64,000 nt of DNA from Halosimplex salinum. Its GTDB lineage: Archaea > Halobacteriota > Halobacteria > Halobacteriales > Haloarculaceae. Shown piece after piece: positions 1 through 64,000 of the stretch. The stretch is taken from contig NZ_QWGG01000010.1 in NCBI RefSeq assembly GCF_003730195.1, positions 1 to 64,000 of the forward strand, written 5' to 3'. Made by a program: the position numbers and the translations under genes. Numbering within the stretch: the stretch's first letter is position 1; every line of letters starts with the position of its first letter. The notes beneath the pieces were generated by a model. It searched no databases and was not told the DNA's origin. It saw only the letters and a program-made list of their open reading frames with translations.

Positions 1-202
1 GGGAGGGCGGATGTGCGTCAGCGGGGTGGGAGGGCGGATGTGCGTCAGCGGGGTGGGAGGGCGGATGTGCGTCAGCGGGGTGGGGGGCTGATGGAGGACG
101 GATATGCGTCAGCGGGGTGGGAGGGCGGATGTGCGTCAGCGGGGTGGGGGGCTGATGGAGGGCGGTTGGGCGTCAGCGGAGTGGGAGGGCGGATGTGCGT
201 CA
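1..202. repeat. 27/37-bp GC-rich tandem repeat array
   Basis: Three perfect head-to-tail copies of a 27-bp unit occupy 1-27, 28-54 and 55-81. A 37-bp variant that keeps the GCGTCAGCGGGGT end lies at 82-118, another 27-bp copy at 119-145, a second diverged 37-bp variant at 146-182, and a final partial copy starts at 183. The last copy contains the stop codon of the minus-strand polymer-forming protein gene at 200-202. The array runs off the left edge, so its full size is unknown. There are no unique spacers, so it is not a CRISPR. Seen directly; function not known. Confidence 0.9.
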
Positions 203-1363
203 GACGGGATCGGGCGACGGGTTCGGCGGAGGTGACTCGACGCTGTCGTCGCCGCCGTCGCCCCGCCAGCGGGCGGCGAGGGCGAGAGCGCCCGTGCCGA
301 GTCCGAGGAGGGTGACGGCGAGCGTGATCAGGTCGCCGAAGACGGGGACGCGGCCGAGCGCCTGGACACCGAAGACGCCCAGCGCGAGCGCGGCCCAGCG
401 GTTGTGGACGCCGGCGGCGGCGAGCACGCGGTCGCCGACCAGGAACTCGCCGTACACGAGCGCGACCCAGACCAGGAGCGCGAACACCGCGCCGCCGGCC
501 AGCGCCAGCGGGATGCCGATGAGCGTCATCGCCGTCGCGATCAACACCGCGGGCGCCGCGATCAGGGTCGCGACTCCGGCCGCGGAGGCGCGGACCGGGT
601 CGGTCGTCACCGTCTCGACCATCTCCGCGGTGAACTCGGGGAACAGCAGGAGCAGGAGCCCCCCGACGACGAGCGCGGAGAAGCCGGAGACGACCGCGAC
701 GAGCAGGGAGGGGACGCCCGCGAACTCGTCGCCCAGGACGAGGCCGAACTCGGCGTTGTCGAACTGCCAGCCGAGGCTGTCGTCCTCCGAGATCCTCCCG
801 TCGACGGTCGCGCCGGACGCGCGTTCGATCTCCTCGCCGTAGGTCACGTCGCCGCCGACCGACGCGCCGTCTCCGAGGCGGACGGTGTCGCTCCCGGTCA
901 CGTCGTCCTCGACCGTGCCATCGACGGTGACCGTCCCGGCGGCGGCTTCCACGTCGCCCTCGACGACTGCGTCGGGGCCGACGTCGACCGAGCCCGCCGC
1001 GGCCTCGACCGTCCCGCCGACGCGACCGTCGACGGTGACCGACCCCGCAGTGGCGGTCACGTCGCCGGTCACGTCGCCGGTGACCTCGACCGACCCGGCC
1101 ATCGCGGTCAGGTCGCCTTCGACCGTGCCGCGGACGAGCACGTCGCCGCTCGCGACCGTCAGGTCGTCCGAGACGGTCTCGTCGGGTCCGACGACCAGGT
1201 CGTCGCCGACAGTCTGGTCGGCGGGCGCGGAACCGGCGTCGGGGCCGTCCGCGAGAGCGGGTACTGCGGCCGCCGCACCCGGGAGGAGCGCGAGCGCGAC
1301 GACGAGGCTGCACACGAGTGCGACGGCCCGCGACGAGCGGGCCTCCGTTCCGAACTTGACCAT
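200..1363 (-). CDS. Polymer-forming (bactofilin-like) membrane protein
   Basis: The 387-residue product starts with a hydrophobic signal or anchor (about residues 13-38). It then has a region of short, regularly spaced repeats of the type 'GDVTATAGSVTVDG' (about 48-180), the signature of the right-handed beta-helical polymer-forming/bactofilin fold. The C-terminal half (about 215-375) carries several hydrophobic transmembrane segments. Family knowledge suggests a self-assembling extracytoplasmic scaffold anchored in the membrane; this is inference. A TATA-like element near 1397-1404 on the minus strand could serve it. The stop codon lies inside the adjacent tandem repeat, so the 3' end may vary between strains. 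Confidence 0.8.
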   Translation of the reverse strand: MVKFGTEARSSRAVALVCSLVVALALLPGAAAAVPALADGPDAGSAPADQTVGDDLVVGPDETVSDDLTVASGDVLVRGTVEGDLTAMAGSVEVTGDVTGDVTATAGSVTVDGRVGGTVEAAAGSVDVGPDAVVEGDVEAAAGTVTVDGTVEDDVTGSDTVRLGDGASVGGDVTYGEEIERASGATVDGRISEDDSLGWQFDNAEFGLVLGDEFAGVPSLLVAVVSGFSALVVGGLLLLLFPEFTAEMVETVTTDPVRASAAGVATLIAAPAVLIATAMTLIGIPLALAGGAVFALLVWVALVYGEFLVGDRVLAAAGVHNRWAALALGVFGVQALGRVPVFGDLITLAVTLLGLGTGALALAARWRGDGGDDSVESPPPNPSPDPV

Positions 1364-1457
1364 CGCAACTGGACAGAGAACTCCCTACCCGGTAAGTACC
1401 GAACGAGACTTTCCGAGCCGGTAGTCCGGGGGAAGAATTAAATACCAGTTCTGTCGC

Positions 1458-1688
1458 TCAGAGCTCGGATCGCACGTCACGGACGATGCCGTCGACGTCG
1501 AAGTCGTCGGCCTCCTTGTCGAAGACGACCTCGCCGTCCACTTCGATGCGGAAGACGCCGTTGTCGCCCATCGAGAGCTCGAAGCTGTCGATCTCGGCTT
1601 CGAGACTCGTGAGGATCGCTTCCTGCGTGTCGAGCGCGCGCTCCCTGAACCCGCAGGGGACGCAGTACTCCAGCGTGACTCGTGTCAT
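1458..1688 (-). CDS. SelW/Rdx family thioredoxin-like protein
   Basis: This small 76-residue protein has an N-terminal beta-strand followed by CVPC (Cys9 and Cys12), the redox motif position of SelT/SelW/SelH (Rdx) proteins, in which the second Cys is often selenocysteine. It has the acidic bias of haloarchaea. An in-frame GTG lies at 1697, but a TATA-like GTTTTATCC at 1711-1720 predicts initiation close to the ATG at 1688, so I chose that start. It is probably a cytosolic thiol-disulfide protein with an unknown partner. Confidence 0.8.
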   Translation of the reverse strand: MTRVTLEYCVPCGFRERALDTQEAILTSLEAEIDSFELSMGDNGVFRIEVDGEVVFDKEADDFDVDGIVRDVRSEL

Positions 1689-1768
1689 GGGGGCCACTCC
1701 GTGGGAAGCGGGGATAAAACGTCCGGCGCGGGCGGCGGGGCGGTGTCGGGCGAGTCGGTGAGCGCCCG

Positions 1769-2443
1769 TCAGTCACGACCGAACGGTCGCCAGTACAGCA
1801 GCGCGACGGTGGCGACGAAGACGACGGTGGAGATGCCGTAGGAGCCGTCGGTGACCGCGGCGGCGATGCCGGATCCGCTCCCGGCGATGCCGGTCGCGAG
1901 CGAGGCGATGACGGGCCAGCTACACGAGACACAGGAGAGCAGTCCGAGGACGCCGGTGACGGCCGACCCGGCGGCGTCGAGTATCGTCGCGTACACGAGG
2001 TAGGCGAGGGTGACGAACCCGACCAGTTTGTACGGGATGAGCGTCAGGGCGACGCCGTTCCCGTTGTAGATGAACGTGGGCGACCAGCCCGGGGGGAGCG
2101 ACCACGCGATCCGGGCGGTCGTCGGGCCGTGAGCGTGGCCGACGAGCCCGCCCGTGTAGGCCAGGACGCCGAAGTAGCCGAGCGCGAGGGCGGCAGCGAT
2201 GCGTCGATTGCGGGTCGAGGCCGACGCCGGGGACGTCTTGACGAGCGCCCACAGCGAGACGTTGATCCAGACGAACGGGTAGAGCCACATGCGGAGGCCG
2301 CGCGCGGAGAGCAACTCCTGCGAGCCGACGGCGGCGTAGACGAGCACGAGCACGAGTTCGGTGTTGAGGACGAGCGCGCTCCACAGGAGCGTCTCTCGGC
2401 CCGGGTCGAAGCTGTCGCGGATCGAGGTGCGGGTAGTTGCCAT
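1769..2443 (-). CDS. Conserved haloarchaeal membrane protein downstream of ctaB
   Basis: The 224-residue product has about six hydrophobic segments and a Cys-containing motif, SCVSCSWP, near residue 170, between two of them. It starts 6 nt after the ctaB stop, on the same strand, so the two are very likely co-transcribed. The location next to heme O synthase and cytochrome oxidase subunit II suggests a role in oxidase or heme/copper handling, and the paired cysteines would fit metal or thiol chemistry. That is inference; I do not recognise an assigned function. Confidence 0.7.
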   Translation of the reverse strand: MATTRTSIRDSFDPGRETLLWSALVLNTELVLVLVYAAVGSQELLSARGLRMWLYPFVWINVSLWALVKTSPASASTRNRRIAAALALGYFGVLAYTGGLVGHAHGPTTARIAWSLPPGWSPTFIYNGNGVALTLIPYKLVGFVTLAYLVYATILDAAGSAVTGVLGLLSCVSCSWPVIASLATGIAGSGSGIAAAVTDGSYGISTVVFVATVALLYWRPFGRD

Positions 2444-2449
2444 GGTGGG

Positions 2450-3907
2450 TCAGACGGCCAGCGCGTCGACGACGATGGCGAGCAGGAGCGTCCCGAGGTA
2501 GGCGTTGGAGGCGTGGAACGCTCGGAACGCCGCCGACTCGGTGCGCTCGTGGTGCAGTCGGATGACGGCCCAGAGGAAGACGCCGCCGAAGACGACGGTC
2601 GTCGCCGCGTACACCCAGCCGAGATCCGTCAGCGCCGCGAGGCCGACGGCCGCGACCAGCGTCGCCGCGAGGTAGTAGAGGATGTGTTTGCGCGTCTCGG
2701 CCTCGCCGCGGACGACCGGCATCATCGGGAAGCCGCCCCTGGCGTAGTCCTCCTTGTACGCGAGCGCGAGGTTGTAGAAGTGCGCCGGGGTCCACAGGAA
2801 GATGACGCCCGCGAGCGCCAGGCCCGGCAGGCCGAACGTGCCGGTGACGGCCGCCCAGCCGATGAGCGCCGGGAGCGCGCCGGCGAAGCCGCCGATCACC
2901 GTGTTCTGGACGGTGTTCGGCTTGAGCACGAGGGTGTAGATGACGCTGTAGAACAGGATGGCGACCAGCCCGAGGGCGGCCGCGAGCAGGTTCACCTGCG
3001 CGAACACGGCGAGCGAACTCGCGGCGAGCGTGACGCCGAACGCGACCGCCCGCCGGACGGGGATCTGGTGGGTCGCGATCGGCCGATCCGAGGTCCGGTC
3101 CATCTTCTTGTCTTTCTCGCGCTCGAGGACGTGGTTGAACGTCCCCGAGGCCCCGATGGCGAGGACGCCCCCGCCGAGGGTCAGGACGACGGCGCGGACG
3201 GTCAGGTCCGGTCGGCCCGTCGCGGCCAGGGCCATCCCGGCGGCGGCGACGAGACAGAGGAGCCACATCAGCCGCGGCTTCGTCAGTCGGAAGTACGCCG
3301 AGAGGGTGGCGGTGGCGCGCCGGAGTGGCGGGAGGTCCGCGGGCGCGGGAGCCGGCGCGTCGGTTGCCGGTGCGTCGATGGCCGGTGCGTCGGATTCGGA
3401 CACCGACTCGGCCGCGTCGACGCCGGGTTCGACGGCCCAGCCCTCCTCGGGCGCGTCGGACTGGGCCGGTTCGAGGTGCCACGCGAGCGCGAGGACGATA
3501 GCGGTGAAGAGCGCCACGCCGACGATGAGATGGGCGCCACTCAGGGCGGCGGTCGGTCCGGCGGTCGCGACGAACGCGCCCAGGCCGATCTGGACGGGGA
3601 AGAGTGCGATGCCGATACCGAGCGCGACGAGGACGCGAAGACGGATCCCTTCGCGGTTGCGGAGCGCGACGACGGCCGTCGCGAGCGCGAGGACCCCGAC
3701 GAACAGGGCCACGGTGCGGTGGCCCCAGGCGACGAGGAGTGCGGGGTCCGAGAGCGTGACCGGGCCGCGACAGACGGGCCAGCTCGAACAGGCTCGCGCG
3801 GCGTCGGCGATCGACGCGGTCGCGCCGGCGACGACGAGCAGGTAGACGCCCAGTGCGGTCGCTGCGATCAGGCTCGGGAAGTCCGGTCGAGTGGCGCGTC
3901 TGAACAC
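2450..3907 (-). CDS. ctaB: Heme O synthase (protoheme IX farnesyltransferase) with N-terminal half-CtaA domain
   Basis: The C-terminal ~300 residues are a UbiA-type prenyltransferase: they carry the NHVLEREKDKKMDRTSDRP motif and the second polar loop YKEDYARGGFPMMPV. This enzyme attaches farnesyl to heme B to make heme O. The N-terminal ~150 residues are four transmembrane helices resembling half of a CtaA/Cox15 heme A synthase, including a Cys pair (ACSSWPVC) and conserved His (GHRT, GAHL). The longer frame begins at an ATG at 3949, but a minus-strand TATA-like element near 3946-3955 would place transcription start downstream of it. The GTG at 3907 (MFRRATRPDF) also matches the family start better. 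It is divergent from coxB. Confidence 0.88.
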   Translation of the reverse strand: MFRRATRPDFPSLIAATALGVYLLVVAGATASIADAARACSSWPVCRGPVTLSDPALLVAWGHRTVALFVGVLALATAVVALRNREGIRLRVLVALGIGIALFPVQIGLGAFVATAGPTAALSGAHLIVGVALFTAIVLALAWHLEPAQSDAPEEGWAVEPGVDAAESVSESDAPAIDAPATDAPAPAPADLPPLRRATATLSAYFRLTKPRLMWLLCLVAAAGMALAATGRPDLTVRAVVLTLGGGVLAIGASGTFNHVLEREKDKKMDRTSDRPIATHQIPVRRAVAFGVTLAASSLAVFAQVNLLAAALGLVAILFYSVIYTLVLKPNTVQNTVIGGFAGALPALIGWAAVTGTFGLPGLALAGVIFLWTPAHFYNLALAYKEDYARGGFPMMPVVRGEAETRKHILYYLAATLVAAVGLAALTDLGWVYAATTVVFGGVFLWAVIRLHHERTESAAFRAFHASNAYLGTLLLAIVVDALAV

Positions 3908-3949
3908 GTAGTGAACCCCGCTGTTACCCCGGCTTTGGGGCGTTCGCAC

Positions 3950-4115
3950 TTAGTGTCCGCGCTTCGCCGGCGGGGAACCGACGCGCCCGCTCGAACATAT
4001 TCGAACCGGCCGCACACGTTCGGGAACAGACCCTCTATCGACATTCATCATCTCCCGGACACGGCGACGGGATTCAGCACGTTAATATGCGGACGTTCCC
4101 AAGCCCCGAGCAACG
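3950..4115. promoter_or_regulatory. Divergent ctaB/coxB promoter region
   Basis: This intergenic stretch separates the divergent heme O synthase and cytochrome oxidase genes. A TATA-like TTAATATG at 4082-4089 lies about 30 nt before the coxB ATG. A short inverted repeat, TCGAA-cata-TTCGA, sits at 3991-4004 roughly midway and could bind a shared regulator. The palindrome and TATA box are seen; regulation is inferred. Confidence 0.55.
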
Positions 4116-4901
4116 ATGAAGGGTAAGCGCGTCGCACTCCTGACGCTGTTCGCGGCCGCCCTGGCAGCGGTGGCGATCGAACCCGCCGCCGCACAGTCGG
4201 CCGACTCCACGACGGAGCGACTCATCTGGGACCTGAACAACCAGTTGATGTACATCGCAGTCCCGATCACGGTGCTCGTCGAGGCCATCCTCTTCTACAC
4301 CGTCTGGAAGTTCCGGAAGAACGAGTCGCCGCTCCCGACGAAGGAGAACCGCCGACTCGAGATCACCTGGACCGTCGCAACGGCGATCATCCTCCTGTTC
4401 GTCGGCGTCGCGTCCTACCAGGTGCTCGCCGAACCGTACGTCACGGCGACCGGGGCGGACGCCGGCGTCGACACGGTCACCGAGGACGAAGAGGAGATCG
4501 TCGACGTCCAGGTGACGGCAGTCAAGTACAACTGGCAGTTCGAATACCCGGAACAGGACGTCACGAGCGCCAACACGCTGGTGTTGCCGGCGAACCGGCC
4601 GGTGCGGTTGAACATCACGTCGACCGACTGGCTCCACGCGTTCCACGTCCCCTCGATGGGCCTGAAGTCCGACGCGTTCCCGGGTCAGTCCAACTACATC
4701 CTCACCAAGCCCACCCAGACCGGTGAACACCAGCTCTACTGCGCCGAGTACTGCGGCGTCGGTCACTCGCAGATGCTCGGCACCGTCGAAGTCCGCAGCC
4801 AGTCGGAGTACCAGAGCTGGCTCGACGAGCAGAGCGACGACGGCGGCGCGGACGCCGAGGCAGGCGCGGACGGCAACGAGACGAGCGCGCTCAGCCCCTG
4901 A
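4116..4901 (+). CDS. coxB: Cytochrome c oxidase subunit II (CuA)
   Basis: The 261-residue protein has a signal peptide (1-27), two transmembrane helices (about 45-66 and 86-106) and an extracytoplasmic cupredoxin domain. The CuA ligands are all present: His174, Cys209, Glu211, Cys213, His217 and Met220 (CAEYCGVGHSQM). It accepts electrons from a halocyanin or cytochrome and passes them to subunit I. Subunit I is not adjacent in this window. The C-terminal tail is an acidic Asp/Gly/Ala linker. It lies divergent to ctaB, which supplies the heme for the same complex. Confidence 0.95.
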   Translation: MKGKRVALLTLFAAALAAVAIEPAAAQSADSTTERLIWDLNNQLMYIAVPITVLVEAILFYTVWKFRKNESPLPTKENRRLEITWTVATAIILLFVGVASYQVLAEPYVTATGADAGVDTVTEDEEEIVDVQVTAVKYNWQFEYPEQDVTSANTLVLPANRPVRLNITSTDWLHAFHVPSMGLKSDAFPGQSNYILTKPTQTGEHQLYCAEYCGVGHSQMLGTVEVRSQSEYQSWLDEQSDDGGADAEAGADGNETSALSP

Positions 4902-5031
4902 CCGACGACGGCACTCCCCGACGCGACTGTTCTCTCACCCGTGCGCGGCTCGCGGATACTCTCTACTGACGACTCGTAGTCGGTACGTCGGATCGAAGTG
5001 ACGGAGCTGGTCGTAACCGGTCTGGCCGGGG

Positions 5032-5307
5032 TTAGCTGGGTACGACCAGCCCGGGTTCCGGTGCGCCCTCGTGCTCGGTGTAGGCGGCCAGTTGGTGCTC
5101 GCCGCGCTCGGTGATCCGGTAGACGACCTCCGCGCTCACCGGCTCGACGAGCCCCGCGTCGACCAGATTCTCGACTCGCTCCTCGGCGTAGTCCGTGGGC
5201 ATTCCCAGACGGTTCGCGATCAGCGGTGTGTACGTCGGCCGTTCTCGCGAGAGGTAGCTCAGGATCGCTGCGTCTGCACGGCGGAACCAGTCTGGGTACT
5301 GTGACAT
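5032..5307 (-). CDS. Winged-helix transcriptional regulator (PhiH1-repressor-like)
   Basis: The product from the ATG at 5307 is 91 residues, MSQYPDWFRRADAAILSYL onward. It has a compact winged-helix core: 'TPLIANRLGMPTDYAEERVENLVDAGLV' is helix-turn-helix-like and is followed by a wing, 'VVYRITERGEHQL'. This is the pattern of haloarchaeal repressors related to phage PhiH1. A longer frame starts at 5328, but the minus-strand TATA-like sequence at about 5339-5347 favours 5307. A palindrome at 5327-5345 overlaps that promoter and is a good candidate for self-repression. Confidence 0.8.
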   Translation of the reverse strand: MSQYPDWFRRADAAILSYLSRERPTYTPLIANRLGMPTDYAEERVENLVDAGLVEPVSAEVVYRITERGEHQLAAYTEHEGAPEPGLVVPS

Positions 5308-5326
5308 CGGATATCCCCGACGTACC

Positions 5327-5345
5327 ATGTGTCTTGTTCACACAT
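5327..5345. promoter_or_regulatory. Palindromic putative operator
   Basis: ATGTGT (5327-5332) and ACACAT (5340-5345) are perfect inverted arms around a 7-nt centre. The right arm overlaps the TATA-like box of the minus-strand winged-helix gene. The position fits an autoregulatory operator; binding itself is inferred. Confidence 0.5.
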
Positions 5346-5438
5346 AACAGTATCGGCCTGACGGGACCCGGGGCGAAAGCGGTCGGGAGCGGAGGCCAAC
5401 AGAGTGAAACCCGGGCAGTCCTGAACGCGAGTAGAGAC

Positions 5439-6020
5439 GTGTCATCGAGTGTCGACGGCCGGCCGACGGTCCTCGTGGTCGACGACGAGGCGGAGGTAGC
5501 GGACATGCTCGCGCTGAAGATCCGCGAGGAGTACGAGACTATCGTCGCCTACGGCGGGGCGGACGCGCTCGACGCGATGGACGAGACCGTCGACGCCGTC
5601 CTCCTCGACCGTCGCATGCCCGACGTCCACGGCGACGACGTGCTCGCGACCATCCGCGAGCGCGGCTACGACTGCGTCGTCGTGATGACGACGGCGGTCG
5701 ACCCCGACCTCAACATCCTCGAGATGGACTTCGACGACTACCTCTCGAAACCGATCGAGACGGAGACGCTCCTGACGACGCTCGACCAGCAACTCGACAG
5801 CAGACGCTCGGGCGACCCGAAGCTGGAGGCGTTCTTCTCCGTGGTCTCGAAGCTCGAAGTGCTGGAGGAGGAACTCACGCCGGCCGAACTGGCCGAGAGC
5901 GACGAGTACGAGGACCGAAAGCGCGAGGCCGAAGCGCTCGGTCGGGAACTGCAGGAGTCCCACCCCGACTTCGAGGAGATCGTCGACACCTTCCGCGACA
6001 TCGGTCGCGGGTCGTCGTAG
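5439..6020 (+). CDS. HalX-domain response regulator
   Basis: The product is 193 residues from the GTG at 5439 (SSSVDGRPTVLVVDDEAEV). Residues ~8-115 form a CheY-like receiver with the acidic pair (VVDDEAEV), the phospho-acceptor Asp in AVLLDRRMPDVHG, the switch Thr (VVMTTA) and the conserved Lys (YLSKPI). The C-terminal ~65 residues are a charged helical HalX domain typical of haloarchaeal two-component regulators and without a DNA-binding module. The open frame extends upstream to 5226 into the opposing gene; that extension has no receiver similarity, so I rejected it. No partner kinase is adjacent. Confidence 0.88.
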   Translation: MSSSVDGRPTVLVVDDEAEVADMLALKIREEYETIVAYGGADALDAMDETVDAVLLDRRMPDVHGDDVLATIRERGYDCVVVMTTAVDPDLNILEMDFDDYLSKPIETETLLTTLDQQLDSRRSGDPKLEAFFSVVSKLEVLEEELTPAELAESDEYEDRKREAEALGRELQESHPDFEEIVDTFRDIGRGSS

Positions 6021-6074
6021 GTCAGGGGTCGTCGTCGGTCGCGACCCTCCGAATGCGTTGGGGAGCCGGACTGT

Positions 6075-6548
6075 TCAGAGTTCGTCCAGCACGGCCTGGA
6101 CCTCGTCCCAGTCGGGCTGTTCGACGGGGTCGTCGGCGACCCAGCTGTACCGGACTTTCGTCTCGCCGTCGACGACGAAGACGGCGCGTTTCGACACGTC
6201 CCTGTGGCCCGCGAGCTCGTCGTACCTGACGCCGTAGCGCTCGCTGACGGCGCCGTCGCTGTCCGAGAGGAGCGGGAAGGGGATGTCGTACTCGCGGGCG
6301 AACGCCCGGTGGCTGAAGGCGCTGTCCCGGGAGATCCCGAACACCGTCGTGTCGTCGCGCACGTCGAACCACCCGAAGTTCTGGATCGCGCACAGCTCGT
6401 CGGTGCAGGCCGGGTGGAAGTCGAAGAGGTAGAACGCGAGGACGACGGGACCGTCCCTCGTGCGTTCGGCGAGCATGTACTCGCGGACCTCGTCGCCGTC
6501 GGTACCCGGGAGGATGAAGTCGGGCGCGGCGTCTCCGTCTGTGAGCAT
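6075..6548 (-). CDS. Peroxiredoxin (BCP/AhpC-TSA type)
   Basis: The 157-residue protein has a thioredoxin-fold redoxin domain. The sequence FHPACTDELCAIQN contains the peroxidatic Cys (in PACT) and a second Cys five residues later, matching the catalytic/resolving pair of bacterioferritin-comigratory-protein peroxiredoxins. 'GISRDSAFSHRAFAREY' and the C-terminal 'FVVDGETKVRYSWV' also fit the fold. It should reduce peroxides in the cytosol with electrons from a thioredoxin-like partner. It converges with the HalX gene and is divergent from the gene at 6657. Confidence 0.9.
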   Translation of the reverse strand: MLTDGDAAPDFILPGTDGDEVREYMLAERTRDGPVVLAFYLFDFHPACTDELCAIQNFGWFDVRDDTTVFGISRDSAFSHRAFAREYDIPFPLLSDSDGAVSERYGVRYDELAGHRDVSKRAVFVVDGETKVRYSWVADDPVEQPDWDEVQAVLDEL

Positions 6549-6656
6549 CGATTAGTGGTCCTTGGCAGTAGAACCCGATAAGTATGGAGGGGCGCGGTCG
6601 GTGATCCGCGTGAAGCGACAGAGCTTTTCCCCGCCGCTGGATACTCAGCTATCACG

Positions 6657-7433
6657 ATGCTTCAGGGTGCGACGCTCGCGCAGGCAGGGATCGACGCGGT
6701 CGCGATCAAACCCGCGGAGGTCGACGTCGAGCGCGCGGCCGACCTCGACGTCGACGCGCTCGCGGTCGACTACGAGGGCCGCGAGCACCTGCCGTCGCCG
6801 GAGACGCTCGCGGACCTCGCGGCCGAGACGGACGTGCGCGTCACGACGCCCGTCCGCGCCGACGGCTTCGACCCGCTCGGCGAGGACGACCTGACGAGGG
6901 CGCTGCCCCGGGCCGTTCGGCGCGTGCTCGTCGCCGGGCACTCCGCGTATCTCACCGACGCCGAGCGAGCGCGGGCCGTCGCGCCACGGCTCCGGAAAGC
7001 CGCCGCGCGGAGCCGGGACCCCTGGGTCGGCACCGAGGGGATCGAACGGATCGCGCTCGCCGTCGGCGGCACGCAGTTCGAACTGCTCGGTCCCGGCACC
7101 GACCGCCGCGTCCGCGCGCTCAGAAACGCCGGCTACGAGGGGGAGATCGCTGTGTACGCGCCGACCGTCCTCACCGACGAGGAGGACTGCGTCCTCGACG
7201 CGCTGGGGGCCTACGCCGCCCGGCGCGGTCCCGTCGCGTCGGCGCTTCCCGACGGCGCACCGACCGACGCGACCGCCGACGGGCGCGCCCGCGAAGTCCT
7301 CTCGCAGGCCGTCCGCGACTACGGCCTCGTCGGCGACGTCGACGGCGTGACCGACCGCGTCGCGGACCTCCGTGACGCCGGGGCGGACCTGATCGTCGGC
7401 TACCCAGCCCGCGGGCTCGACCCCTTCCTGTGA
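6657..7433 (+). CDS. Uncharacterised haloarchaeal protein (luciferase-like C terminus)
   Basis: The 258-residue protein has no signal or membrane segment. The C-terminal segment 'VTDRVADLRDAGADLIVGYPARGLDPFL' resembles the end of luciferase-like monooxygenases, where a helix is followed by a strand in a TIM barrel, but the N-terminal half shows no clear catalytic signature. Its TGA stop overlaps the GTG start of the next gene (GTGA), so translation is coupled with the FAD oxidoreductase and the two may act on one substrate. Function not known. Confidence 0.7.
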   Translation: MLQGATLAQAGIDAVAIKPAEVDVERAADLDVDALAVDYEGREHLPSPETLADLAAETDVRVTTPVRADGFDPLGEDDLTRALPRAVRRVLVAGHSAYLTDAERARAVAPRLRKAAARSRDPWVGTEGIERIALAVGGTQFELLGPGTDRRVRALRNAGYEGEIAVYAPTVLTDEEDCVLDALGAYAARRGPVASALPDGAPTDATADGRAREVLSQAVRDYGLVGDVDGVTDRVADLRDAGADLIVGYPARGLDPFL

Positions 7434-8554
7434 CGTCCGAACGCGTCGCCGTCGTCGGTGGCGGGGCCGTCGGCGTGACCGCCGCCCGCGACCTGGCCGC
7501 CGCCGGAGCGGACGTGACCCTCTACGAGCGCGACGAACTGGCCAGCGGTGCCTCCGGCCGCGCCGCCGGTATCGCCTACGACGCCTTCGCCGAGGACACC
7601 GACGCCGCGGTCGCCGAGCGCGCCGTCGAGCGCTTCCGCGCTCTCGACGAGGACGGTGCGATCGAGTTCACCGACCACCCGTACGTCTGGTTCGCGCGAG
7701 CGGGCGACGACCGCCGGGCCGACGCCGTCCGCGAGAGCGTCGAACGCATGCGCGCGAACGGACGCGACGTGACACTGCTCGACGGCGAATCGGTCGCCGA
7801 GCGCTTCCCCGCGCTCGCGTCCGTCGACGTGGCCGCGGCCGCAGTCGCCCGTGACGCCGGCTATCTCGACCCCGGTTCGTACGTTCGGGCGATGGGCGGG
7901 CGGGCCGAAGCCGCCGGCGCGGCCCTCAGGACCGGGACCGCGGTGGAACTCGCAGACGGTGGGACTGCGGTGACGACGCCATCGGAAACCGAGCGGTTCG
8001 ACAGCGTGCTGGTCGCGGCGGGCGCACACACGAAGCGCCTGCTCGCCGGCGTCGGCGTTCCGATCCCGATGAAACCGTACCGCGTGCAGGCGCTCGTGAC
8101 GAACCCCTTCGACGGGGCCGCGGATGTCCCGACGTTCTACGACGCGACGGAGAGTCGCTACGCTCGCCCGTGCGAGGGGGGCCTCCTCGTCGGCGACGGG
8201 ACGGAGGAGCGCGAGTCCGACCCGGACGAGTACGAGCGCGACGCCGACGCGTCGTTCGAGCAGGCGTCACTGGACTGGGTGTCGGAGACGACCGGGACGA
8301 CTCGGGGCCTCGCCCGGTCCTGGGCGGGCCTCTGTACGGCCACGCCCGACCGCGACCCGTTGCTGGGTCGGATCGAGCGCGGTCTGTACGTCGCGACGGG
8401 CTGGCACGGCCACGGGTTCATGCGCGCACCGGCGCTCGGTGAGCGGGTCGCGGCCGAGATTCTCGGTGGCGACGGCGTCGAGGCGTTCGATCCCCGTCGC
8501 TTCGACGGCGACGAGGAGTTCGAGGTGGTCGAGGGGATGACGGTCGGAGAGTAG
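7430..8554 (+). CDS. FAD-dependent oxidoreductase (DAO family)
   Basis: The 374-residue protein opens with a Rossmann dinucleotide motif, VAVVGGGAVGVTAARDLAAAG, and an acidic residue at the end of strand 2 (LYERDE), followed by the GASGRAAGI segment of glycine/D-amino-acid oxidase-type enzymes. The C-terminal 'LYVATGWHGHGFMRAPALGERVA' is the second FAD-binding region. The substrate cannot be read from the sequence; amines or amino acids are usual. It starts at a GTG that overlaps the upstream stop by 4 nt. Confidence 0.88.
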   Translation: MTSERVAVVGGGAVGVTAARDLAAAGADVTLYERDELASGASGRAAGIAYDAFAEDTDAAVAERAVERFRALDEDGAIEFTDHPYVWFARAGDDRRADAVRESVERMRANGRDVTLLDGESVAERFPALASVDVAAAAVARDAGYLDPGSYVRAMGGRAEAAGAALRTGTAVELADGGTAVTTPSETERFDSVLVAAGAHTKRLLAGVGVPIPMKPYRVQALVTNPFDGAADVPTFYDATESRYARPCEGGLLVGDGTEERESDPDEYERDADASFEQASLDWVSETTGTTRGLARSWAGLCTATPDRDPLLGRIERGLYVATGWHGHGFMRAPALGERVAAEILGGDGVEAFDPRRFDGDEEFEVVEGMTVGE

Positions 8555-8642
8555 CGAGGCACGACTGAAGGGAGTGCCTCGAAAGCGAGCGGTGAGAGCG
8601 AGGCGTGAGTGAAACGAACGCCTCGAAAGCGACCCGCGAGAC
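8555..8642. repeat. Two tandem 27-nt palindromes in 44-bp units, between convergent genes
   Basis: Immediately after the oxidoreductase stop codon there are two 44-bp units. Each begins with a 27-nt palindrome: CGAGGCA (8555-8561) with TGCCTCG (8575-8581), and CGAGGCG (8599-8605) with CGCCTCG (8619-8625), both with 13-nt loops. Each palindrome is followed by AAAGCGA. The location between two convergent genes suits a transcription-termination or REP-like role, which is inferred. A related element is found at 52249-52275. Confidence 0.8.
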
Positions 8643-8673
8643 GTAGCGTCGGAAGAAGTGCGTCCGCGGTCGG

Positions 8674-9228
8674 TTACTCGTCGTCGTCGGCCGTCTCCCA
8701 GCTGTCCTCGGAGTCGTCCGCGTCGGTCTCCGCTGTCTCGTCGCCCTCGTCGCCGGCGGTGGCCGTCGTCTCGGCGTCGAGTTCGTCGGCGTCGGTCTCG
8801 TCGACGGACTCGGTCTCGAGGGCTTCGTCCACCTCGTCGGCGACCGGTTCGTCGACCTTCGGGACGCGGACTTCGAGGGTTCCGTTCTCGCGGAGCGTCG
8901 CGGTGGCCGCGGTGGCGTCGACGCGGGCGTCGTCGGGCAGGTCGACGCTGCCGTCGAGCGCGAGGCCGCGGCCCGGATAGCGCATGTCGAAGCCCTCGTG
9001 GAACCCGCGGAAGCGGTCGATGCGAACCTCGACGCTCCCGTCGTCGTACTGGACCTGTACGTCCGTGCCCCGGGCGCCCGGCGCGTCGAACACCGCGAGG
9101 TAGGCGTCTTCGCTCTCCAGCAGATCGACCGGCAGCGGCGTCCGCTCCTGTGCGCGGCCCATCGCCCGGCCGACGTTCTCGAGGACTGCGTTGCCAAGCG
9201 ACTCGCCGATGTCGCGGATCGTGTTCAT
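8674..9228 (-). CDS. Hsp20/alpha-crystallin-like protein with acidic tail
   Basis: Residues ~30-125 form a beta-rich domain of small heat-shock protein type ('YLAVFDAPGARGTDVQVQYDDGSVEVRIDRF', then 'DLPDDARVDATAATATLRENGTLEVRVPK'), including the conserved late-strand A-x-x-x-N-G-x-L-x-V/I pattern. The last ~55 residues are an Asp/Glu/Thr-rich acidic tail. An amphipathic N-terminal segment (MNTIRDIGESLGNAVLENVG) is consistent with oligomer assembly. Some gas-vesicle GvpH proteins share this fold, but no other gvp gene is nearby, so a general chaperone role is more likely. Confidence 0.82.
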   Translation of the reverse strand: MNTIRDIGESLGNAVLENVGRAMGRAQERTPLPVDLLESEDAYLAVFDAPGARGTDVQVQYDDGSVEVRIDRFRGFHEGFDMRYPGRGLALDGSVDLPDDARVDATAATATLRENGTLEVRVPKVDEPVADEVDEALETESVDETDADELDAETTATAGDEGDETAETDADDSEDSWETADDDE

Positions 9229-9331
9229 ACCTGCCGATTAGGCCGGTGTCGTCTTCAGGATTGTGCCCGCGCCGTCGGGACAGAAGCCGGCGGTCGGCGA
9301 GAATCGGCGCGGGTAGGGCGGTCGGCGGCCC

Positions 9332-9490
9332 CTATAGTTCGATCTCTTCGAGGCAGTCCGTCCCGCCACACACCGGACACTGCAGGTCGTCGACGGAGTG
9401 GTCGTCGGGCATGTCGTAGGTGTAGTGGTTCTCGAACATGTCGAGGAAGCAGTCGTCGCTCGTGCATTTGACCTCTTTCGTCGGTGGCAT
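9332..9490 (-). CDS. Small zinc-finger protein (52 aa)
   Basis: This short frame encodes 52 residues beginning MPPTKEVKCTSDDC and ending with a CPVCGGTDC knuckle. Cys9, Cys14, Cys38 and Cys41, with a further Cys46, could bind one zinc ion. The protein is strongly acidic and has normal haloarchaeal codon use (G/C at third positions). It stands alone between the Hsp20-like gene and the divergent DUF429 gene. Small zinc-finger proteins of this size are common in haloarchaea and often regulatory, but no function can be assigned here. Confidence 0.75.
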   Translation of the reverse strand: MPPTKEVKCTSDDCFLDMFENHYTYDMPDDHSVDDLQCPVCGGTDCLEEIEL

Positions 9491-9621
9491 GCTCGCGGGT
9501 TGGGACGGCCGACGGATACTGTTTTCGCCACTCCCGCGAGCGGCGCCGTCGACTCCCGAAACCGGGCGCAGTCGCCCTGGGAAGGCGAACTTTCATATCG
9601 GACGCGTGAGAGACGATTGGT

Positions 9622-10410
9622 ATGGGTTCGCGTGTCCTGGGGGTCGATTTCAGCGGGGCCAGTGACGCCGGGCGGTCCATCTGGCTGACGGAGGCGCGCC
9701 ACACGGGGGATGGGCTGGTCGTCGACGACTGCTACCGGGCGGCCGACGAGTGGGGGACCGACCGCGAGCGCGCACACGCCGGCGTGCGCCGACGGGTGAC
9801 CGACGGGTTCGCCGTCGCGGGCCTGGACTTCCCGTTCAGTCTCCCGCAGGCACTGCTCGACGAACACTGCGGCGGGACCTGGCTCGGTCTCGTCGAGTGG
9901 CTCTCGACCGGCGGGCCCGAGGACCCCGACACGTTCGCCTCGACCTGCCGGTCGACGGCGCGCGGATACACCGGCGACGGCACCGCCGCGCTCCGCCGCG
10001 AGACCGACCTCAGACGGGCGGCGCTCTGTCCGTACGGAACGCGCGTCCAGTACCAGACGTACTACGGGATCCGGAACGTCCTCGCCGGCCTGGCCGAGAC
10101 GCCCGACGTGTCGGTCGCCCCCATGCAGTCGAGCGGACGCGGCGACACCCGCGTCGTCGAGGTGTATCCGGCCGCGACGTTCGGCTGGCTCGGGCTCTAT
10201 CGCGAGGGGTACAAGGGCGACCACCGACAGCGCCGCTCCGCGAACCTCGAGGGTATCGAGGCCTGTAGCGTCGACGTCGGCGGATTTCGGGACACCTACG
10301 AGAGCAACCACGACGCGCTCGACAGCCTCGCGGCCGCCGTATCGGCCGGTCGCGTCACGGCCGATCCGCCGCGCCTCGGCCCTCGCGAAGAGGGACACAT
10401 CTACGTGTAA
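9622..10410 (+). CDS. DUF429 family protein (RNase H-like fold)
   Basis: The 262-residue protein opens with GVDFSGASDAGRSIWL, the acidic first-strand motif of DUF429 proteins, which belong to the RNase H-like superfamily. Later conserved pieces are 'GLDFPFSLP', 'EVYPAATFGWLGLYREGYKG' and 'DALDSLAAAV', which supply further Asp/Glu positions. Nuclease activity is possible but not established for the family. A TATA-like TTTCATATC near 9591-9599 precedes the ATG by about 27 nt. Confidence 0.82.
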   Translation: MGSRVLGVDFSGASDAGRSIWLTEARHTGDGLVVDDCYRAADEWGTDRERAHAGVRRRVTDGFAVAGLDFPFSLPQALLDEHCGGTWLGLVEWLSTGGPEDPDTFASTCRSTARGYTGDGTAALRRETDLRRAALCPYGTRVQYQTYYGIRNVLAGLAETPDVSVAPMQSSGRGDTRVVEVYPAATFGWLGLYREGYKGDHRQRRSANLEGIEACSVDVGGFRDTYESNHDALDSLAAAVSAGRVTADPPRLGPREEGHIYV

Positions 10411-10411
10411 G

Positions 10412-11824
10412 TCAGGCCTGTTTCCGGAGCGTGACGACGAACACCGTGCCGGTGGGCTGGTTGTCTTCGACGGCGATACTGCCGCCGTACCGGTCGACGA
10501 GCGTGTGCGCGAGGTAGAGGCCGATGCCGGTCCCGGGGCTCTCCGGCCCCATCTCGCCCTTGCCGAACACCGACTCCTTCCGCGAGTCGGGGATGCCGGG
10601 GCCGTTGTCGGCGACGCGAACGCGCAGTTTCGTCTCGGTCTCCTCGACGCCGACGGTCACCGCGGGATCCGAGGAGTCGTTGTGTCGGGCGGCGTTGCTC
10701 AGGAGGTTGCCGAACACGGAGGAGAGCAGTTCGTTGGCCCTGACGGGCGCGTTCGGGATCTCGCCGTCGACCGACACCGTCAGGTCCTCGTGCTGTCTGT
10801 CGGCCTTCTCGACCTCGTCTTCGAGGATGTACCGGACGTTGACGGCCTTGAGGTCGAACTTCTCGTCGCTGCCGATCGTGTCCACGAAGTCGCGCGCGAT
10901 CGTCGTCAGTTCCGCGATGTGCCCACAGGTGTGCTGGATGCGGTCGACGTACTCCTGGCCCTCCTCGCCGACGTGTTCGCCGGCGCCGTCGGCCCAGGCG
11001 ACGAGCAGCTGGATGTCGTTGTTGATGTCGTGACGGACCAGTCGGTTGATGACGGCCAGTTTCTCGGTCCGGCTCTGGAGTTCGCGCTCGCGGCGTTTCT
11101 GTTCGGTGATGTCGCGGGTGATGAGCTGGAAGGAGTCCGACTCGCTGCCGACGCTGACCGGCGCGGCGACGTTGTGGAAGTGCCGGACGCCGAACCCGTC
11201 CTGGAAGGTGACGGCCGACCCCGCCGTGAGCGCTCTGCGACCGTGTTCGATGCGCTTGGCCGCGGTGTCCGTCGGGAGCACGTCCGAGAGGTGGTCCCCG
11301 ACGAGATCGGTCCGGGTCGTCCCGAACGACCGCGCTGCGGCCTCGTTGGCGGCCATCACCGTCCCGTCCATCCCGACCTGTGTGATCTCGTCGGGCGTGT
11401 TGTTCACCAGGAGTTCGTACTTCTCGTTGGCGCGGCGCTGGGCGACGACGTTCTCGATGCGGTTGGCGAGCAACTGGAGCTGGCCCTCCTCGGCGATGTC
11501 GTCCTTGCGCAGGTAGTCGTCGATGCCCGCACCGATCGCCCGACTCGCCGTCTGCTCGTCGCCCTGCCCGGTCAGCAGGATGAAGGGGAGTTCGTACTCC
11601 GCCTCGACGCGTTCGTACAGTTCGAGCCCGTTCAGCCCCGGCATCTCGAAGTCGCTGACGACGCAGTCGACGGACTGTTCGGAGAGCATCTCCAGCGCCT
11701 CGCGCCCGTCGCTCGCTTTCAGCACAGAGATGTCGTCCGTCGCCTTGAGCTTGTCAGAGACTATCGTTCTGAAGAATCCGCTGTCGTCGACGAGGAGCAC
11801 GTCGATCGACGACGCCTGTTTCAT
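10412..11824 (-). CDS. Receiver-PAS hybrid sensor histidine kinase
   Basis: The 470-residue product has three parts. An N-terminal receiver (residues ~8-125) contains VVSDFEMPG with the phospho-acceptor Asp. A PAS domain (~135-250) ends in the 'ITRDITEQKRRERELQ' connector. The kinase core has an H-box of the form RHDINND, N-box NLLSNAARHN, DNGPGIP and GTGIGLYLAHTLV. There is no membrane segment, so it senses inside the cell. An in-frame ATG lies five codons upstream (11839), but a TATA-like CTATAAC at about 11851-11857 points to the start at 11824. It is divergent from the ABC exporter gene. Confidence 0.9.
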   Translation of the reverse strand: MKQASSIDVLLVDDSGFFRTIVSDKLKATDDISVLKASDGREALEMLSEQSVDCVVSDFEMPGLNGLELYERVEAEYELPFILLTGQGDEQTASRAIGAGIDDYLRKDDIAEEGQLQLLANRIENVVAQRRANEKYELLVNNTPDEITQVGMDGTVMAANEAAARSFGTTRTDLVGDHLSDVLPTDTAAKRIEHGRRALTAGSAVTFQDGFGVRHFHNVAAPVSVGSESDSFQLITRDITEQKRRERELQSRTEKLAVINRLVRHDINNDIQLLVAWADGAGEHVGEEGQEYVDRIQHTCGHIAELTTIARDFVDTIGSDEKFDLKAVNVRYILEDEVEKADRQHEDLTVSVDGEIPNAPVRANELLSSVFGNLLSNAARHNDSSDPAVTVGVEETETKLRVRVADNGPGIPDSRKESVFGKGEMGPESPGTGIGLYLAHTLVDRYGGSIAVEDNQPTGTVFVVTLRKQA

Positions 11825-11839
11825 TACAGAGCGTTTCAA

Positions 11840-11991
11840 ACCGGGGTAGTTATAGCTGACTCCCGGATTTTTGTATCCGATAATCGAAGGGGCCGAGCGG
11901 CCTCTACGGGGCGAATTGACCGGCCCCCGGTCGAACCGGCGCCGTCCACCGCAAGCCCGGGATATTTCAGTCCGCAGTCGTACTCCGTGGC
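11840..11991. promoter_or_regulatory. Divergent promoter region (kinase / ABC exporter)
   Basis: On the minus strand a TATA-like CTATAAC (about 11851-11857) lies 27 nt before the kinase start. On the plus strand GATATTTC (about 11960-11967) lies about 28 nt before the exporter ATG. Both predict leaderless or near-leaderless transcripts. No operator-like repeat was noticed. Confidence 0.5.
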
Positions 11992-13890
11992 ATGAGCGAC
12001 GAACACGGCGGCTTCGAGGGCGTCCGCGAGAACCTCGACCGCCACCCGATGGTCCAGCTGTTCGGCTACGCGACGCCGTACTGGCTCCGCCTGACCGTCG
12101 GTGTCCTCGCCTCCTTCCTGACGCGCTTCGCTCGACTGGTCCCGCCGATCATCGTCGCCGCGGCCATCGACCGGGTCGTCCTCAACAACAGCGAACCGGG
12201 GCTGCTGACGCAAGCAGGTATCCTCCCGCCCGGAGAGATAGCGAGCGAGGCCGCGAAAGTCTCGTTCCTCCAGCGGCTGGTCGTCATCGCCGCGGTCGCG
12301 TATCTCGTCCGGTCGGTCACTCGCTTCGCCTCACGGTACCTCCTCCAGTCGACCGCACAGAAGGTCCAGCGCGACCTGCGCAACGACACCTACGACCACC
12401 TCCAGCACCTCTCGATGGGGTTCTTCGCCGACCACCAGACCGGCGGCATGATGTCGATCCTCAACAGCGACATCAACCGACTCGAGTCGTTCCTCAACAC
12501 GGAGTTCCGCCAGTTCATCCGCGTCGTCGCCACCGTCGGCGGCATCGCTATCGTCCTCTCGACGTACTCGGTGAAGCTCGCGCTCATCGCGCTCGCGCCC
12601 GTCCCGATCATCGGCCTCGCCAGCTGGCTCTTCCTCAGCTGGATCGAACCGCGCTACCGCTCGATCCGCCAGACCGTCGCGCGGCTCAACACCCGCCTCG
12701 AGAACAACCTCAGCGGGGCGGCCGTGATCAAGGCCTTCGACCGCTACGACTTCGAGCGCGAGCGCGTCGAGAGCCAGAGCCAGACCTATCACGACGAGAA
12801 GGTCGCCGCCCTGCGCATCCGCCGGGGCTTCTTCGCCGCCCTGCGTCTGCTCACCGGCGTCGTCTTCGTCGTCATCCTCTACGTCGCGGGGATGGACTTC
12901 ATCACCAGTGCGGAGAACGAAGCGATCCTCTCCGCGGGGGCGTTCACCGCGTTCTTCCTCTATCTCCGCCGCCTCTACTCCCCGATGCGCCGTGTCGGCA
13001 AGTCCGCCAACAAGTACCAGCTGGCCAAGTCCAGCGCCGAGCGCGTCTTCGGTCTGCTCGGGCAGGCCCCCGAAGTCACCGAGCCCGACGACCCCTTCGA
13101 ACCCGAGCGGATCGACGGGGCCGTCGCCTTCGACGACGTGACCTTCGCATACGACGACGACCCCGTCGTTCGGGACGTGTCGCTCGACGTCTCCGCCGGT
13201 GATACGGTCGGCCTCGCCGGCCCGACCGGTGCCGGCAAGTCGACGCTCCTGAAACTCGTCCCGCGCTTCCACGACCCCAATGAGGGGACGGTCAGCGTCG
13301 ACGGCCGCGACGTGCGCGGGTACGGCCTCCAGTCCCTGCGCGACCACGTCGCCGTCGTCGAGCAACAGCCCTATCTCTTCTCGGGGACCGTCGCCGAGAA
13401 CGTCGCCTACGGCGACCGCGAGGTGCTGGACGGCGAGGAAGACGGCGACGAGGACGCCCGCGAACGTGTCCGCGAGGCCGCCCGCGCCGCCGAGGCCGAC
13501 GCCTTCATCGAGGACCTCCCCGAGGGCTACGACACCCAGATCGGCGAGCGCGGCATCAAGCTCTCGGGCGGCCAGCGCCAGCGGGTCGCCATCGCCCGCG
13601 CCCTGCTCAACGACCCCGAGGTCATCATCTTCGACGAGGCCACCTCCGACGTGGACACCGAGACGGAGGAGCGCATCCAGGAGAGCCTCGACAGACTGGT
13701 CGAGGACCGCACCGCCTTCGTCATCGCCCACCGGCTCTCGACCATCCGCGACGCCGACCGCATCGTCGTCATGGACGAGGGACGGGTCGCGGAACGCGGC
13801 ACCCACGACGAGTTACTCGTCGAGGGCGGCGACTACGCCGACCTGTGGTACGCACAGGCCGACGAACGGCCCGTGAGCGCGGACGATTAG
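11992..13890 (+). CDS. ABC exporter, fused permease-ATPase (MsbA/LmrA-like half transporter)
   Basis: The 632-residue protein has an N-terminal six-helix exporter domain (about 30-350) and a C-terminal ATPase. Walker A is GPTGAGKST near residue 412, the signature is LSGGQRQRVAIARALL near 523, Walker B is VIIFDEATSDVDTET near 545, and the H-loop is AHRLSTI. A Q-loop (VVEQQPYLFSGTV) is present. It would act as a homodimer exporting a lipid, drug or peptide; the substrate cannot be inferred. Some divergence is seen in an acidic insertion before the signature (DGEEDGDEDARE), typical of haloarchaea. Confidence 0.93.
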   Translation: MSDEHGGFEGVRENLDRHPMVQLFGYATPYWLRLTVGVLASFLTRFARLVPPIIVAAAIDRVVLNNSEPGLLTQAGILPPGEIASEAAKVSFLQRLVVIAAVAYLVRSVTRFASRYLLQSTAQKVQRDLRNDTYDHLQHLSMGFFADHQTGGMMSILNSDINRLESFLNTEFRQFIRVVATVGGIAIVLSTYSVKLALIALAPVPIIGLASWLFLSWIEPRYRSIRQTVARLNTRLENNLSGAAVIKAFDRYDFERERVESQSQTYHDEKVAALRIRRGFFAALRLLTGVVFVVILYVAGMDFITSAENEAILSAGAFTAFFLYLRRLYSPMRRVGKSANKYQLAKSSAERVFGLLGQAPEVTEPDDPFEPERIDGAVAFDDVTFAYDDDPVVRDVSLDVSAGDTVGLAGPTGAGKSTLLKLVPRFHDPNEGTVSVDGRDVRGYGLQSLRDHVAVVEQQPYLFSGTVAENVAYGDREVLDGEEDGDEDARERVREAARAAEADAFIEDLPEGYDTQIGERGIKLSGGQRQRVAIARALLNDPEVIIFDEATSDVDTETEERIQESLDRLVEDRTAFVIAHRLSTIRDADRIVVMDEGRVAERGTHDELLVEGGDYADLWYAQADERPVSADD

Positions 13891-13964
13891 GCGCTTTCGG
13901 CGCGGTCGGCCGCTCCCGGGGCGACGGGCCACCGATTTATTCGCGTCGGGGCCGTACTGATCGT

Positions 13965-14384
13965 ATGATATCGCGGATCCTCGTCCCGATGGACGACTCG
14001 GAGATGGCCCAGCAAGCGCTCAGGTACGCCCTCGACAACCACGCCGACGCCGAGATCACCGTCATGCACGTCGTGGGCGAACCGTCGTCGATGTGGGGGG
14101 TCGCGACCGGACTCGCTCTCGAGGAGGACCTCGAAGCCGCCGCAGAGGAGCGCGCGGCGGACGTTTTCGACAGCGCGCGGGATATCGCTGCGGAGTACGA
14201 CGTGGAACTCGAGACGAAGGTGCAGCTCGGGAGCCCGGTCCGGGCGATCCTGAACGAGACCGACGACTTCGACGCCGTCGTGATCGGGACCCACGGCGGG
14301 ACGGTCGCCGACCGGCTGTTCGTCGGCAACGTCGCCCAGAAGATCGTTCGCCAGTCACCGATCCCGGTGGTAGTCGTCCGGTAA
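13965..14384 (+). CDS. Universal stress protein (UspA family)
   Basis: The 139-residue single Usp domain starts ISRILVPMDDSEMAQQAL and ends with the nucleotide-binding pattern GTHGG-x8-GNVAQKIVRQSPIPVVVV, so it is of the ATP-binding type. The open frame continues upstream to 13845, but that part overlaps the ABC gene. A TATA-like GATTTATTC at 13934-13942 lies about 27 nt before the ATG at 13965, which fixes the start. Confidence 0.92.
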   Translation: MISRILVPMDDSEMAQQALRYALDNHADAEITVMHVVGEPSSMWGVATGLALEEDLEAAAEERAADVFDSARDIAAEYDVELETKVQLGSPVRAILNETDDFDAVVIGTHGGTVADRLFVGNVAQKIVRQSPIPVVVVR

Positions 14385-14448
14385 GCGGCGGTCGAGCGGT
14401 CGGACCGGACACGTCGTCCTTTTATCCGTCGAGAGTGTATCGGCGGGC

Positions 14449-16245
14449 ATGACTGCGGACCCCGCGACCCTCTCCGTCACCATCGTCGACGGGTACGTCG
14501 ACGAGCCGGCGCACTTCGGCGTGCCGCCGTACATCTCGACGTACCCCCGGTACACCGCGGGGGCGCTCGTCGACGCCGGCGTTCCCGAGGCGCAGATCAC
14601 CTACCACACTATCGACGCGCTCCGGGACGACCAGCAGAACTGGTCGGACGTCGCCGACGCGGATCTCATGATCTACGTCGGCGGCATGACCGTCCCGGGA
14701 AAGTACGTCGGCGGCACCCCCGCCGAACCCGACGAAGTGCGTCGACTCACCTGGGAGGCCGACGGGACGACCCTGCTCGGAGGCCCCATCCGGTTCGGCG
14801 TCGGCGAGGAGAACAAGGGCGCCGAGGAGACCGAGCGCGACGATCTGGACTACGACTTCGTGGCGAAGGGCGACGTGGAGGCAGCCGCGTACGACCTCGC
14901 GGCGAACGGGCTGGAGGGGTTCGGAAACCGGATGCGCGACAACGAGGAGATCGCCCGCTGGGCCGAGAAGGGCGCGTTCGTCATCGAGCAACACCCCAAC
15001 CACCCCGACTACCTCATCTGCGAACTGGAGACCTCGCGAGGCTGTGCGTATCGCTGTTCGTTCTGTACGGAACCGCTGTACGGCGACCCCGCGTTCCGCT
15101 CGGCGCAGTCGGTCGTCGACGAGGTGGCGGCGCTCAACGACCGCGGCGCCCGCGACTTCCGCCTCGGCCGGCAGGCCGACATCCTCGCCTTCGGTGGCGA
15201 CGGCGAGGCACCCAACCCCGACGCCCTCCGGGACCTCTACGGCGGCATCCGCGGGGTGGCGCCGGACCTGCGGACGCTCCACCTCGACAACATGAACCCG
15301 GTGACGATCACGGACTACCCGGAGAAATCGAGGGAAGGGATCCGGATCATCGCGGAACACAACACGCCCGGCGACACGGCCGCGTTCGGCCTCGAATCTG
15401 CGGACCCGCTGGTGCAGGAGGAGAACAACCTGCTCGTGACCGCCGAGGAGTGTCTCGAAGCCGTCCGCATCGTCAACGAGGAGGCGGGCTGGCGGCCGGG
15501 CGGCGACAGAGACTCGGCGCCGAACTTCGGCGACGACGCCGCGCGCCGACTCCCGAAGCTCCTGCCGGGGATCAACCTCGTCCACGGGCTCAAGGGCGAG
15601 CGCTCGGAGACCTTCGAGCACAACAAGCGGTTCCTCCAGAGCGTCCTCGACGAGGGGCTGATGGTTCGCCGGATCAACATCCGGCAGGTGATGGCCTTCG
15701 AGGGGACGGAGATGGCCGAGACGGGCGCGGAGATCGCCCGCGACCACACGGAGCAGTTCCAGCAGTACAAGCGGGAAGTCCGCGAGGAGGTCGACAACCC
15801 GATGCTCAAGCGGGTGGCACCGCCGGGGACCGTGCTCCCCGACGTGCACCTCGAGTACCACCAGGACGGCAAGACGTTCGGTCGCCAGCTCGGGACGTAC
15901 GCGCTCCTCGTGGCGGTGCCGGGCGAGCGCGAACTGGGCCAGACGGTGGACGTGGCGATCACCGACCACGGGTACCGCTCGGTGACGGGCGTGCCCTACC
16001 CGCTCGACGTGAACTCGGCCTCGATGGACGAACTGCAGGCCGTCCCGGGCGTCGGTCGGTCGACCGCCGGTGACATCGTCGTCGACCGACCGTACGACGC
16101 CGTCGACGCGGTCGGGACCGACGCCGACCTGTCGACGTTCGCGACGGTCGACGGCGCCGAGCCGCCGACCATTCCGGGGCTCGCGGACCGGGACGGGGCC
16201 GCGGACGGTTCGGACGGCGCCGGACGGCCGGAAGCCGACGACTGA
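14449..16245 (+). CDS. Radical SAM protein with C-terminal helix-hairpin-helix
   Basis: The 598-residue protein has an N-terminal ~190-residue domain with a Rossmann-like look ('LSVTIVDGYVDEPAHFGVPPY'). A radical SAM barrel follows, with its cluster motif CAYRCSFC near residue 203. After the barrel comes a small beta-rich region (about 470-520) like a TRAM/OB module, and then a helix-hairpin-helix, 'VNSASMDELQAVPGVGRSTAGDIV'. The mix of SAM chemistry with nucleic-acid-binding modules suggests modification of an RNA or DNA, but it has no recognised substrate. A TATA-like TTTTATCC (14420-14427) supports the start. It is not visibly in an operon. Confidence 0.85.
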   Translation: MTADPATLSVTIVDGYVDEPAHFGVPPYISTYPRYTAGALVDAGVPEAQITYHTIDALRDDQQNWSDVADADLMIYVGGMTVPGKYVGGTPAEPDEVRRLTWEADGTTLLGGPIRFGVGEENKGAEETERDDLDYDFVAKGDVEAAAYDLAANGLEGFGNRMRDNEEIARWAEKGAFVIEQHPNHPDYLICELETSRGCAYRCSFCTEPLYGDPAFRSAQSVVDEVAALNDRGARDFRLGRQADILAFGGDGEAPNPDALRDLYGGIRGVAPDLRTLHLDNMNPVTITDYPEKSREGIRIIAEHNTPGDTAAFGLESADPLVQEENNLLVTAEECLEAVRIVNEEAGWRPGGDRDSAPNFGDDAARRLPKLLPGINLVHGLKGERSETFEHNKRFLQSVLDEGLMVRRINIRQVMAFEGTEMAETGAEIARDHTEQFQQYKREVREEVDNPMLKRVAPPGTVLPDVHLEYHQDGKTFGRQLGTYALLVAVPGERELGQTVDVAITDHGYRSVTGVPYPLDVNSASMDELQAVPGVGRSTAGDIVVDRPYDAVDAVGTDADLSTFATVDGAEPPTIPGLADRDGAADGSDGAGRPEADD

Positions 16246-16337
16246 GTGCTGGTCGGCACCGCTCGCAGCATCCAGATGGGCCGGCCTTTCAGTAGCGAAC
16301 AGAAGGTTCTTGCCAGTCCCTGACCCTATCTCGACCA

Positions 16338-18194
16338 ATGAGTGACCTCGCGGTCAGCGTCGTTCTCCCGGCCTACAACGAGGAGGCCACGATCGAGGGG
16401 ACCGTCGAGGTCACGCTGGAGACGCTGGCTACCTTCCTCCCCGCCGGCTCGTTCGAGGTGATCGTCGCCGAGGACGGCTGTGACGACCGCACGCCGGAGA
16501 TCGCCTCCCGGATGGCGGGCGAAGACGACCGCGTGCGTCACATCCACAGCGACGAACGGCTGGGCCGGGGCGGCGCGCTGGAGTACGCCTTCGAGCGCGC
16601 CGAGGGGGAGACCCTCGTCTACTTCGACACGGATCTGGCGACGGACATGAAACACCTCGAGGAGCTCGTCGAGAGCGTCCGGTCGGGCGAGTACGACGTG
16701 GCGACGGGCTCTCGCTGGATGCCCGAGAACACGGTCGAGCGGCCGAAAAAGCGCGCCGTGTCGAGCCTCGGGTATAACACGCTCGTGCGCCTCTTCCTGC
16801 GCTCGGACATGCAGGACCACCAGTGTGGCTTCAAGGCCATCTCGCGGGAGACGTTCGACGCGCTCCGCGGCGACGTGGAGGACGAACACTGGTTCTGGGA
16901 CACCGAGGTACTCGTGCTCGCCCAGCGCCGGGGTTACCGGGTCAGAGAGTTCCCCGTCGACTGGGAGCCCAAGGGCGACACGAAGGTCGACCTCGTGCGG
17001 GACGTGTTCGGGATGGGGAGCCAGATCCTGCGGACGTGGTGGCAACTCTCCGTGAGTCCGCGCCTCTCACAGCGCGTGAGCATGGCCGCGGGGTCGGTGC
17101 TCGTGATGCTCGCGCTCGCGGTCGCGGTCAGCGTCGTGTTCGACCTGAACGCCGTCTTCGACGCGATGAGCGGCGCGGACCTCGGACTGGTCGCGCTCTC
17201 TGGCGTCGTCTACCTGTTCTCCTGGCCGCTCCGCGGGCTGCGCTATCGCGACATCCTCGACAGACTGGGGTACTCGGGGGACACGTGGTTCATGACGGGC
17301 GCGATCTTCATCAGTCAGACCGGGAACCTCGTCTTCCCGGCGCGACTCGGCGACGGCGTCCGCGCCTACATCGTGAAGGCGCGCCGCGACGTGCCCTACC
17401 CCAGCGGGTTCGCCTCGCTGGCCATCGAACGCGTGTTCGACCTGCTGGCGATCACGGTGCTGGCGGGCACCGTTCTCGTCGGACTCGTCCTGACCGGCGG
17501 GACCGAACAGATCGCCGAGGCCATCGCCGCCGAGGTGCCGCCGGTCAGTATCGGCGGCGAGACGATCGATCCGGGCGCGGCCGCCCGGACGGCCCTGCAG
17601 GTCGCGGCGTTCGTCGGCGGGACCGCGGTCCTCGCGGTCACCGCGATCCTCCTCAGCGCCCGCCGGGACAGCGACTACGTCCACCGCGTCGTCACGGCGG
17701 TCAGCAACGACTCCTACGCCGACTACGTCGCCGGCGTCATCGAGCAGTTCGTCGGGGACGTCCAGACGGTCATCAGCGACCGGGGCGCCTTCGCCCGCGT
17801 CGGCGTCGGCAGTCTCGTCATCTGGGTCGTCGACGTGGTGACGGCGCTGGTCGTGTTCGCGGCGTTTCCGGGTGAGGCCACGACGCTGACGCCCGCGCTG
17901 GTCGCCGCCGCTTTCTTCGCCGTCAGCGTCGGCAATCTCGCGAAGGTACTGCCGCTGTCGCCCGGTGGGATCGGCCTCTACGAGGGGGCGTTCACGCTCA
18001 TCGTCTTCGGGTTCACGGGCGTCGCAGCGCCCGTCGCCTTCGCCATCTCCATCGTCGACCACGTCGTGAAAAACGCCGTCACCATCCTCGGCGGCCTCGT
18101 CTCGATGGCGTGGCTCAACGTCTCGCTGACCACCGCCGTCGAGGAGAGCCGCGAGGCAAGCGAGGTCGAGGCCACCGCGCCGCCCGAGGACTGA
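16338..18194 (+). CDS. aglD: AglD-type glycosyltransferase fused to a flippase-like membrane domain
   Basis: Residues 1-~235 are a GT2 dolichol-phosphate-sugar synthase domain with VVLPAYNEEATIEG, the metal-binding DTD at 97-99 and a conserved 'QDHQCGFKAI' segment. Residues ~245-600 are about eight transmembrane helices of the UPF0104/lysylphosphatidylglycerol-synthase membrane family. This two-part architecture is that of Haloferax AglD, which contributes the final sugar of the S-layer N-glycan. Haloarchaea have AglD paralogs, so the exact sugar or step is uncertain. It stands alone here, without other agl genes. Confidence 0.85.
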   Translation: MSDLAVSVVLPAYNEEATIEGTVEVTLETLATFLPAGSFEVIVAEDGCDDRTPEIASRMAGEDDRVRHIHSDERLGRGGALEYAFERAEGETLVYFDTDLATDMKHLEELVESVRSGEYDVATGSRWMPENTVERPKKRAVSSLGYNTLVRLFLRSDMQDHQCGFKAISRETFDALRGDVEDEHWFWDTEVLVLAQRRGYRVREFPVDWEPKGDTKVDLVRDVFGMGSQILRTWWQLSVSPRLSQRVSMAAGSVLVMLALAVAVSVVFDLNAVFDAMSGADLGLVALSGVVYLFSWPLRGLRYRDILDRLGYSGDTWFMTGAIFISQTGNLVFPARLGDGVRAYIVKARRDVPYPSGFASLAIERVFDLLAITVLAGTVLVGLVLTGGTEQIAEAIAAEVPPVSIGGETIDPGAAARTALQVAAFVGGTAVLAVTAILLSARRDSDYVHRVVTAVSNDSYADYVAGVIEQFVGDVQTVISDRGAFARVGVGSLVIWVVDVVTALVVFAAFPGEATTLTPALVAAAFFAVSVGNLAKVLPLSPGGIGLYEGAFTLIVFGFTGVAAPVAFAISIVDHVVKNAVTILGGLVSMAWLNVSLTTAVEESREASEVEATAPPED

Positions 18195-18215
18195 CGACCC
18201 GCGTCGACTCCATTC

Positions 18216-18737
18216 TCAGTAGAACTCCGTCACGAACGGACCGAACGCGCCCGCGACGGCGTGGGTCAGCGCCGACTCGCGGTCGACGACCTCTCCGGTC
18301 AGGACCCCCGCCGCGCCGACCCGCTCTTTGATCCCGTCGGTGTCGAGCACGCCGTCCAGTACCGGCCCGAGTTCCTCGCCCGCTCGAATTCGATCGGCGA
18401 TGTCGTCGGGGAGGCGGAGCGACGGGCCGCCGCCGCGCTCCAGCCGCTCGCCGTCCGCCACCGCGGCCCACATGATGAGATAGAGGCCCGGCCGCTCTCC
18501 GATGTCCGCCACTCCGCCCTCGATACCGACGCCGTAGGTCGCGTCGGTGTCGGCTTCGAGCGCGCGGGCCGCGCGGTTCTCCGCGCCCGTCACGGTCTCC
18601 GCGCGCCCGGTCGGCTGGTCTGGGACGCCCGAATCGACGGCGACGCCGACGACCGTCGCCTCGAACAGCTCCTCGACGACGCGTTCCGTCGCTGCGACTT
18701 TCACGGGGTTCGTGCTCCCGACTGCGACGCGTTCCAT
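18216..18737 (-). CDS. Inosine/xanthosine triphosphatase (YjjX/DUF84 family)
   Basis: The 173-residue protein begins VAVGSTNPVKVAATERVV, the signature of the ITP/XTP pyrophosphatase family (DUF84). It continues with 'VPDQPTGRAETVTGAENRA', 'YGVGIEGGV' and 'GVLTGEVVDRESALTHAVAGAFGPF', all typical of the family. It should hydrolyse non-canonical purine triphosphates and so protect nucleic acids. It converges with aglD and is divergent from the TFB gene. Confidence 0.92.
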   Translation of the reverse strand: MERVAVGSTNPVKVAATERVVEELFEATVVGVAVDSGVPDQPTGRAETVTGAENRAARALEADTDATYGVGIEGGVADIGERPGLYLIMWAAVADGERLERGGGPSLRLPDDIADRIRAGEELGPVLDGVLDTDGIKERVGAAGVLTGEVVDRESALTHAVAGAFGPFVTEFY

Positions 18738-18989
18738 GCCTCCACCTGTGCCAGCGACCGCTTCGGCGTTTCGCTCCGTCTCCGTCCGCGAATCGTATAT
18801 AAAGTGGCCAGCTAGTGGTATGGAACACGTTCACACACTGCTCGATACGCGCTCTCTGAGCTGTTTACGGCGATCCCCGGTTCCCGCACCGAAAGATTTA
18901 TAAAATTTTCTCCGAATGTTCGTCTCACCATCGAACGCGTCCGGGATTTTTGGGGAGCTACCCTCCCCGGATGACGACGCCCCAGAGCC
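18738..18989 (+). promoter_or_regulatory. TFB upstream region with two TATA boxes and a leader hairpin
   Basis: This 252-nt stretch has a strong TATA-like TATATAAAG at 18797-18805 and a second one, TTTATAAAA, at 18897-18905. The second would give a transcript starting near 18928, about 60 nt before the TFB ATG. That leader contains a hairpin, GGGGAG (18952-18957) with CTCCCC (18963-18968). The first box, read on either strand, could also serve the NTP phosphatase or a 27-codon ORF at 18820-18903. Only the sequence elements are seen; use of each promoter is inferred. Confidence 0.5.
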
Positions 18990-19958
18990 ATGAGCGACTC
19001 CCGACTCAGAACCCACCACACGGACGAACAGGAAGAAGAACAGGAAGACGAGCGGGCCGACCAGGCCTGCCCGGAGTGTAGCGGCCACCTCGTCGTCGAC
19101 GACGAGCGCGGCGAGACGGTGTGCGAGGACTGCGGCCTCGTCGTCGACACCGACGAGATCGACCGCGGCCCGGAGTGGCGCGCCTTCGACGCCGGCGAGA
19201 AGGACGAGAAGTCCCGCGTCGGCGCACCGACGACGAACATGATGCACGACAAGGGCCTCTCCACGAACATCGACTGGCGCGACAAGGACGCCTACGGCAA
19301 CTCGCTGTCGTCGAACCAGCGCCAGAAGATGCAGCGCCTGCGCAAGTGGAACGAGCGGTTCCGCACCCGCGACTCCAAGGAGCGAAACCTCAAGCAGGCC
19401 CTCGGCGAGATCGACCGCATGTCCTCGGCGCTCGGCCTGCCGGAGAACGTCCGTGAGACCGCCTCGGTCATCTACCGCCGCGCGCTGGACGAGAACCTCT
19501 TGCCCGGCCGCTCGATCGAGGGCGTCTCGACCGCCGCCGTCTACGCGGCGGCCCGACAGGCGGGGGTCCCCCGGAGCCTCGACGAGATCAACGAGGTCTC
19601 CCGCGTCGAGAAGTCGGAGATCGCACGCACGTACCGCTACGTCATCCGCGAACTCGGGCTCGAAGTCGCGCCGGCCGACCCCGAGAGCTACGTCCCGCGC
19701 TTCGCCTCCTCGCTCGAACTCTCCGACGAGGCCGAACACCGCGCGCGAAAGCTCCTCGAGAACGCCAAGGAACAGGGCGTCCACTCCGGGAAGTCGCCCG
19801 TCGGCCTCGCCGCCGCCGCGGTGTACGCCGCCGCCCTGCTGACCAACGAGAAGACCACCCAGGCCGCGGTCTCGGAGGTCGCCGACATCTCCGAGGTCAC
19901 GATCCGAAACCGCTACCACGAACTGCTGGAGGCCGAGCAGGGCCTCCCGATGGCCTGA
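18990..19958 (+). CDS. tfb: Transcription initiation factor IIB (TFB)
   Basis: The 322-residue protein has a zinc ribbon with Cys27, Cys30, Cys45 and Cys48 (CPEC, CEDC), then the B-finger/reader segment '[22 protein letters not shown]'. Two cyclin-like repeats of about 90 residues each follow, the second ending in the recognition helix '[23 protein letters not shown]'. It recruits RNA polymerase to TBP-bound promoters and contacts the BRE. Haloarchaea usually carry several TFBs; which paralog this is cannot be told. All zinc ligands and the linker are intact, so it should be fully functional. Confidence 0.96.
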
Positions 19959-20119
19959 GGACGGCGCCGACTCGTCGCCGAACTCGGGTCCCTGGCGGGA
20001 CCGTCGCGATCGTAGCGTCCGGCACGAGCGACGCCGATACGACAGATTTCTGGCCGTTCACAATCAGGCCTGATAACCGCGGGGTCACGTTTAATCCGTT
20101 CGCTTACAGCGGTACGCGT

Positions 20120-21028
20120 ATGGCTTCCGATACCGGTGACCTCGGCGACGAGGCACTCGACGTCTCCGACGAAGCTGGAGACATGACGGTCGACGAGCTC
20201 GGGACGGCGATAGACGAGTTGCTTCGTGCCTCCGAGAGCGTCTCGCAGAGCTCACAGCAGATCAGCGACCTCGCGAACGAACAGTCCGAGAACATGCGGG
20301 AGGTCGCGGGCGAGGTATCGAACCTCAGCGCGACGGTCGAGGAGGTCGCCTCGAGCGCGAGTCAGGTACGGCAGGTGAGCACGGAGGCGCGCGAACTCGC
20401 CGACGACGGGCGCGAGATGGCCGACGACGCCATCGACGCGATGGAGGCCGTCGACGAGGCCAACACGGAGGTCTCCGACGACGTCGACCAGTTGCGCGAC
20501 CGCATCGACGAGATCGACGACATCGTCGAGGTCATCAACGACATCGCCGACCAGACGAACATGCTGGCGCTCAACGCCTCCATCGAGGCCGCTCGCGCCG
20601 GTGAAGCGGGCGAGGGGTTCGCCGTCGTCGCCGACGAAGTGAAGAGCCTCGCCGAGGAGTCCCAGCAGAACGCCACGGAGATCGAACAGCTCGTCTCGAA
20701 CATCAAGAACGACACCGAGAGCACCGTCGAGAGCATCGACCACGCCAACGAGCAGGTCGAGGAAGGGATCGAGCAGGTCGACGACACGGTCGACGTGCTC
20801 CGCGAGATCGACTCAGCGGTCGAGGAGGCCGCCCAGGGGGCCCAGGAGGTCGCGAGCGCCACCGACGAGCAGGCCGCCTCCACCGAGGAGGTCGCGTCGA
20901 TGGTCGACGTGACCGCCGAGAGCGCCGAAGAGGTCGCCGGCGAGATCGAACGCATCGCCGCCGCCAATCAGCAACAGACCGCCCAGATCAACGAGATCCA
21001 GGACCTCATCCGCGACCTCAAGCGGTAG
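20120..21028 (+). CDS. Soluble chemotaxis-type transducer lacking a sensor domain
   Basis: The 302-residue protein is almost entirely coiled coil. The hairpin tip, [38 protein letters not shown] (given here in parts: [18 protein letters not shown], then [16 protein letters not shown]), is the highly conserved CheA/CheW-contact region of methyl-accepting proteins. There is no transmembrane helix, HAMP or ligand domain; the N-terminal ~35 residues are short and acidic. It would sense in the cytosol or through a partner. A TATA-like TTTAATCC (about 20089-20096) precedes the ATG. No che genes are nearby. Confidence 0.9.
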
Positions 21029-21136
21029 TCGCGGTCGCGACTCACCGCCCGACTCGGCGGGCGGTCGTCCCTCGCCGGCTCCGACCGTCGGGAACGGATC
21101 CGGGCGCTTTTCTCCCGCCTCGCCGATAGCGCCGGT

Positions 21137-21820
21137 ATGCACATCGACTTCTCGTCGTTCGTCCTCACGGCCGCGACGACGGACCTGTCCGCCGAGCCCG
21201 CGGCGCGCGACCACGCCGACGCCGTGGAGTTCCGCATGGACCTCGCGAGCGACGCGCTCGACGCGCTGGCGGCGTACGACGGCGACCTGCCGCTCGTCGC
21301 GACCAACCGCCCGACGTGGGAGGGCGGCGAGGCGCCCGACGACGACGCCCGCCTCGCCGCGCTTCGGACGGCGGTCGAACACGACGCCGTCGCCGCGGTC
21401 GACGTGGAGCTCGCGGCGCTCGAGGCCGGCGACGCAACCGGCGTCGTCGAGGCCGCCCGCGACCACGGGACGGCCGTGATCGTCTCGACCCACGACTTCG
21501 AGGCGACGCCGCACCGCGACTCGATGCGAGAGACGCTCGCCGACGCCGGTCAGCGAGGCGACGTGGCGAAACTCGCGGTCACCGCCGAGGGGCCTGGCGA
21601 CGTGCTCGACCTCCTCGCGGCGACGTGGGAAGCGAGTACAGCGGACGAGACGGTGGCGACGATGGCGATGGGCGAGGCCGGTCGCCACTCCCGGGCGGTC
21701 GCGCCACTGTACGGATCCCGCATCGGCTACGCGCCCGTCGACCCCGCCGACGCCACCGCCCCGGGGCAGTACGACCTGGCGACGCTCGCCGGCCTCGTCG
21801 ACAGTCTGGACGGCGAGTGA
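21137..21820 (+). CDS. aroD: 3-dehydroquinate dehydratase, type I
   Basis: The 227-residue TIM-barrel enzyme has the Schiff-base Lys at position 145 (VAKLAVTA) and the general-base His at 119 (VSTHDF), with 'AVEFRMDLASD' as the substrate-binding start. It dehydrates 3-dehydroquinate to 3-dehydroshikimate. The preceding step, DHQ synthase II, is encoded about 3 kb away at 24680-25855, although not in the same transcription unit. Confidence 0.93.
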   Translation: MHIDFSSFVLTAATTDLSAEPAARDHADAVEFRMDLASDALDALAAYDGDLPLVATNRPTWEGGEAPDDDARLAALRTAVEHDAVAAVDVELAALEAGDATGVVEAARDHGTAVIVSTHDFEATPHRDSMRETLADAGQRGDVAKLAVTAEGPGDVLDLLAATWEASTADETVATMAMGEAGRHSRAVAPLYGSRIGYAPVDPADATAPGQYDLATLAGLVDSLDGE

Positions 21821-21855
21821 GCCCGAATCCGCCGGAGTCGGAAGGTTAACAACGC

Positions 21856-22332
21856 GTGACGACCGAAACCGGTGTATCAACAGTGAGCACACGCAAGCAA
21901 GCGCGCCCGTTGCTGGCGGTTCTGCTGGCGTTCCTCTATCCCGGGCTGGGCCACGTCTACCTGCGTGAGTGGCTCCGGGCGCTCGTCTGGTTCTTCCTCA
22001 ACGTGACGAGCTTCGCGCTCCTGATGCCGGAGAACGCGGTCCCGGAGACCATCGGGATGGACTCGCTCCTCCGGGCCGCCGAGAGCGTTCCGCCGGAGGC
22101 CGCGCTGGCGCTCGCATCCATCACCGTCTTCAGCATGATCGACGCCTACTGGATGGCCAAACGGCAGAACACCGAGACCGCCGTCCAGGAGGGGACGACG
22201 TGCCCCAACTGCGGCCGGGACGTCGACGCCGACCTCGACTTCTGTCACTGGTGTACCGAGCGCCTCGCCCCCGAAGCGGAGACCGAGGGCGAGTCCGAGT
22301 CAGAATCCGAGGATCCCGGGACTGGCGCCTGA
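21856..22332 (+). CDS. Membrane protein with C-terminal zinc ribbon
   Basis: The protein has about three hydrophobic segments (for instance 'LLAVLLAFLYPGLGHVYL' and 'ALVWFFLNVTSFALL') and then a cytosolic zinc ribbon, CPNCGRDVDADLDFCHWC, with four Cys, ending in a Glu/Ser-rich tail. The first segments resemble the two-helix TM2/DUF5683 class. Starts are possible at GTG 21856 or GTG 21883 (MSTRKQARPLL); I list the longer one. It lies 35 nt after aroD and could be co-transcribed. Function not known. Confidence 0.72.
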   Translation: MTTETGVSTVSTRKQARPLLAVLLAFLYPGLGHVYLREWLRALVWFFLNVTSFALLMPENAVPETIGMDSLLRAAESVPPEAALALASITVFSMIDAYWMAKRQNTETAVQEGTTCPNCGRDVDADLDFCHWCTERLAPEAETEGESESESEDPGTGA

Positions 22333-22350
22333 GGGCGTCTCCGCGCTCGA

Positions 22351-23391
22351 TCAACCGGTCGGCGTCCGCTCGTTCGTCGTCCCGCTCACCAGTTCGTCGT
22401 AGAGCGTGACCAGTTCGTCGCCGACGGCGTCCAGCGTGAACCGCTCGGTCGTCGCGGCGGCGTTCTCGCCGATCCGGTCTCGCTCGCTCTCGTCCTCGCA
22501 GAGTTCGGTGATCGACTCGACGAACTCCCGGTCGGTCTCGCACTTGCGGCAGTCGTCGCCGTCGACCAGCCACTCGTAGGTCGGAATCGACCGGATCACC
22601 GGCGGCTTCCCGCAGTGCATCGCTTCGAGGAGCGCCATCCCCTCGTTCTCGTTCTTCGACGGCCAGAAGAACACGTCGCCGGCCGCGGGGGCGCCCCGCG
22701 GGTCCTCGATGTACCCCGTGAACCTGCAGTTGTCCGGCGAGTTCTCGACGAGTCTCCGCGTCTCGCGGGGTTGGAGGAATTTGTCGAGTCGCCCGCCGGT
22801 GGGGTTGAGATACCCGAACCAGGCGAAGTCGTACTCCGGGAGCTCGCGGGCCGCCTCGACGAACGTCTTCAATCCTTTGCGCTTGATCACGTGACCGAAC
22901 ATGAACACGACCGGCGGCTCCAGGTCGTAGCGGTCGAGGTACTCCCGGCGCAACTCGGGGTCGTCCCAGCCGGCGAAGCGGTCGCCGTCGAAGCCGTTCG
23001 AAATCACGGTCGAGGGCGTGTCGGTGTACTCCGCGATGACGCGTTGATTGTGCTCGGAGGGACAGACCAGGTGGTCGGCCTGGCTATAGGCGTACGCGAG
23101 GAAGGGTTTCAGGGGTCTCGCGAGCGCGTTCGAGAAGACGAAGCTGTCCCGGAAGTCCGCGGCGGTGTTGTGCGTGTGAAAGAGGACCGGGATCCCCGCG
23201 CGCCGGGCGCGCTTGGCGTAGTAGATCGAGCGCGGCCCGGCGTTGTTGAGGTGGAGGAGGTCGGCGTCGAGCGTCGACTCCGTGGTGAAGTCGATGCCGT
23301 GTCGGTCCATGACCGTCCGCTGGTTCTCGACGGACTGGGCGAACCCGCCGGTGACGACGCCCTCGCCCTCGAAGTAGTGGCTGACTCTCAT
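22351..23391 (-). CDS. Glycosyltransferase family 4-like protein
   Basis: The 346-residue protein has a GT-B layout. The N-terminal domain contains 'LLHLNNAGPRSIYYAKRARRAG' and 'VLFHTHNT'. The C-terminal domain has 'FMFGHVIKRKGLKTFVEAA' and the nucleotide-sugar-binding 'PSKNENEGMALLEAMHCGKPPV', with the EX7E glutamates. It should transfer a sugar from an NDP-sugar to a lipid or glycan. Its ATG overlaps the stop of the upstream winged-helix gene, so it is the last gene of a three-gene operon. Confidence 0.88.
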   Translation of the reverse strand: MRVSHYFEGEGVVTGGFAQSVENQRTVMDRHGIDFTTESTLDADLLHLNNAGPRSIYYAKRARRAGIPVLFHTHNTAADFRDSFVFSNALARPLKPFLAYAYSQADHLVCPSEHNQRVIAEYTDTPSTVISNGFDGDRFAGWDDPELRREYLDRYDLEPPVVFMFGHVIKRKGLKTFVEAARELPEYDFAWFGYLNPTGGRLDKFLQPRETRRLVENSPDNCRFTGYIEDPRGAPAAGDVFFWPSKNENEGMALLEAMHCGKPPVIRSIPTYEWLVDGDDCRKCETDREFVESITELCEDESERDRIGENAAATTERFTLDAVGDELVTLYDELVSGTTNERTPTG

Positions 23392-23723
23392 AGCAGGTCG
23401 GCGACCCGGCCGCCCGCGTCGGTGAGGGCGTACCCGTCGTCGGTCTTCGCGACGAGTTCGCCGCGGAGCTTCTCCAGGTGGTAGTTGAACTGGCCGGAGT
23501 CGGTCACGCCCACCCGGGAGCGCAGGTCCGAGAAGCGCACCGCCTCGGCGTCGCTGTCGGCGAGCGCGGCGAGGATGCGGACGCGCGTCTCGTTGCTGAG
23601 TAGCGTGAACGTGTCCGTCACCGCCGCGGGGTCCGCGCGTTCGCCGAGGTGCTCGCCGACGGCCCGCGGCGCGTCCTCGTCCCCACTGGGTGCGTCGTCG
23701 CCGTCCGCGCGCTCACTCATCAT
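23388..23723 (-). CDS. ArsR-like winged-helix regulator
   Basis: The 111-residue protein has an acidic ~35-residue N-terminal tail and then a winged-helix domain: 'TFTLLSNETRVRILAALAD', recognition helix 'VGVTDSGQFNYHLEKL' and wing 'VAKTDDGYALTDAGGRVADLL'. This is the ArsR-like DNA-binding fold common in haloarchaea. No metal-sensing cysteines are present. It overlaps both neighbours by a few nt and so is translationally coupled to the RHH-like gene and the glycosyltransferase. It may control this operon through the repeated element at 24481-24543, which is inference. Confidence 0.85.
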   Translation of the reverse strand: MMSERADGDDAPSGDEDAPRAVGEHLGERADPAAVTDTFTLLSNETRVRILAALADSDAEAVRFSDLRSRVGVTDSGQFNYHLEKLRGELVAKTDDGYALTDAGGRVADLL

Positions 23724-24438
23724 CGAACAGCACCTCCGGGATCCCGACGTCCGAGACGACCGGCGCCCCGTCGTCGTCGCGACGCCAGGCGATGGCCGGG
23801 CCGACCTCGTAGGTCTCCTCGTCGCCGAACGACAGCGTCGCCGTCCCGCCGCGAGCGAGGTGTTCGTTGATCGACTGCCGGGTCTCGCGGTCGAAGCGGT
23901 TCATCCCGGACACCGACTTCCCTCCGCGGACGGCGACGACCTCGAAGTCGAGGCCGCCGCGACTCGTCTCCAGTCGGACCCGGAGCGGCACCCGGTAGCG
24001 CGGGTCGTCACCCGTCACCTCGTCGAACCGGAGGACTGCGTCCTCCGCGCGTTCGAGTTCGGTCACCTCGCGTTCGAGCCCCGCGTCCTCGACGGACTCC
24101 ATCGAGGCGCGGAGCGACTCCCGCACCTGGTCGTGGACCTGCCCCTTGATCTCGTCGACCATCGCGCCGATGGAGTCGCCGGGGTCGAAGGAGTCGCCTT
24201 CGAACTCGACGCTCACGTCGTGGCCGCGTCGACCGCGGTGGTCGCCCTCCGGGCGGCGACCGCTCTCTCTGCCGGGACCTGCGCCCGGCGGGTGAGACTC
24301 CCCCTGGCGCTCCTCGGGCACCTCGCGCAATCCCCGATGGAGCACCTCCTCCCATGAGAGGTCGAGTTCCCGCTTGCGGGCCTTCATCCGCTCGAAGACC
24401 TCGTCGTCGTCGATGGTGATACGGACCTCGCGCGCCAT
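23713..24438 (-). CDS. Uncharacterised protein with N-terminal ribbon-helix-helix-like segment
   Basis: The 241-residue product begins MAREVRITIDDDEVFERMKARKR, a strand followed by two helices like ribbon-helix-helix DNA-binding proteins. A Gly/Arg/Pro-rich linker (about 45-75), an alpha-helical middle ('IKGQVHDQVRESLRASMESVED') and a mixed C-terminal domain of ~110 residues follow. I do not recognise the C-terminal domain. A TATA-like TTTAAGTA on the minus strand (about 24463-24470) lies about 28 nt before the ATG. It is first of three overlapping genes. Confidence 0.68.
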   Translation of the reverse strand: MAREVRITIDDDEVFERMKARKRELDLSWEEVLHRGLREVPEERQGESHPPGAGPGRESGRRPEGDHRGRRGHDVSVEFEGDSFDPGDSIGAMVDEIKGQVHDQVRESLRASMESVEDAGLEREVTELERAEDAVLRFDEVTGDDPRYRVPLRVRLETSRGGLDFEVVAVRGGKSVSGMNRFDRETRQSINEHLARGGTATLSFGDEETYEVGPAIAWRRDDDGAPVVSDVGIPEVLFDDE

Positions 24439-24679
24439 ACTGTGAGTGCTAGCGCAACGAGTACTTAAACTTTTCTTCGAAAACTCACATCGAACTCACA
24501 TCGAGGGCGCGATCGACTCGCTATCGGGGAGAGATGTGAGTTTCTGAGGCGGGAGAACGGAGAGCGGGCTATGCGTGGAGCAGGTGGCCGGCCGCGGGAA
24601 CGGCTTCGCACGGAGAAGGCCGTCTGCCGCGGGAGTGCGTCTCGCGTGGAGAAGGCCGTCGTTCGGGGAGGGCGCTACC
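24439..24679. promoter_or_regulatory. Promoter region with triple CTCACATC element
   Basis: The minus-strand operon at 22351-24438 is preceded by a TATA-like box (about 24463-24470). Upstream of the box are two tandem copies of AACTCACATCG (24482-24492 and 24493-24503). An inverted copy, GATGTGAGTTT, at 24533-24543 is the exact reverse complement of AAACTCACATC at 24481-24491. Two direct and one inverted copy upstream of a promoter are typical of a cooperative regulator site. The rest of the stretch (24544-24679) shows no gene. Confidence 0.6.
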
Positions 24680-25855
24680 TTACTGCTCGATGATGCTCTC
24701 TTCGATGGCTTCGCCGAAGTGGCGGGCCTTGTCGCCGTAGTAGACGAGCACCTCGTCGCCGGTGTCGAGGTCGGTGACGGCCTTGCGGCCGTCCGCGGTG
24801 GCGACCTTGATCGTCTCGGCGTTCTGGAGGAGCGTCTCGATGCGGTCGACGCCGTCGTCGGTCTCGACCTCCGCGCTGACGCGGAACATCGGTCGCTTCT
24901 CGATCTTGACGCGGCCGACGATGGCCTCGCGCGTGTGGCCCTCGGTGTCGACGACCTGCACCTCGTCGCCGCTGCGGAGTTCGGAGAGGTACTTCGTCCC
25001 GCCGTCGGGCGTGCGGACGTACGCGTGGACGGCGCCGGCGTTTACGCGGAACGGTCGCGAGGCGACGTACGGCGACTCGGCCGTCTCGGCGTGGACGAAG
25101 AACAGGCCGCGGCTCATCGAGCCGACGAGCATCCCCTCGTCGTGTTCCATGAGGTTGCCCGTGTCGATGCAGACGCGGTCGGCGGAGCCGGTCTGTTCGA
25201 TCTGGGTGATCTCGGCGCTGGTCAGCTCCAGCTGTTCGCGCCCCATCTCGTCGCGGACCGCGACGGTCTCGCGGATCTCGTCGGGGTCGTCCGTGTCGAG
25301 CAGGACCGAGTCCGACCCGATCTCGAGGGTCTCGTAGGCGGTGCGGGCCTCCTCGGCCGTCGTGACGCCCGCGACGAGGTTCGTCTCGTCGCCGATGCGG
25401 GCGATGAGGTTCTCGAGGGGGATGATCTGCCAGTCCTCGCCGACGACGATGGTGTAGTCGGCGGCGGTCGCGACCTCCTCGGCGAACTCCTCGTAGCGCT
25501 CGTCGAAGATGCGGACGTAGCCCGCGCTCGCCTTGCCGTCCTGGCGGAGCACGGAGAGGTCCGCCGACCCCGAGAGGTCGCCGGGGATGTCCATCGAACC
25601 GTCCCCCTCGCCGTCCTTGCCGACGACGGCGATGTCCGGTTCGTCCTCCTCGTCGGCTTCGGCGTCCATGACGTGGACGTCGCCGTTCGTGAACGCAGCC
25701 ACGTTGACGGCGCCCAGGTCGCGGACCTTCGCCACGTCGCTCTCGTCGACGAGGACCCAGTCGACGCCCGCCTCCAGGCCGGCGGTGATCCGCCGCTTGC
25801 GCGTCTCCCAGTCGCCGACCTCGTCGTCGGCCTTCAGCCACACTTGCCGTGTCAT
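24680..25855 (-). CDS. 3-dehydroquinate synthase II (archaeal shikimate route)
   Basis: The 391-residue protein matches the archaeal DHQ synthase II family: 'VWLKADDEVGDWETRKRRITAGLEAG' at the start, 'IIPLENLIA', 'GSMSRGLFFVHAETAESPYVASRPFRVNAGAVHAYV' (quoted in pieces: GSMSRGLFFVHAE, SPYVASRPFRVNAGAVH) and 'KIEKRPMFRVSAE'. It converts an amino-dihydroxy-heptanoate precursor to 3-dehydroquinate, replacing AroB of bacteria. An acidic ~25-residue insertion after residue 65 is haloarchaeal. Two ATGs are possible (25864 and 25855); the second gives the usual MTRQVWLKAD. The monofunctional aroD is nearby at 21137. Confidence 0.93.
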   Translation of the reverse strand: MTRQVWLKADDEVGDWETRKRRITAGLEAGVDWVLVDESDVAKVRDLGAVNVAAFTNGDVHVMDAEADEEDEPDIAVVGKDGEGDGSMDIPGDLSGSADLSVLRQDGKASAGYVRIFDERYEEFAEEVATAADYTIVVGEDWQIIPLENLIARIGDETNLVAGVTTAEEARTAYETLEIGSDSVLLDTDDPDEIRETVAVRDEMGREQLELTSAEITQIEQTGSADRVCIDTGNLMEHDEGMLVGSMSRGLFFVHAETAESPYVASRPFRVNAGAVHAYVRTPDGGTKYLSELRSGDEVQVVDTEGHTREAIVGRVKIEKRPMFRVSAEVETDDGVDRIETLLQNAETIKVATADGRKAVTDLDTGDEVLVYYGDKARHFGEAIEESIIEQ

Positions 25856-25905
25856 TGTACCCACGGTCGCCCCGGTCTGATTTGAACGTGGCGGAAGCGG
25901 CGCTA

Positions 25906-26778
25906 TCAGTCACCGCCGGTTCGACACTCGAGTAGCTCCCCGTTTCGTGGGTCTGTGTCGTCGTCGGCAGTCCGCCGAACGACCCGCTCGTCGACGTAGT
26001 ACGTCGCGCTCCACCAGTAGTCCCCGTGGAAGTTCGTCGCCTGCGCGGAGAGCTCTACACTCGTGCCGTCGACGTCGACGAACAGCGAGTCGCTCTCACC
26101 GGGGCCCGAGAGCCGGTCGAAGTCCCCGGAGAGCGACGCCAGCAGGTCGACGTACCGGTCGACTTCCTCGCCGGGCGGTTCGACGTGGTGTTCGGCCGCC
26201 CCGGTCTCGGCAGCCGACGTGAGCAGGTCGACGAGCGCGCCGTCGTCGACGTCGTCTATCGAGGCCACGTCGGCGTCCGCGGGCGGGTCCGCGGTGGTTG
26301 CCCCCAGCGACAGCGTCGGTCTGTAGACGCCGCCGCTGCCCGAGTACGAGAGCGTCCACCCGTCGCCGACTGCGGTCGGACTGTCGTTCACGCTCCCGCT
26401 CAGGTCGTAGGAGTCGAGTCGCGAGTCGGGTTCGTACTCGACGACGACCTCCCGGTAGTACGCGGCCTCGTAGGCCGCGACGAACGACTCGACCGCCGAG
26501 GCGTCGAGGTCGCTCGGCCACTCGACGTCGAGTCCCTGCGTCGTCGGGCAGGATTCAGGGAGCGCGGTGGGTTCGGCGGTCTCGGTGCCGTCGGCGGTCT
26601 CGGTGCCCTCGGAGTCGGTTCGGTCGGTGGTTCCGTCGTCCGAACCGATAGCGTCGGTGCCTGTCCCGGGTTCGTCGTCCGTCCCCGTCGGCTCGGAGCC
26701 GCTCAGACACCCCGCCAGCGAGGCCGTTCCCGAAGCGACGAGCCCGAGGAGCGTGCGTCGGTGCATACGAGTCGACAC
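25906..26778 (-). CDS. Tat-type secreted lipoprotein, function unknown
   Basis: The 290-residue protein has a twin-Arg signal with a lipobox, RRTLLGLVASGTASLAGC, so Cys is the likely lipidated residue after Tat export. An acidic Thr/Glu/Asp-rich linker (about 25-75) follows. The mature domain (about 80-285) is beta-rich with Tyr/Trp-rich strands ('WWSATYYVDERVV') and two Cys near its ends. Nothing identifies a ligand. It is monocistronic and downstream of nothing on its strand for about 660 nt. Confidence 0.78.
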   Translation of the reverse strand: MSTRMHRRTLLGLVASGTASLAGCLSGSEPTGTDDEPGTGTDAIGSDDGTTDRTDSEGTETADGTETAEPTALPESCPTTQGLDVEWPSDLDASAVESFVAAYEAAYYREVVVEYEPDSRLDSYDLSGSVNDSPTAVGDGWTLSYSGSGGVYRPTLSLGATTADPPADADVASIDDVDDGALVDLLTSAAETGAAEHHVEPPGEEVDRYVDLLASLSGDFDRLSGPGESDSLFVDVDGTSVELSAQATNFHGDYWWSATYYVDERVVRRTADDDTDPRNGELLECRTGGD

Positions 26779-26934
26779 GCGACCCCACGGAAAGTGTCTC
26801 GTGGACGATCAAACGCCCGTTTGTGCCACGCGGACCAGTCCGTGGACTCGGTCGGCCGTCGAACCGCCGCTCGGGGGACCGTCTCTGCCTCCGCCCCCGC
26901 ACTCGTCCGGCGTCCGATGAGCGCCTGCCACCCG

Positions 26935-26970
26935 ACCATTTACTTGCGTGGGGCCCCGCGGATGTGTATA
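26935..26970 (+). promoter_or_regulatory. Promoter with GGGGCCCC palindrome between TATA and start
   Basis: A TATA-like TTTACTTG (26939-26946) is followed by the perfect palindrome GGGGCCCC (26950-26957), and then the GTG start of the zinc-binding protein at 26971. The TATA centre is about 27 nt before the GTG. The same arrangement occurs before the HTH gene at 30465. Confidence 0.5.
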
Positions 26971-27402
26971 GTGCCGTCAGCAGAGTTCCAGCCGACAGAG
27001 ACGGACAGCGACGGAGACCAGCCGCCCGTCCACTGCCCCGCGTGTCGGTCCGCGCTCCAGTCAGACGGGGGACAGACCACGTCGTTTCTCCTCCTGGACC
27101 GGCTGACGATTCCCGTTCTGGGCTGTGAGGACCACCTCTCGGAGTTCACCTCGGTCTGTGACCTGACCACGGAAGACACGGCGGACCTCCTCGGTCACCT
27201 CCCGGCCGGCGGGATCCAGTGTCCGGGGTGTCGCAACGCGCGCTACGACGCGGCCCACCCGATGGTGCCGGTCCACGACGGGGCCGTCGTCGTCGCCGCC
27301 TGCCCGGAGCACCAGTCGGCGATCCTCCAGCGGTTCCGGACGGGCCTCCAGACCCAGCAGCAACTGACTGCCGACCTCGGTGCGGCGGACTCTCCGCTGT
27401 GA
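26971..27402 (+). CDS. Putative zinc-binding protein (two CxxC knuckle modules)
   Basis: The 143-residue product from the GTG at 26971 has two Cys modules: CPACRSALQ with a later C-x2-H (CEDH), and CPGCRNARYD with a later CPEH. The two modules look like a duplicated zinc knuckle unit. An in-frame ATG at 26962 is nine nt upstream, but promoter spacing favours the GTG. There is no known function; a DNA, RNA or protein-binding role is possible. The gene converges with the SDR gene downstream. Confidence 0.7.
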   Translation: MPSAEFQPTETDSDGDQPPVHCPACRSALQSDGGQTTSFLLLDRLTIPVLGCEDHLSEFTSVCDLTTEDTADLLGHLPAGGIQCPGCRNARYDAAHPMVPVHDGAVVVAACPEHQSAILQRFRTGLQTQQQLTADLGAADSPL

Positions 27403-27438
27403 CCTCGCCGATACGTTCCCCGTTCTGCGCCGAAATTC

Positions 27439-28206
27439 TCAGACCGAGAACCGGTCGTAACCGCCGTCGATCGTGAGTATCTCGCCGGTCGTGAAGGAGG
27501 CGGCGTCGCTCGCGAGGTACAGCGCGGCGCCGCTGATCTCGTCGGGCGTCGCCACCCGATCCATCGGCGTCCGTTCGTCGACGCCCTCGCGGAACTCCGA
27601 CCCGTCCTCCAGCTTCGGGCCGGCGAGCTCCGTCTTGACGAAGCCGGGAGCGATGGCGTTGACGCGGACGTCCGGGCCGAGGTCGGCGGCTGCCGCGCGG
27701 GTGAGACCGTTGAGACCGGCCTTGGCGGAGACGTAGCTCGGCCGGGCTTCGCGTGACTGTTCGGCCGACATCGAGGAGATGTTGATGATGCTCCCGCCGT
27801 CCATGGCGGCGCCGAACTCCCTGATCGCGCGGAAGGCGCCCGTGAGGAGCACGTCGATGTCCTGCGCCCACTCGTCTTCGCTCATCTCGGTGATCGGCGT
27901 CGTCGCGACCGACCCCTGCGAGGTGACGAGCACGTCCACGTCTCCGATGGCCGACTCGGTCGTCTCGCGGAGATTCTCGATGGACTCCGGGTCGCAGACG
28001 TTGCAGGTCACTTCGGCCGTCTCCGCGCCCAGATCGCGTAGTTCCGCGGCGGCGTCGGCGACCGAGTCCTCCGACCGGCTCGTGGCGACGACGTCCGCGC
28101 CGTTGCGGGCGAACGCGCGTGCGATCTCCAGCCCGATTCCGCTCGTGCCGCCGATGACCACCGCGTTCTTCCCGTCGACGCTGACGCCGTCTGTGTCGCT
28201 TGCCAT
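27439..28206 (-). CDS. Short-chain dehydrogenase/reductase (SDR)
   Basis: The 255-residue protein is a classical SDR. It has the cofactor loop GGTSGIGLEIA, the downstream SRSEDS that suggests NADP(H) preference, the catalytic Ser in 'IINISSMSAEQ', and Tyr/Lys in SYVSAKAG. 'APGFVKTELAG' and the C-terminal 'LTIDGGYDRFSV' complete the fold. The open frame runs upstream to 28404, but the ATG at 28206 is the first that fits the family. Substrate unknown. Confidence 0.92.
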   Translation of the reverse strand: MASDTDGVSVDGKNAVVIGGTSGIGLEIARAFARNGADVVATSRSEDSVADAAAELRDLGAETAEVTCNVCDPESIENLRETTESAIGDVDVLVTSQGSVATTPITEMSEDEWAQDIDVLLTGAFRAIREFGAAMDGGSIINISSMSAEQSREARPSYVSAKAGLNGLTRAAAADLGPDVRVNAIAPGFVKTELAGPKLEDGSEFREGVDERTPMDRVATPDEISGAALYLASDAASFTTGEILTIDGGYDRFSV

Positions 28207-28390
28207 GTCCCAACGACGCCGCGCTCGTCGGGATACGTTTTCGATTCGCGGCGCTCGTCGGTGGCTGTCGGGACGGCTTCGGGCCCGTCGAGAGTGAACG
28301 CAGTTGTTCGGCCCGGGGCTGGGCGGGGAGGGCGGTAGTTTGTGACACGCTGTCGGCACACTTTTCGCGACGCCGTCGGTGCCATCGGGT

Positions 28391-28834
28391 ATGTCGATCA
28401 CCATCGAGCGCTCGTTCGGTCCGGACGCCGCGGCCGACCTGCTCGATCTCTACGAGACGTTCGAGTGGTGGGCCGACCGCGAGGAGACGCCGCTCCGTCG
28501 CGCGCTCGCGGCCACGGACGAGGTGGTCGCGCTCCGCGACGAGGAGACCGACGACCTCGTCGCCGCGGCGCGAGTGCTGACCGACTACACCTACTACGCG
28601 ATGGTGTTCGACGTGATCGTCCGCGAGGGGTACAGAAGCGAGGGCCTCGGCAGGGAACTGATGGCCGCGCTCGTGACGCACCCGCCCCTGTCGGGCGTCG
28701 ACCTCTCGCTCCTCGCCCGGGAGGGACTACACCCGTTTTACGAGTCCTGTGGGTTCGAGCCGCTGGACACCGTCGCGCAACCGCACGGCTACCCCGATAC
28801 GTTGCGGCCGATGGCGTACCGTCGGGACGGCTGA
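28391..28834 (+). CDS. GNAT family N-acetyltransferase
   Basis: The 147-residue protein has the GNAT acetyl-CoA-binding motif A 'VIVREGYRSEGLGRELMAALV' (R/Q-x-x-G-x-G/A form) and the final motif 'LHPFYESCGFEPLD'. It should acetylate a small molecule or an N-terminus. It is divergent from the SDR with a 184-nt gap, where no clear repeat was noticed. Confidence 0.9.
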   Translation: MSITIERSFGPDAAADLLDLYETFEWWADREETPLRRALAATDEVVALRDEETDDLVAAARVLTDYTYYAMVFDVIVREGYRSEGLGRELMAALVTHPPLSGVDLSLLAREGLHPFYESCGFEPLDTVAQPHGYPDTLRPMAYRRDG

Positions 28835-29000
28835 CGCGCGTCTCTGAGCGCGCACCCCCAAACATCGCCGGTCAGTCTGCCGGAGAATTACCCCGAAATT
28901 GGGTGAGAGTTCTCCCCGACTCACGGGGAAGGCCCGGGGAAGTTATGTAAGAAATCGGAAAACTTGCTTTAGAGGGAGAGTCCACTGATAGGACGGAATC

Positions 29001-30362
29001 ATGACCCGACCCACCGACGCAGACGGCCGAACTCGACGCAAATTCCTCGGAGCGACGGTTTCGCTGGCGGCACTCGGACTCGCTGGCTGTTCGAGCGACG
29101 ACGGCGACGGCGGCGCTTCGACGGACGCGATGGCCACCGACACGCCGACGGCCACCCCGACCGACGCGATGGGCGGGACGACGGACACGCCGATGGCTAC
29201 CGACACGCCGACCGACGAGCCAACCGACACGCCGACGGCCACCGACGCGATGGCCGCGCCGGACGTGCCCCTGCTCAACTACGCGCTGACGCTGGAGCAC
29301 CTCGAGAACGCGTTCTACCGCGACGGCCTCGAACAGTTCAGCGACGACGAACTGACGAACGCCGACGCGCTCTCGAACTTCGGCGAGTCGGTCCGGAGGG
29401 AGGTCCCCGACTACCTCGCGACGGTGGGTGCCCACGAGGCGGCTCACGTCTCTGCGCTCTCGGACACCGTCGAGGCGCTCGGTGGGACGCCCGTCGGCGA
29501 AGGCGAGTACGACTTCGGGTACACCACCCCGACGGAGTTCCTCGCCGTCGCGCAAGCCCTGGAGAACACGGGCGTCGCCGCGTACGCCGGTGCTGCACCG
29601 CAGGTCGTCGACAACGACGTGCTCGCCGCGGCGGCGGGCATCCACAGCGTCGAGGCGCGCCACGCGAGCTTCCTCAACTTCGTCAACGGCGACAGCCCCT
29701 ACCCCGCGGGCGTCGACGAGGCCAAGTCGATCGACGAGGTACTCGAGATCGCCGGTGGGTTCATCACGAGCGACGTCGATCCGAGCGTCTACGAGACGGG
29801 CGACGACCGCCCGACCCACGACCGCAAGGCCGAGAACGACACGACGGACGTGAACGTCCTCAACTACGCGCTGACGCTGGAACACCTCGAGAACGCGTTC
29901 TACCGGGACGGCCTCGCGGAGTTCAGCGACGAGCAGATCACGAACGCCGACGCGCTCGACCGCTTCGGCGACGACGTGCGGATGGCCGTGCCGGACCATC
30001 TCCGGACCGCTGGCGCCCACGAGGCGGCCCACGTCTCCGCACTCTCGGACACCGTCGAAGCGCTCGGCGGAACGCCCGTCGAGGAGGCCACCTACGACTT
30101 CGGCTATACGACCCCGACCGAGTTCCTCGGCGTGGCGAAGGCACTGGAGAACACGGGCGTCGCCGCCTACAAGGGCGCCGGGCCGACGGTCTCGAACGAC
30201 GACGTGTTCGCGGCGGCTATCGGGATCCACAGCGTCGAGGCGCGCCACGCCGCCCTGCTCAACGAGATCAACGCGAGTTCGCCGTTCCCCGACGGCGTCG
30301 ACGAACCCAAGACGATGGACGAGGTCGTCGAGGTCGCCGGTCAGTTCATCGTCGAGGAGTAG
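29001..30362 (+). CDS. Lipoprotein with two tandem ferritin-like domains
   Basis: The 453-residue protein has a Tat-lipobox leader, RRKFLGATVSLAALGLAGC, then a Thr/Asp/Pro-rich linker. Two closely similar ferritin-like domains follow (about residues 92-260 and 285-452). Each has the di-iron pattern E in 'TLEHLENAFY', 'HEAAH', 'ENTGVAAY' and 'EARH'. At DNA level, 29278-29330 and 29860-29912 differ at only a few positions, so the duplication is recent or homogenised. It may handle iron or act as an oxidase outside the membrane; activity is inferred. Confidence 0.85.
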   Translation: MTRPTDADGRTRRKFLGATVSLAALGLAGCSSDDGDGGASTDAMATDTPTATPTDAMGGTTDTPMATDTPTDEPTDTPTATDAMAAPDVPLLNYALTLEHLENAFYRDGLEQFSDDELTNADALSNFGESVRREVPDYLATVGAHEAAHVSALSDTVEALGGTPVGEGEYDFGYTTPTEFLAVAQALENTGVAAYAGAAPQVVDNDVLAAAAGIHSVEARHASFLNFVNGDSPYPAGVDEAKSIDEVLEIAGGFITSDVDPSVYETGDDRPTHDRKAENDTTDVNVLNYALTLEHLENAFYRDGLAEFSDEQITNADALDRFGDDVRMAVPDHLRTAGAHEAAHVSALSDTVEALGGTPVEEATYDFGYTTPTEFLGVAKALENTGVAAYKGAGPTVSNDDVFAAAIGIHSVEARHAALLNEINASSPFPDGVDEPKTMDEVVEVAGQFIVEE

Positions 30363-30428
30363 CGACGAGTTGCCCGTCCCCGTCCGCCGTCACCGCCGCC
30401 CGTCACCGGTCGTCCGACAGCGGGCCGA

Positions 30429-30464
30429 TGCGCTTACGTGGGGGCCCCGTGTGGGTACTGGCCA
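30429..30464 (+). promoter_or_regulatory. Promoter with GGGGCCCC palindrome between TATA and start
   Basis: A TATA-like CTTACG (30433-30438) lies about 28 nt before the ATG at 30465. The palindrome GGGGCCCC (30441-30448), embedded in CGTGGGGGCCCCGTG, sits between the two. It repeats the layout seen before the zinc-binding gene at 26971. Confidence 0.5.
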
Positions 30465-30755
30465 ATGGAGGCCGTCCTCTGGTACGTGCTGGCCGGAACG
30501 CGCGGCGGCGTCAACCGGGTGCGTATCCTCCGCGCGCTCGACGAACGGCCGCGCAATCCGAACCAGCTCGCCGAGGACATGAACCTCAACTACGACACGG
30601 TGCGCCACCACCTCGACGTCCTTACCGACAACGACGTTCTGGAGTCCAGCGGCGACGACTACGGCGCCGTCTACCTCCCGTCGGACACCGCCGAAGCCCA
30701 CTGGGACACCGTCGAGAGCATCGTCGAGCAAGTCGACGGACCGGACGATTCATGA
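30465..30755 (+). CDS. Winged-helix (ArsR-like) transcriptional regulator
   Basis: The 96-residue protein has a winged-helix domain: 'GGVNRVRILRALDERPRNPNQLAEDMNLNYDTVRHHLDVL' (in parts: VNRVRILRALDERP; NYDTVRHHLDVL), then a wing 'VLESSGDDYGAVYLP'. The frame begins at 30438, but promoter spacing points to 30465. It is followed after 49 nt by a small membrane protein, a pairing often seen in haloarchaea, in which the regulator may control the membrane protein. Confidence 0.88.
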   Translation: MEAVLWYVLAGTRGGVNRVRILRALDERPRNPNQLAEDMNLNYDTVRHHLDVLTDNDVLESSGDDYGAVYLPSDTAEAHWDTVESIVEQVDGPDDS

Positions 30756-30804
30756 CCCGACACACGAAACCGACCCACGACCGACACCCCCGAACCACCT
30801 ACAG

Positions 30805-31110
30805 ATGAGCACCCTGTTCACCATCGCGCGGATCGCCGTCGCCCTCAACGTCGCTCTACTGACCGTGCTCGGCGCGGTCTGGGCGCGCAACTACTGGACG
30901 CTCCGCTCGAAGCACACCCTCGGGATGCTCGTCTTCGCCGCTCTCCTGTTCGCCGAGAACGCCTTCGCCCTCTACTTCTACCTCTTCGACGAGGTCCTCT
31001 CGGCGTGGTTCAGCACCGCCGTCCCCGAGCCCGCCTGGCAGGCCATGCTCCTCTTCCACGTCCTCGAAACCCTCGCTATCGCCGTCCTCACCTGGGTCAC
31101 CCTGGATTAG
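30805..31110 (+). CDS. Small three-helix membrane protein
   Basis: The 101-residue protein has three predicted transmembrane segments: 'ARIAVALNVALLTVLGAVW', 'LGMLVFAALLFAENAFALYFY' and 'AMLLFHVLETLAIAVLTWV'. The charged turn 'NYWTLRSKH' separates helices one and two. It is the partner of the upstream winged-helix gene in a two-gene unit. Function not known; the conserved Glu and His in helices two and three could bind a metal or heme. Confidence 0.8.
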   Translation: MSTLFTIARIAVALNVALLTVLGAVWARNYWTLRSKHTLGMLVFAALLFAENAFALYFYLFDEVLSAWFSTAVPEPAWQAMLLFHVLETLAIAVLTWVTLD

Positions 31111-31371
31111 TTCGGAGCGTCTACTGGATTCGAGTGACCGCTCTCCGTGACAGTCGTCAGGACTCGAACGGCTCCCCGAACGTAACTGCGAACAGTGTGA
31201 CCGCTCCCGACTCCTTTCGCTCCCACCCGTGTCGGCTCGTTCGGCGGTCTGTGCGGGTGGGACCGAAAGGAGCGACGCTGTTTTGCGGTAGATCCACTGA
31301 CGAAGCGGCCCCGACTGACTCTTCCACGCCGAGCGGCGAAAACGATTTATCGACCGAGACGGATCTCTCAC
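31111..31371. other. Intergenic region with strong inverted repeat
   Basis: No gene was recognised. A 19-nt inverted repeat with one mismatch pairs 31211-31229 with 31254-31272 around a 24-nt loop. The arms carry CTCCTTTCG and CGAAAGGAG at the ends and CCACCCG / CGGGTGG inside. It lies about 100 nt after the small membrane protein gene and could be a terminator or a dispersed palindromic element. A TATA-like GATTTAT at about 31345-31351 begins the ileS transcription region. Confidence 0.7.
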
Positions 31372-31650
31372 GTAATGACGCGGCACGTCGTGCCCGCGGC
31401 GACGATCATCATTGCCCCGTCAGGGGCATAGTACCAACTTTCTCGGGGCACGACGGTTCGTTCGAGTTCGACAGCGCCGCCCGTCTCGTCGGGCGCTGCG
31501 GTCGTGAGTTCCTCACGAGACCGATCTCGTCACGGGCCCGCTCGTGCCGTGAGTCCTGATCCGACAGCGGTGACTCACCGGCCAGCGGTCGGCCCGCGGT
31601 GAGTCGCCGCGTATCGTCCACCGAACGACGCGACGAGACACATCTGAGCG
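31372..31650 (+). ncRNA. Long structured 5' leader of ileS
   Basis: The TATA-like GATTTAT at about 31345-31351, preceded by GCGAAAAC (BRE-like), places transcription start near 31372-31376, about 275 nt before the ileS ATG. The leader has at least five local hairpins: TGCCCC-gtca-GGGGCA (31413-31428), CAGCGCC/GGCGCTG (31472-31478/31492-31498), TCGTGAG-ttc-CTCACGA (31502-31518), TCACGG/CCGTGA (31530-31552) and GACTCACCG/CGGTGAGTC (31572-31605). No tRNA-like cloverleaf or ORF explains them. Regulation of the synthetase by this RNA is inference; a separate small RNA is the alternative. Confidence 0.45.
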
Positions 31651-34600
31651 ATGCCGGAACGATTACCAGACCACTACGATCCGAACGCAGTCGAACAGGC
31701 AGTCAAGGACTACTGGACGGACGCCGACGCCTTCCCGGGCGTCGACGCGCCCGAAGAGACCAGCCACGCATACGAGTACGCCAGACAGCGGGCCGAAGAC
31801 GGCGACGGCGAGGGGTTCTACTTCCTCGACGGGCCGCCGTTCACGAGCGGGCGGATGCACGTCGGCAACGCGTGGGGGAAGATCCTCAAGGACGCGCTCC
31901 TGCGCTATCACCGGATGCAGGGCAGGGCGGTTCGGGCCCGCCCGGGCTACGACACGCACGGCCTGCCCGTGGAGGTGAACGTCGAGCGGGCCCACGAGTT
32001 CGAGAGCAAGCAGGCCGTCGAGGAGTACGGCGTCGACCGTTTCGTGGACGAGTGTCGCGAGTTCGTCGAGGACCAGCGCGCGGTCATGGACGAGGAGTTC
32101 CGCGATCTGGCGGTGTGGATGGACTGGGACGACGTGTACCAGACGATGGACCCGGAGTACGTCGACACCGTCTGGGACGCCTTCGCCGCGCTGTACGACC
32201 GCGGCCTCGTCGAACGGGGCGACCAGGTCGTCAACACCTGCCCGCGCTGTGAGACCGCCGTCTCAGATTCGCGACTGGCGTACGAGGACCGGACGGCCGA
32301 CGCGGCGTACGTCGGTTTCCCGGTGGTCGATCGCGGCGGCGCGCTCGTCGCCTGGACGACGACGCCGTGGACCCTGGTCGGCAACCAGTTCGTCGCGGTC
32401 GACGCGGACGGCGAGTACGCGGCGGTCGAGGTGACGGGCAGCCCGGACTGCGAAGACGGCCCAGCTACCACGGACGGACCGCTCTACGTCGCCGCCGAGC
32501 GCGTCCCCGACGTGATGGCGGCACTGGGCGTCTCCGAAGGCGACTACGCCGTCCGCGAGACGCTCCCCGGAAGCGAACTCGTGGGACTGACCTACGAACA
32601 CCCGCTCGCGGACCGACTGCCGGACCATCCGACACTGCAGGGTGAAGTCGCCCACGCCGACTACGTCGAGACAGGAGGCGACGGAACCGGACTGGTTCAC
32701 AGCGCACCGGGGTTCGGTCACGAGGACTTCGAGCGTGCGCGGGAACTGGACCTGCCGACCTACTCACCGGTGGACCTCACCGGCCGGTTCACCGACGAGG
32801 CGGGGCCGTTCGCGGGCCTGCGCGTCCACGGCGAGGGCCGAGCGGCCGTCCTCGACGCGCTCGGCGAGACCGGAGCGCTCCTCGCCACGGAACAGTTCAC
32901 CCACGAGTACCCGCAGTGTCCACGGTGTGACACCGACGTGGTCATGCGGGCGGCCGAGCAGTGGCTCGTCCGGGTGACGGGGCTGAAAGACGACCTCCTC
33001 GACGCGGTGGAGGAGACGACGTGGTACCCGGCCGAGGCCCGCGACGGCCGCTTCCGCAACACCGTCGAGAACGCGCCCGACTGGAACGTCTCCCGCCAGC
33101 GCTACTGGGGGAGTCCCCTGCCCGTCTGGCACTGCGACGACTGCGACCGGGACGTTGTCGTCTCCTCGCGGGCGGACCTCGCCGAACGCGCCGGTCTCGA
33201 CGACGTCCCCGACGACCCCCATCGGCCCGTGGTCGACGAGGTGACCGTCGCCTGTCCCGACTGCGGCGGCGAGGCGACGCGCGTCGCGGACGTGCTCGAC
33301 GTGTGGTTCGACTCGGCGGTGGCGTCGTGGGCGAGTCTCCGCGAGTGCCCGAGCGAGAACCCGCGCCCCGACGACTGGCCCGCCGACCTCGTGGTCGAGG
33401 GCAACGACCAGACGCGGGGCTGGTTCCTAATGCAACTGTATCTGGGCGTGGCGTTCGCCGGCCGCGCCCCCTACGAGGAGGTCCTGATGCACGGCTGGGC
33501 GCTGCTGGACGGCGAACCCATGTCGAAGTCGCGCGGACACGTCCTGCGGCCGCCGGAGGTCGCCGAGGCTCACGGTCGAGACGCGCTCCGGGCGCACCTG
33601 CTCGGCCACGAACAGCAGGGTCAGGACGTGTCGGTGACCTCCGACATGGCCGGTGTGGAGACGACCCGCGAACGCTTCGACGTGGTCTGGAACGTCGCGC
33701 GCTTCGCGGGGATGTTCATGGCCGAGGACGACTACACTCCCACGCTGACCCTCGAATCCGACTCCGACGACCGGACCGTCCTCGACGAGTGGGTCCTCGC
33801 ACGCCTGCGGGAGGTGGTCGAAACCGCTACCGTGGCCTTCGAGGACCGCGAGCCGAACGTCGCGCTGGACGCCGCGCTCGATTTCCTCGTCGACGACGTG
33901 TCCCGGTACTACGTCCAGACGGTCCGGGACAGGGTGTGGACGCCCGACGCGACGGCGGACAAACGGGCCGCGTACGACGCACTCGGGACGGTCCTCGGGG
34001 TCTGCGTCCGCCTGCTCGCCCCCTTCACCCCGTACCTCGCCGAGCGGCTCTACCGCGCGCTCGACGGCCCCGCCGACGCGAGCGAACCGACGGTCCACGC
34101 GACGGACTGGCCCGAACCAGACGCGTTCGGACTGCCAGAGCGCCCGGCCCTCGTCGAGTCCGTCGAGGCGCTCCGGGCGGTGGAGAGCGCCGTCGCTCGC
34201 GCCCGACAGGAGATGGGTCGCAAACACCGCTGGCCGGTGACGACGGCGGTGGTCGAGACGACCGACGAGTCCGTGGCGACTGCCGTCGAAACCCATCGAG
34301 CGCTCCTCGCCGAGCGGTGCAACGTCGAGTCGGTCGAGCTGACGGAGCGGTACCCGGCCCGCGAGCGCGTCGTCGTGCCGGAGATGGACGCGCTGGGGCC
34401 GGCGTTCCGCGACGACGCGGCGGCGGTCGCGGACGCGGTGGCGGGTCGGTCCGCCGAGGAGCTACCGGTGACGGTCACCGTCGACGGCACCGAGGTCTCG
34501 GTCACGGCCGAGCAGGTCTCGGTGGTCGAACGGGTCCCCGACAGCGTGGTCCGGGTCCCGTTCGAGGGCGGGACGGTGTACGTCGACGAGTCGTTGCCCG

Positions 34601-34935
34601 AACGGCTCCGTCGACGGGGGCTCGCCCGCGACGTGACGCGGCGTGCCCAGGAGATGCGCGGAGAACTGGGGCTCGACGTCGATCAGCAGGTGCGACTGGC
34701 CGTCGTCGCGGAGGACGAACCGCTGGTCGAGGCCGTCACCGCCCACGCCGACGAACTCCGGGCGGCAGTCCGCGTCGCCGACCTCACTGTCGCGTCCGAG
34801 TCGACCGAACTCGACGGGGGGTCCGAACTGACCCGGAAGTGGACGGTCGATGGGGTCGCCGTGACCCTCGCGATGGAACCAACCGCTGTCTCGGGAGAGT
34901 CCGAGGAACCGCCGCACCGCGAAAGGATGGGATAG
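31651..34935 (+). CDS. ileS: Isoleucyl-tRNA synthetase
   Basis: The 1094-residue class Ia synthetase has the HIGH-type motif in PPFTSGRMHVGNAWGK (about residues 62-77), the CP1 editing domain (about 200-420, including the 'GTGLVHSAPGFGHEDF' stretch), a zinc-binding Cys set (CPRC; CDDC; CPDC), and the KMSKS-type loop EPMSKSRGH near residue 622. The anticodon-binding helical domain and a C-terminal domain follow. It charges tRNA-Ile with isoleucine and edits valine. All motifs are present and the length is usual for archaea. It has an unusual long leader. Confidence 0.97.
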   Translation: MPERLPDHYDPNAVEQAVKDYWTDADAFPGVDAPEETSHAYEYARQRAEDGDGEGFYFLDGPPFTSGRMHVGNAWGKILKDALLRYHRMQGRAVRARPGYDTHGLPVEVNVERAHEFESKQAVEEYGVDRFVDECREFVEDQRAVMDEEFRDLAVWMDWDDVYQTMDPEYVDTVWDAFAALYDRGLVERGDQVVNTCPRCETAVSDSRLAYEDRTADAAYVGFPVVDRGGALVAWTTTPWTLVGNQFVAVDADGEYAAVEVTGSPDCEDGPATTDGPLYVAAERVPDVMAALGVSEGDYAVRETLPGSELVGLTYEHPLADRLPDHPTLQGEVAHADYVETGGDGTGLVHSAPGFGHEDFERARELDLPTYSPVDLTGRFTDEAGPFAGLRVHGEGRAAVLDALGETGALLATEQFTHEYPQCPRCDTDVVMRAAEQWLVRVTGLKDDLLDAVEETTWYPAEARDGRFRNTVENAPDWNVSRQRYWGSPLPVWHCDDCDRDVVVSSRADLAERAGLDDVPDDPHRPVVDEVTVACPDCGGEATRVADVLDVWFDSAVASWASLRECPSENPRPDDWPADLVVEGNDQTRGWFLMQLYLGVAFAGRAPYEEVLMHGWALLDGEPMSKSRGHVLRPPEVAEAHGRDALRAHLLGHEQQGQDVSVTSDMAGVETTRERFDVVWNVARFAGMFMAEDDYTPTLTLESDSDDRTVLDEWVLARLREVVETATVAFEDREPNVALDAALDFLVDDVSRYYVQTVRDRVWTPDATADKRAAYDALGTVLGVCVRLLAPFTPYLAERLYRALDGPADASEPTVHATDWPEPDAFGLPERPALVESVEALRAVESAVARARQEMGRKHRWPVTTAVVETTDESVATAVETHRALLAERCNVESVELTERYPARERVVVPEMDALGPAFRDDAAAVADAVAGRSAEELPVTVTVDGTEVSVTAEQVSVVERVPDSVVRVPFEGGTVYVDESLPERLRRRGLARDVTRRAQEMRGELGLDVDQQVRLAVVAEDEPLVEAVTAHADELRAAVRVADLTVASESTELDGGSELTRKWTVDGVAVTLAMEPTAVSGESEEPPHRERMG

Positions 34936-35290
34936 GATGGGACGTCCGCCGCGAACGGGGACGGGAGCGTGTGACCGTGCCGCGCCCACGGCAGTATCGA
35001 GTCGCGCGTCGTCGGTGATAAAGGGCCGTCAGACTTCGGGCTGACAACCGGCAGACGGAGGGGTGATCTCCAGACGAAACCGCCCACCCGCGGGCCGACT
35101 GCGCCCCGATCGCGGCCAGCCACTCGCCCACAGGTACCGGGCCGTCGAACCGCCCGAGTCCGACGAAGTTTATGTGATTATATACCTATTATTCTATCAA
35201 GGGCCTTCCTGTATAATATTTCAGCATCTATAGCCCGAATTACTGGAAGAGTCCGAATTATTTTTATCACATGTACACGGTCGTCCAAAC
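34936..35290. promoter_or_regulatory. Intergenic region with AT-rich gdhA promoter
   Basis: The first ~225 nt are GC-rich and hold no gene; a TATA-like GGTGATAAAG at about 35015-35024 has no ORF behind it. From about 35165 the DNA becomes strikingly AT-rich. A TATA-like TTTTTATCA at 35261-35269 lies about 25 nt before the gdhA ATG. The AT-rich island contains TCTATCA followed by AGGGCC (35193-35205), similar to TCTATCAGGCC before gltB. No repeat arrays or transposon ends were seen. Confidence 0.6.
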
Positions 35291-36547
35291 ATGGGATCCG
35301 ACGTGAACCCGTTCGAAAGCTTACAGGAACAGGTAGACGAAGCCGCGGAGTACCTCGACGTGGACGAGGGCATGCTGGAGCGGCTGAAAAACCCCGAGCG
35401 GATTCTGGAGACGAACCTCTCGGTCGAGATGGACGACGGGTCCGTCGAGGTGTTCCGCGCGTACCGTTCGCAGTTCAACGGCGACCGCGGGCCGTACAAG
35501 GGCGGTATCCGCTATCACCCGCAGGTGTCCCGCGACGAGGTCAAGGCCCTCTCCGGGTGGATGGCATACAAGACGGCGACGGTCGGCATCCCGCTGGGTG
35601 GCGGGAAGGGCGGCATCGTCATCGACCCCGACGACTACTCCGAGGACGAACTCGAGCGCATCACGCGCGCCTTCGCGAAGGAACTGACGCCGCTCATCGG
35701 CGAGGACCGCGACGTGCCGGCGCCGGACGTCAACACCGGCCAGCGCGAGATGAACTGGATCAAGGACACCTACGAGACCCTCGAGAACACGACCGAGCCG
35801 GGCGTCATCACCGGTAAGGACCTCTCTAGCGGCGGCAGCGAGGGCCGCGTCGAGGCGACCGGTCGCTCGACGGTCATCGCCGCCCGCGAGGCGTTCGACT
35901 ACCTCGACAAAGAGGTCGAGGGCGCCACCGTCGCCGTCCAGGGCTACGGGAACGCCGGCTGGATCTCCGCGAAGCTCATCGACGAGATGGGCGCCGACGT
36001 CGTCGCCGTCTCCGACTCCAGCGGCGGTATCTACAACGAGGACGGTCTCGACCCCGTCGCCGCCAAGGACCACAAGCGCGAGACCGGCAGCGTCGTCGAC
36101 TACCACGAGGCCGAGGAGTCGGTCACCAACGACGAGCTCCTCCAGCTCGACGTGGACCTGCTGATCCCGGCCGCGCTCGAGAACGCCATCACCGAGGAGA
36201 TCGCCGAGGGCGTCCAGGCCGACGTGATCTCCGAGGCCGCCAACGGCCCGATCACGCCCAAGGGCGACGACGTCCTCGAGGACAAGGACGTCATCATCGT
36301 GCCGGACATCCTCGCCAACGCCGGCGGCGTGACGGTCTCGTACTTCGAGTGGGTGCAGAACCGCCAGCGCTTCTACTGGGACGAGGAGACCGTCAACGAG
36401 CGCCTCGAGGACATCACCGTCGAGGAGTTCTGGAACCTCGTCGAGGCCTACGAGGAGCACGACCTCCCGAGCCTGCGCGTCGGCGCCTACGTCGTCGCGA
36501 TCCAGCGCGTCCTCGACGCCGCCGAGCAGGCCGGCACCTGGCCCTGA
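35291..36547 (+). CDS. gdhA: Glutamate dehydrogenase
   Basis: The 418-residue protein is an ELFV-family dehydrogenase. The substrate domain has '[11 protein letters not shown]' and the catalytic Lys in '[11 protein letters not shown]' and 'PAPDVNTG'. The cofactor domain has '[21 protein letters not shown]' (GxGxxG-type) with '[11 protein letters not shown]', where the acidic strand end suggests NAD(H). It interconverts glutamate and 2-oxoglutarate plus ammonia. Its place just upstream of gltB puts both glutamate routes together. Haloarchaea often have several Gdh paralogs, so the cofactor assignment is moderate. Confidence 0.95.
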
Positions 36548-36706
36548 ACGGAGACCGAGCCCGCTTCGAACCGGTCCCGATCGACACGCCCGCTTTTCTT
36601 CGCGGTTCGCTGCTCCTCCAAAGTTACTTCTGTAATTTCCCGACCTTCTATACACCTTATATGGATACTAAGATTTATATCGGAGTGGGCCGCGTCATCG
36701 TGTAGC
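36548..36706 (+). promoter_or_regulatory. AT-rich promoter of the CBS gene
   Basis: The stretch turns AT-rich from about 36600. A TATA-like GATTTATATC at 36671-36680 lies about 30 nt before the ATG at 36707. It resembles in composition the promoters of gdhA and gltB that flank it. Confidence 0.5.
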
Positions 36707-37135
36707 ATGGAAGACACACTCGTGGGGAGTCTGATGTCGTCGCCGGTGAGAACGGTCACGCCCGACACGGACGTCCAGACGGCCGCACAGCCGATGATCG
36801 ACCACGGTATCAGTTCGGTCGTCGTCGTCGACGACGACAACAGGCTCGAGGGCATCCTCACGTCGACGGACTACGTCCGGATCGCCGCAGACGGCGTGGA
36901 CGTGACGGCGACGAGCGCGGCGGAGTACATGGCCACGGACCTCGTCTCGACGTCGGTCGACGAACCGGTCCACGAAGTGGCCGAGACGATGATGCGACGG
37001 GGCGTTCACCACGTCCCGGTCGCCGACGAGGTCGAAGGCGTCGTCGGGATGATCACCACGAAGGACTTCGCCGCGTACCTCTCGGAAGCGCGTGCGCTGA
37101 GCCCGCCCCGTCCGACCGACGCGACCTCCGACTGA
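36707..37135 (+). CDS. Tandem CBS-domain protein
   Basis: The 142-residue protein consists of two CBS motifs ('GSLMSSPVRTVTPDTDVQTAAQPMIDHGISSVVVVDDDN', 'ATDLVSTSVDEPVHEVAETMMRRGVHHVPVADEVEGVVGMITTKDFAAYL'; representative pieces are MSSPVRTVTPDTDV and GMITTKDFAAYL) that form one Bateman module for binding adenine nucleotides. It has no other domain. Sitting between gdhA and gltB, it could report energy state to nitrogen metabolism, but this is inference from position alone. Confidence 0.88.
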   Translation: MEDTLVGSLMSSPVRTVTPDTDVQTAAQPMIDHGISSVVVVDDDNRLEGILTSTDYVRIAADGVDVTATSAAEYMATDLVSTSVDEPVHEVAETMMRRGVHHVPVADEVEGVVGMITTKDFAAYLSEARALSPPRPTDATSD

Positions 37136-37316
37136 CCGCGACGAGCACGGGCTTCGCATCGTCGAGAACCCCACAGTCGAGCGCCGGTTCTGAGCCCTCT
37201 ATGTAACGATTAAGTGGGTCAATCGAAGGAAATTAATACACCTAAGATTGGGTATAATCCCCATATAGTCTATCAGGCCAAGCGTTTTATCGGGGTGTCC
37301 GGAAGCTACGAGGCAC
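37136..37316 (+). promoter_or_regulatory. AT-rich promoter of gltB
   Basis: An AT-rich tract spans about 37199-37300. The TATA-like GTTTTATCG at 37284-37292 is about 29 nt before the ATG, predicting a leaderless transcript. TCTATCAGGCC at 37269-37279 is immediately upstream of the box and resembles the TCTATCAAGGGCC found before gdhA. Confidence 0.55.
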
Positions 37317-40300
37317 ATGAGTGCGTTCTCTCGCGACGACGAGGACCGTCGGCTGGCAGATTCGGCCGACGAGCGGTCTAACTGCGGCGTCGGGGTCGTA
37401 ATGGACCTCGACGGCGACGGTGGGCACTGGGTCCTCTCCGACGGACTGGAACTGCTGGAGAATCTCGAACACCGCGGCACGACGGGCGCCGAGGAGTCGA
37501 CCGGCGACGGCGCCGGCGTCATGATCCAGACGCCCCACGACTTCTTCGCAGACGAGGTCGACGCCGACCTCACACCCGGCGAGTACGCCGTCGGGTCGCT
37601 CTTTCTCCCGAAGGACGACGCGGCTGCCCGGGACGAACTGAAAGACGTCGTCGAGGCGCAGTTCGCCGAGGAAGGACTGGACGTGGTCGCCTGGCGGACC
37701 GTCCCGACCAACAACGCGAATCTCGGGCAGACGGCGCTCGACTCCGAGCCGGAGATGGTCCAGGTGTTCGTCGAGTCGGCCGACGGGCTGACCGGCGACG
37801 CGTTCGACCGACGGCTGTACGTCGGCCGTCGCGTCCTCGAAAATCACGTCGACGAGACCGAACCCGCGGGCCACGAGCGCTTCTACGTCGTCTCGCTGGC
37901 CACCGACACGGTCGTCTACAAGGGACTGCTCAAAGGCGAGCAGGTCGCCGACTACTACCCCGACCTGACCGACGAGCGCGTCGACACCACCTTCGCGATG
38001 GTCCACGCTCGCTTCTCGACGAACACGCTCGGCGCGTGGCACCTGGCGCATCCCTACCGCGGCATCATCCACAACGGCGAGTTCAACACCATCCAGGGCA
38101 ACATCAACTGGATGCGCGCGCGGGAGACTGACCTCGAATCGGACGCGTTCGAGGACGGCGAGGCGCGACAGACCTCGGGGGCGGGCGGCGAGCCGTCGAA
38201 CACGGACAAACTCAAGCCGATCATCGACGACCCCGAGCAGTCCGACACGGCGAGTGTCGACAACGCGCTGGAACTGCTGATGCTGGAAGGGCGCGACCTC
38301 CCCCACGCGCTCCGAATGCTGATCCCCGAGGCGTGGCGCGGCGAGGCCAACGACGTGAGCGGCCAGCGCCGCGACTGGTACGACTACCACGCCTCGCTCG
38401 TCGAACCGTGGGACGGCCCCGCGCTGGTCGCGGCGACCGACGGCGACCGCGTCGGCGCCGTCCTCGACCGCAACGGCCTGCGACCCTGCCGATACGACGT
38501 GCTCACCGACAACACGCTCGTCATGGCGAGCGAGGCGGGCGCGCTCGACACCGACCCCGCCGACATCGAGGAGCGCGGGCGCCTCCAGCCCGGACAGCTG
38601 TTCCTCGCCGACCCCGAGGAGGGGCGAGTCATCCCCGACGACGAAGTCTTCGAGGGGCTCACCGACGAGACGTACGGCGAGTGGGTCGACCAGGAACAGG
38701 TCGAACTGGCGGACGTCGTCGCCGAACCGGACAACCTCCCCCAGCACGACTTCGACCAGTTGCGTGCCCACCAGGCCCAGTACGGCTACACGTACGACGA
38801 GGTCGACCACCTCATCGAGCCGATGGCCGAGAAGGGGAAAGACCCCGTCGGGTCGATGGGCGACGACACGCCCCTGAGCGTGCTCTCGCAGTTCAACCGG
38901 CCGCTGTTCACCTACTTCAAGCAGCTGTTCGCGCAGGTGACCAACCCGCCGCTGGACTACATCCGCGAGGAACTGGTCACCTCGCTGGAATCGCGACTGG
39001 GCTACCAGCGGAACCTGCTCGACGAGACCCCCGAGCACGCCCGCCAGCTGGTCGTCGACTCGCCGATCCTCACCGACCAGCAGACCGCCGCGATCCGCGA
39101 CCTCGACGCGAACGGCATGTCCTCGACGGTCGTGGACATCAGCTACGACCCCGACGAGGCCGACCTGCGCGAGGCCGTCGAGAGCGCCCGTGACGAGGCC
39201 TCCGCGGCCGCGTCGGAACACGACGTCATCGTCCTCTCCGACCGCGCGGCCGGCGAGGACCGGATCGCGATCCCGAGCCTGCTCGCGGTCGGCGGCATCC
39301 ACCATCACCTCGTCCGCAACGGTCTGCGCAACCACGTTGGCCTCGTCGTCGAATCGGGCGACCCCCGCACCGTCCACCACGTGGCGACGCTGGTCGGCTA
39401 CGGCGCGGGCGCGGTCAACCCCTACCTCGCCTACCAGACCATCGAGGACCTGGTCGCCGGTCCCGACGGCGCGGAACTCTCCCGGGCCATCGACGCCTAC
39501 GTCAACGCGCTGGAGGACGGCCTCCTGAAGACGATGGCCAAGATGGGTATCTCGACCGTCGAGAGCTACCAGGGCGCCCAGATCTTCGAGGCCGTCGGGC
39601 TCTCCTCGGACTTCGTCGACGAGTACTTCGAGGGGACCGCCAACCGGACCGAGGGTATCGGGCTCGAGGAGATCGAGGAGGACCTGCTCGACCGCCACGA
39701 GGTCGCCTGGGGCGACGACCCCGACCTCGAACGGCAGGGCGAGTTCGAGAACCGTTCGGGCGGGATCCACCACCAGTGGAACCCCTCCACCGTGGGGACG
39801 ATCCAGCAGGCCGTCCGCACGGGTGACTACGAGCGCTACAAGGAGTTCGCCGCCGAGATCAACGACCAGAACGAACAGCTCCAGACCCTGCGCGGGCTGC
39901 TGGAGTTCGACTCGGACCGCGACCCGGTCCCGATCGAGGAGGTCGAACCGGTCGAGGATATCGTCACGCGCTTCGAGACGGCCGCGATGAGCCTGGGGAG
40001 CCTCTCCCCGGAGATGCACGAGAACAACGCCATCGCGATGAACCGGCTGGGTGCCCACGCCAACACCGGCGAAGGCGGCGAACCGCCGGAACGGTTCGAC
40101 ACCGAGAAGAACTGCAAGACCAAGCAGGTCGCCTCCGGCCGCTTCGGCGTCACCAGCGACTACCTCTCCTCGGCCGACGAACTCCAGATCAAGATGGCTC
40201 AGGGCTCCAAGCCCGGTGAGGGCGGCCACCTGCCCGGCAAGAAGGTCAACGAGATGATCGCCCAGATCCGCTACGCGACGCCGGGCGTCGGCCTCATCTC

Positions 40301-41897
40301 GCCGCCGCCGCTCCACGACATCTACTCCATCGAGGACCTCAAACAGCTGATCCACGACCTGAAGGCCTCGAACCCAGACGCGGACGTGAACGTCAAACTC
40401 GTCGCCGAGGACGGCATCGGCACCATCGCGGCCGGCGTCGCGAAGGCCAACGCGGACAAGGTCCACATCTCGGGCCACGACGGCGGGACCGGCGCGTCGC
40501 CGAAGACGAGCATCAAGAACGCGGGGCTCCCGTGGGAACTCGGCCTCGCGGAGGCCAACCAGATGCTCCGCGCGACGGGCCTGCGCTCGCGTATCGAGGT
40601 CACCACCGACGGCGGGATGAAGACCGGCCGCGACGTGGCCGTCGCCACCCTGCTCGGCGCCGAGGGGTACGCCTTCGGCACCGCGTCGATGGTCACCTCC
40701 GGCTGCGTGATGGCCCGGCAGTGCCACGAGAACACCTGCCCGGTCGGCGTCGCGACGCAGAACGAGAAGCTCCGCGACCGCTTCCCGGGCGAGCCCCAGC
40801 ACGTCATCAACTACATGACCTTCGTCGCGCAGGAACTGCGCGAGATCATGGCCGAACTGGGCTTCACCAGCGTCGACGAGATGGTCGGCCGCCCGGACGT
40901 GCTCGCCCAGCGGACCGACGTGAGCCAGCCGAAGGCGAAGAAGGTGAACCTCGCCGGCGTCATCGCCGAGCCCGCCGGCGACGACGACCGCTACAAGACC
41001 CGCGAGCAGACCCACGACGTGGCAGACGCGCTCGACTGGGACCTGATCGAAGACGCCGAACCCGCCCTCGAATCCGGCGACCCGGTCGCTATCTCGACCG
41101 AGGTGGACAACGTCGACCGCGCGGTCGGCGCGACGCTCTCGAACGCGGTGTCCTCCCGCTACGGCGGCGACGGTCTCCCGGACGACACCATCGACTGTCG
41201 CCTGGAGGGGACCGCAGGCCAGTCCTTCGGCGCGTTCCTCCAGGGAGGGATCACGATGGACCTGGTCGGCACCGCCAACGACTACGTCGGGAAGGGACTC
41301 TCCGGCGGCAAACTCCTGGTTCGGACGCCCGAGAACGCCAACTACGCGGCCGCGGACAACGTCGTCATCGGCAACGTCGCGCTGTACGGAGCGACCCAGG
41401 GCGAGGCCTACGTCAACGGCGTCGCCGGCGAGCGCTTCGCCGTCCGCAACTCCGGCGTGAAGGGTGTCGTCGAGGGCGTCGGCGACCACGGCTGTGAGTA
41501 CATGACCGGCGGCGCTATCGCCGTGCTGGGCGAGACGGGGAAGAACTTCGCGGCCGGGATGTCAGGCGGCGTCGCCTACGTGTACGACCCCGACGGCCAG
41601 TTCGCGCGGAAGGCCAACACGGGGATGGTGACCATCGACCCGACGCTCGACGAACTCGACCGCGATCTGCTCACCCGACTCGTCGAGAACCACGTCGAGT
41701 ACACGGACTCCGACCGCGCGGCCGAACTGCTCTCCGACTGGGACGCCGAGCTGTCGAACTTCACGAAGGTGATGCCCGACGCCTACGCCGAGATCGTCGA
41801 GGAAGACGCGAGCGCGGACGTGCGGACCGAACTGCCCGACCCCGCCGCACCGTCCTCCGAGACCGGCGCCGCGACCCACGGCCAGGCCGACGACTGA
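37317..41897 (+). CDS. gltB: Glutamate synthase, large subunit
   Basis: The 1526-residue protein is full-length for the ferredoxin- or NADPH-type GOGAT large subunit. The N-terminal class II amidotransferase has its nucleophile at Cys23 (SNCGVGVV), implying removal of a 22-residue propeptide. The central and FMN domains include 'GHDGGTGASPKTSIKNAGLPWELGL' (in parts: GHDGGTGASPKTS, AGLPWELGL). The 3Fe-4S cysteines are in CVMARQCHENTCPVG. A C-terminal GXGXG beta-helix domain ends before an acidic tail. It makes two glutamates from glutamine and 2-oxoglutarate. No gltD small subunit is adjacent, so ferredoxin is the likely donor (inference). Confidence 0.96.
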   Translation: MSAFSRDDEDRRLADSADERSNCGVGVVMDLDGDGGHWVLSDGLELLENLEHRGTTGAEESTGDGAGVMIQTPHDFFADEVDADLTPGEYAVGSLFLPKDDAAARDELKDVVEAQFAEEGLDVVAWRTVPTNNANLGQTALDSEPEMVQVFVESADGLTGDAFDRRLYVGRRVLENHVDETEPAGHERFYVVSLATDTVVYKGLLKGEQVADYYPDLTDERVDTTFAMVHARFSTNTLGAWHLAHPYRGIIHNGEFNTIQGNINWMRARETDLESDAFEDGEARQTSGAGGEPSNTDKLKPIIDDPEQSDTASVDNALELLMLEGRDLPHALRMLIPEAWRGEANDVSGQRRDWYDYHASLVEPWDGPALVAATDGDRVGAVLDRNGLRPCRYDVLTDNTLVMASEAGALDTDPADIEERGRLQPGQLFLADPEEGRVIPDDEVFEGLTDETYGEWVDQEQVELADVVAEPDNLPQHDFDQLRAHQAQYGYTYDEVDHLIEPMAEKGKDPVGSMGDDTPLSVLSQFNRPLFTYFKQLFAQVTNPPLDYIREELVTSLESRLGYQRNLLDETPEHARQLVVDSPILTDQQTAAIRDLDANGMSSTVVDISYDPDEADLREAVESARDEASAAASEHDVIVLSDRAAGEDRIAIPSLLAVGGIHHHLVRNGLRNHVGLVVESGDPRTVHHVATLVGYGAGAVNPYLAYQTIEDLVAGPDGAELSRAIDAYVNALEDGLLKTMAKMGISTVESYQGAQIFEAVGLSSDFVDEYFEGTANRTEGIGLEEIEEDLLDRHEVAWGDDPDLERQGEFENRSGGIHHQWNPSTVGTIQQAVRTGDYERYKEFAAEINDQNEQLQTLRGLLEFDSDRDPVPIEEVEPVEDIVTRFETAAMSLGSLSPEMHENNAIAMNRLGAHANTGEGGEPPERFDTEKNCKTKQVASGRFGVTSDYLSSADELQIKMAQGSKPGEGGHLPGKKVNEMIAQIRYATPGVGLISPPPLHDIYSIEDLKQLIHDLKASNPDADVNVKLVAEDGIGTIAAGVAKANADKVHISGHDGGTGASPKTSIKNAGLPWELGLAEANQMLRATGLRSRIEVTTDGGMKTGRDVAVATLLGAEGYAFGTASMVTSGCVMARQCHENTCPVGVATQNEKLRDRFPGEPQHVINYMTFVAQELREIMAELGFTSVDEMVGRPDVLAQRTDVSQPKAKKVNLAGVIAEPAGDDDRYKTREQTHDVADALDWDLIEDAEPALESGDPVAISTEVDNVDRAVGATLSNAVSSRYGGDGLPDDTIDCRLEGTAGQSFGAFLQGGITMDLVGTANDYVGKGLSGGKLLVRTPENANYAAADNVVIGNVALYGATQGEAYVNGVAGERFAVRNSGVKGVVEGVGDHGCEYMTGGAIAVLGETGKNFAAGMSGGVAYVYDPDGQFARKANTGMVTIDPTLDELDRDLLTRLVENHVEYTDSDRAAELLSDWDAELSNFTKVMPDAYAEIVEEDASADVRTELPDPAAPSSETGAATHGQADD

Positions 41898-42033
41898 CGG
41901 CTCACGGACGCGTCGGTAGCTCCGCCCTCCCGACGACCTGCCGACGTCGAAACCGCGAGCGGTGTGGCGAATTCTCTCTCGACTTTCCCCGGAGCGGAAG
42001 GCATATAGCCGAGCAGAATCTGTAGACGTGACA

Positions 42034-42834
42034 ATGAGTCGAGCGGACCGGAGACGGGACCAGCCCCGGGCGATGATCCACCGACGGATCCTCGACGTCG
42101 CCGCGTCCGAGCCGGATGCGTCGATGGAAGCCGTCGCCGACGAGGTCAGTGGCGCGTCCCCCGCGCTCGTCGAGCGCGTCCTCGACGAGTACGGCGACCC
42201 CGCCAGCGAGACCGACAGTTCCGTCCAGACCGATCAACCTATGAACGCCACGAACGCGGACGAATCCGACACGGAATCCGTGACCGACACCGACGACGGA
42301 TCGACAGCGCCGAACGATTCGGACGGCGAACTGGCCGACGTCTCGCTCTCCAAGAAACAGCGCCGGACTCTCCGGGCGCTGTACGAGCGCCCCGACGCGT
42401 CGCAGGGCGACCTCGCCGAGGAGCTCGACGTGACGCGCGCGACCGTGAGCCGCCGCCTCAACGCGATCCCCGGCTTCGAGTGGTCCGACCGCCGCGCCTT
42501 CGCCGAGTCCGTCTTCGGCGGGGAAAGCCAGTCCACGGTCGAACCGGAGGCGACGGAGACCACGGAGGACACCGAGACGGAACCGGACGAGCCCGACACG
42601 AAGGCCCCCGAAGCCGTCCGCACCGGAACCCCGAACGCCGGCGTCGGCGAGGCGCTCGCGGACGTCGAGGAACGGCTCGCGACGATCGAGTCCCGGCTGG
42701 CGGCCGGGGCCGCCGAGTCGGGTGCACCGCTCCCGCCGGAACTCGCTCACAAGGTCGCGCACGCCTGTATGGAGTCGGACCGGCTGAGCGAGGACGAGGA
42801 GCTCGCGGTGCTGAAGGCGCTCATGCGGGACTGA
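42034..42834 (+). CDS. Putative HTH DNA-binding protein with two HTH segments
   Basis: The 266-residue product (ATG 42034; an in-frame GTG is 6 nt upstream) has an N-terminal helical segment 'AMIHRRILDVAASEPDASMEAVADEVSG', an acidic linker, and a second HTH, 'LSKKQRRTLRALYERPDASQGDLAEELDVTRATVSRRL' (central piece GDLAEELDVTRATVSRRL), of winged-helix type. The C-terminus has a coiled coil, 'ADVEERLATIESRLAAG', and a short helical end. It looks like a haloarchaeal transcription regulator. Its last 20 nt, including the stop codon, are directly duplicated just downstream. Confidence 0.8.
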   Translation: MSRADRRRDQPRAMIHRRILDVAASEPDASMEAVADEVSGASPALVERVLDEYGDPASETDSSVQTDQPMNATNADESDTESVTDTDDGSTAPNDSDGELADVSLSKKQRRTLRALYERPDASQGDLAEELDVTRATVSRRLNAIPGFEWSDRRAFAESVFGGESQSTVEPEATETTEDTETEPDEPDTKAPEAVRTGTPNAGVGEALADVEERLATIESRLAAGAAESGAPLPPELAHKVAHACMESDRLSEDEELAVLKALMRD

Positions 42835-42855
42835 CGGCGCTCGTGCGGGACTGAC
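42816..42855 (+). repeat. 20-bp direct duplication across the HTH gene stop
   Basis: The 20-bp segment at 42816-42835, which codes the end and stop of the HTH gene, is repeated at 42836-42855 with one mismatch (A to G). It looks like a recent slippage or tandem duplication that added a second stop region outside the gene. Confidence 0.75.
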
Positions 42856-43137
42856 GGGCGCGCTCGCCTCGAACGAGTCCGGGAGTGGACCGCTCCGACC
42901 GTCTCCGCAACGAATAAGTCGCTCGCTGGATCTTCTCCGTACATGACTCACGCCGCGCTCGGGGTATCGCGTGCCGCCGAGCCGAGCGTGTCCGCCGATT
43001 CTCCGAAACGCAAGCGGTCGTAACCGGCTCCCGGCGAGGGTGGCGTCCTCGTCGCGGGTCGACCCCCGGCCGCTCGGCGCAGTTCACCTCCGACCGATCC
43101 CGCGCAAGCTATCAGCGACGACCGCGAACCCAGACCA
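42835..43137. promoter_or_regulatory. Region upstream of the dap genes
   Basis: Apart from the duplicated 20-mer and the 26-codon ORF at 42943, nothing coding is seen in this 303-nt stretch. A TATA-like AATAAGT (42913-42919) would start a transcript at about 42943. A weaker TATA-like GCTATCA (about 43108-43114) would start one just before the dapA ATG at 43138. Between them is a small hairpin, CGAGG-gtggcgt-CCTCG (about 43034-43050). Whether dapA uses one or both promoters cannot be told. Confidence 0.5.
42943..43023 (+). CDS. Short ORF (26 aa) ending in Lys/Arg codons, upstream of dapA
   Basis: An ATG at 42943 opens 26 codons ending ...SADSPKRKRS and TAA. The ATG is exactly where the TATA-like AATAAGT (42913-42919) would place transcription start, so the mRNA would be leaderless for this ORF. 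The penultimate codons are Lys-Arg-Lys-Arg. A leader peptide in front of lysine biosynthesis genes is suggestive, but classical attenuation is not established in archaea, and it may be non-coding chance. There are about 115 nt between its stop and dapA. Confidence 0.35.
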   Translation: MTHAALGVSRAAEPSVSADSPKRKRS

Positions 43138-44064
43138 ATGACAACGTTCCAGTTCCGCGGCGTGTACCCCGCGATGTGCACGCCGTTCGCCGACGAGGGG
43201 AGCATCGACTTCGAAACACTCCGACGCGACGCCCAGCGGCTCGAAGCCGCGGGCGTCGACGGGCTCGTCCCCTGTGGCTCGACCGGCGAGTCGGCCACGA
43301 TGACCCACGACGAACACATCGAGGTCGTCGAGGCGGTCATCGACGCCGTCGACGACGTGCCTGTCATCGCCGGCTCCGGCTCGAACAACACCCGCGAGGC
43401 GCTCTCGCTCTCCCGGCGCTCGGCCGAGGCCGGCGCCGACGCCCTCCTCCTCATCTCGCCGTACTACAACAAGCCCGAACAGCGCGGCTTCGTCGAGCAC
43501 TACGAGCGGATCGCCGACGAGGTCGACCTGCCCCAGATCGTCTACAACGTCCCCTCGCGAACCGGCCAGAACATCGAACCCGAGACGGTCGAGACGCTCG
43601 CCCAGCATCCGAACATCCAGGGCTACAAGGCCGCCAGCGGTGACATGGGTCAGATCAGCGAGATCATCGAACGGACGCGCGACACGGACCTCGACGTGCT
43701 CTCGGGCGACGACGGGATGACGGTCCCGATGCTCTCGGTCGGCGCGACGGGTGCGATCAGCGTCGCCGCCAACGTCGAACCCGAGCGGACGTGTGCGATG
43801 GTCGGCGCGGCGCTCGCCGAGGACTTCGAACGCGCGCGCACCATCCACCACCGACTCGGGCCGCTGTTCCGCGAACTCTTCGTCGAGACGAACCCGATCC
43901 CGGTCAAGGAAGCGATGCAGATCCGCGGCTACGGTCCGGCGCGGATGCGCTCGCCGCTGACCCGCCTGTCCGAGGAGTACCGCGACGACCTCGAAGCGGT
44001 GCTCGACGACCTCGAAGCGGAGACCTTCGACTACGAGGACGAGTACGCGGAGATCGAGCGATGA
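43138..44064 (+). CDS. dapA: 4-hydroxy-tetrahydrodipicolinate synthase
   Basis: The 308-residue TIM-barrel protein has the pyruvate Schiff-base Lys at 164 (GYKAASGD), the catalytic Tyr at 136 (VYNVPSRTG) and the 'PCGSTGESATMTHDEH' loop. It condenses pyruvate with aspartate semialdehyde, the first committed step of lysine/DAP synthesis. Its TGA overlaps the ATG of dapB (ATGA), so the two are coupled. The other lysine genes dapD, lysA and dapE follow in the same direction. Confidence 0.95.
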   Translation: MTTFQFRGVYPAMCTPFADEGSIDFETLRRDAQRLEAAGVDGLVPCGSTGESATMTHDEHIEVVEAVIDAVDDVPVIAGSGSNNTREALSLSRRSAEAGADALLLISPYYNKPEQRGFVEHYERIADEVDLPQIVYNVPSRTGQNIEPETVETLAQHPNIQGYKAASGDMGQISEIIERTRDTDLDVLSGDDGMTVPMLSVGATGAISVAANVEPERTCAMVGAALAEDFERARTIHHRLGPLFRELFVETNPIPVKEAMQIRGYGPARMRSPLTRLSEEYRDDLEAVLDDLEAETFDYEDEYAEIER

Positions 44065-44825
44065 CGACGAGGGTCGCTGTCAACGGCGCCGCCGGTCGAA
44101 TGGGTCGGACGGTGATCGAGACGGCCGCCGAGCGCGACGACGTCGAGGTCGTCGTCGGGTTCCACGCGAGCGACGCCGGCGAGATCGGGGGCGTCCCGGT
44201 CGTCGGCGCCGAGGACGTTCCCGAGGCCCTCGACGAGTACGACCCCGACGTGGTCGTCGACTTCTCGCTGCCCGACGCGGCGCTGGGCATCGTCGACGCC
44301 TGCGTCGAGGCGGACGTCGGCCTCGTCGTCGGCACCACCGGCTTCGACGACGACGGCTTCGACGCGCTGGAAGCCGCGAGCGACGAGATTCCCGTCCTCA
44401 AGGCCACCAACTTCTCCCGGGGGATCCAGGTGCTCCTCCGCACGATTACGGAGGCCGTCGGCGCGCTCGACGGGTACGACCTCGAGCTAATGGAGACGCA
44501 CCACAACGACAAGGTCGACGCGCCCTCGGGGACGGCCAACACCATCCTCGAAACGGTACAGGACGAACGCGACGTGGAACCCGTCTACGGTCGGGAGGGG
44601 CACGCCCCGAGAGAGGAGGACGAGATCGGCGTGTTCGCCCGTCGTGCGGGCGACATCCGCGGCGAACACGAGCTCGTCCTCGCCGGGAACGACGAGGTGG
44701 TGTCGCTCTCCCACCGCGCCGAGGACCGCGCGGTCTTCGCCGCCGGTGCGCTCGACGCCGCCGCGTGGCTCGCGGAGCAGGGCGACGGCTGGCACGAGTT
44801 CGACGAAGTGATCGACGCGGACTGA
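44061..44825 (+). CDS. dapB: 4-hydroxy-tetrahydrodipicolinate reductase
   Basis: The 254-residue protein opens with RVAVNGAAGRMGRTV, the Rossmann loop of DapB. The substrate segment 'METHHNDKVDAPSGTA' contains the conserved His-His and Lys, and 'GTTGFDDDG' is also typical. It reduces the DapA product with NAD(P)H. The open frame continues upstream to 43791 inside dapA; the ATG at 44061, which overlaps the dapA stop by 4 nt, is the family start. Confidence 0.95.
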   Translation: MTTRVAVNGAAGRMGRTVIETAAERDDVEVVVGFHASDAGEIGGVPVVGAEDVPEALDEYDPDVVVDFSLPDAALGIVDACVEADVGLVVGTTGFDDDGFDALEAASDEIPVLKATNFSRGIQVLLRTITEAVGALDGYDLELMETHHNDKVDAPSGTANTILETVQDERDVEPVYGREGHAPREEDEIGVFARRAGDIRGEHELVLAGNDEVVSLSHRAEDRAVFAAGALDAAAWLAEQGDGWHEFDEVIDAD

Positions 44826-44885
44826 CCGCGCCGGTCGCATTCCAGACCACGAGTGCTATTACGCCGGAGCGAAAATCGGGGAACA

Positions 44886-45716
44886 ATGAGTCTGCAAGCC
44901 GATATCGAGGACCTCTGGGCGAGAAAACAGGATGGCCTGACGGCCGCCGACACGACCGACGACCACCTGGCGACGCTCGAGGAGTTCCTCGCCGCGCTCG
45001 AAGCCGGCGAGGTCCGCGCCGCCGAGAAGCAGGGCGACGAGTGGGAAGCCAACGAGTGGGTCAAGCAGGGCATCCTCCTCAACTTCGGTCTGCGCGAGAC
45101 GCAGGCCCGCGAGTACGGCGACGTGACTTACCACGACGTGCTCCCCCTGCGCGAGACGGGCGACCTCGCCGACCGCGGGACGCGAAACACGCCCGACGGA
45201 ACCGTCATCCGGCGCGGTGCCTACGTGGGAAGCGACGCCATCCTCATGTCGCCGGCGTTCGTCAACATCGGCGCCCAGGTCGGCGACGGGACGCTCGTCG
45301 ACTCCTGTGACACGGTCGGTTCCTGCGCGCAGATCGGTGACGACGTGAAACTCGGCGCGAACACGCTCATCGGCGGCGTGCTCGAACCGGTCGAGGACGC
45401 GCCGGTCATCGTCGAGGACGGCGTGTCGCTCGGCGCCGGCTGTCGCGTCACCAGCGGGTTCGTCGTCGGCGAGAACTCCGTCGTCGGCGAGAACACGCTC
45501 CTGACGCCGCGCATCCCGGTCTACGACCTCGTCGAGGAGGAAGTGCTGTACGGACACCTCCCACCCGAGCGCCGCGCGTTCACCCGCTTCGTCGAGTCCT
45601 CCGTGTCGGACCACGACCTCATCGACGGCGGCGCGTACAAACCCGCCGTCGTCGCCACGAGCGTCGAGGAAGAGACGCTCGAAGCGACCGAACGCGAGGA
45701 CGCGCTGCGAGAGTGA
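44886..45716 (+). CDS. dapD: Tetrahydrodipicolinate N-succinyltransferase
   Basis: The 276-residue protein has a helical N-terminal part and a left-handed beta-helix built of hexapeptide repeats ('AYVGSDAILMSPAFVNIGAQVGDGTLVDSCDTVGSCAQIG', for example FVNIGAQVGDGTLVDSCDTV), followed by 'PVIVEDGVSLGAGCRVTSGFVVGENSVVGENTLL'. It transfers succinyl from succinyl-CoA, so the pathway uses the succinylase branch. It begins 60 nt after dapB with its own TATA-like GCTATTAC at 44855-44862, about 28 nt before the ATG, so it may be expressed separately. Confidence 0.93.
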   Translation: MSLQADIEDLWARKQDGLTAADTTDDHLATLEEFLAALEAGEVRAAEKQGDEWEANEWVKQGILLNFGLRETQAREYGDVTYHDVLPLRETGDLADRGTRNTPDGTVIRRGAYVGSDAILMSPAFVNIGAQVGDGTLVDSCDTVGSCAQIGDDVKLGANTLIGGVLEPVEDAPVIVEDGVSLGAGCRVTSGFVVGENSVVGENTLLTPRIPVYDLVEEEVLYGHLPPERRAFTRFVESSVSDHDLIDGGAYKPAVVATSVEEETLEATEREDALRE

Positions 45717-45728
45717 GCGGATAGAGTC

Positions 45729-46526
45729 TTGACAGTCGTCCTCTGCGGCGTCGGCGCGGACACCGGCAACGTCAGGCCAGTCCCGGCGGTCGACGCCGCC
45801 GGGCGATTCGAGTACGTCCCGATCCCGGAGAAGGGCGCGACGGCCGAGCCGGCGACCTACGGGACGCTCGACCAGCGTTCGGGAGGTGGGACGCTCGCCG
45901 ACCTGCTCGACGGGATCCGCCCCGGGAGCGACGGCGACTGGATCGCCGACCCGGCGGCCGTCCGCGAGCGGTGCGTCCACCGCGACCCGAACTTCGAGGC
46001 GCTCACCTACGGCGAGCACCGGCCGGGATACGTCGCGAAGCTCCGCGACCTCGAACCGGGCGACGTGGTCGCGTTCTACGGCGGCTTCCCCGGCCCGGAA
46101 TCGACGTACAAACACCGGTACCTCTTCGGGTACTTCACCGTCCGGGAACCGCCGACCGTCGTCGAACCCGGGATGGACCACGAGGCGAAGCGGGCGGCGC
46201 TGGCGTCCCATCCCGACAACGCTCACGCGAAGCGGTTCGCCGCGCACGGGGACCTGTACTACCACGACCCGGCGTTCACGGATCGACCGCATCCGGTCGC
46301 GATCGTCTCCGGTCGTGAACCCGGGGGACTGCTGGATCGGGCGATACGGCTCAGCGACGCCCGTCGCGGCCCCAACTACTACATGAGCGAGGCGGTCGCG
46401 GACGCGCTTGGACCCGAGTCCGACGGCGGGCACGGCGCTCACCTGGGCGGGTTCAAGCCCGCCGTCCGGTGTGACGCGACCGCCGAGTCGTTCTACGAGT
46501 TCGTCCGCCGCGAATCTCCGGTCTGA
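45729..46526 (+). CDS. Nucleotide-modification-associated (Nmad3-like) protein
   Basis: The 265-residue product starts at a TTG 12 nt after the dapD stop: TVVLCGVGADTGNVRPVP, followed by 'FEYVPIPE' and 'ATYGTLD'. These match by eye the opening of the Nmad3 domain, associated with modified nucleotides in phage and prokaryote DNA. Further conserved features are 'DPNFEALTYGEH', 'DVVAFYGGFP' and 'HRYLFGYFTV'. I assign this from pattern memory only. Its presence right behind dapD, before the ABC cassette, is unexplained, and a role in lysine synthesis is not supported by the domain. Confidence 0.55.
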   Translation: MTVVLCGVGADTGNVRPVPAVDAAGRFEYVPIPEKGATAEPATYGTLDQRSGGGTLADLLDGIRPGSDGDWIADPAAVRERCVHRDPNFEALTYGEHRPGYVAKLRDLEPGDVVAFYGGFPGPESTYKHRYLFGYFTVREPPTVVEPGMDHEAKRAALASHPDNAHAKRFAAHGDLYYHDPAFTDRPHPVAIVSGREPGGLLDRAIRLSDARRGPNYYMSEAVADALGPESDGGHGAHLGGFKPAVRCDATAESFYEFVRRESPV

Positions 46527-46579
46527 GCGCCCTCGCGGTGGGCCGATCGAACAGTTGCTGAGCCTGAAGCTCTTCTCTC

Positions 46580-46591
46580 GGTATTAATACC
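46580..46591. promoter_or_regulatory. Palindromic TATA element before the ABC operon
   Basis: GGTATTAATACC is a perfect 12-bp palindrome whose centre is about 27 nt before the ATG at 46613, so it probably contains the TATA box. A palindrome at this place could also be a repressor site; that part is inference. Confidence 0.55.
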
Positions 46592-46612
46592 CCGTCACTA
46601 CAACGCAGTGAT

Positions 46613-47524
46613 ATGGTAGCCATCGAAGCCGACGAGGTATCGAAGCGGTACGGCACCGAGACGGCGCTGGACCGCGTCGACCTCACGGTCGAGGAAGGGG
46701 AGACGTTCGGGTTTCTCGGTCCGAACGGGGCCGGCAAGTCGACGTTCATCAACATCCTCCTCGACTTCGTGAAGCCCAGCGAGGGGTCGGTCGGGATATT
46801 CGGCCACGACTGCCAGGCCGACGGCACCGTGGCCCGCGAACGGATCGGCGTCCTCCCGGAGGGGTACTCGGTGTTCGACCGGCTCACGGGACGCCAGCAC
46901 ATCGAGTACGCGATGCGCTCGAAGGGCGCCGACGCCGACCCCAGCGAGATCCTCGATAGGGTCGGAATTCTCGAAGACGCCGACCGGCTGGCGAGCGACT
47001 ACTCGAAGGGGATGGCCCAGCGGATGGTGCTGGGGATGGCGCTGGTCGGCGAACCGGACCTCCTCCTGCTCGACGAGCCGAGCACCGGGCTGGACCCCAA
47101 CGGCGCCGCGGAGATGCGCCAGATCCTCCGCGAGGAGAACGAGCGCGGCGCGACCATCTTCTTCTCGTCTCACATCCTCGAACAGGTCGAGGCGGTGTGT
47201 GACAGGGTCGGCATCCTCCAGGACGGCGAACTCGTCGCCGTCGACACCATCGAGGGGCTCCGCGAGTCGCTCGGCGGCGGGACGAAGCTCGTGATCACGC
47301 TCGATCACCTCGAAAACGGCGTGCTCGACACCGTCCGTACCGTCCGGGGGGTCGAGACGGCGGTCTCGAACGAGGACTCGACTCTGGAGGTGACGTGTAC
47401 GAACGACGCGAAGATGGACATCCTCGTCGAGTTGCACGACGCCGGCGTCGACGTGGTGAACTTCCGGACGGAGGAGGCATCGCTGGAGGACATGTTCATC
47501 GAGTACACCGGACGACAGCGATGA
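46613..47524 (+). CDS. ABC transporter ATPase (NosF/ABC-2 type)
   Basis: The 303-residue protein has Walker A GPNGAGKST, a degenerate signature 'SKGMAQRM', Walker B LLLLDEPSTGLDP and the H-loop SHIL, with a C-terminal ~80-residue extension. The signature and layout are those of NosF-type ABC-2 ATPases. Its TGA overlaps the ATG of the first permease. It forms a three-gene operon with two paralogous permeases, inserted between dapD and lysA. Confidence 0.93.
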   Translation: MVAIEADEVSKRYGTETALDRVDLTVEEGETFGFLGPNGAGKSTFINILLDFVKPSEGSVGIFGHDCQADGTVARERIGVLPEGYSVFDRLTGRQHIEYAMRSKGADADPSEILDRVGILEDADRLASDYSKGMAQRMVLGMALVGEPDLLLLDEPSTGLDPNGAAEMRQILREENERGATIFFSSHILEQVEAVCDRVGILQDGELVAVDTIEGLRESLGGGTKLVITLDHLENGVLDTVRTVRGVETAVSNEDSTLEVTCTNDAKMDILVELHDAGVDVVNFRTEEASLEDMFIEYTGRQR

Positions 47525-48312
47525 CCTGGCGCTCCATCGCCCGGCAGGACAGCGCGCTGACGGTGAGCGCTCGCTCCGTCAAGTACCTGCTGAGCCTGCT
47601 TGTCCTCGGAATTCTCCTGCTCGGATACATCTACCCGGTCGTCGGCGCGGAGCCGTATACGACGTCACGGTTCCCGGGGTTCGCGCAGGGGCTGTTGACG
47701 ACGCTGGTGCCGTTCGTCGGCGTCTTGCTCGGCTACAACGCGGTCGTGAGCGACCGGGAGTCGGGGGCGATCCGGCTCACGCTGTCGCTCCCGCAGAGCC
47801 GCTCGGACGTCGTGCTCGGGACGTTCGTCAGTCGAACCGGCGTGCTGGCCGGCACGCTCGTCGCCGCGCTGGTCGTCTACCCCTTCGGCGAACTCGAACT
47901 GGGCCGCTTCCTGCTCTTCGTCGGCCTGACCGTCGCGTTCGCGGCGGTGTGGAGCGGTCTCGGGATCGCCGTCTCGCTCGCCGTCGCGACCAAGCGACGG
48001 GCACTCGTTCTCGGGTTCGCACTCCTCTTCCTGTTCGTGCTCGTCTGGGATACGCTCGAGAACGCACTCACGGCGGGCCTGAGCGCCGCCGGACTCGCCG
48101 ACGACGGCTTGCCCGCCGCCGCGGAGTTCCTCTTCGCGCTCGCACCCGGTCGCGTGTTCGAACGGGCGACGGCGGGGTTCGTCGACCCGAGTCGGAGCCT
48201 CGGTGAGGCGTGGTATCTCGGCGAGTGGGTCGCGCTGGTCCTGCTCGCGCTCTGGATCGTCGGGCCGATCGGGCTCGCGTACGCCCGCTTCGCCGGGAGG
48301 GACCTGTCGTGA
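47521..48312 (+). CDS. ABC-2 type permease, first subunit (NosY-like)
   Basis: The 263-residue protein has about six transmembrane helices with the typical 'LLGYNAVVSDRESGAIRLTLSLPQSRSDVVLGTFVSR' segment (core piece SGAIRLTLSLPQSRSDVV) that follows helix 2 in NosY-like permeases. It is clearly paralogous to the next gene. It overlaps both neighbours by 4 nt (ATGA at the start, GTGA at the end). With the other two it would form an ATPase-dimer plus permease-heterodimer transporter; substrate unknown. Confidence 0.88.
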   Translation: MTWRSIARQDSALTVSARSVKYLLSLLVLGILLLGYIYPVVGAEPYTTSRFPGFAQGLLTTLVPFVGVLLGYNAVVSDRESGAIRLTLSLPQSRSDVVLGTFVSRTGVLAGTLVAALVVYPFGELELGRFLLFVGLTVAFAAVWSGLGIAVSLAVATKRRALVLGFALLFLFVLVWDTLENALTAGLSAAGLADDGLPAAAEFLFALAPGRVFERATAGFVDPSRSLGEAWYLGEWVALVLLALWIVGPIGLAYARFAGRDLS

Positions 48313-49127
48313 GCTGGAGCGTTCTCGCGCGGAAAGACGTCAGCGACGCCGGTCGGTCGAGGACCATCTGGCTGCTGGCGATACTGCTGTCGGTGCTCTC
48401 CGTCGGCTACGCGTTCGGTCACTCGTATCTCGGCGCGTCGGAGTTCCCGGCGTTCCTGAGCGGCCTCAGCGACGTGGTCGCCACGGTCCTGCCGATACTC
48501 GCCCTGCTGCTGGGATACAAGTCGATCGCCGACGACCGGACCAGCGGGAGCCTGTTCCTCACGCTGTCGTTCCCCCACTCCCGACGAGACCTGCTCGCCG
48601 GGACGTTCGTCGGTCGGACCGTCGTGTTACTCGCGCCGACGCTCGTCGCGCTCGTCGCTGCGGGCGTGGTCGGCGCCGTCCGCTACGGCACCGAGGGCGT
48701 CGCGATGTACCCCTGGTTCCTGTTCGTGACCGCGCTCTACGCCGTGGCGTTCCTCGGCGTCGCCGTCGGGCTGTCGATGTCCACGACCGCGGACCGCCGG
48801 ATCACGTTCGCCGCCTTCGGGGTGTACATGCTCGCCGTGAATCTCTGGGGGAGCGTCCACTCGCTGGTGATGTTGGTCCTCCACCGGTTCGACTTCACCG
48901 TCCTGCGCAACATGCCCGACTGGGCGCTGTTGTTCCGGCTGATCGGGCCGAGCGAGTCCTACGGCCGCCTCGTCCGCGCCGGCTTCGACGTCGAACAGGC
49001 GAGTCGGTACGTGACCGACACCGCCCCGTTCTACGTCGACTGGTGGATGGCGGTCGTGGTACTGCTCGCGTGGACGCTGGTACCGCTCGCGCTCGGCTAC
49101 GGACGATTTCGGAACGCCGATCTGTAA
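48309..49127 (+). CDS. ABC-2 type permease, second subunit (NosY-like)
   Basis: The 272-residue protein starts at a GTG that overlaps the previous stop. It repeats the sibling's signature ('LLGYKSIADDRTSGSLFLTLSFPHSRRDLLAGTFVGR'; core piece SGSLFLTLSFPHSRRDLL), has about six transmembrane helices, and carries a longer loop, 'VLRNMPDWALLFRLIGPSE', near the C-terminus. Such pairs are usual for heterodimeric ABC-2 exporters. The next gene, a secreted CARDB protein, starts about 200 nt downstream and may be functionally linked. Confidence 0.87.
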   Translation: MSWSVLARKDVSDAGRSRTIWLLAILLSVLSVGYAFGHSYLGASEFPAFLSGLSDVVATVLPILALLLGYKSIADDRTSGSLFLTLSFPHSRRDLLAGTFVGRTVVLLAPTLVALVAAGVVGAVRYGTEGVAMYPWFLFVTALYAVAFLGVAVGLSMSTTADRRITFAAFGVYMLAVNLWGSVHSLVMLVLHRFDFTVLRNMPDWALLFRLIGPSESYGRLVRAGFDVEQASRYVTDTAPFYVDWWMAVVVLLAWTLVPLALGYGRFRNADL

Positions 49128-49330
49128 GCCGGGGACCGTGCGCGGACGGCCGCCGGAACGGAGTCGCGCGAACGGCCCGCTCGACACTCGTCGTCCCGGG
49201 CTCTGGCCCGTCGAGTCGGCGGACGGTACACGACTCGGCGAGGTGACGACTCCGGTATCGAGCGTCCGCAGGCGGACGTTACTCGGACTTTCGGGCGATT
49301 AACAATTGGCGGCTCGCGCCGTGTTCCGTC

Positions 49331-50938
49331 ATGGACCACGCCGCGTCTCCGTCTCTCGTCGCAGTCGTGCTCCTCGTGGTAGTCGCACTGACCGGCGGTG
49401 CCGCCGTGACCGGGAGCGTTCCGACGACCGGCACCGGCGATGACGGAACCGGTCACGCCGAGGGAGTTCCACCGTCGGCGGACGACCCCTCGTTTTCGGT
49501 CGCGACGGACCACAGTGACGACGAAGAAGAAGAGGACGAAGACGAGGACGAGGAAGAAGAGGACGAAGACGAAGAGGAAGACGAGGACGAGGAAGAAGAG
49601 GACGAGGATGAAGACGAGGACGAGGAGGAGGACGAGGAAGAGGACGAGGATGAAGACGAAGACGAGGGGGAAGGAGGAAACGACGGGAGCGAAGCGACGA
49701 CGACGCCGGAACCGGCGCCGACGCTGACGGCGACGGTGACTCCTGTACCGACTCGAACGCCCACGGCGACGCCGACCGACACGCCCACGGCGACGTCGAC
49801 CGCTACGCCGTCGCCCTCGCCGACTGCGACACCGAGTCCGACGCCGACTCAGACACCGAGTCCGACGCCGACTGCCACGCCGTCGCCGGCACCTACCGCC
49901 ACGCGAACTCCGACCGCGACACAGTCTCCCACTCCGACGCCGACTGCCGCCCCCACTGCGACGCGGACGCCGTCGCCGACGGATACACGGACCGATACGC
50001 CGACGGCGACCCCGGCGCAGACCGATACGCCGACGGCGACTCCGATGCAGACCGATACGCCGACGCCCACGGGTGCAGTGACCGATACGCCGACCCAGAC
50101 GACCGAGCCCGTGGCAGTCGAGACGAATGCGGGCGAGGCCACTTCCACGGAGACACCGGCCCCGGAAGCGACGGAGCGGTCCGAATCGCCGTTCGAGGTC
50201 GTAGAGGCACAGGCCCTCGATTCGACGGTCTCGACGGGAGAATCGGTGGTGATCGCGGCCGAGATAGCCAACCGGGGCGACCGCGAGGAGACAGAAGTGG
50301 TCACCCTCCGGATCGACGGCCGACTGGTTGCGACGAAGGGCCTCAGCGTCGAAGCGGGCGACTCGCGGACTATCACCTTCGACCGGACGTTCGACCGCCC
50401 CGGCGACCACGAGGTCGCGGTCGCCGGGACGGAACTACCCGAAATCACCGTCGTCGCGGCCGACGACGGAGCGGACCGATCGGAACGAGACCCGGATCCC
50501 GTCGCGGAGAGCGAGGGCGTCGACGCGTCGTCCGACGACGTCGCAGTCGTCGAGACGACGGGGCTGGCCGACTGGGTGCGGACCGGATACGACGCGTCGG
50601 TGCAGGCGACGCTGGTCAACCGGGGGAACCAGACTGTGCGGCACACCGTGCAGGTCACTGTCGACGGGCGGACCGTGGCGAACGAGACGGTCCTGGTGCT
50701 CCCGGAGGAGCGGACGACGGTCTCCGTCGAGTTCCCGGCCGCCGAGGGAGTCGTCGCGGTCGACGGGGTTGAGGCCGGTCGACTGGCCGTCGGCGACTCG
50801 AGGGAGCCGACCGCCAGCGCGACTGCCGACGCGACGAGCGGTGACGGCCCCGGATTCGGACTCTGGGCCGCCGCGGTAGCGGTGCTGGCCGTGGCGCTGT
50901 CCCGTCGTGTGATCCCGGCGAGCCGTCGATCGGAGTGA
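49331..50938 (+). CDS. Acidic/Pro-Thr-rich CARDB surface protein with PGF-CTERM signal
   Basis: The 535-residue protein has, in order: a signal peptide (1-~28); a nearly pure Asp/Glu tract (about 61-113); a long Thr/Pro/Ala/Ser region with 'TPT' periodicity (about 120-285), which is likely O-glycosylated; two CARDB-like domains (about 298-385 and 415-490); and a C-terminal PGF-CTERM signal, '[21 protein letters not shown]'. The last implies processing and anchoring by archaeosortase. The Asp/Glu tract is encoded by a highly biased GAC/GAG/GAA repeat. A TATA-like TTAACAAT (about 49297-49304) predicts a leaderless start. Probably exported to the S-layer surface. Confidence 0.85.
49504..49675 (+). 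repeat. Asp/Glu codon low-complexity tract
   Basis: This stretch is almost only GAC, GAA and GAG codons, in an imperfect 3/6-nt periodicity, and encodes the acidic tract of the surface protein. Such DNA is prone to slippage and its length may vary among strains. The reverse strand reads as poly-Ser, an artefact. Confidence 0.85.
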
Positions 50939-51013
50939 CCGGGCCGTCACCGGCGAAATCGCGGAGGCGGCGAAGCGCAACCCTTGTTATCGGCCGTCAC
51001 CCGAGTACCGCCA

Positions 51014-52309
51014 ATGAGTCACTCCTCTGCTCCCGTCCGTCGCGTGACGGACTGGGACTTCGAGCAGTTGTCGGCGCTGGCGGGCGAGCACGGCACGCCG
51101 CTGTACGTCGTGGACCTCGACCGCGTCGCGGAGAACTACGAGCGGTTCTCGGCGGCGTTCCCCGACGCACACGTCATGTACGCGGCGAAGGCCCACACCG
51201 GCCGGGCAGTGCTGGAGACGCTCCTCGACGCGGGCGCGGACATCGAGTGCGCCGCTCGCGGCGAACTCCAGCGGGCCATCGAGGCGGGCGCCGACCCCGA
51301 CACGCTCCAGTACACGGCGGTCAACCCGCCGGACGCCGACCTCGACTACGCGGCGGAACTGGGCGCCGAACATCCCGGACTGACGGTTACCGGTGGCGCT
51401 CGCGACACGTTCGACCGGCTGGAAGCCCGCGGGTACGACGGCCGCGTCGCCATCCGGATCAACCCGGGCATCGGCACCGGGCACCACGAGAAGGTCGCGA
51501 CCGGCAAGGACGCGAAGTTCGGCATTCCGTACGACGACGTTGTCGACCTCGCCGACGACCTCCGCGACCGGTTCGACCTCGTCGGTATCCACGCGCACGT
51601 GGGGAGCGGCGTCCTCCACGACGACCTCGACGACCACTGCCGCGCTATCGCGAAAGTGGCCGACCTCGCCCGCGACGTGGGCGACGAGGACCTGGAGTTC
51701 GTCGACTTCGGCGGCGGGTTCGGCGTGCCCTACCACGAGGACGAGGAACCGCTCGACATGCCGACGGTGGGCGAACGGGTGCGCGAGGCCGTGGGTGACC
51801 TGGCTGCACGGGTGAAACTCGAACCCGGTCGCTACGTCGTCGCCGACAGCGAGGTCATCCTGACCGAGGTCAACACGGTCAAGGAGACGCCGGCGTCGAC
51901 GGTGGTCGGCGTCGACGCGTCGCTGGCGACACTGATCCGCCCGGCGATGTTCGACTCCTACCACCCGATCGCGAACGTCTCGGCCCCGGACCGAGCGGCC
52001 GAGCCGGTGTCGATCGGTGGCCCCTGCTGTACGAGCGCCGACGTGTTCTGCACCGACCGTCCGGTTCCCCGACCGGAGCGCGAGGACCTGCTGGCCATCG
52101 GCAACGCTGGCGCGTACGGCTACGAACTCGCGAACCAGTTCCACTCCCAGCCCCGGCCGGCCGAAGTCGCCATCGAGGGCGGCGAGACGCGAGTGGTCCG
52201 CCGGCGCGAGTCGATGGACGACGTGACGCGCGTGGAGCGGGAAGCAGGCGAGGCGCGAGCGGAGCGAGCGCCTCGGAACGGCGAGCGGGGAGCGGAGGGC
52301 ACGCGATAG
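51014..52309 (+). CDS. lysA: Diaminopimelate decarboxylase
   Basis: The 431-residue PLP enzyme of the alanine-racemase fold has the cofactor Lys at 59 (VMYAAKAHTG), 'HAHVGSGV' (His for the phosphate loop), 'VDFGGGFGVPYHEDEE' and 'GGPCCTSADVF' near the C-terminus (the active-site Cys is in this loop). It makes lysine from meso-DAP. A TATA-like TTGTTATC at about 50983-50990 puts the start at 51014. The last ~25 residues (REAGEARAERAPRNGERG) are encoded by a palindromic element at 52249-52275 and are not part of the usual fold. Confidence 0.94.
   Translation: MSHSSAPVRRVTDWDFEQLSALAGEHGTPLYVVDLDRVAENYERFSAAFPDAHVMYAAKAHTGRAVLETLLDAGADIECAARGELQRAIEAGADPDTLQYTAVNPPDADLDYAAELGAEHPGLTVTGGARDTFDRLEARGYDGRVAIRINPGIGTGHHEKVATGKDAKFGIPYDDVVDLADDLRDRFDLVGIHAHVGSGVLHDDLDDHCRAIAKVADLARDVGDEDLEFVDFGGGFGVPYHEDEEPLDMPTVGERVREAVGDLAARVKLEPGRYVVADSEVILTEVNTVKETPASTVVGVDASLATLIRPAMFDSYHPIANVSAPDRAAEPVSIGGPCCTSADVFCTDRPVPRPEREDLLAIGNAGAYGYELANQFHSQPRPAEVAIEGGETRVVRRRESMDDVTRVEREAGEARAERAPRNGERGAEGTR
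52249..52275. repeat. 27-nt palindrome inside the lysA 3' end
   Basis: CGAGGCGC (52249-52256) and GCGCCTCG (52268-52275) are perfect 8-nt arms around the 11-nt core GAGCGGAGCGA. The total length is 27 nt, the same as the two palindromes at 8555-8625. It is read through in frame and adds basic/Glu-rich residues to LysA. Confidence 0.8.
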
Positions 52310-52311
52310 CG

Positions 52312-53433
52312 ATGCCGTTCGACGCGCTCGAGTTCCACGAGCGGGCCGTGCGGACGGACTCGTCCGAGTCCGTCGAGGAGATGCGCGAGTTGCTCGTCGA
52401 GACGCTCCGGGAGGCGGGCGCCGACCCGGTCGTCGACGAGGCGGGCAACACGCTCGCGACGCGGACGGCTCACGGGTTCGAGTCGGGCGGTGCCGCGGTC
52501 GGGGCGTCCGAACAGCCCCACATCGTCCTGAACACGCACATCGACACGGTGCCGCCACACGTCGCCTTCACGGAGCGCGAGGACGGCGCCGTCGTCGAGG
52601 GGCGGGGCGCGTGCGACGCGAAGGGGCCGCTCGCGGCGCTGGTCGACGCGTTCCTGACCGCCGGGATCGAAGACGGGTGGGGGCGATTGACGCTCGCGAT
52701 CACGCCCGACGAGGAGACCGTCCAGACCGGTGCGGCCCACCTCGCGGGGACGCTCGACGCGGACGGGTTCGTCGTCGGGGAGCCGACCGGGCTGGACGTG
52801 TGTACCGCCGCTCGCGGGCAGTACGAGGGGACGATCACGATCACCGGTGCGGCCGCCCACGCCGCGACGCCCGAGAGCGGCGCGAACGCGATCAGGGCCG
52901 TCGCGCCGGTCCTGCAGGCGATGGAGACGTACGACGAGGAACTGGGCCCGGACGAGCACGAGACGCTCGGACGGCCGACGCTCACGCCCACCGTCGTCGA
53001 GGGCGGCGAGGCGTCGAATCAGGTGCCCGAGGAGTGCGTGATCACGTTCGACCGGCGTCCGGTGCCCCCGGAGACGCCCGAGGAGTTCCGGGCGGGCCTG
53101 GAGGAGCACCTCTCAGAGTGGATCCCCTCGGGGATGGGCCTGGAGGTCGCGCTCTCGCCGCGGGAGACACCGTTCCTGACGGCGTTCGCGACCGAGAGCG
53201 ACGAACCGCTCGTCGAGGCGCTCGCGACCACAAGCGGCGGGGAGGTTCGGCCGTTCGGTGCGGCGACCGAGGCGTCGTACTTCGCGGAGCACGCGCCGAC
53301 TGTCGTGTTCGGCCCGGGCGACCTGGCGGACGAGGCGGGCGCGGTCGCCCACAGCGAGCGCGAGTACGTCCGACGCGACGAGGTGCGAGCGGCCGCGCGG
53401 GCGGTGCGTGACGCCGTCGACGCGCTGCTGTAG
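52312..53433 (+). CDS. dapE: Succinyl-diaminopimelate desuccinylase (M20 peptidase family)
   Basis: The 373-residue protein is a two-domain M20 metallohydrolase: 'VLNTHIDTVPPH' and 'GRGACDAKGPLAAL' carry the metal-binding His/Asp pair, 'TPDEETVQTGAA' has the catalytic Glu-Glu, and 'ITITGAAAHAATPESGANA' marks the dimerisation domain with its His. It removes succinate in the pathway that dapD entered. It begins 2 nt after the lysA stop, so the two form one transcript. No dapF (epimerase) gene is present next to it. Confidence 0.9.
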   Translation: MPFDALEFHERAVRTDSSESVEEMRELLVETLREAGADPVVDEAGNTLATRTAHGFESGGAAVGASEQPHIVLNTHIDTVPPHVAFTEREDGAVVEGRGACDAKGPLAALVDAFLTAGIEDGWGRLTLAITPDEETVQTGAAHLAGTLDADGFVVGEPTGLDVCTAARGQYEGTITITGAAAHAATPESGANAIRAVAPVLQAMETYDEELGPDEHETLGRPTLTPTVVEGGEASNQVPEECVITFDRRPVPPETPEEFRAGLEEHLSEWIPSGMGLEVALSPRETPFLTAFATESDEPLVEALATTSGGEVRPFGAATEASYFAEHAPTVVFGPGDLADEAGAVAHSEREYVRRDEVRAAARAVRDAVDALL

Positions 53434-53487
53434 CCTGCGACGCCTTCTCACGGAACGTATATGAATCGGTGTAGCATACCGGGTGCA

Positions 53488-53733
53488 ATGCGAGAACTCC
53501 TCGTCGGACCGGTCGCCGAACTACTCGGCGTCGTCTTCTACATCGTCGTCGCGGGCGCGCTGACTGTCGTCGGCGCGCTCGCCGAGAGTGCAGGGTTCCA
53601 GAATCTCACTGCCGGCCAGATGACGCTCGGTCTCTGGGAGGCCGCCATCGGTGCCGTCCTCCTCTACGCCGGGTACAGCGTCGCGTACCACATCGCGCTG
53701 CCGCGGCTCCGCGGCGACGAACCGACGGCCTGA
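53488..53733 (+). CDS. Small membrane protein (81 aa)
   Basis: The 81-residue product from ATG 53488 has two hydrophobic helices, 'ELLGVVFYIVVAGALTVVGALAE' and 'LGLWEAAIGAVLLYAGYSVAYHIAL'. A TATA-like GTATATGA (53457-53464) is about 27 nt before this ATG, so the start at 53461 given by the longer frame is unlikely. It lies 54 nt after dapE and may use its own promoter. Function not known. Confidence 0.75.
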   Translation: MRELLVGPVAELLGVVFYIVVAGALTVVGALAESAGFQNLTAGQMTLGLWEAAIGAVLLYAGYSVAYHIALPRLRGDEPTA

Positions 53734-53764
53734 GCCCGCGAGCGCGAGAGACTCCCCGGCCGAC

Positions 53765-54382
53765 CTACGCCAGATACGACATCGCTTCTTCGTCGCTGAC
53801 CTGACCGAAGTTCCGGTAGTGTGCGCCGACGGCCCGGAAGTTCCGCGGCCGTTCGACCGCGACGACGTCGTCGGCGAGCGACTCGAGCGTCTCGAGCGTG
53901 CCGGGCGGTCCGACGGGGACGGCGACCACGAGGCGCTCGGGGCCGTCCTCGCGGACAAGCCGGAGGCAGGCGCGCATCGTCGCTCCCGTGGCGACGCCGT
54001 CGTCGACGACGACGACGCGTCTGCCGGTGAAGTCGGGCCGCCCGCCCTCGCGGTAGGTCGCGGCCTTCTCCGCGGCGACCTCGCGCTCGCGATCCGATTC
54101 GCGAGAGAGGTAGGCGTCGCTCACGTTCAACCGGTCGAGCGCGTCGTCGTTGAGCCAGACAGACCCGTCCTCGGCCACGGCGCCAATCGCGAACTCCTCG
54201 TTGTGCGGGGCACCGATCTTCGACGCCACGACGACGTCGAGCGGTGCGCGGAGCCGGTCGGCGACGACACGCGCCGTCGGCAACGCTCCCCGCGGAATCC
54301 CCAGTACCACGTCTGCCTCGACCCCCCGCTGTTCGAGCGCGTCCGCGAGCCGTTCCCCCGCTTCCGTCCGATCGCGGAACAT
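53765..54382 (-). CDS. Phosphoribosyltransferase family protein
   Basis: The 205-residue protein has the PRPP-binding motif VVVVDDGVATGATMRAC and an N-terminal 'DVVLGIPRGALPTARVVADRL', typical of a group related to bacterial 'phosphoribosyltransferase-domain' proteins of unknown substrate. A hood segment ('ASKIGAPHNEEFAIGAVAEDGSV') follows. The open frame runs upstream to 55006 inside purB on the same strand; the ATG at 54382 is the natural start. It is co-directional with purB, 74 nt downstream, and could share its transcript in a purine context. Confidence 0.85.
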   Translation of the reverse strand: MFRDRTEAGERLADALEQRGVEADVVLGIPRGALPTARVVADRLRAPLDVVVASKIGAPHNEEFAIGAVAEDGSVWLNDDALDRLNVSDAYLSRESDREREVAAEKAATYREGGRPDFTGRRVVVVDDGVATGATMRACLRLVREDGPERLVVAVPVGPPGTLETLESLADDVVAVERPRNFRAVGAHYRNFGQVSDEEAMSYLA

Positions 54383-54456
54383 GTGCGCTAGTTGGCGGTA
54401 CGCAGTCAAAGATGTGTGGTCGGATCTCGGAGCGGCACGCGAACCGCCTGTCGCCC

Positions 54457-55845
54457 TCACTCGCGCGCGTCGTCGACCATCTCGTCGGCGATGCCGGTGT
54501 ACCCCGCGGGGGTCAGCGCGTGGAGTTCCTCGCGTACGTCCTCGTTCACGTCGAGGTCGTCGATCATCGCGGTGAAGTCCGCCATCGACACGTCGCGCCC
54601 GCGGGTGGCCTTCTTGACGTGCTCGTACGCGTCGTCGAACCCCTCTCGGCGGAGGATCGTCTGGACGGCCTCGCCGACGACTTCGGGCGTCGATTCGAGG
54701 TCGTCGGCCATCACCTGCTCGTTGGGAACGACCTTGCCGAGGCCGTTCTGGAGCTTCGAATAGCCGATGAGACAGTGGGCGAGCGCCGCGCCCACGTTGC
54801 GCTTGACCGTCGAGTCCGAGAGGTCCCGCTGGAGACGGGACTTCGTGACGTAGTCGGCGAGGAAGGTGAGATCGGAGTTGGCCTTCGAGAGGTTCCCCTC
54901 GCTGTTCTCGAAGTCGATGGGGTTGACCTTGTGGGGCATCGTCGACGACCCCGTCTCCCCTTCGGTCGTCTCCTGCCCGAGGTAGCGGTCGGAGACGTAG
55001 AGCCACACGTCCAGGTCGAGGTCGAGCAGGACGTTGTTCGCGCCCCGGAGCGCGTCGAAGACGGCGGCGAGGTCGTCACAGGGGTTGACCTGCGTCGTGA
55101 CGGGTTCGTGTTCCAGTCCCAGACCACCGACGAACTCGCGGGAGAAAGCCGGCCAGTCGACGTCCGGGTAGGCGGCGTCGTGCGCGGCGTAGGTGCCGGA
55201 CGCGCCCGCGAGCTTCCCCGAAATCTCGACGCTCGCGCGGTCGATCCGGCCGAGCGCCCGGCCCAGCCGGGAGGCGTAGACGGCGAGTTCCTTGCCGAAG
55301 GTCGTCGGCGTCGCGGGCTGGCCGTGCGTGCGCGCGAGCATCGGGAGGTCGCGGTACTCGCGGGCCTGTTCGACGAGCGCGTCGCGCACCTCGCGGAGCT
55401 GGGGCACGAGCACGTCGTCGACGGCAGGTTTGACGAGGAGGCGATGGGCGAGGTTGTTCACGTCCTCGCTGGTGAGTCCGAAGTGGATCCACTGGGCGGC
55501 GTCCAGGCCCTCGGGGAGGTGCTCGCGGACGAAGTACTCGATAGCCTTCACGTCGTGGTTGGTCGCCGAGTACTCGCCGTACCCCTCGGTCTCGATCTGC
55601 TTGACGAGGGCGGCGTCGTCCCCGTCGAACGTCTCGTACACGTCCCGGAGGTGTTCGCGCTGGCCGTCGTCGATCTCCAGCGGGGTCGCGTCGAGGTCGG
55701 CCAGCGCGATCAGGTACTCGACCTCGACCTGCGTGCGGGCGCGCATCAGCGCCTGCTCGCTGGCGTAGGGGACGAGCGGTTCGGTGTAGCGGGCGTAGCG
55801 TCCGTCCAGTGGCGAGACGGCCTGGAGCGCCGAACGGTCGGTCAT
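54457..55845 (-). CDS. purB: Adenylosuccinate lyase
   Basis: The 462-residue protein is of the fumarase/aspartase superfamily: 'SPLDGRYARYTEPL' at the start, 'FGLTSEDVNNLAHRLLV' with the catalytic region, 'ARTHGQPATPTTFGKELA' and the signature GSSTMPHKVNPIDFEN. It cleaves SAICAR to AICAR and adenylosuccinate to AMP. The longer frame begins at 55965; the ATG at 55845 fits the family. It is divergent from purNH, which uses AICAR. Confidence 0.95.
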   Translation of the reverse strand: MTDRSALQAVSPLDGRYARYTEPLVPYASEQALMRARTQVEVEYLIALADLDATPLEIDDGQREHLRDVYETFDGDDAALVKQIETEGYGEYSATNHDVKAIEYFVREHLPEGLDAAQWIHFGLTSEDVNNLAHRLLVKPAVDDVLVPQLREVRDALVEQAREYRDLPMLARTHGQPATPTTFGKELAVYASRLGRALGRIDRASVEISGKLAGASGTYAAHDAAYPDVDWPAFSREFVGGLGLEHEPVTTQVNPCDDLAAVFDALRGANNVLLDLDLDVWLYVSDRYLGQETTEGETGSSTMPHKVNPIDFENSEGNLSKANSDLTFLADYVTKSRLQRDLSDSTVKRNVGAALAHCLIGYSKLQNGLGKVVPNEQVMADDLESTPEVVGEAVQTILRREGFDDAYEHVKKATRGRDVSMADFTAMIDDLDVNEDVREELHALTPAGYTGIADEMVDDARE

Positions 55846-55997
55846 GTTCGCCCCTGTGACGAGTCGGCCAAAGAGCGTGTCGGTCGGCGTTCGCGCCGCG
55901 AACGACCCGGGCGCGGCCCGCGCGGCCGTGTCGTCTGTGTCGACTGTGTCCTCGCCGATTCGCAACTACTTTGCGCGGCGGCGACGGCCCTCCAGAC
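55846..55997. promoter_or_regulatory. Divergent purB/purNH promoter region
   Basis: The 152 nt between the two purine genes contains no open frame of its own in a likely register. No well-formed TATA box was identified on either strand by eye; GC content is high. A shared regulation of the two genes is plausible from the divergent layout alone. Confidence 0.4.
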
Positions 55998-57611
55998 ATG
56001 AAACTCGCGGGATTCGCAAGCAATCGCGGGCGGAACCTCATGAACATCGCCGACCGCGCCCCGGGCGGGGCGGAGTTCTCGGTGGTCCTGACGAACGACG
56101 CCGAGGCGCCGGTGCTCGACGCCGCGGCCGAGCGCGGTATCCCGACCGAAGTGGTCGAACGCGGCGACGACGAGGGCCGTCGCGAGCACGAGGAGCGTAT
56201 CCTCGACGCGCTCGCCGACTACGACTTCGAACTGGTGACGCTGGACGGCTACATGCGCCTCCTGTCGGACACGTTCCTCGACTCGGCGCCGACGACGCTG
56301 AACGTCCACCCCTCCCTGCTCCCCTCCTTCCCCGGCATGGACGCGTGGGGCGACGCGCTCGACTACGGCGCGAAGGTCGTCGGCTGCACCGTCCACGTCG
56401 TCACGAACGCCATCGACGAGGACGGCGAGATCATCGAGGAGGAAGTCGACGGCGGCCCCGTCGTCACGCAGGAACCGGTCCCGGTCTACGAGGGCGACGA
56501 CGAGGACGAACTCGCCGACCGGGTCCTCTACGAGGGCGAGTTCAGGGCCTACCCGCGCGCGGTGAAGTGGTTCGCCGAGGACCGCGCGACGGTCGACTAC
56601 GACGCGAATCAGGTCTCCGTCGAGGGCGACACCAGCGGCGACCTGCCGTCCCGACTGTTCAGTTCCGTGGACCGCGCCGCGGACCTGCGCTACGGTGAGA
56701 ACCCCCATCAGGACGCCGCGGTGTACGCCGACAACACGGTCGACGAGGCCAGCGTCGTCCACGCCGACCAGTTGAACGAGGGCGCGAAGGCCCTGTCGTA
56801 CAACAACTACAACGACGCCGACGGCGCCCTGAATCTCATCAAGGAGTTCGACGAGCCCGCCGCCGCGGTCATCAAGCACACCAACCCCGCGGGCTGTGCG
56901 ACCGCGGACACGCTCGCCGACGCCTACGCCGACGCGCTCGCCACCGACCCCAAGAGCGCCTTCGGCGGCATCGTCGCTCTGAATCGCGAGTGCGACGAGG
57001 CGACTGCGGCGCAGATCATCGATTCGTTCAAGGAAGTCGTCGTCGCGCCGGGCTACACCGACGCCGCGCTCGACACGCTGTTCGAGAAGGACAACCTGCG
57101 CGTCCTCGACGTGAGCGAGCAGTACGAGGTATCGGAGACCCTCACCGAGAAGAAACTCGTCGGCGGTCGCCTCGTTCAGGAGCGGGACACCCAGTCGCTG
57201 ACTCCCGACGATCTGGAGGTCGTCACCGAGCGCGAACCCACGGACGAACAGATCGACGCGATGCTGTTCGCCTGGCAGACCATCAAGCACGTCAAATCGA
57301 ACGCCATCGTCTTCGCGAAGGGAACCGAAACAGTGGGCGTCGGCGCCGGACAGGTCTCCCGCGTCGACGCGGTCGAGATCGCCGACATGAAGGCGCGCAA
57401 GGACGCCGAGGGCAAGTCCCCCGAGGGCGCCGTGATGGCCTCGGACGCCTTCTTCCCGTTCCCGGACGGCATCGAGAAGGCCGCAGAGGCGGGCATCGAG
57501 GCGGTCATCCAGCCCGGCGGGTCGAAGAACGACGACATCGTCACCGAGGCGGCCGACGAGCACGACATCGCGATGGTCATGACCGGTCAGCGCGCCTTTA
57601 GACACGACTGA
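55998..57611 (+). CDS. purNH: Fused GART-like / AICAR formyltransferase (PurNH)
   Basis: The 537-residue protein joins an N-terminal PurN-like formyltransferase (about 1-195; 'FASNRGRNL', 'NVHPSLLPSFPGMDAW', 'GCTVHVV') to an AICAR transformylase domain ('DLRYGENPHQDAAVY', 'KHTNPAGCA', 'KSAFGGIVALNREC', 'FPFPDGIEKAAEAG'). The IMP cyclohydrolase part of bacterial PurH is missing; archaea use PurO for that step. The ATG at 55998 gives the usual MKLAGFASNRG. It supplies two formyl transfers of purine synthesis. Confidence 0.93.
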   Translation: MKLAGFASNRGRNLMNIADRAPGGAEFSVVLTNDAEAPVLDAAAERGIPTEVVERGDDEGRREHEERILDALADYDFELVTLDGYMRLLSDTFLDSAPTTLNVHPSLLPSFPGMDAWGDALDYGAKVVGCTVHVVTNAIDEDGEIIEEEVDGGPVVTQEPVPVYEGDDEDELADRVLYEGEFRAYPRAVKWFAEDRATVDYDANQVSVEGDTSGDLPSRLFSSVDRAADLRYGENPHQDAAVYADNTVDEASVVHADQLNEGAKALSYNNYNDADGALNLIKEFDEPAAAVIKHTNPAGCATADTLADAYADALATDPKSAFGGIVALNRECDEATAAQIIDSFKEVVVAPGYTDAALDTLFEKDNLRVLDVSEQYEVSETLTEKKLVGGRLVQERDTQSLTPDDLEVVTEREPTDEQIDAMLFAWQTIKHVKSNAIVFAKGTETVGVGAGQVSRVDAVEIADMKARKDAEGKSPEGAVMASDAFFPFPDGIEKAAEAGIEAVIQPGGSKNDDIVTEAADEHDIAMVMTGQRAFRHD

Positions 57612-57703
57612 GTCGGGTCCGTGGTCGCCGTCCGCGCCGTGTTCCCCCGGTCGGTCTCTCCTCGACCGGGCGATTTACGGTCCGATGGGTCGCCCGCTAC
57701 GGT

Positions 57704-58834
57704 ATGACATATCGCGTCATCCAGGTCGGAACCGGCGGGCAGGGCGGCCGCTGGTGTGACACGTTCCTCCCGCCGAACGTCGAGAAGGGGCTGATCGACG
57801 TCGTCGCCGCCGTCGACCTCGACCCCGACGCCCACGAGAACGCCGTCGAACACCTCGACGTCCCCGACGACCGCTGTTACACCGACGCCGAGACCGCCTT
57901 CGCCGAGGTCGACGCGGACTTCTGTACGATCGTGACGCCGCCGTGGACTCACGAGGAGGTCGTCGACGCCGCCGTCGAACACGACCTCGACATCCTCTCC
58001 GAGAAACCCATCGCCGACACGCTGGCGGCCTCCGTCCGCATCGCCGAGAAGGTGAAGCGGGCGGACCTGCGGATGGGCGTGACGATGAGCCACCGCTTCG
58101 ACCGGGACAAGACGACGATGCGTCGGCGGCTCCGTTCGGGCGAGCCCGGTCCGATAGACTACCTCGCGGCGCGGTTCACCTGCAACGCCCGCACGTACGG
58201 CGCGTGGGGCGCGTTCAGGCACGACATGGACAACCCGCTGCTCGTCGAGGGAGCGGTCCACCAGCTCGACTTCCTCGCGGACATGGCCGGGGCGAACTGC
58301 GAGCGGATCTACGCCGACACGTGGCTCCCCGAGTGGGCCGAGTACCAGGACGACGTCCAGGCGACGATCCAGATGCGCTTCGAGAACGGCGTCCGCGCCA
58401 CGTGGGAGGGTGCGAAGGCGAACGCGACCACGCTGAACGGCTGGGGGAGCGACTACGTCCGCGCGGAGTGTCGCGACGAGACGCTCGTCCTCGACGACCG
58501 CGAGATCGTCCGCTACCCCTACGAGCAGGAGGCCGAGACGGTCGTCGGCGCGACCGACGCCGACGGCGAACCGGTCCCGCTCGACGAGCAGGAGTCGTGG
58601 GGCAACACGTGGCTCGTCGAGCAGTTCGTCGAGTGGCTCGACGGGGTCTCCGGGAGCGGAGCGACCGGAGGCTCGTCGGACTCGTCCGACGGCGGCGAGC
58701 CGATGGCGACGAACGTCGAGGCGAACCTCCAGTCCGTCGCGCTCGTCGAGGCGGCCATCCTGAGCAGCGAGCGCGACGAACCCGTCGACGTGCAGGAACT
58801 GCTCGCAGAGGCCCGCGAGAACGTCGACCTGTAG
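57704..58834 (+). CDS. Gfo/Idh/MocA-family oxidoreductase
   Basis: The 376-residue protein starts with a Rossmann domain, 'YRVIQVGTGGQGGRWCDTF', and has the conserved 'SEKPIADT' Lys-Pro motif. The C-terminal alpha/beta sheet domain includes 'VEGAVHQLDFLADMAG'. It should oxidise or reduce a sugar with NAD(P). A Gly/Ser/Asp-rich linker (about residues 317-330) interrupts the C-terminal domain and is encoded by a palindromic sequence at 58648-58670. The substrate is not known. Confidence 0.9.
   Translation: MTYRVIQVGTGGQGGRWCDTFLPPNVEKGLIDVVAAVDLDPDAHENAVEHLDVPDDRCYTDAETAFAEVDADFCTIVTPPWTHEEVVDAAVEHDLDILSEKPIADTLAASVRIAEKVKRADLRMGVTMSHRFDRDKTTMRRRLRSGEPGPIDYLAARFTCNARTYGAWGAFRHDMDNPLLVEGAVHQLDFLADMAGANCERIYADTWLPEWAEYQDDVQATIQMRFENGVRATWEGAKANATTLNGWGSDYVRAECRDETLVLDDREIVRYPYEQEAETVVGATDADGEPVPLDEQESWGNTWLVEQFVEWLDGVSGSGATGGSSDSSDGGEPMATNVEANLQSVALVEAAILSSERDEPVDVQELLAEARENVDL
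58648..58670. repeat. Palindrome with GAGCGGAGCGA core inside the oxidoreductase gene
   Basis: CTCCGG (58648-58653) and CCGGAG (58665-58670) flank GAGCGGAGCGA, the same 11-nt core as in the lysA palindrome (52257-52267). It codes for part of a Gly/Ser linker in the Gfo/Idh protein and suggests insertion of a small palindromic element into coding DNA. Confidence 0.65.
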
Positions 58835-58923
58835 GCCGGGCGCGCCCTCGTCACGAGACCGTGTGATCGCCCGACCGCGACCCGGCCGGTGTGCTTAGGT
58901 ACGCTCGACTCGTGACCGGGGAC

Positions 58924-59478
58924 ATGGGACTCTCGGAGTGGGCGCGCGACCACCTCCTGCTGGTCGTCGGCCTCTCGCTGGCGTTCGGCACGCTGACCGT
59001 CGTCTCGGTCCTCGGCGTCGTCGGCTGGCTGCTCCTGGCGCTGCTGGGTGTCGGGGGCGCGTCGACGCTCGGAACACTCCTGCCGCTGTTCCTCCTCGGC
59101 CTCGTCGCCGGCGTGCCGGGGACCGTCGTCGCACTGATCGCCGCGGCCGTCGGACTCGCCGGCCGCGCCTCCTCGGCGGTCAGCGGGAAGACGGAGTTCG
59201 CCGGTGTCAGGCTCGGGCAGGTCGCCACCTACGTCGAACGCGAGAGCGACCTCGCTCGACTCGTCGGCCTCTCGGACCTCGTCGAGGACTTCGACACGCG
59301 CTCGCCGGAGCAGCGCGCCGACGAACGGATCGAACGCCTGAAAGACCGGTACGTCGACGGCGAGATCTCGGACTACGAGTTCGAACAGCGCATGCAGCGG
59401 ATCATGGACGAGGAAGGCGTCCACCGCGACCGGACCTCGGCGATCGACGACGAACTCCGCGCGACCGAGCGGAACTGA
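58924..59478 (+). CDS. Membrane protein with C-terminal SHOCT-like segment
   Basis: The 184-residue protein has two or three transmembrane segments ('LLLVVGLSLAFGTLTVVSVLGVVGWLLLALLGVGGA', with core LLLVVGLSLAFGTLTVVS; 'PLFLLGLVAGVPGTVVALIAAAVGLAG'). A cytosolic tail ends in 'RIERLKDRYVDGEISDYEFEQRMQRIMDEE', the pattern of SHOCT (short C-terminal) motifs that bind nucleic acid or protein. The frame begins at 58891; the ATG at 58924 is preferred. Function not known. Confidence 0.78.
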   Translation: MGLSEWARDHLLLVVGLSLAFGTLTVVSVLGVVGWLLLALLGVGGASTLGTLLPLFLLGLVAGVPGTVVALIAAAVGLAGRASSAVSGKTEFAGVRLGQVATYVERESDLARLVGLSDLVEDFDTRSPEQRADERIERLKDRYVDGEISDYEFEQRMQRIMDEEGVHRDRTSAIDDELRATERN

Positions 59479-59554
59479 CCGCGCCGCCCCGTCGGAACGC
59501 AACCGCGCAGGCGCACCACGCAGTTATTTCCGGTGGCTGGCCCATGGGTCGAAC

Positions 59555-60397
59555 ATGGGAAAGACGCTGCTGGGGATCGACCTCGACGAGTCGCCCGTCG
59601 GGGGGTACATCGAACGGCTCCTCTCCGAGGAGGACCTGGAGAAACTCACCGACGGCGGCCGCGAACCGCGGGACGAGAGCGACGCGAGCGACACGAGCGA
59701 CGCCGCCGCGGACGGCGGCGACGCGGCGACGGACGACCGCGACGCCGGGACGGACCTCGTCGACGACGCGGTCGACGACGGCTCGGAGACGACCGTCCCC
59801 GTAGGGACCAGCGGCGACGATCCGAGCGACGCGTGGGACACGCCGAACCCGGACGGCCCGGCCACCCTTCGGGATCCGGTGCCGTCACCCGGTGACGCGG
59901 ACGCCGACGACGGCGGCTGGAAGGAGAAACTCCGGTCGGTGCTCCCGAAGGTCGCCGTGGCGCTCGTGGTCCTCGCGGTCGTCGCCGTCCTCGCCTACCG
60001 CTACCTCGGGAAAGCCAAGCGCGTCGCGAGCGACAAACTCGGGAGCGACGACGAGTCCGACCAGCCGGAGCCTCGCCCGACCGAGGTAACCGGCGACGTC
60101 CCCGAGGCGCGCCGCCGGGCGAAGGCGCCGAGCCGAGACGAGCGCGAGGAGTTCGCCGACCAGCCGGTCGACGAGACGGTCGACCGCGCCAGGCGAGCGG
60201 AGTCCGACGAGCGCGACGACCGCGAGGACGACGAGGCCGGCCCGGACAGCGTGGGTCGGCCGCGCACGGACTCGGACGTCGGCGCGCTCGTCGGGCTGGC
60301 CGCGCTCGCCGTGGTCGCGGCCGCGGTCCGGAAGTTCTCGGAGGAGCCGGAGCGAGACCCGCTGGTCGACGGCCCGCGCGACGACGCCGATGAGTGA
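59555..60397 (+). CDS. Acidic single-pass membrane protein, function unknown
   Basis: The 280-residue protein starts 'MGKTLLGIDLDESPVGGYIERLLSEEDLEKL', has a long Asp/Ala-rich acidic region, one clear transmembrane helix ('VAVALVVLAVVAVLAYRYLG', about residues 131-150) and a charged Arg/Asp/Glu-rich C-terminal part with a second weakly hydrophobic stretch near 245-262. I do not recognise the family. Its stop overlaps the next gene by 8 nt, so they are co-translated. Confidence 0.65.
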   Translation: MGKTLLGIDLDESPVGGYIERLLSEEDLEKLTDGGREPRDESDASDTSDAAADGGDAATDDRDAGTDLVDDAVDDGSETTVPVGTSGDDPSDAWDTPNPDGPATLRDPVPSPGDADADDGGWKEKLRSVLPKVAVALVVLAVVAVLAYRYLGKAKRVASDKLGSDDESDQPEPRPTEVTGDVPEARRRAKAPSRDEREEFADQPVDETVDRARRAESDERDDREDDEAGPDSVGRPRTDSDVGALVGLAALAVVAAAVRKFSEEPERDPLVDGPRDDADE

Positions 60398-60710
60398 GGA
60401 CGGCGCGAGCGAGCGGTCCGAGCGCGACTCCGGCGGGAGCGACTCGCTCGCCGGCCTCGGCGACCGCGAGGGCTGGCGCGTCGAGGGGTCGGCCGCGCGC
60501 GTCCACTACGAGGGGGAGGGGGACCGCTACAGCGTCGAGTACTACGCGCCGAGCGACTGCGTCGTCTACTGGAAAGTTCCCCCAGAAGACGCCGGCGAGA
60601 CGGCCGTTCCCGTGGGGCGAGACACCGTTCCGACGCCGCTCCGCGAGCGGATCCGGATGGACCTGAACGCCGCGGGGGTCGACCCCGAGGTCGAGCGGCG
60701 GTCGCTGTAG
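60390..60710 (+). CDS. Small uncharacterised haloarchaeal protein
   Basis: The 106-residue protein has an acidic N-terminus and a compact core, 'GWRVEGSAARVHYEGEGDRYSVEYYAPSDCVVYWKVPPEDAG' (key pieces EGDRYSVEYY and VVYWKVP). A short helical end with 'PTPLRERIRMDLNAAGVDP' follows. No signal or membrane segment. It overlaps the preceding membrane protein gene by 8 nt and is likely expressed with it. Function not known. Confidence 0.7.
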   Translation: MSEDGASERSERDSGGSDSLAGLGDREGWRVEGSAARVHYEGEGDRYSVEYYAPSDCVVYWKVPPEDAGETAVPVGRDTVPTPLRERIRMDLNAAGVDPEVERRSL

Positions 60711-60819
60711 CGTGTTTCGGTCGTGAGTTGCGGATTCTGTGACGACTGTGTCGGCAGTCGCGACGCGCACGTTGGCAAGTCCGACAGGTCTAAGCGGGCC
60801 CATCGGGAATCGCACGTGC

Positions 60820-63390
60820 ATGGAGTTTCACGAGGCGGCGGACTTTCTCTTCGATCTGCGCCGGTTCGCGCCGCGGCCGGGGCTGGACCCCACGCGGAAC
60901 CTGCTCGGCCACCTCGGCGATCCGCAGGAGCGCCTGCAGTGCGTCCAGATCGCGGGGTCGAACGGGAAGGGGAGCACCGCTCGGATGGTCGAGCGCGCGC
61001 TCCGCGAGGCGGGGCTGTCGGTCGGGCTCTACACCTCGCCCCACCTCGACGACGTGCGCGAGCGGGTGCGCGTCGACGGCCGGCCGATCACCGAGTCGGC
61101 GGTCACCGAGTTCGTCGGCGAGTTCCGCGAGTACGCCACCGACCGGGCGACCGACGGCGAGTCGCCGACGTTCTTCGAGACGGTGACGGCGATGGCGCTC
61201 TGGGAGTTCGACCGACAGGACGTGGACGTGGCCGTCCTCGAGGTCGGCATCGGCGGGTCGCTCGACGCGACGAGCGTCGTCGATCCGGTCGCGAGCGCGG
61301 TCACCGCAGTCACGCTCGAACACACCGACCTGCTCGGCGACACCGTCGAGGAGATCGCCCGTGACAAGGCCGGCGTCGCGCCCGCGGACGCGCCGCTCGT
61401 GACGGCGACGACGGGCGACGCGCTGGCGGGCATCCGCGAGGAAGTCGACGACGTGCTGACCGTCGCGGACGCGGACTGGGACGACCGCGAGGACGACCCC
61501 GACGTGACCGTCCGCTACGGCGGCCGCGAGGGGCTGGAGGGGGCGGTCACCGTCGAGGGGTCGGCCGGGGGCGACGAGGGAACGGAGTGGACCGTCGACA
61601 CCCACCTCCCGCTACTGGGCGCCCATCAGGCGCGCAACGCGGGGGTCGCCGCGGTACTCGTTCGACAGGCCGCGGAGCGACTGGACGCCGACCTCGCGAC
61701 CGACGCCGTCGAACGGGGGTTTCGCAACGCCCACTGGCCGGGCAGGTTCGAGGTGATGGGCCGGGAGCCGCTGGTCGTCCTCGACGGCGCGCACAACCCC
61801 GGCGGGTGCGAGACGACGGCGGACGTGCTGTCGTCGTTCGACTACGACGACCTTCACCTCGTCGTCGGGGCCATGACGGACAAGGACCACCGCGGCATCG
61901 CGAGCGCGTTCGCCGACGCGGACCTCGCTCGCGTCGTCGCCTGTCGGCCCGACCACGACCGCGCCGAGTCGGAGGCGGTCGTCGCGCGGGCCTTCGAAGC
62001 GGAGACCGAGGCCGACGTCGAGACGCACGCGGCGGTCGCCGGCGCGCTCGACCGGGCGTTCGACGCGGCCGGGCCGGACGACGCGGTGGTCGTCGCCGGG
62101 TCGCTGTACGCGGTCGCCGAGGCGCGGACCCGCTGGGCGCGCCCCGTCGTGCCCGCGACGGTCGATTCGCTCGCCGAAGCCCGGAAGACGCTCGAACGCG
62201 GCCACGTCGCCGAGCGCGAAGTCGAACGAGCCAGCGGCGACGCCGTCCATCGGGTCCTGCGAACCCGTCTGCGCCCACGGCAGGCCCGGCGTCTCCAGTC
62301 CGAACTGCGCGCGCTGGGGGGCGAGGTCGCCCTGTCCGCGCTCGCCGAGCAAGACGAAGAGGTCGTCGACGCGGTGCTGATGGCCACGCGGACACAGTTC
62401 GATCGCCTGCTCGCCGACCTCTCGGACCGCGACGACGACCTCGCGCCGCTGGTCGACGAGTTCGCGACCGCGCTGGCGGGCACGCCCGGCCCGAACGAGG
62501 CGACGCCGACTATCGAACCGGGGACAGCGAGCGCCGACCCGGGAGCGACCGACTCGGAGGGCGCCGACCGCGAGTACCCGTGGGAAGACGGCACCGCGGT
62601 GATGGGCATCCTGAATATCACGCCGGACAGCTTCCACGACGGCGGCGAGTACAACACCGTCGACGCCGCCCGCGAGCGCGCCGAGCGGATGGTCAACGCC
62701 GGCGTCGAAATCCTCGACATCGGCGGCGAGTCGACCCGTCCGGGCGCCGAGGTCGTGCCGGTCGACGAGGAGATCGACCGCGTCGTCCCGGTGATCGAGG
62801 CGATATCGGACCTCGACGTGATGGTCTCCATCGACACGCGGAAGGCGGCGGTCGCTCGCGCGGCCATCGACGCGGGCGCGGACCTGCTCAACGACGTCTC
62901 GGGGCTCGAAGACCCGGAGATGCGACTGGTCGCGGCCGAACACGACGTGCCGGTCGTCGTCATGCACAGCATCGAGGCGCCGGTCGACCCGGAGACGAGC
63001 GTCGAGTACGACGACGTGGTCACCGACGTGATCGACTACCTCTCCGAGCGCGTCCTGCTGGCCGAGAAAGCGGGTCTGGACCGCTCGCAGATCCTCGTCG
63101 ACCCCGGGCTCGGCTTCGGGAAGTCGGCCGTCGAGAGCTTCGAACTGCTCGGTCGGCTCGACGAACTCGCGGCGCTGGGCTGTCCGGTCCTCGTCGGGCA
63201 CTCCCGGAAGTCGATGTTCGACCTGACCGACGGCGGGCGCGAGGGCGCGCTGGACGAGACGGTCGCGGGGACGGCACTGATGGCCGAGCGGGGTGCGGAC
63301 GTGATCCGCGTCCACGACGCTCACGAGAACGTCGCCGCGGTCCGGGTCGCGCAGGCGGCCGACGACCCCGAGCGGTTCGCCGACGAGTGA
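60820..63390 (+). CDS. folCP: Bifunctional folylpolyglutamate synthase / dihydropteroate synthase
   Basis: The 856-residue fusion has an N-terminal FolC Mur-ligase-like part: P-loop IAGSNGKGSTARMV near residue 46, 'TSPHLDDVRERVRVDG', 'LEVGIGGSLDATSVV', 'VLDGAHNPGG'. The C-terminal FolP (from about residue 590) has MGILNITPDSFHDGG, the conserved 'DIGGESTRPGAEVV', 'SIDTRKAAVARAA', 'VMHS' and 'DPGLGFGKS'. A middle stretch of about 130 residues ('RARPRQARRLQSELRALGG' region) belongs to neither clearly. The ATG at 60820 is the family start; the frame begins at 60739. It makes dihydropteroate and adds glutamate. Confidence 0.94.
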   Translation: MEFHEAADFLFDLRRFAPRPGLDPTRNLLGHLGDPQERLQCVQIAGSNGKGSTARMVERALREAGLSVGLYTSPHLDDVRERVRVDGRPITESAVTEFVGEFREYATDRATDGESPTFFETVTAMALWEFDRQDVDVAVLEVGIGGSLDATSVVDPVASAVTAVTLEHTDLLGDTVEEIARDKAGVAPADAPLVTATTGDALAGIREEVDDVLTVADADWDDREDDPDVTVRYGGREGLEGAVTVEGSAGGDEGTEWTVDTHLPLLGAHQARNAGVAAVLVRQAAERLDADLATDAVERGFRNAHWPGRFEVMGREPLVVLDGAHNPGGCETTADVLSSFDYDDLHLVVGAMTDKDHRGIASAFADADLARVVACRPDHDRAESEAVVARAFEAETEADVETHAAVAGALDRAFDAAGPDDAVVVAGSLYAVAEARTRWARPVVPATVDSLAEARKTLERGHVAEREVERASGDAVHRVLRTRLRPRQARRLQSELRALGGEVALSALAEQDEEVVDAVLMATRTQFDRLLADLSDRDDDLAPLVDEFATALAGTPGPNEATPTIEPGTASADPGATDSEGADREYPWEDGTAVMGILNITPDSFHDGGEYNTVDAARERAERMVNAGVEILDIGGESTRPGAEVVPVDEEIDRVVPVIEAISDLDVMVSIDTRKAAVARAAIDAGADLLNDVSGLEDPEMRLVAAEHDVPVVVMHSIEAPVDPETSVEYDDVVTDVIDYLSERVLLAEKAGLDRSQILVDPGLGFGKSAVESFELLGRLDELAALGCPVLVGHSRKSMFDLTDGGREGALDETVAGTALMAERGADVIRVHDAHENVAAVRVAQAADDPERFADE

Positions 63391-63462
63391 GCGAGTGACG
63401 GGCGCCCGGAACGGGTGACGGACTCCCGGTAGCTTTTTTGCCCCTCTCTCGGCTGTCGGGAT

Positions 63463-64000
63463 GTGAGCGACGAGCGAGATTCGGACGGCGAGCGCGACCA
63501 CGCGGAGTGGGCGCGAGCCGTCATGACGGGCTACGACGGCGTGGCCGAGGCGTACGACGCCGACCGCCGCACCGCCGACGAGGTGCCGTTCGTCGAATCG
63601 GTGGTCGACGGGCTGGCGAGCGACGCCCGCGTGCTCGACGCCGGCTGTGGCGGCGGACGCGCCGTCCTGGAGACGCTCGCCGACGAGTACGAGACAGTCG
63701 GTCTGGACCTCTCGGCCGAGCAACTGGCGCTGGCGAGCGAGCGGGCGCCCGCCGCACGGCTGGTCCGCGGTGACCTGACGCGATTGCCCGTCGGCGACGA
63801 TGCGGTGGACGCGCTGACCGCGCTCCACTCGGTCATCCACGTCCCCCGCGAGCGCCACGAGGACGTGTTCGCGGAGTTCGCGCGCGTCCTCCGACCGGGC
63901 GGTCGACTCCTCCTCACGACCGGGGTCGGCGACTGGGAGGGCGAGAACGACGACTGGCTCGACAGCGGCGCGGCGATGCAGTGGAGCTTCCACGGCCGCG
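63463..64000 (+). CDS. Class I SAM-dependent methyltransferase (truncated by window end)
   Basis: A GTG at 63463 opens a frame to the right edge (179 codons seen). It has the SAM-binding motif I 'VLDAGCGGGRAVLETLAD', motif post-I 'TVGLDLSAEQL' and 'VRGDLTRLPVGDDAVDALTALHSVIHV' (pieces RGDLTRLPVGDDAVDAL), then 'FARVLRPGGRLLLTTG'. A TATA-like CTTTTTTG (63433-63440) lies about 27 nt before the GTG, predicting a leaderless mRNA. The substrate is not known, and the C-terminal end is outside the window. Confidence 0.85.
   Translation, partial: MSDERDSDGERDHAEWARAVMTGYDGVAEAYDADRRTADEVPFVESVVDGLASDARVLDAGCGGGRAVLETLADEYETVGLDLSAEQLALASERAPAARLVRGDLTRLPVGDDAVDALTALHSVIHVPRERHEDVFAEFARVLRPGGRLLLTTGVGDWEGENDDWLDSGAAMQWSFHGR

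Follow-up and report, generated by a model that had tools for sequence, protein, structure and literature searches.

The ileS2 gene of Halosimplex salinum, which encodes an auxiliary isoleucyl-tRNA synthetase (IleRS), is preceded by a leader that starts with a short open reading frame (ORF) containing three consecutive isoleucine codons. We infer from the sequence that ileS2 is probably induced by ribosome-mediated attenuation through this leader peptide when Ile-tRNA(Ile) runs short. On balance, we favour the broader reading that this is the first case in Archaea of ribosome-mediated control by an amino-acid leader peptide. A ribosome stalled on the leaderless isoleucine ORF would induce the auxiliary synthetase; it might do so by preventing FttA-dependent termination or by freeing a start that has no Shine-Dalgarno sequence. 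All features described here are located on the forward strand of the window, the 64,000-nt stretch of contig NZ_QWGG01000010.1 that was analysed. The first-pass annotation had described an ileS leader of about 275 nt, and the length of about 276 nt obtained from the predicted promoter bears this out. It had considered an RNA element. The leader is not an untranslated one, however, since its first 57 nt are a conserved ORF with isoleucine codons at the predicted 5′ end. The isoleucine leader ORF and the second-copy status of ileS2 had been overlooked.

The ileS2 gene (31651-34935) encodes a protein of 1094 amino acids. The product matches the profile TIGR00392 with 722.4 bits, above the curated cutoff of 621.4, and the MSKS motif and the CP1 editing motifs are visible in the alignment. 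Judged by its sequence, the product is a genuine isoleucyl-tRNA synthetase. The HIGH motif reads HVGN in the ileS2 products of Halosimplex, HCGT in those of the sister genus and HMGT or HLGT in the housekeeping enzymes. The mupirocin-hyper-resistant IleRS2 enzymes have a swapped GXHH signature, the G/AXHH motif (PMC10485003). Assignment of the window type to this group was rejected, as the swapped signature is absent and the HXGN/HXGT order is kept. The genome encodes a second IleRS, which shares 46% identity with the ileS2 product. All eight Halosimplex genomes encode this other type of enzyme, which shares about 46% identity with the window type (locus G000:C22:390272-393478 in one of them), and seven of them also encode the window type; the genomes compared include H. 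aquaticum and H. carlsbadense. One complete Halosimplex genome has neither the auxiliary ileS nor the leader. Across the order (392 genomes), the window type is confined to Halosimplex and one sister genus of the same family, whose proteins are 58-59% identical to it, and all other IleRS matches listed are at most 49% identical. No further window-type IleRS was found in the 146 family genomes searched with a strict threshold. The usual IleRS is also present in the four sister-genus genomes. In the pairs shown, the housekeeping enzymes share 55-71% identity among themselves and 42-49% with the window type. This implies that the gene of the window type is not a recent duplicate but either a distinct paralogue or acquired. 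No isoleucine leader ORF was found in the 300 nt upstream of the housekeeping IleRS gene. The leader seen in the first-pass annotation is indeed conserved and regulatory in appearance, but it belongs to an auxiliary IleRS gene of two genera and not to haloarchaeal ileS genes in general.

The leader ORF extends from the ATG at 31375 to the TAG at 31431 and encodes the peptide MTRHVVPAATIIIAPSGA. The three consecutive isoleucine codons, ATC ATC ATT, are located at 31405-31413 and are the putative control codons. The ORF is present in all 11 ileS2 orthologues of the two genera, 213-276 nt upstream of the ileS2 ATG, and the peptides are 17-20 amino acids long. The Halosimplex peptides are MTRHVVPAATIIIAPSGA (twice), MTRHRVPAATVSIIAPSGA, MTRHRVPAAAVSIIAPSGA (three times) and MTRHVVPAATTIIAPSGA, and those of the sister genus are MRCNAPSVGRAVSIIAPSGA, MRCNAPSVGRAVSSIAPSGA, MRCTAQFAGRTVSIIAP and MRCKALSGGRACTSIAP. 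Within Halosimplex, the sole indel is one codon long, the stop codons all agree, and the two terminal isoleucine codons swap synonymously between ATC-ATT and ATT-ATC. The indels are in frame in both genera. The last isoleucine codon abuts the hairpin C:D in every one of the 11 leaders. One to three isoleucine codons are located beside this hairpin, two or three of them in nine leaders; the sister-genus leaders retain just one or two, and only one isoleucine codon is strictly invariant. An Ile-Ala-Pro core is kept after the isoleucine codons in all leaders. The N-terminal half of the peptide is replaced between the genera (MTRH-VPAA versus MRC-A--GR), and SGA is missing from two of the peptides.

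Isoleucine has a frequency of 3% in the short ORFs of the window. Among the 142 short ATG ORFs, the leader ORF is the only one with three consecutive isoleucines and also the only one with a correctly placed TATA-like site. The combination TATA-ATG-Ile-Ile-Ile occurs twice in the 5.07-Mb genome, and the second site looks intragenic. A DNA search, a pattern search and a covariance model run over 392 genomes of the order detected no leader homologues outside Halosimplex and the sister genus. Two additional weak matches (G356 and G368) were rejected: they lack an isoleucine leader and seem to lie antisense to a gene of the cytochrome-oxidase type. A pattern search for tryptophan or histidine leaders of a like kind in 40 relatives gave many matches, near the control level and without frame information. 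The four sister-genus leaders start with ATGAGGTG, which places a Shine-Dalgarno-like GAGGTG within the ORF; about 65 nt further downstream, a conserved CATCTC tract is complementary to this GAGGTG.

The predicted promoter is located at 31337-31351 and consists of the BRE CGAAA and the TATA box ATTTATC (31345-31351). These elements correspond to the haloarchaeal promoter motifs, BRE CGAAA and TATA TTWT (PMC4983044). Each of the 11 orthologues has the BRE/TATA site about 30 nt upstream of its leader ATG, with a TATA-like hexamer at -33 to -29. No comparable site precedes the ileS2 ATG in Halosimplex. In Haloferax, 72% of the mRNAs are leaderless and start at the start codon (PMC4983044). Together with the position of the promoter, this suggests that the leader ATG is probably the start of the transcripts and that the ORF is read without a 5′ UTR. 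Since the conserved isoleucine ORF is located at the predicted 5′ end, the transcript start (about 31372-31375) is predicted at the ATG of this small ORF and not near that of ileS2, which follows about 276 nt later. The sequence upstream of the ileS2 start contains no Shine-Dalgarno motif. Further upstream of the leader, a hydrophobic ORF of 101 amino acids (30805-31107) has no Pfam match, and the region 29001-30362 encodes a protein with two tandem ferritin-like (PF13668) domains. These domains are 69% identical over 177 amino acids, which points to a recent internal duplication.

Hairpin C:D (TGCCCCGTCAGGGGCA, 31413-31428) has a perfect 6-bp stem, as reported in the first-pass annotation. 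The hairpin is located directly 3′ of the isoleucine codons, begins at the final base of the last one and overlaps the end of the leader ORF. It is conserved in all 11 leaders. In two sister-genus genomes the stop codon has shifted into the C:D loop and the stem is still kept, which indicates that the stem is constrained as RNA. The hairpin annotated earlier at 31572-31605 is likewise present, with perfect 9-bp arms. Its conserved part, P5 (31569-31608), is formed by GGTGACTC (31569-31576) and GAGTCGCC (31601-31608). The first-pass annotation had tied a leader RNA element to compensatory changes among relatives, and P5 displays them: three pairs are changed on both sides and every cell is paired. 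Over the whole structure, 99% of the cells are paired; the figure is 97% for shuffles and does not exceed 45% when the structure is slid. A:B, E:F and the other helices are mostly invariant and therefore draw no support from covariation. The folding energy of the whole leader is unexceptional (z = -1.7; 5 of 100 shuffles are at least equally stable). The signal that exceeds chance is comparative, namely the pattern of invariant columns among the species and the compensatory changes in P5.

In the alignment of the seven Halosimplex species, columns 1-90, comprising the leader ORF, the hairpin and segment E, are 80% invariant. Columns 166-183 (segment F) are nearly invariant, and columns 121-165 between them contain no invariant column. 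The helix E:F is invariant amid variable flanks. Segment A (GCGGCAC, 31380-31386) pairs with segment B (GTGCCCGC with the word GTGCCCG, 31390-31397), and both are invariant in the seven species. Segment E (CTCGGGGCACGACGG with the word GGGCACGA, 31442-31456) pairs with segment F (CCGCTCGTGCCGTGAG with the word TCGTGCCG, 31538-31553). The alternative partner of A is F and that of B is E, and the words can therefore be arranged in two mutually exclusive ways, either as A:B plus E:F or as B:E plus A:F. Of 1000 shuffles, 999 give weaker pairing than B:E and 983 weaker pairing than E:F (tails of 0.1% and 1.7%). Caution is called for, as the A, B, E and F words are near-palindromic and a parallel-orientation control gave nearly as many conserved 7-mer matches (three versus five). 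The Halosimplex consensus fold comprises the hairpins A:B, C:D and P5 and the long-range helix E:F, which closes the variable part. Thermodynamic folding places some of the sequences in the A:B/E:F state and others in the B:E/A:F state. Segment G (GTCTCGTC, 31483-31490) is complementary to segment H (GACGAGAC, 31632-31639), located 12-19 nt before the ileS2 ATG, in most Halosimplex sequences.

The leader stop codon is followed by a pyrimidine tract (TTTCTC region, 31439-31444), which is invariant within each genus; in the sister genus it reads CATCTCCTTCT and is fully conserved. The sister-genus fold consists of the hairpins A′ and C:D and a weaker E′:F′ helix. A conserved-complementarity scan of the four sister-genus sequences, which has little power at this number, did not find the A, B, E and F words. 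The only six-base matches that it found in all four were GAGGTG/CATCTC and CGGGCG/CGCTTG. No hairpin with a U-run, i.e. no intrinsic terminator, was found in the leader.

We propose that transcription begins at, or a few bases from, the ATG at 31375. Ribosomes would therefore load on the 5′ end and translate the 18-codon peptide as the RNA emerges. When Ile-tRNA(Ile) is plentiful, the ribosome would pass the isoleucine codons, terminate at 31429 and leave. C:D would then re-form and A and B would be free to pair, giving the "off" fold; the departure of the ribosome would also free B for E. When charged tRNA(Ile) is scarce, through isoleucine starvation or inhibition of the housekeeping IleRS, the ribosome would stall on the isoleucine codons. 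It would mask the 5′ arm of C:D and, if stalled on the first isoleucine codon, also B. With B covered, E would pair with F in the putative "on" fold, and ileS2 would be expressed. In a masking simulation, a ribosome that has an upstream footprint of 12 nt and is placed on the last isoleucine codon leaves B mostly free and tips the B:E/E:F balance in some sequences only. A clear and consistent shift to E:F is obtained only with the ribosome at early codons (codon 4).

As the leader lacks an intrinsic terminator ending in a U-run, the sequence does not reveal the output step. It may be premature termination in the untranslated spacer, perhaps dependent on FttA, or occlusion of the ileS2 start, which has no Shine-Dalgarno motif, by G:H pairing. 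Archaeal polarity has been attributed to FttA (PMC12548453). FttA favours RNA rich in U, and coupled ribosomes have been hypothesised to exclude it (PMC11616081). Termination-reinitiation between the leader and ileS2 was also considered. It is unlikely, since the gap is about 220 nt and studies of Haloferax report little coupling of this kind over distances above 30 nt (PMC12548453).

In its anatomy, the sequence strongly resembles known attenuation systems. The S. coelicolor auxiliary tryptophanyl-tRNA synthetase gene is reportedly preceded by a short upstream ORF with cognate codons, as is ileS2. This Streptomyces coelicolor gene is described as being under ribosome-mediated attenuation (Vecchione and Sello 2010, as cited in PMC4787780). 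In both cases a second, non-housekeeping synthetase gene would be under ribosome-mediated control. The logic of the target, an auxiliary enzyme alongside a housekeeping synthetase whose gene has no such leader, supports attenuation here as well. However, ileS2 belongs to an archaeon, the amino acid is isoleucine instead of tryptophan, the leader ORF is predicted to be leaderless, and a structured spacer of about 220 nt without an intrinsic terminator separates the leader stop from the gene. Bacterial leader peptides precede the trp, ilv and cys operons and some trpS and leuS genes (PMC1262725). The ileS2 leader shares with the bacterial attenuators of the trp, his and ilv operons and pheST the control codons, the adjoining hairpin and the alternating segments 1-2-3-4. 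Unlike in these attenuators, segments 1 and 2 precede the control codons instead of overlapping or following them, there is no U-run terminator, and the transcription and translation machinery is archaeal. The Mycobacterium cys operons have candidate leader peptides without terminators, for which Rho has been proposed (PMC1262725). They share with ileS2 a conserved ORF with cognate codons, pyrimidine tracts and the lack of an obvious terminator hairpin, but they are bacterial biosynthetic operons with Rho as the proposed factor, whereas the gene studied here is an archaeal aminoacyl-tRNA synthetase gene for which FttA may play this part. An archaeal precedent for leader-peptide attenuation was not found in the open-licence literature searched.

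In a different type of control, the leader RNA alone would be an operator to which IleRS, uncharged tRNA or another factor binds, much like the E. coli thrS operator, and the short ORF would be incidental. The conserved stems C:D, E:F and P5, the retention of C:D where the stop codon sits in its loop and the possible occlusion of the ileS2 start by G:H are consistent with such an operator. It is nevertheless unlikely, because the leader ATG coincides with the predicted transcript start in 11 of 11 orthologues, the frame, the isoleucine identity and the in-frame nature of the indels are kept while the isoleucine codons vary synonymously, and no Rfam family was found in the leader. It is quite improbable that leader translation merely lowers or buffers ileS2 expression as a constitutive upstream ORF, with no isoleucine sensing. 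Such an ORF alone can impede downstream expression, and the single strictly invariant isoleucine codon fits this explanation, but the rarity of isoleucine in short ORFs contrasts with the two or three codons before the hairpin in nine leaders, and the downstream gene encodes an isoleucine enzyme. A functional microprotein encoded at 31375-31431 and unrelated to ileS2 control would account for a conserved ORF with its own promoter. This is very improbable for a peptide of 17-20 amino acids with an N-terminal half unconserved between the genera; moreover, the ORF is found only before this ileS, and the conserved RNA segments run past its stop to the ileS2 start.

The ribosome could also be stalled by the nascent ...IIAP peptide or by an inhibitor of IleRS or of the ribosome, instead of by a shortage of Ile-tRNA. 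The conserved Ile-Ala-Pro core points in this direction, and so does the target, since auxiliary synthetase genes are often tied to inhibitor resistance. Arrest or drug sensing of this kind is distinctly unlikely, however, as the upstream residues are wholly different between the genera and SGA is dropped in two leaders; little beyond Ile-Ala-Pro therefore appears to be under peptide-level constraint. T-boxes acting on translation precede the same type of gene, ileS, in Actinobacteria (PMC1262725), and they resemble the control proposed here in that an RNA leader responds to tRNA charging. A T-box riboswitch can practically be dismissed for ileS2. The leader gave no Rfam match at the gathering threshold and none to the T-box family (RF00230) at E values up to 10. 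Neither the T-box sequence nor a Stem I with specifier was found in it, and the nearest match to the consensus, with three mismatches, is located upstream of the promoter. In the ribosome-mediated attenuation that we favour, the translating ribosome would be the sensor instead.

Attenuation by the translating ribosome is a textbook form of bacterial control, and archaea also couple transcription and translation. A natural, compact case in the culturable genus Halosimplex would make feedback from ribosome position testable in Archaea, whether it acts on RNA polymerase, on FttA-dependent termination or on initiation without a Shine-Dalgarno sequence. In bacteria, back-up synthetases have been linked to resistance against natural synthetase inhibitors. 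If the proposed control is true, it would suggest that haloarchaea keep inducible back-up synthetases.
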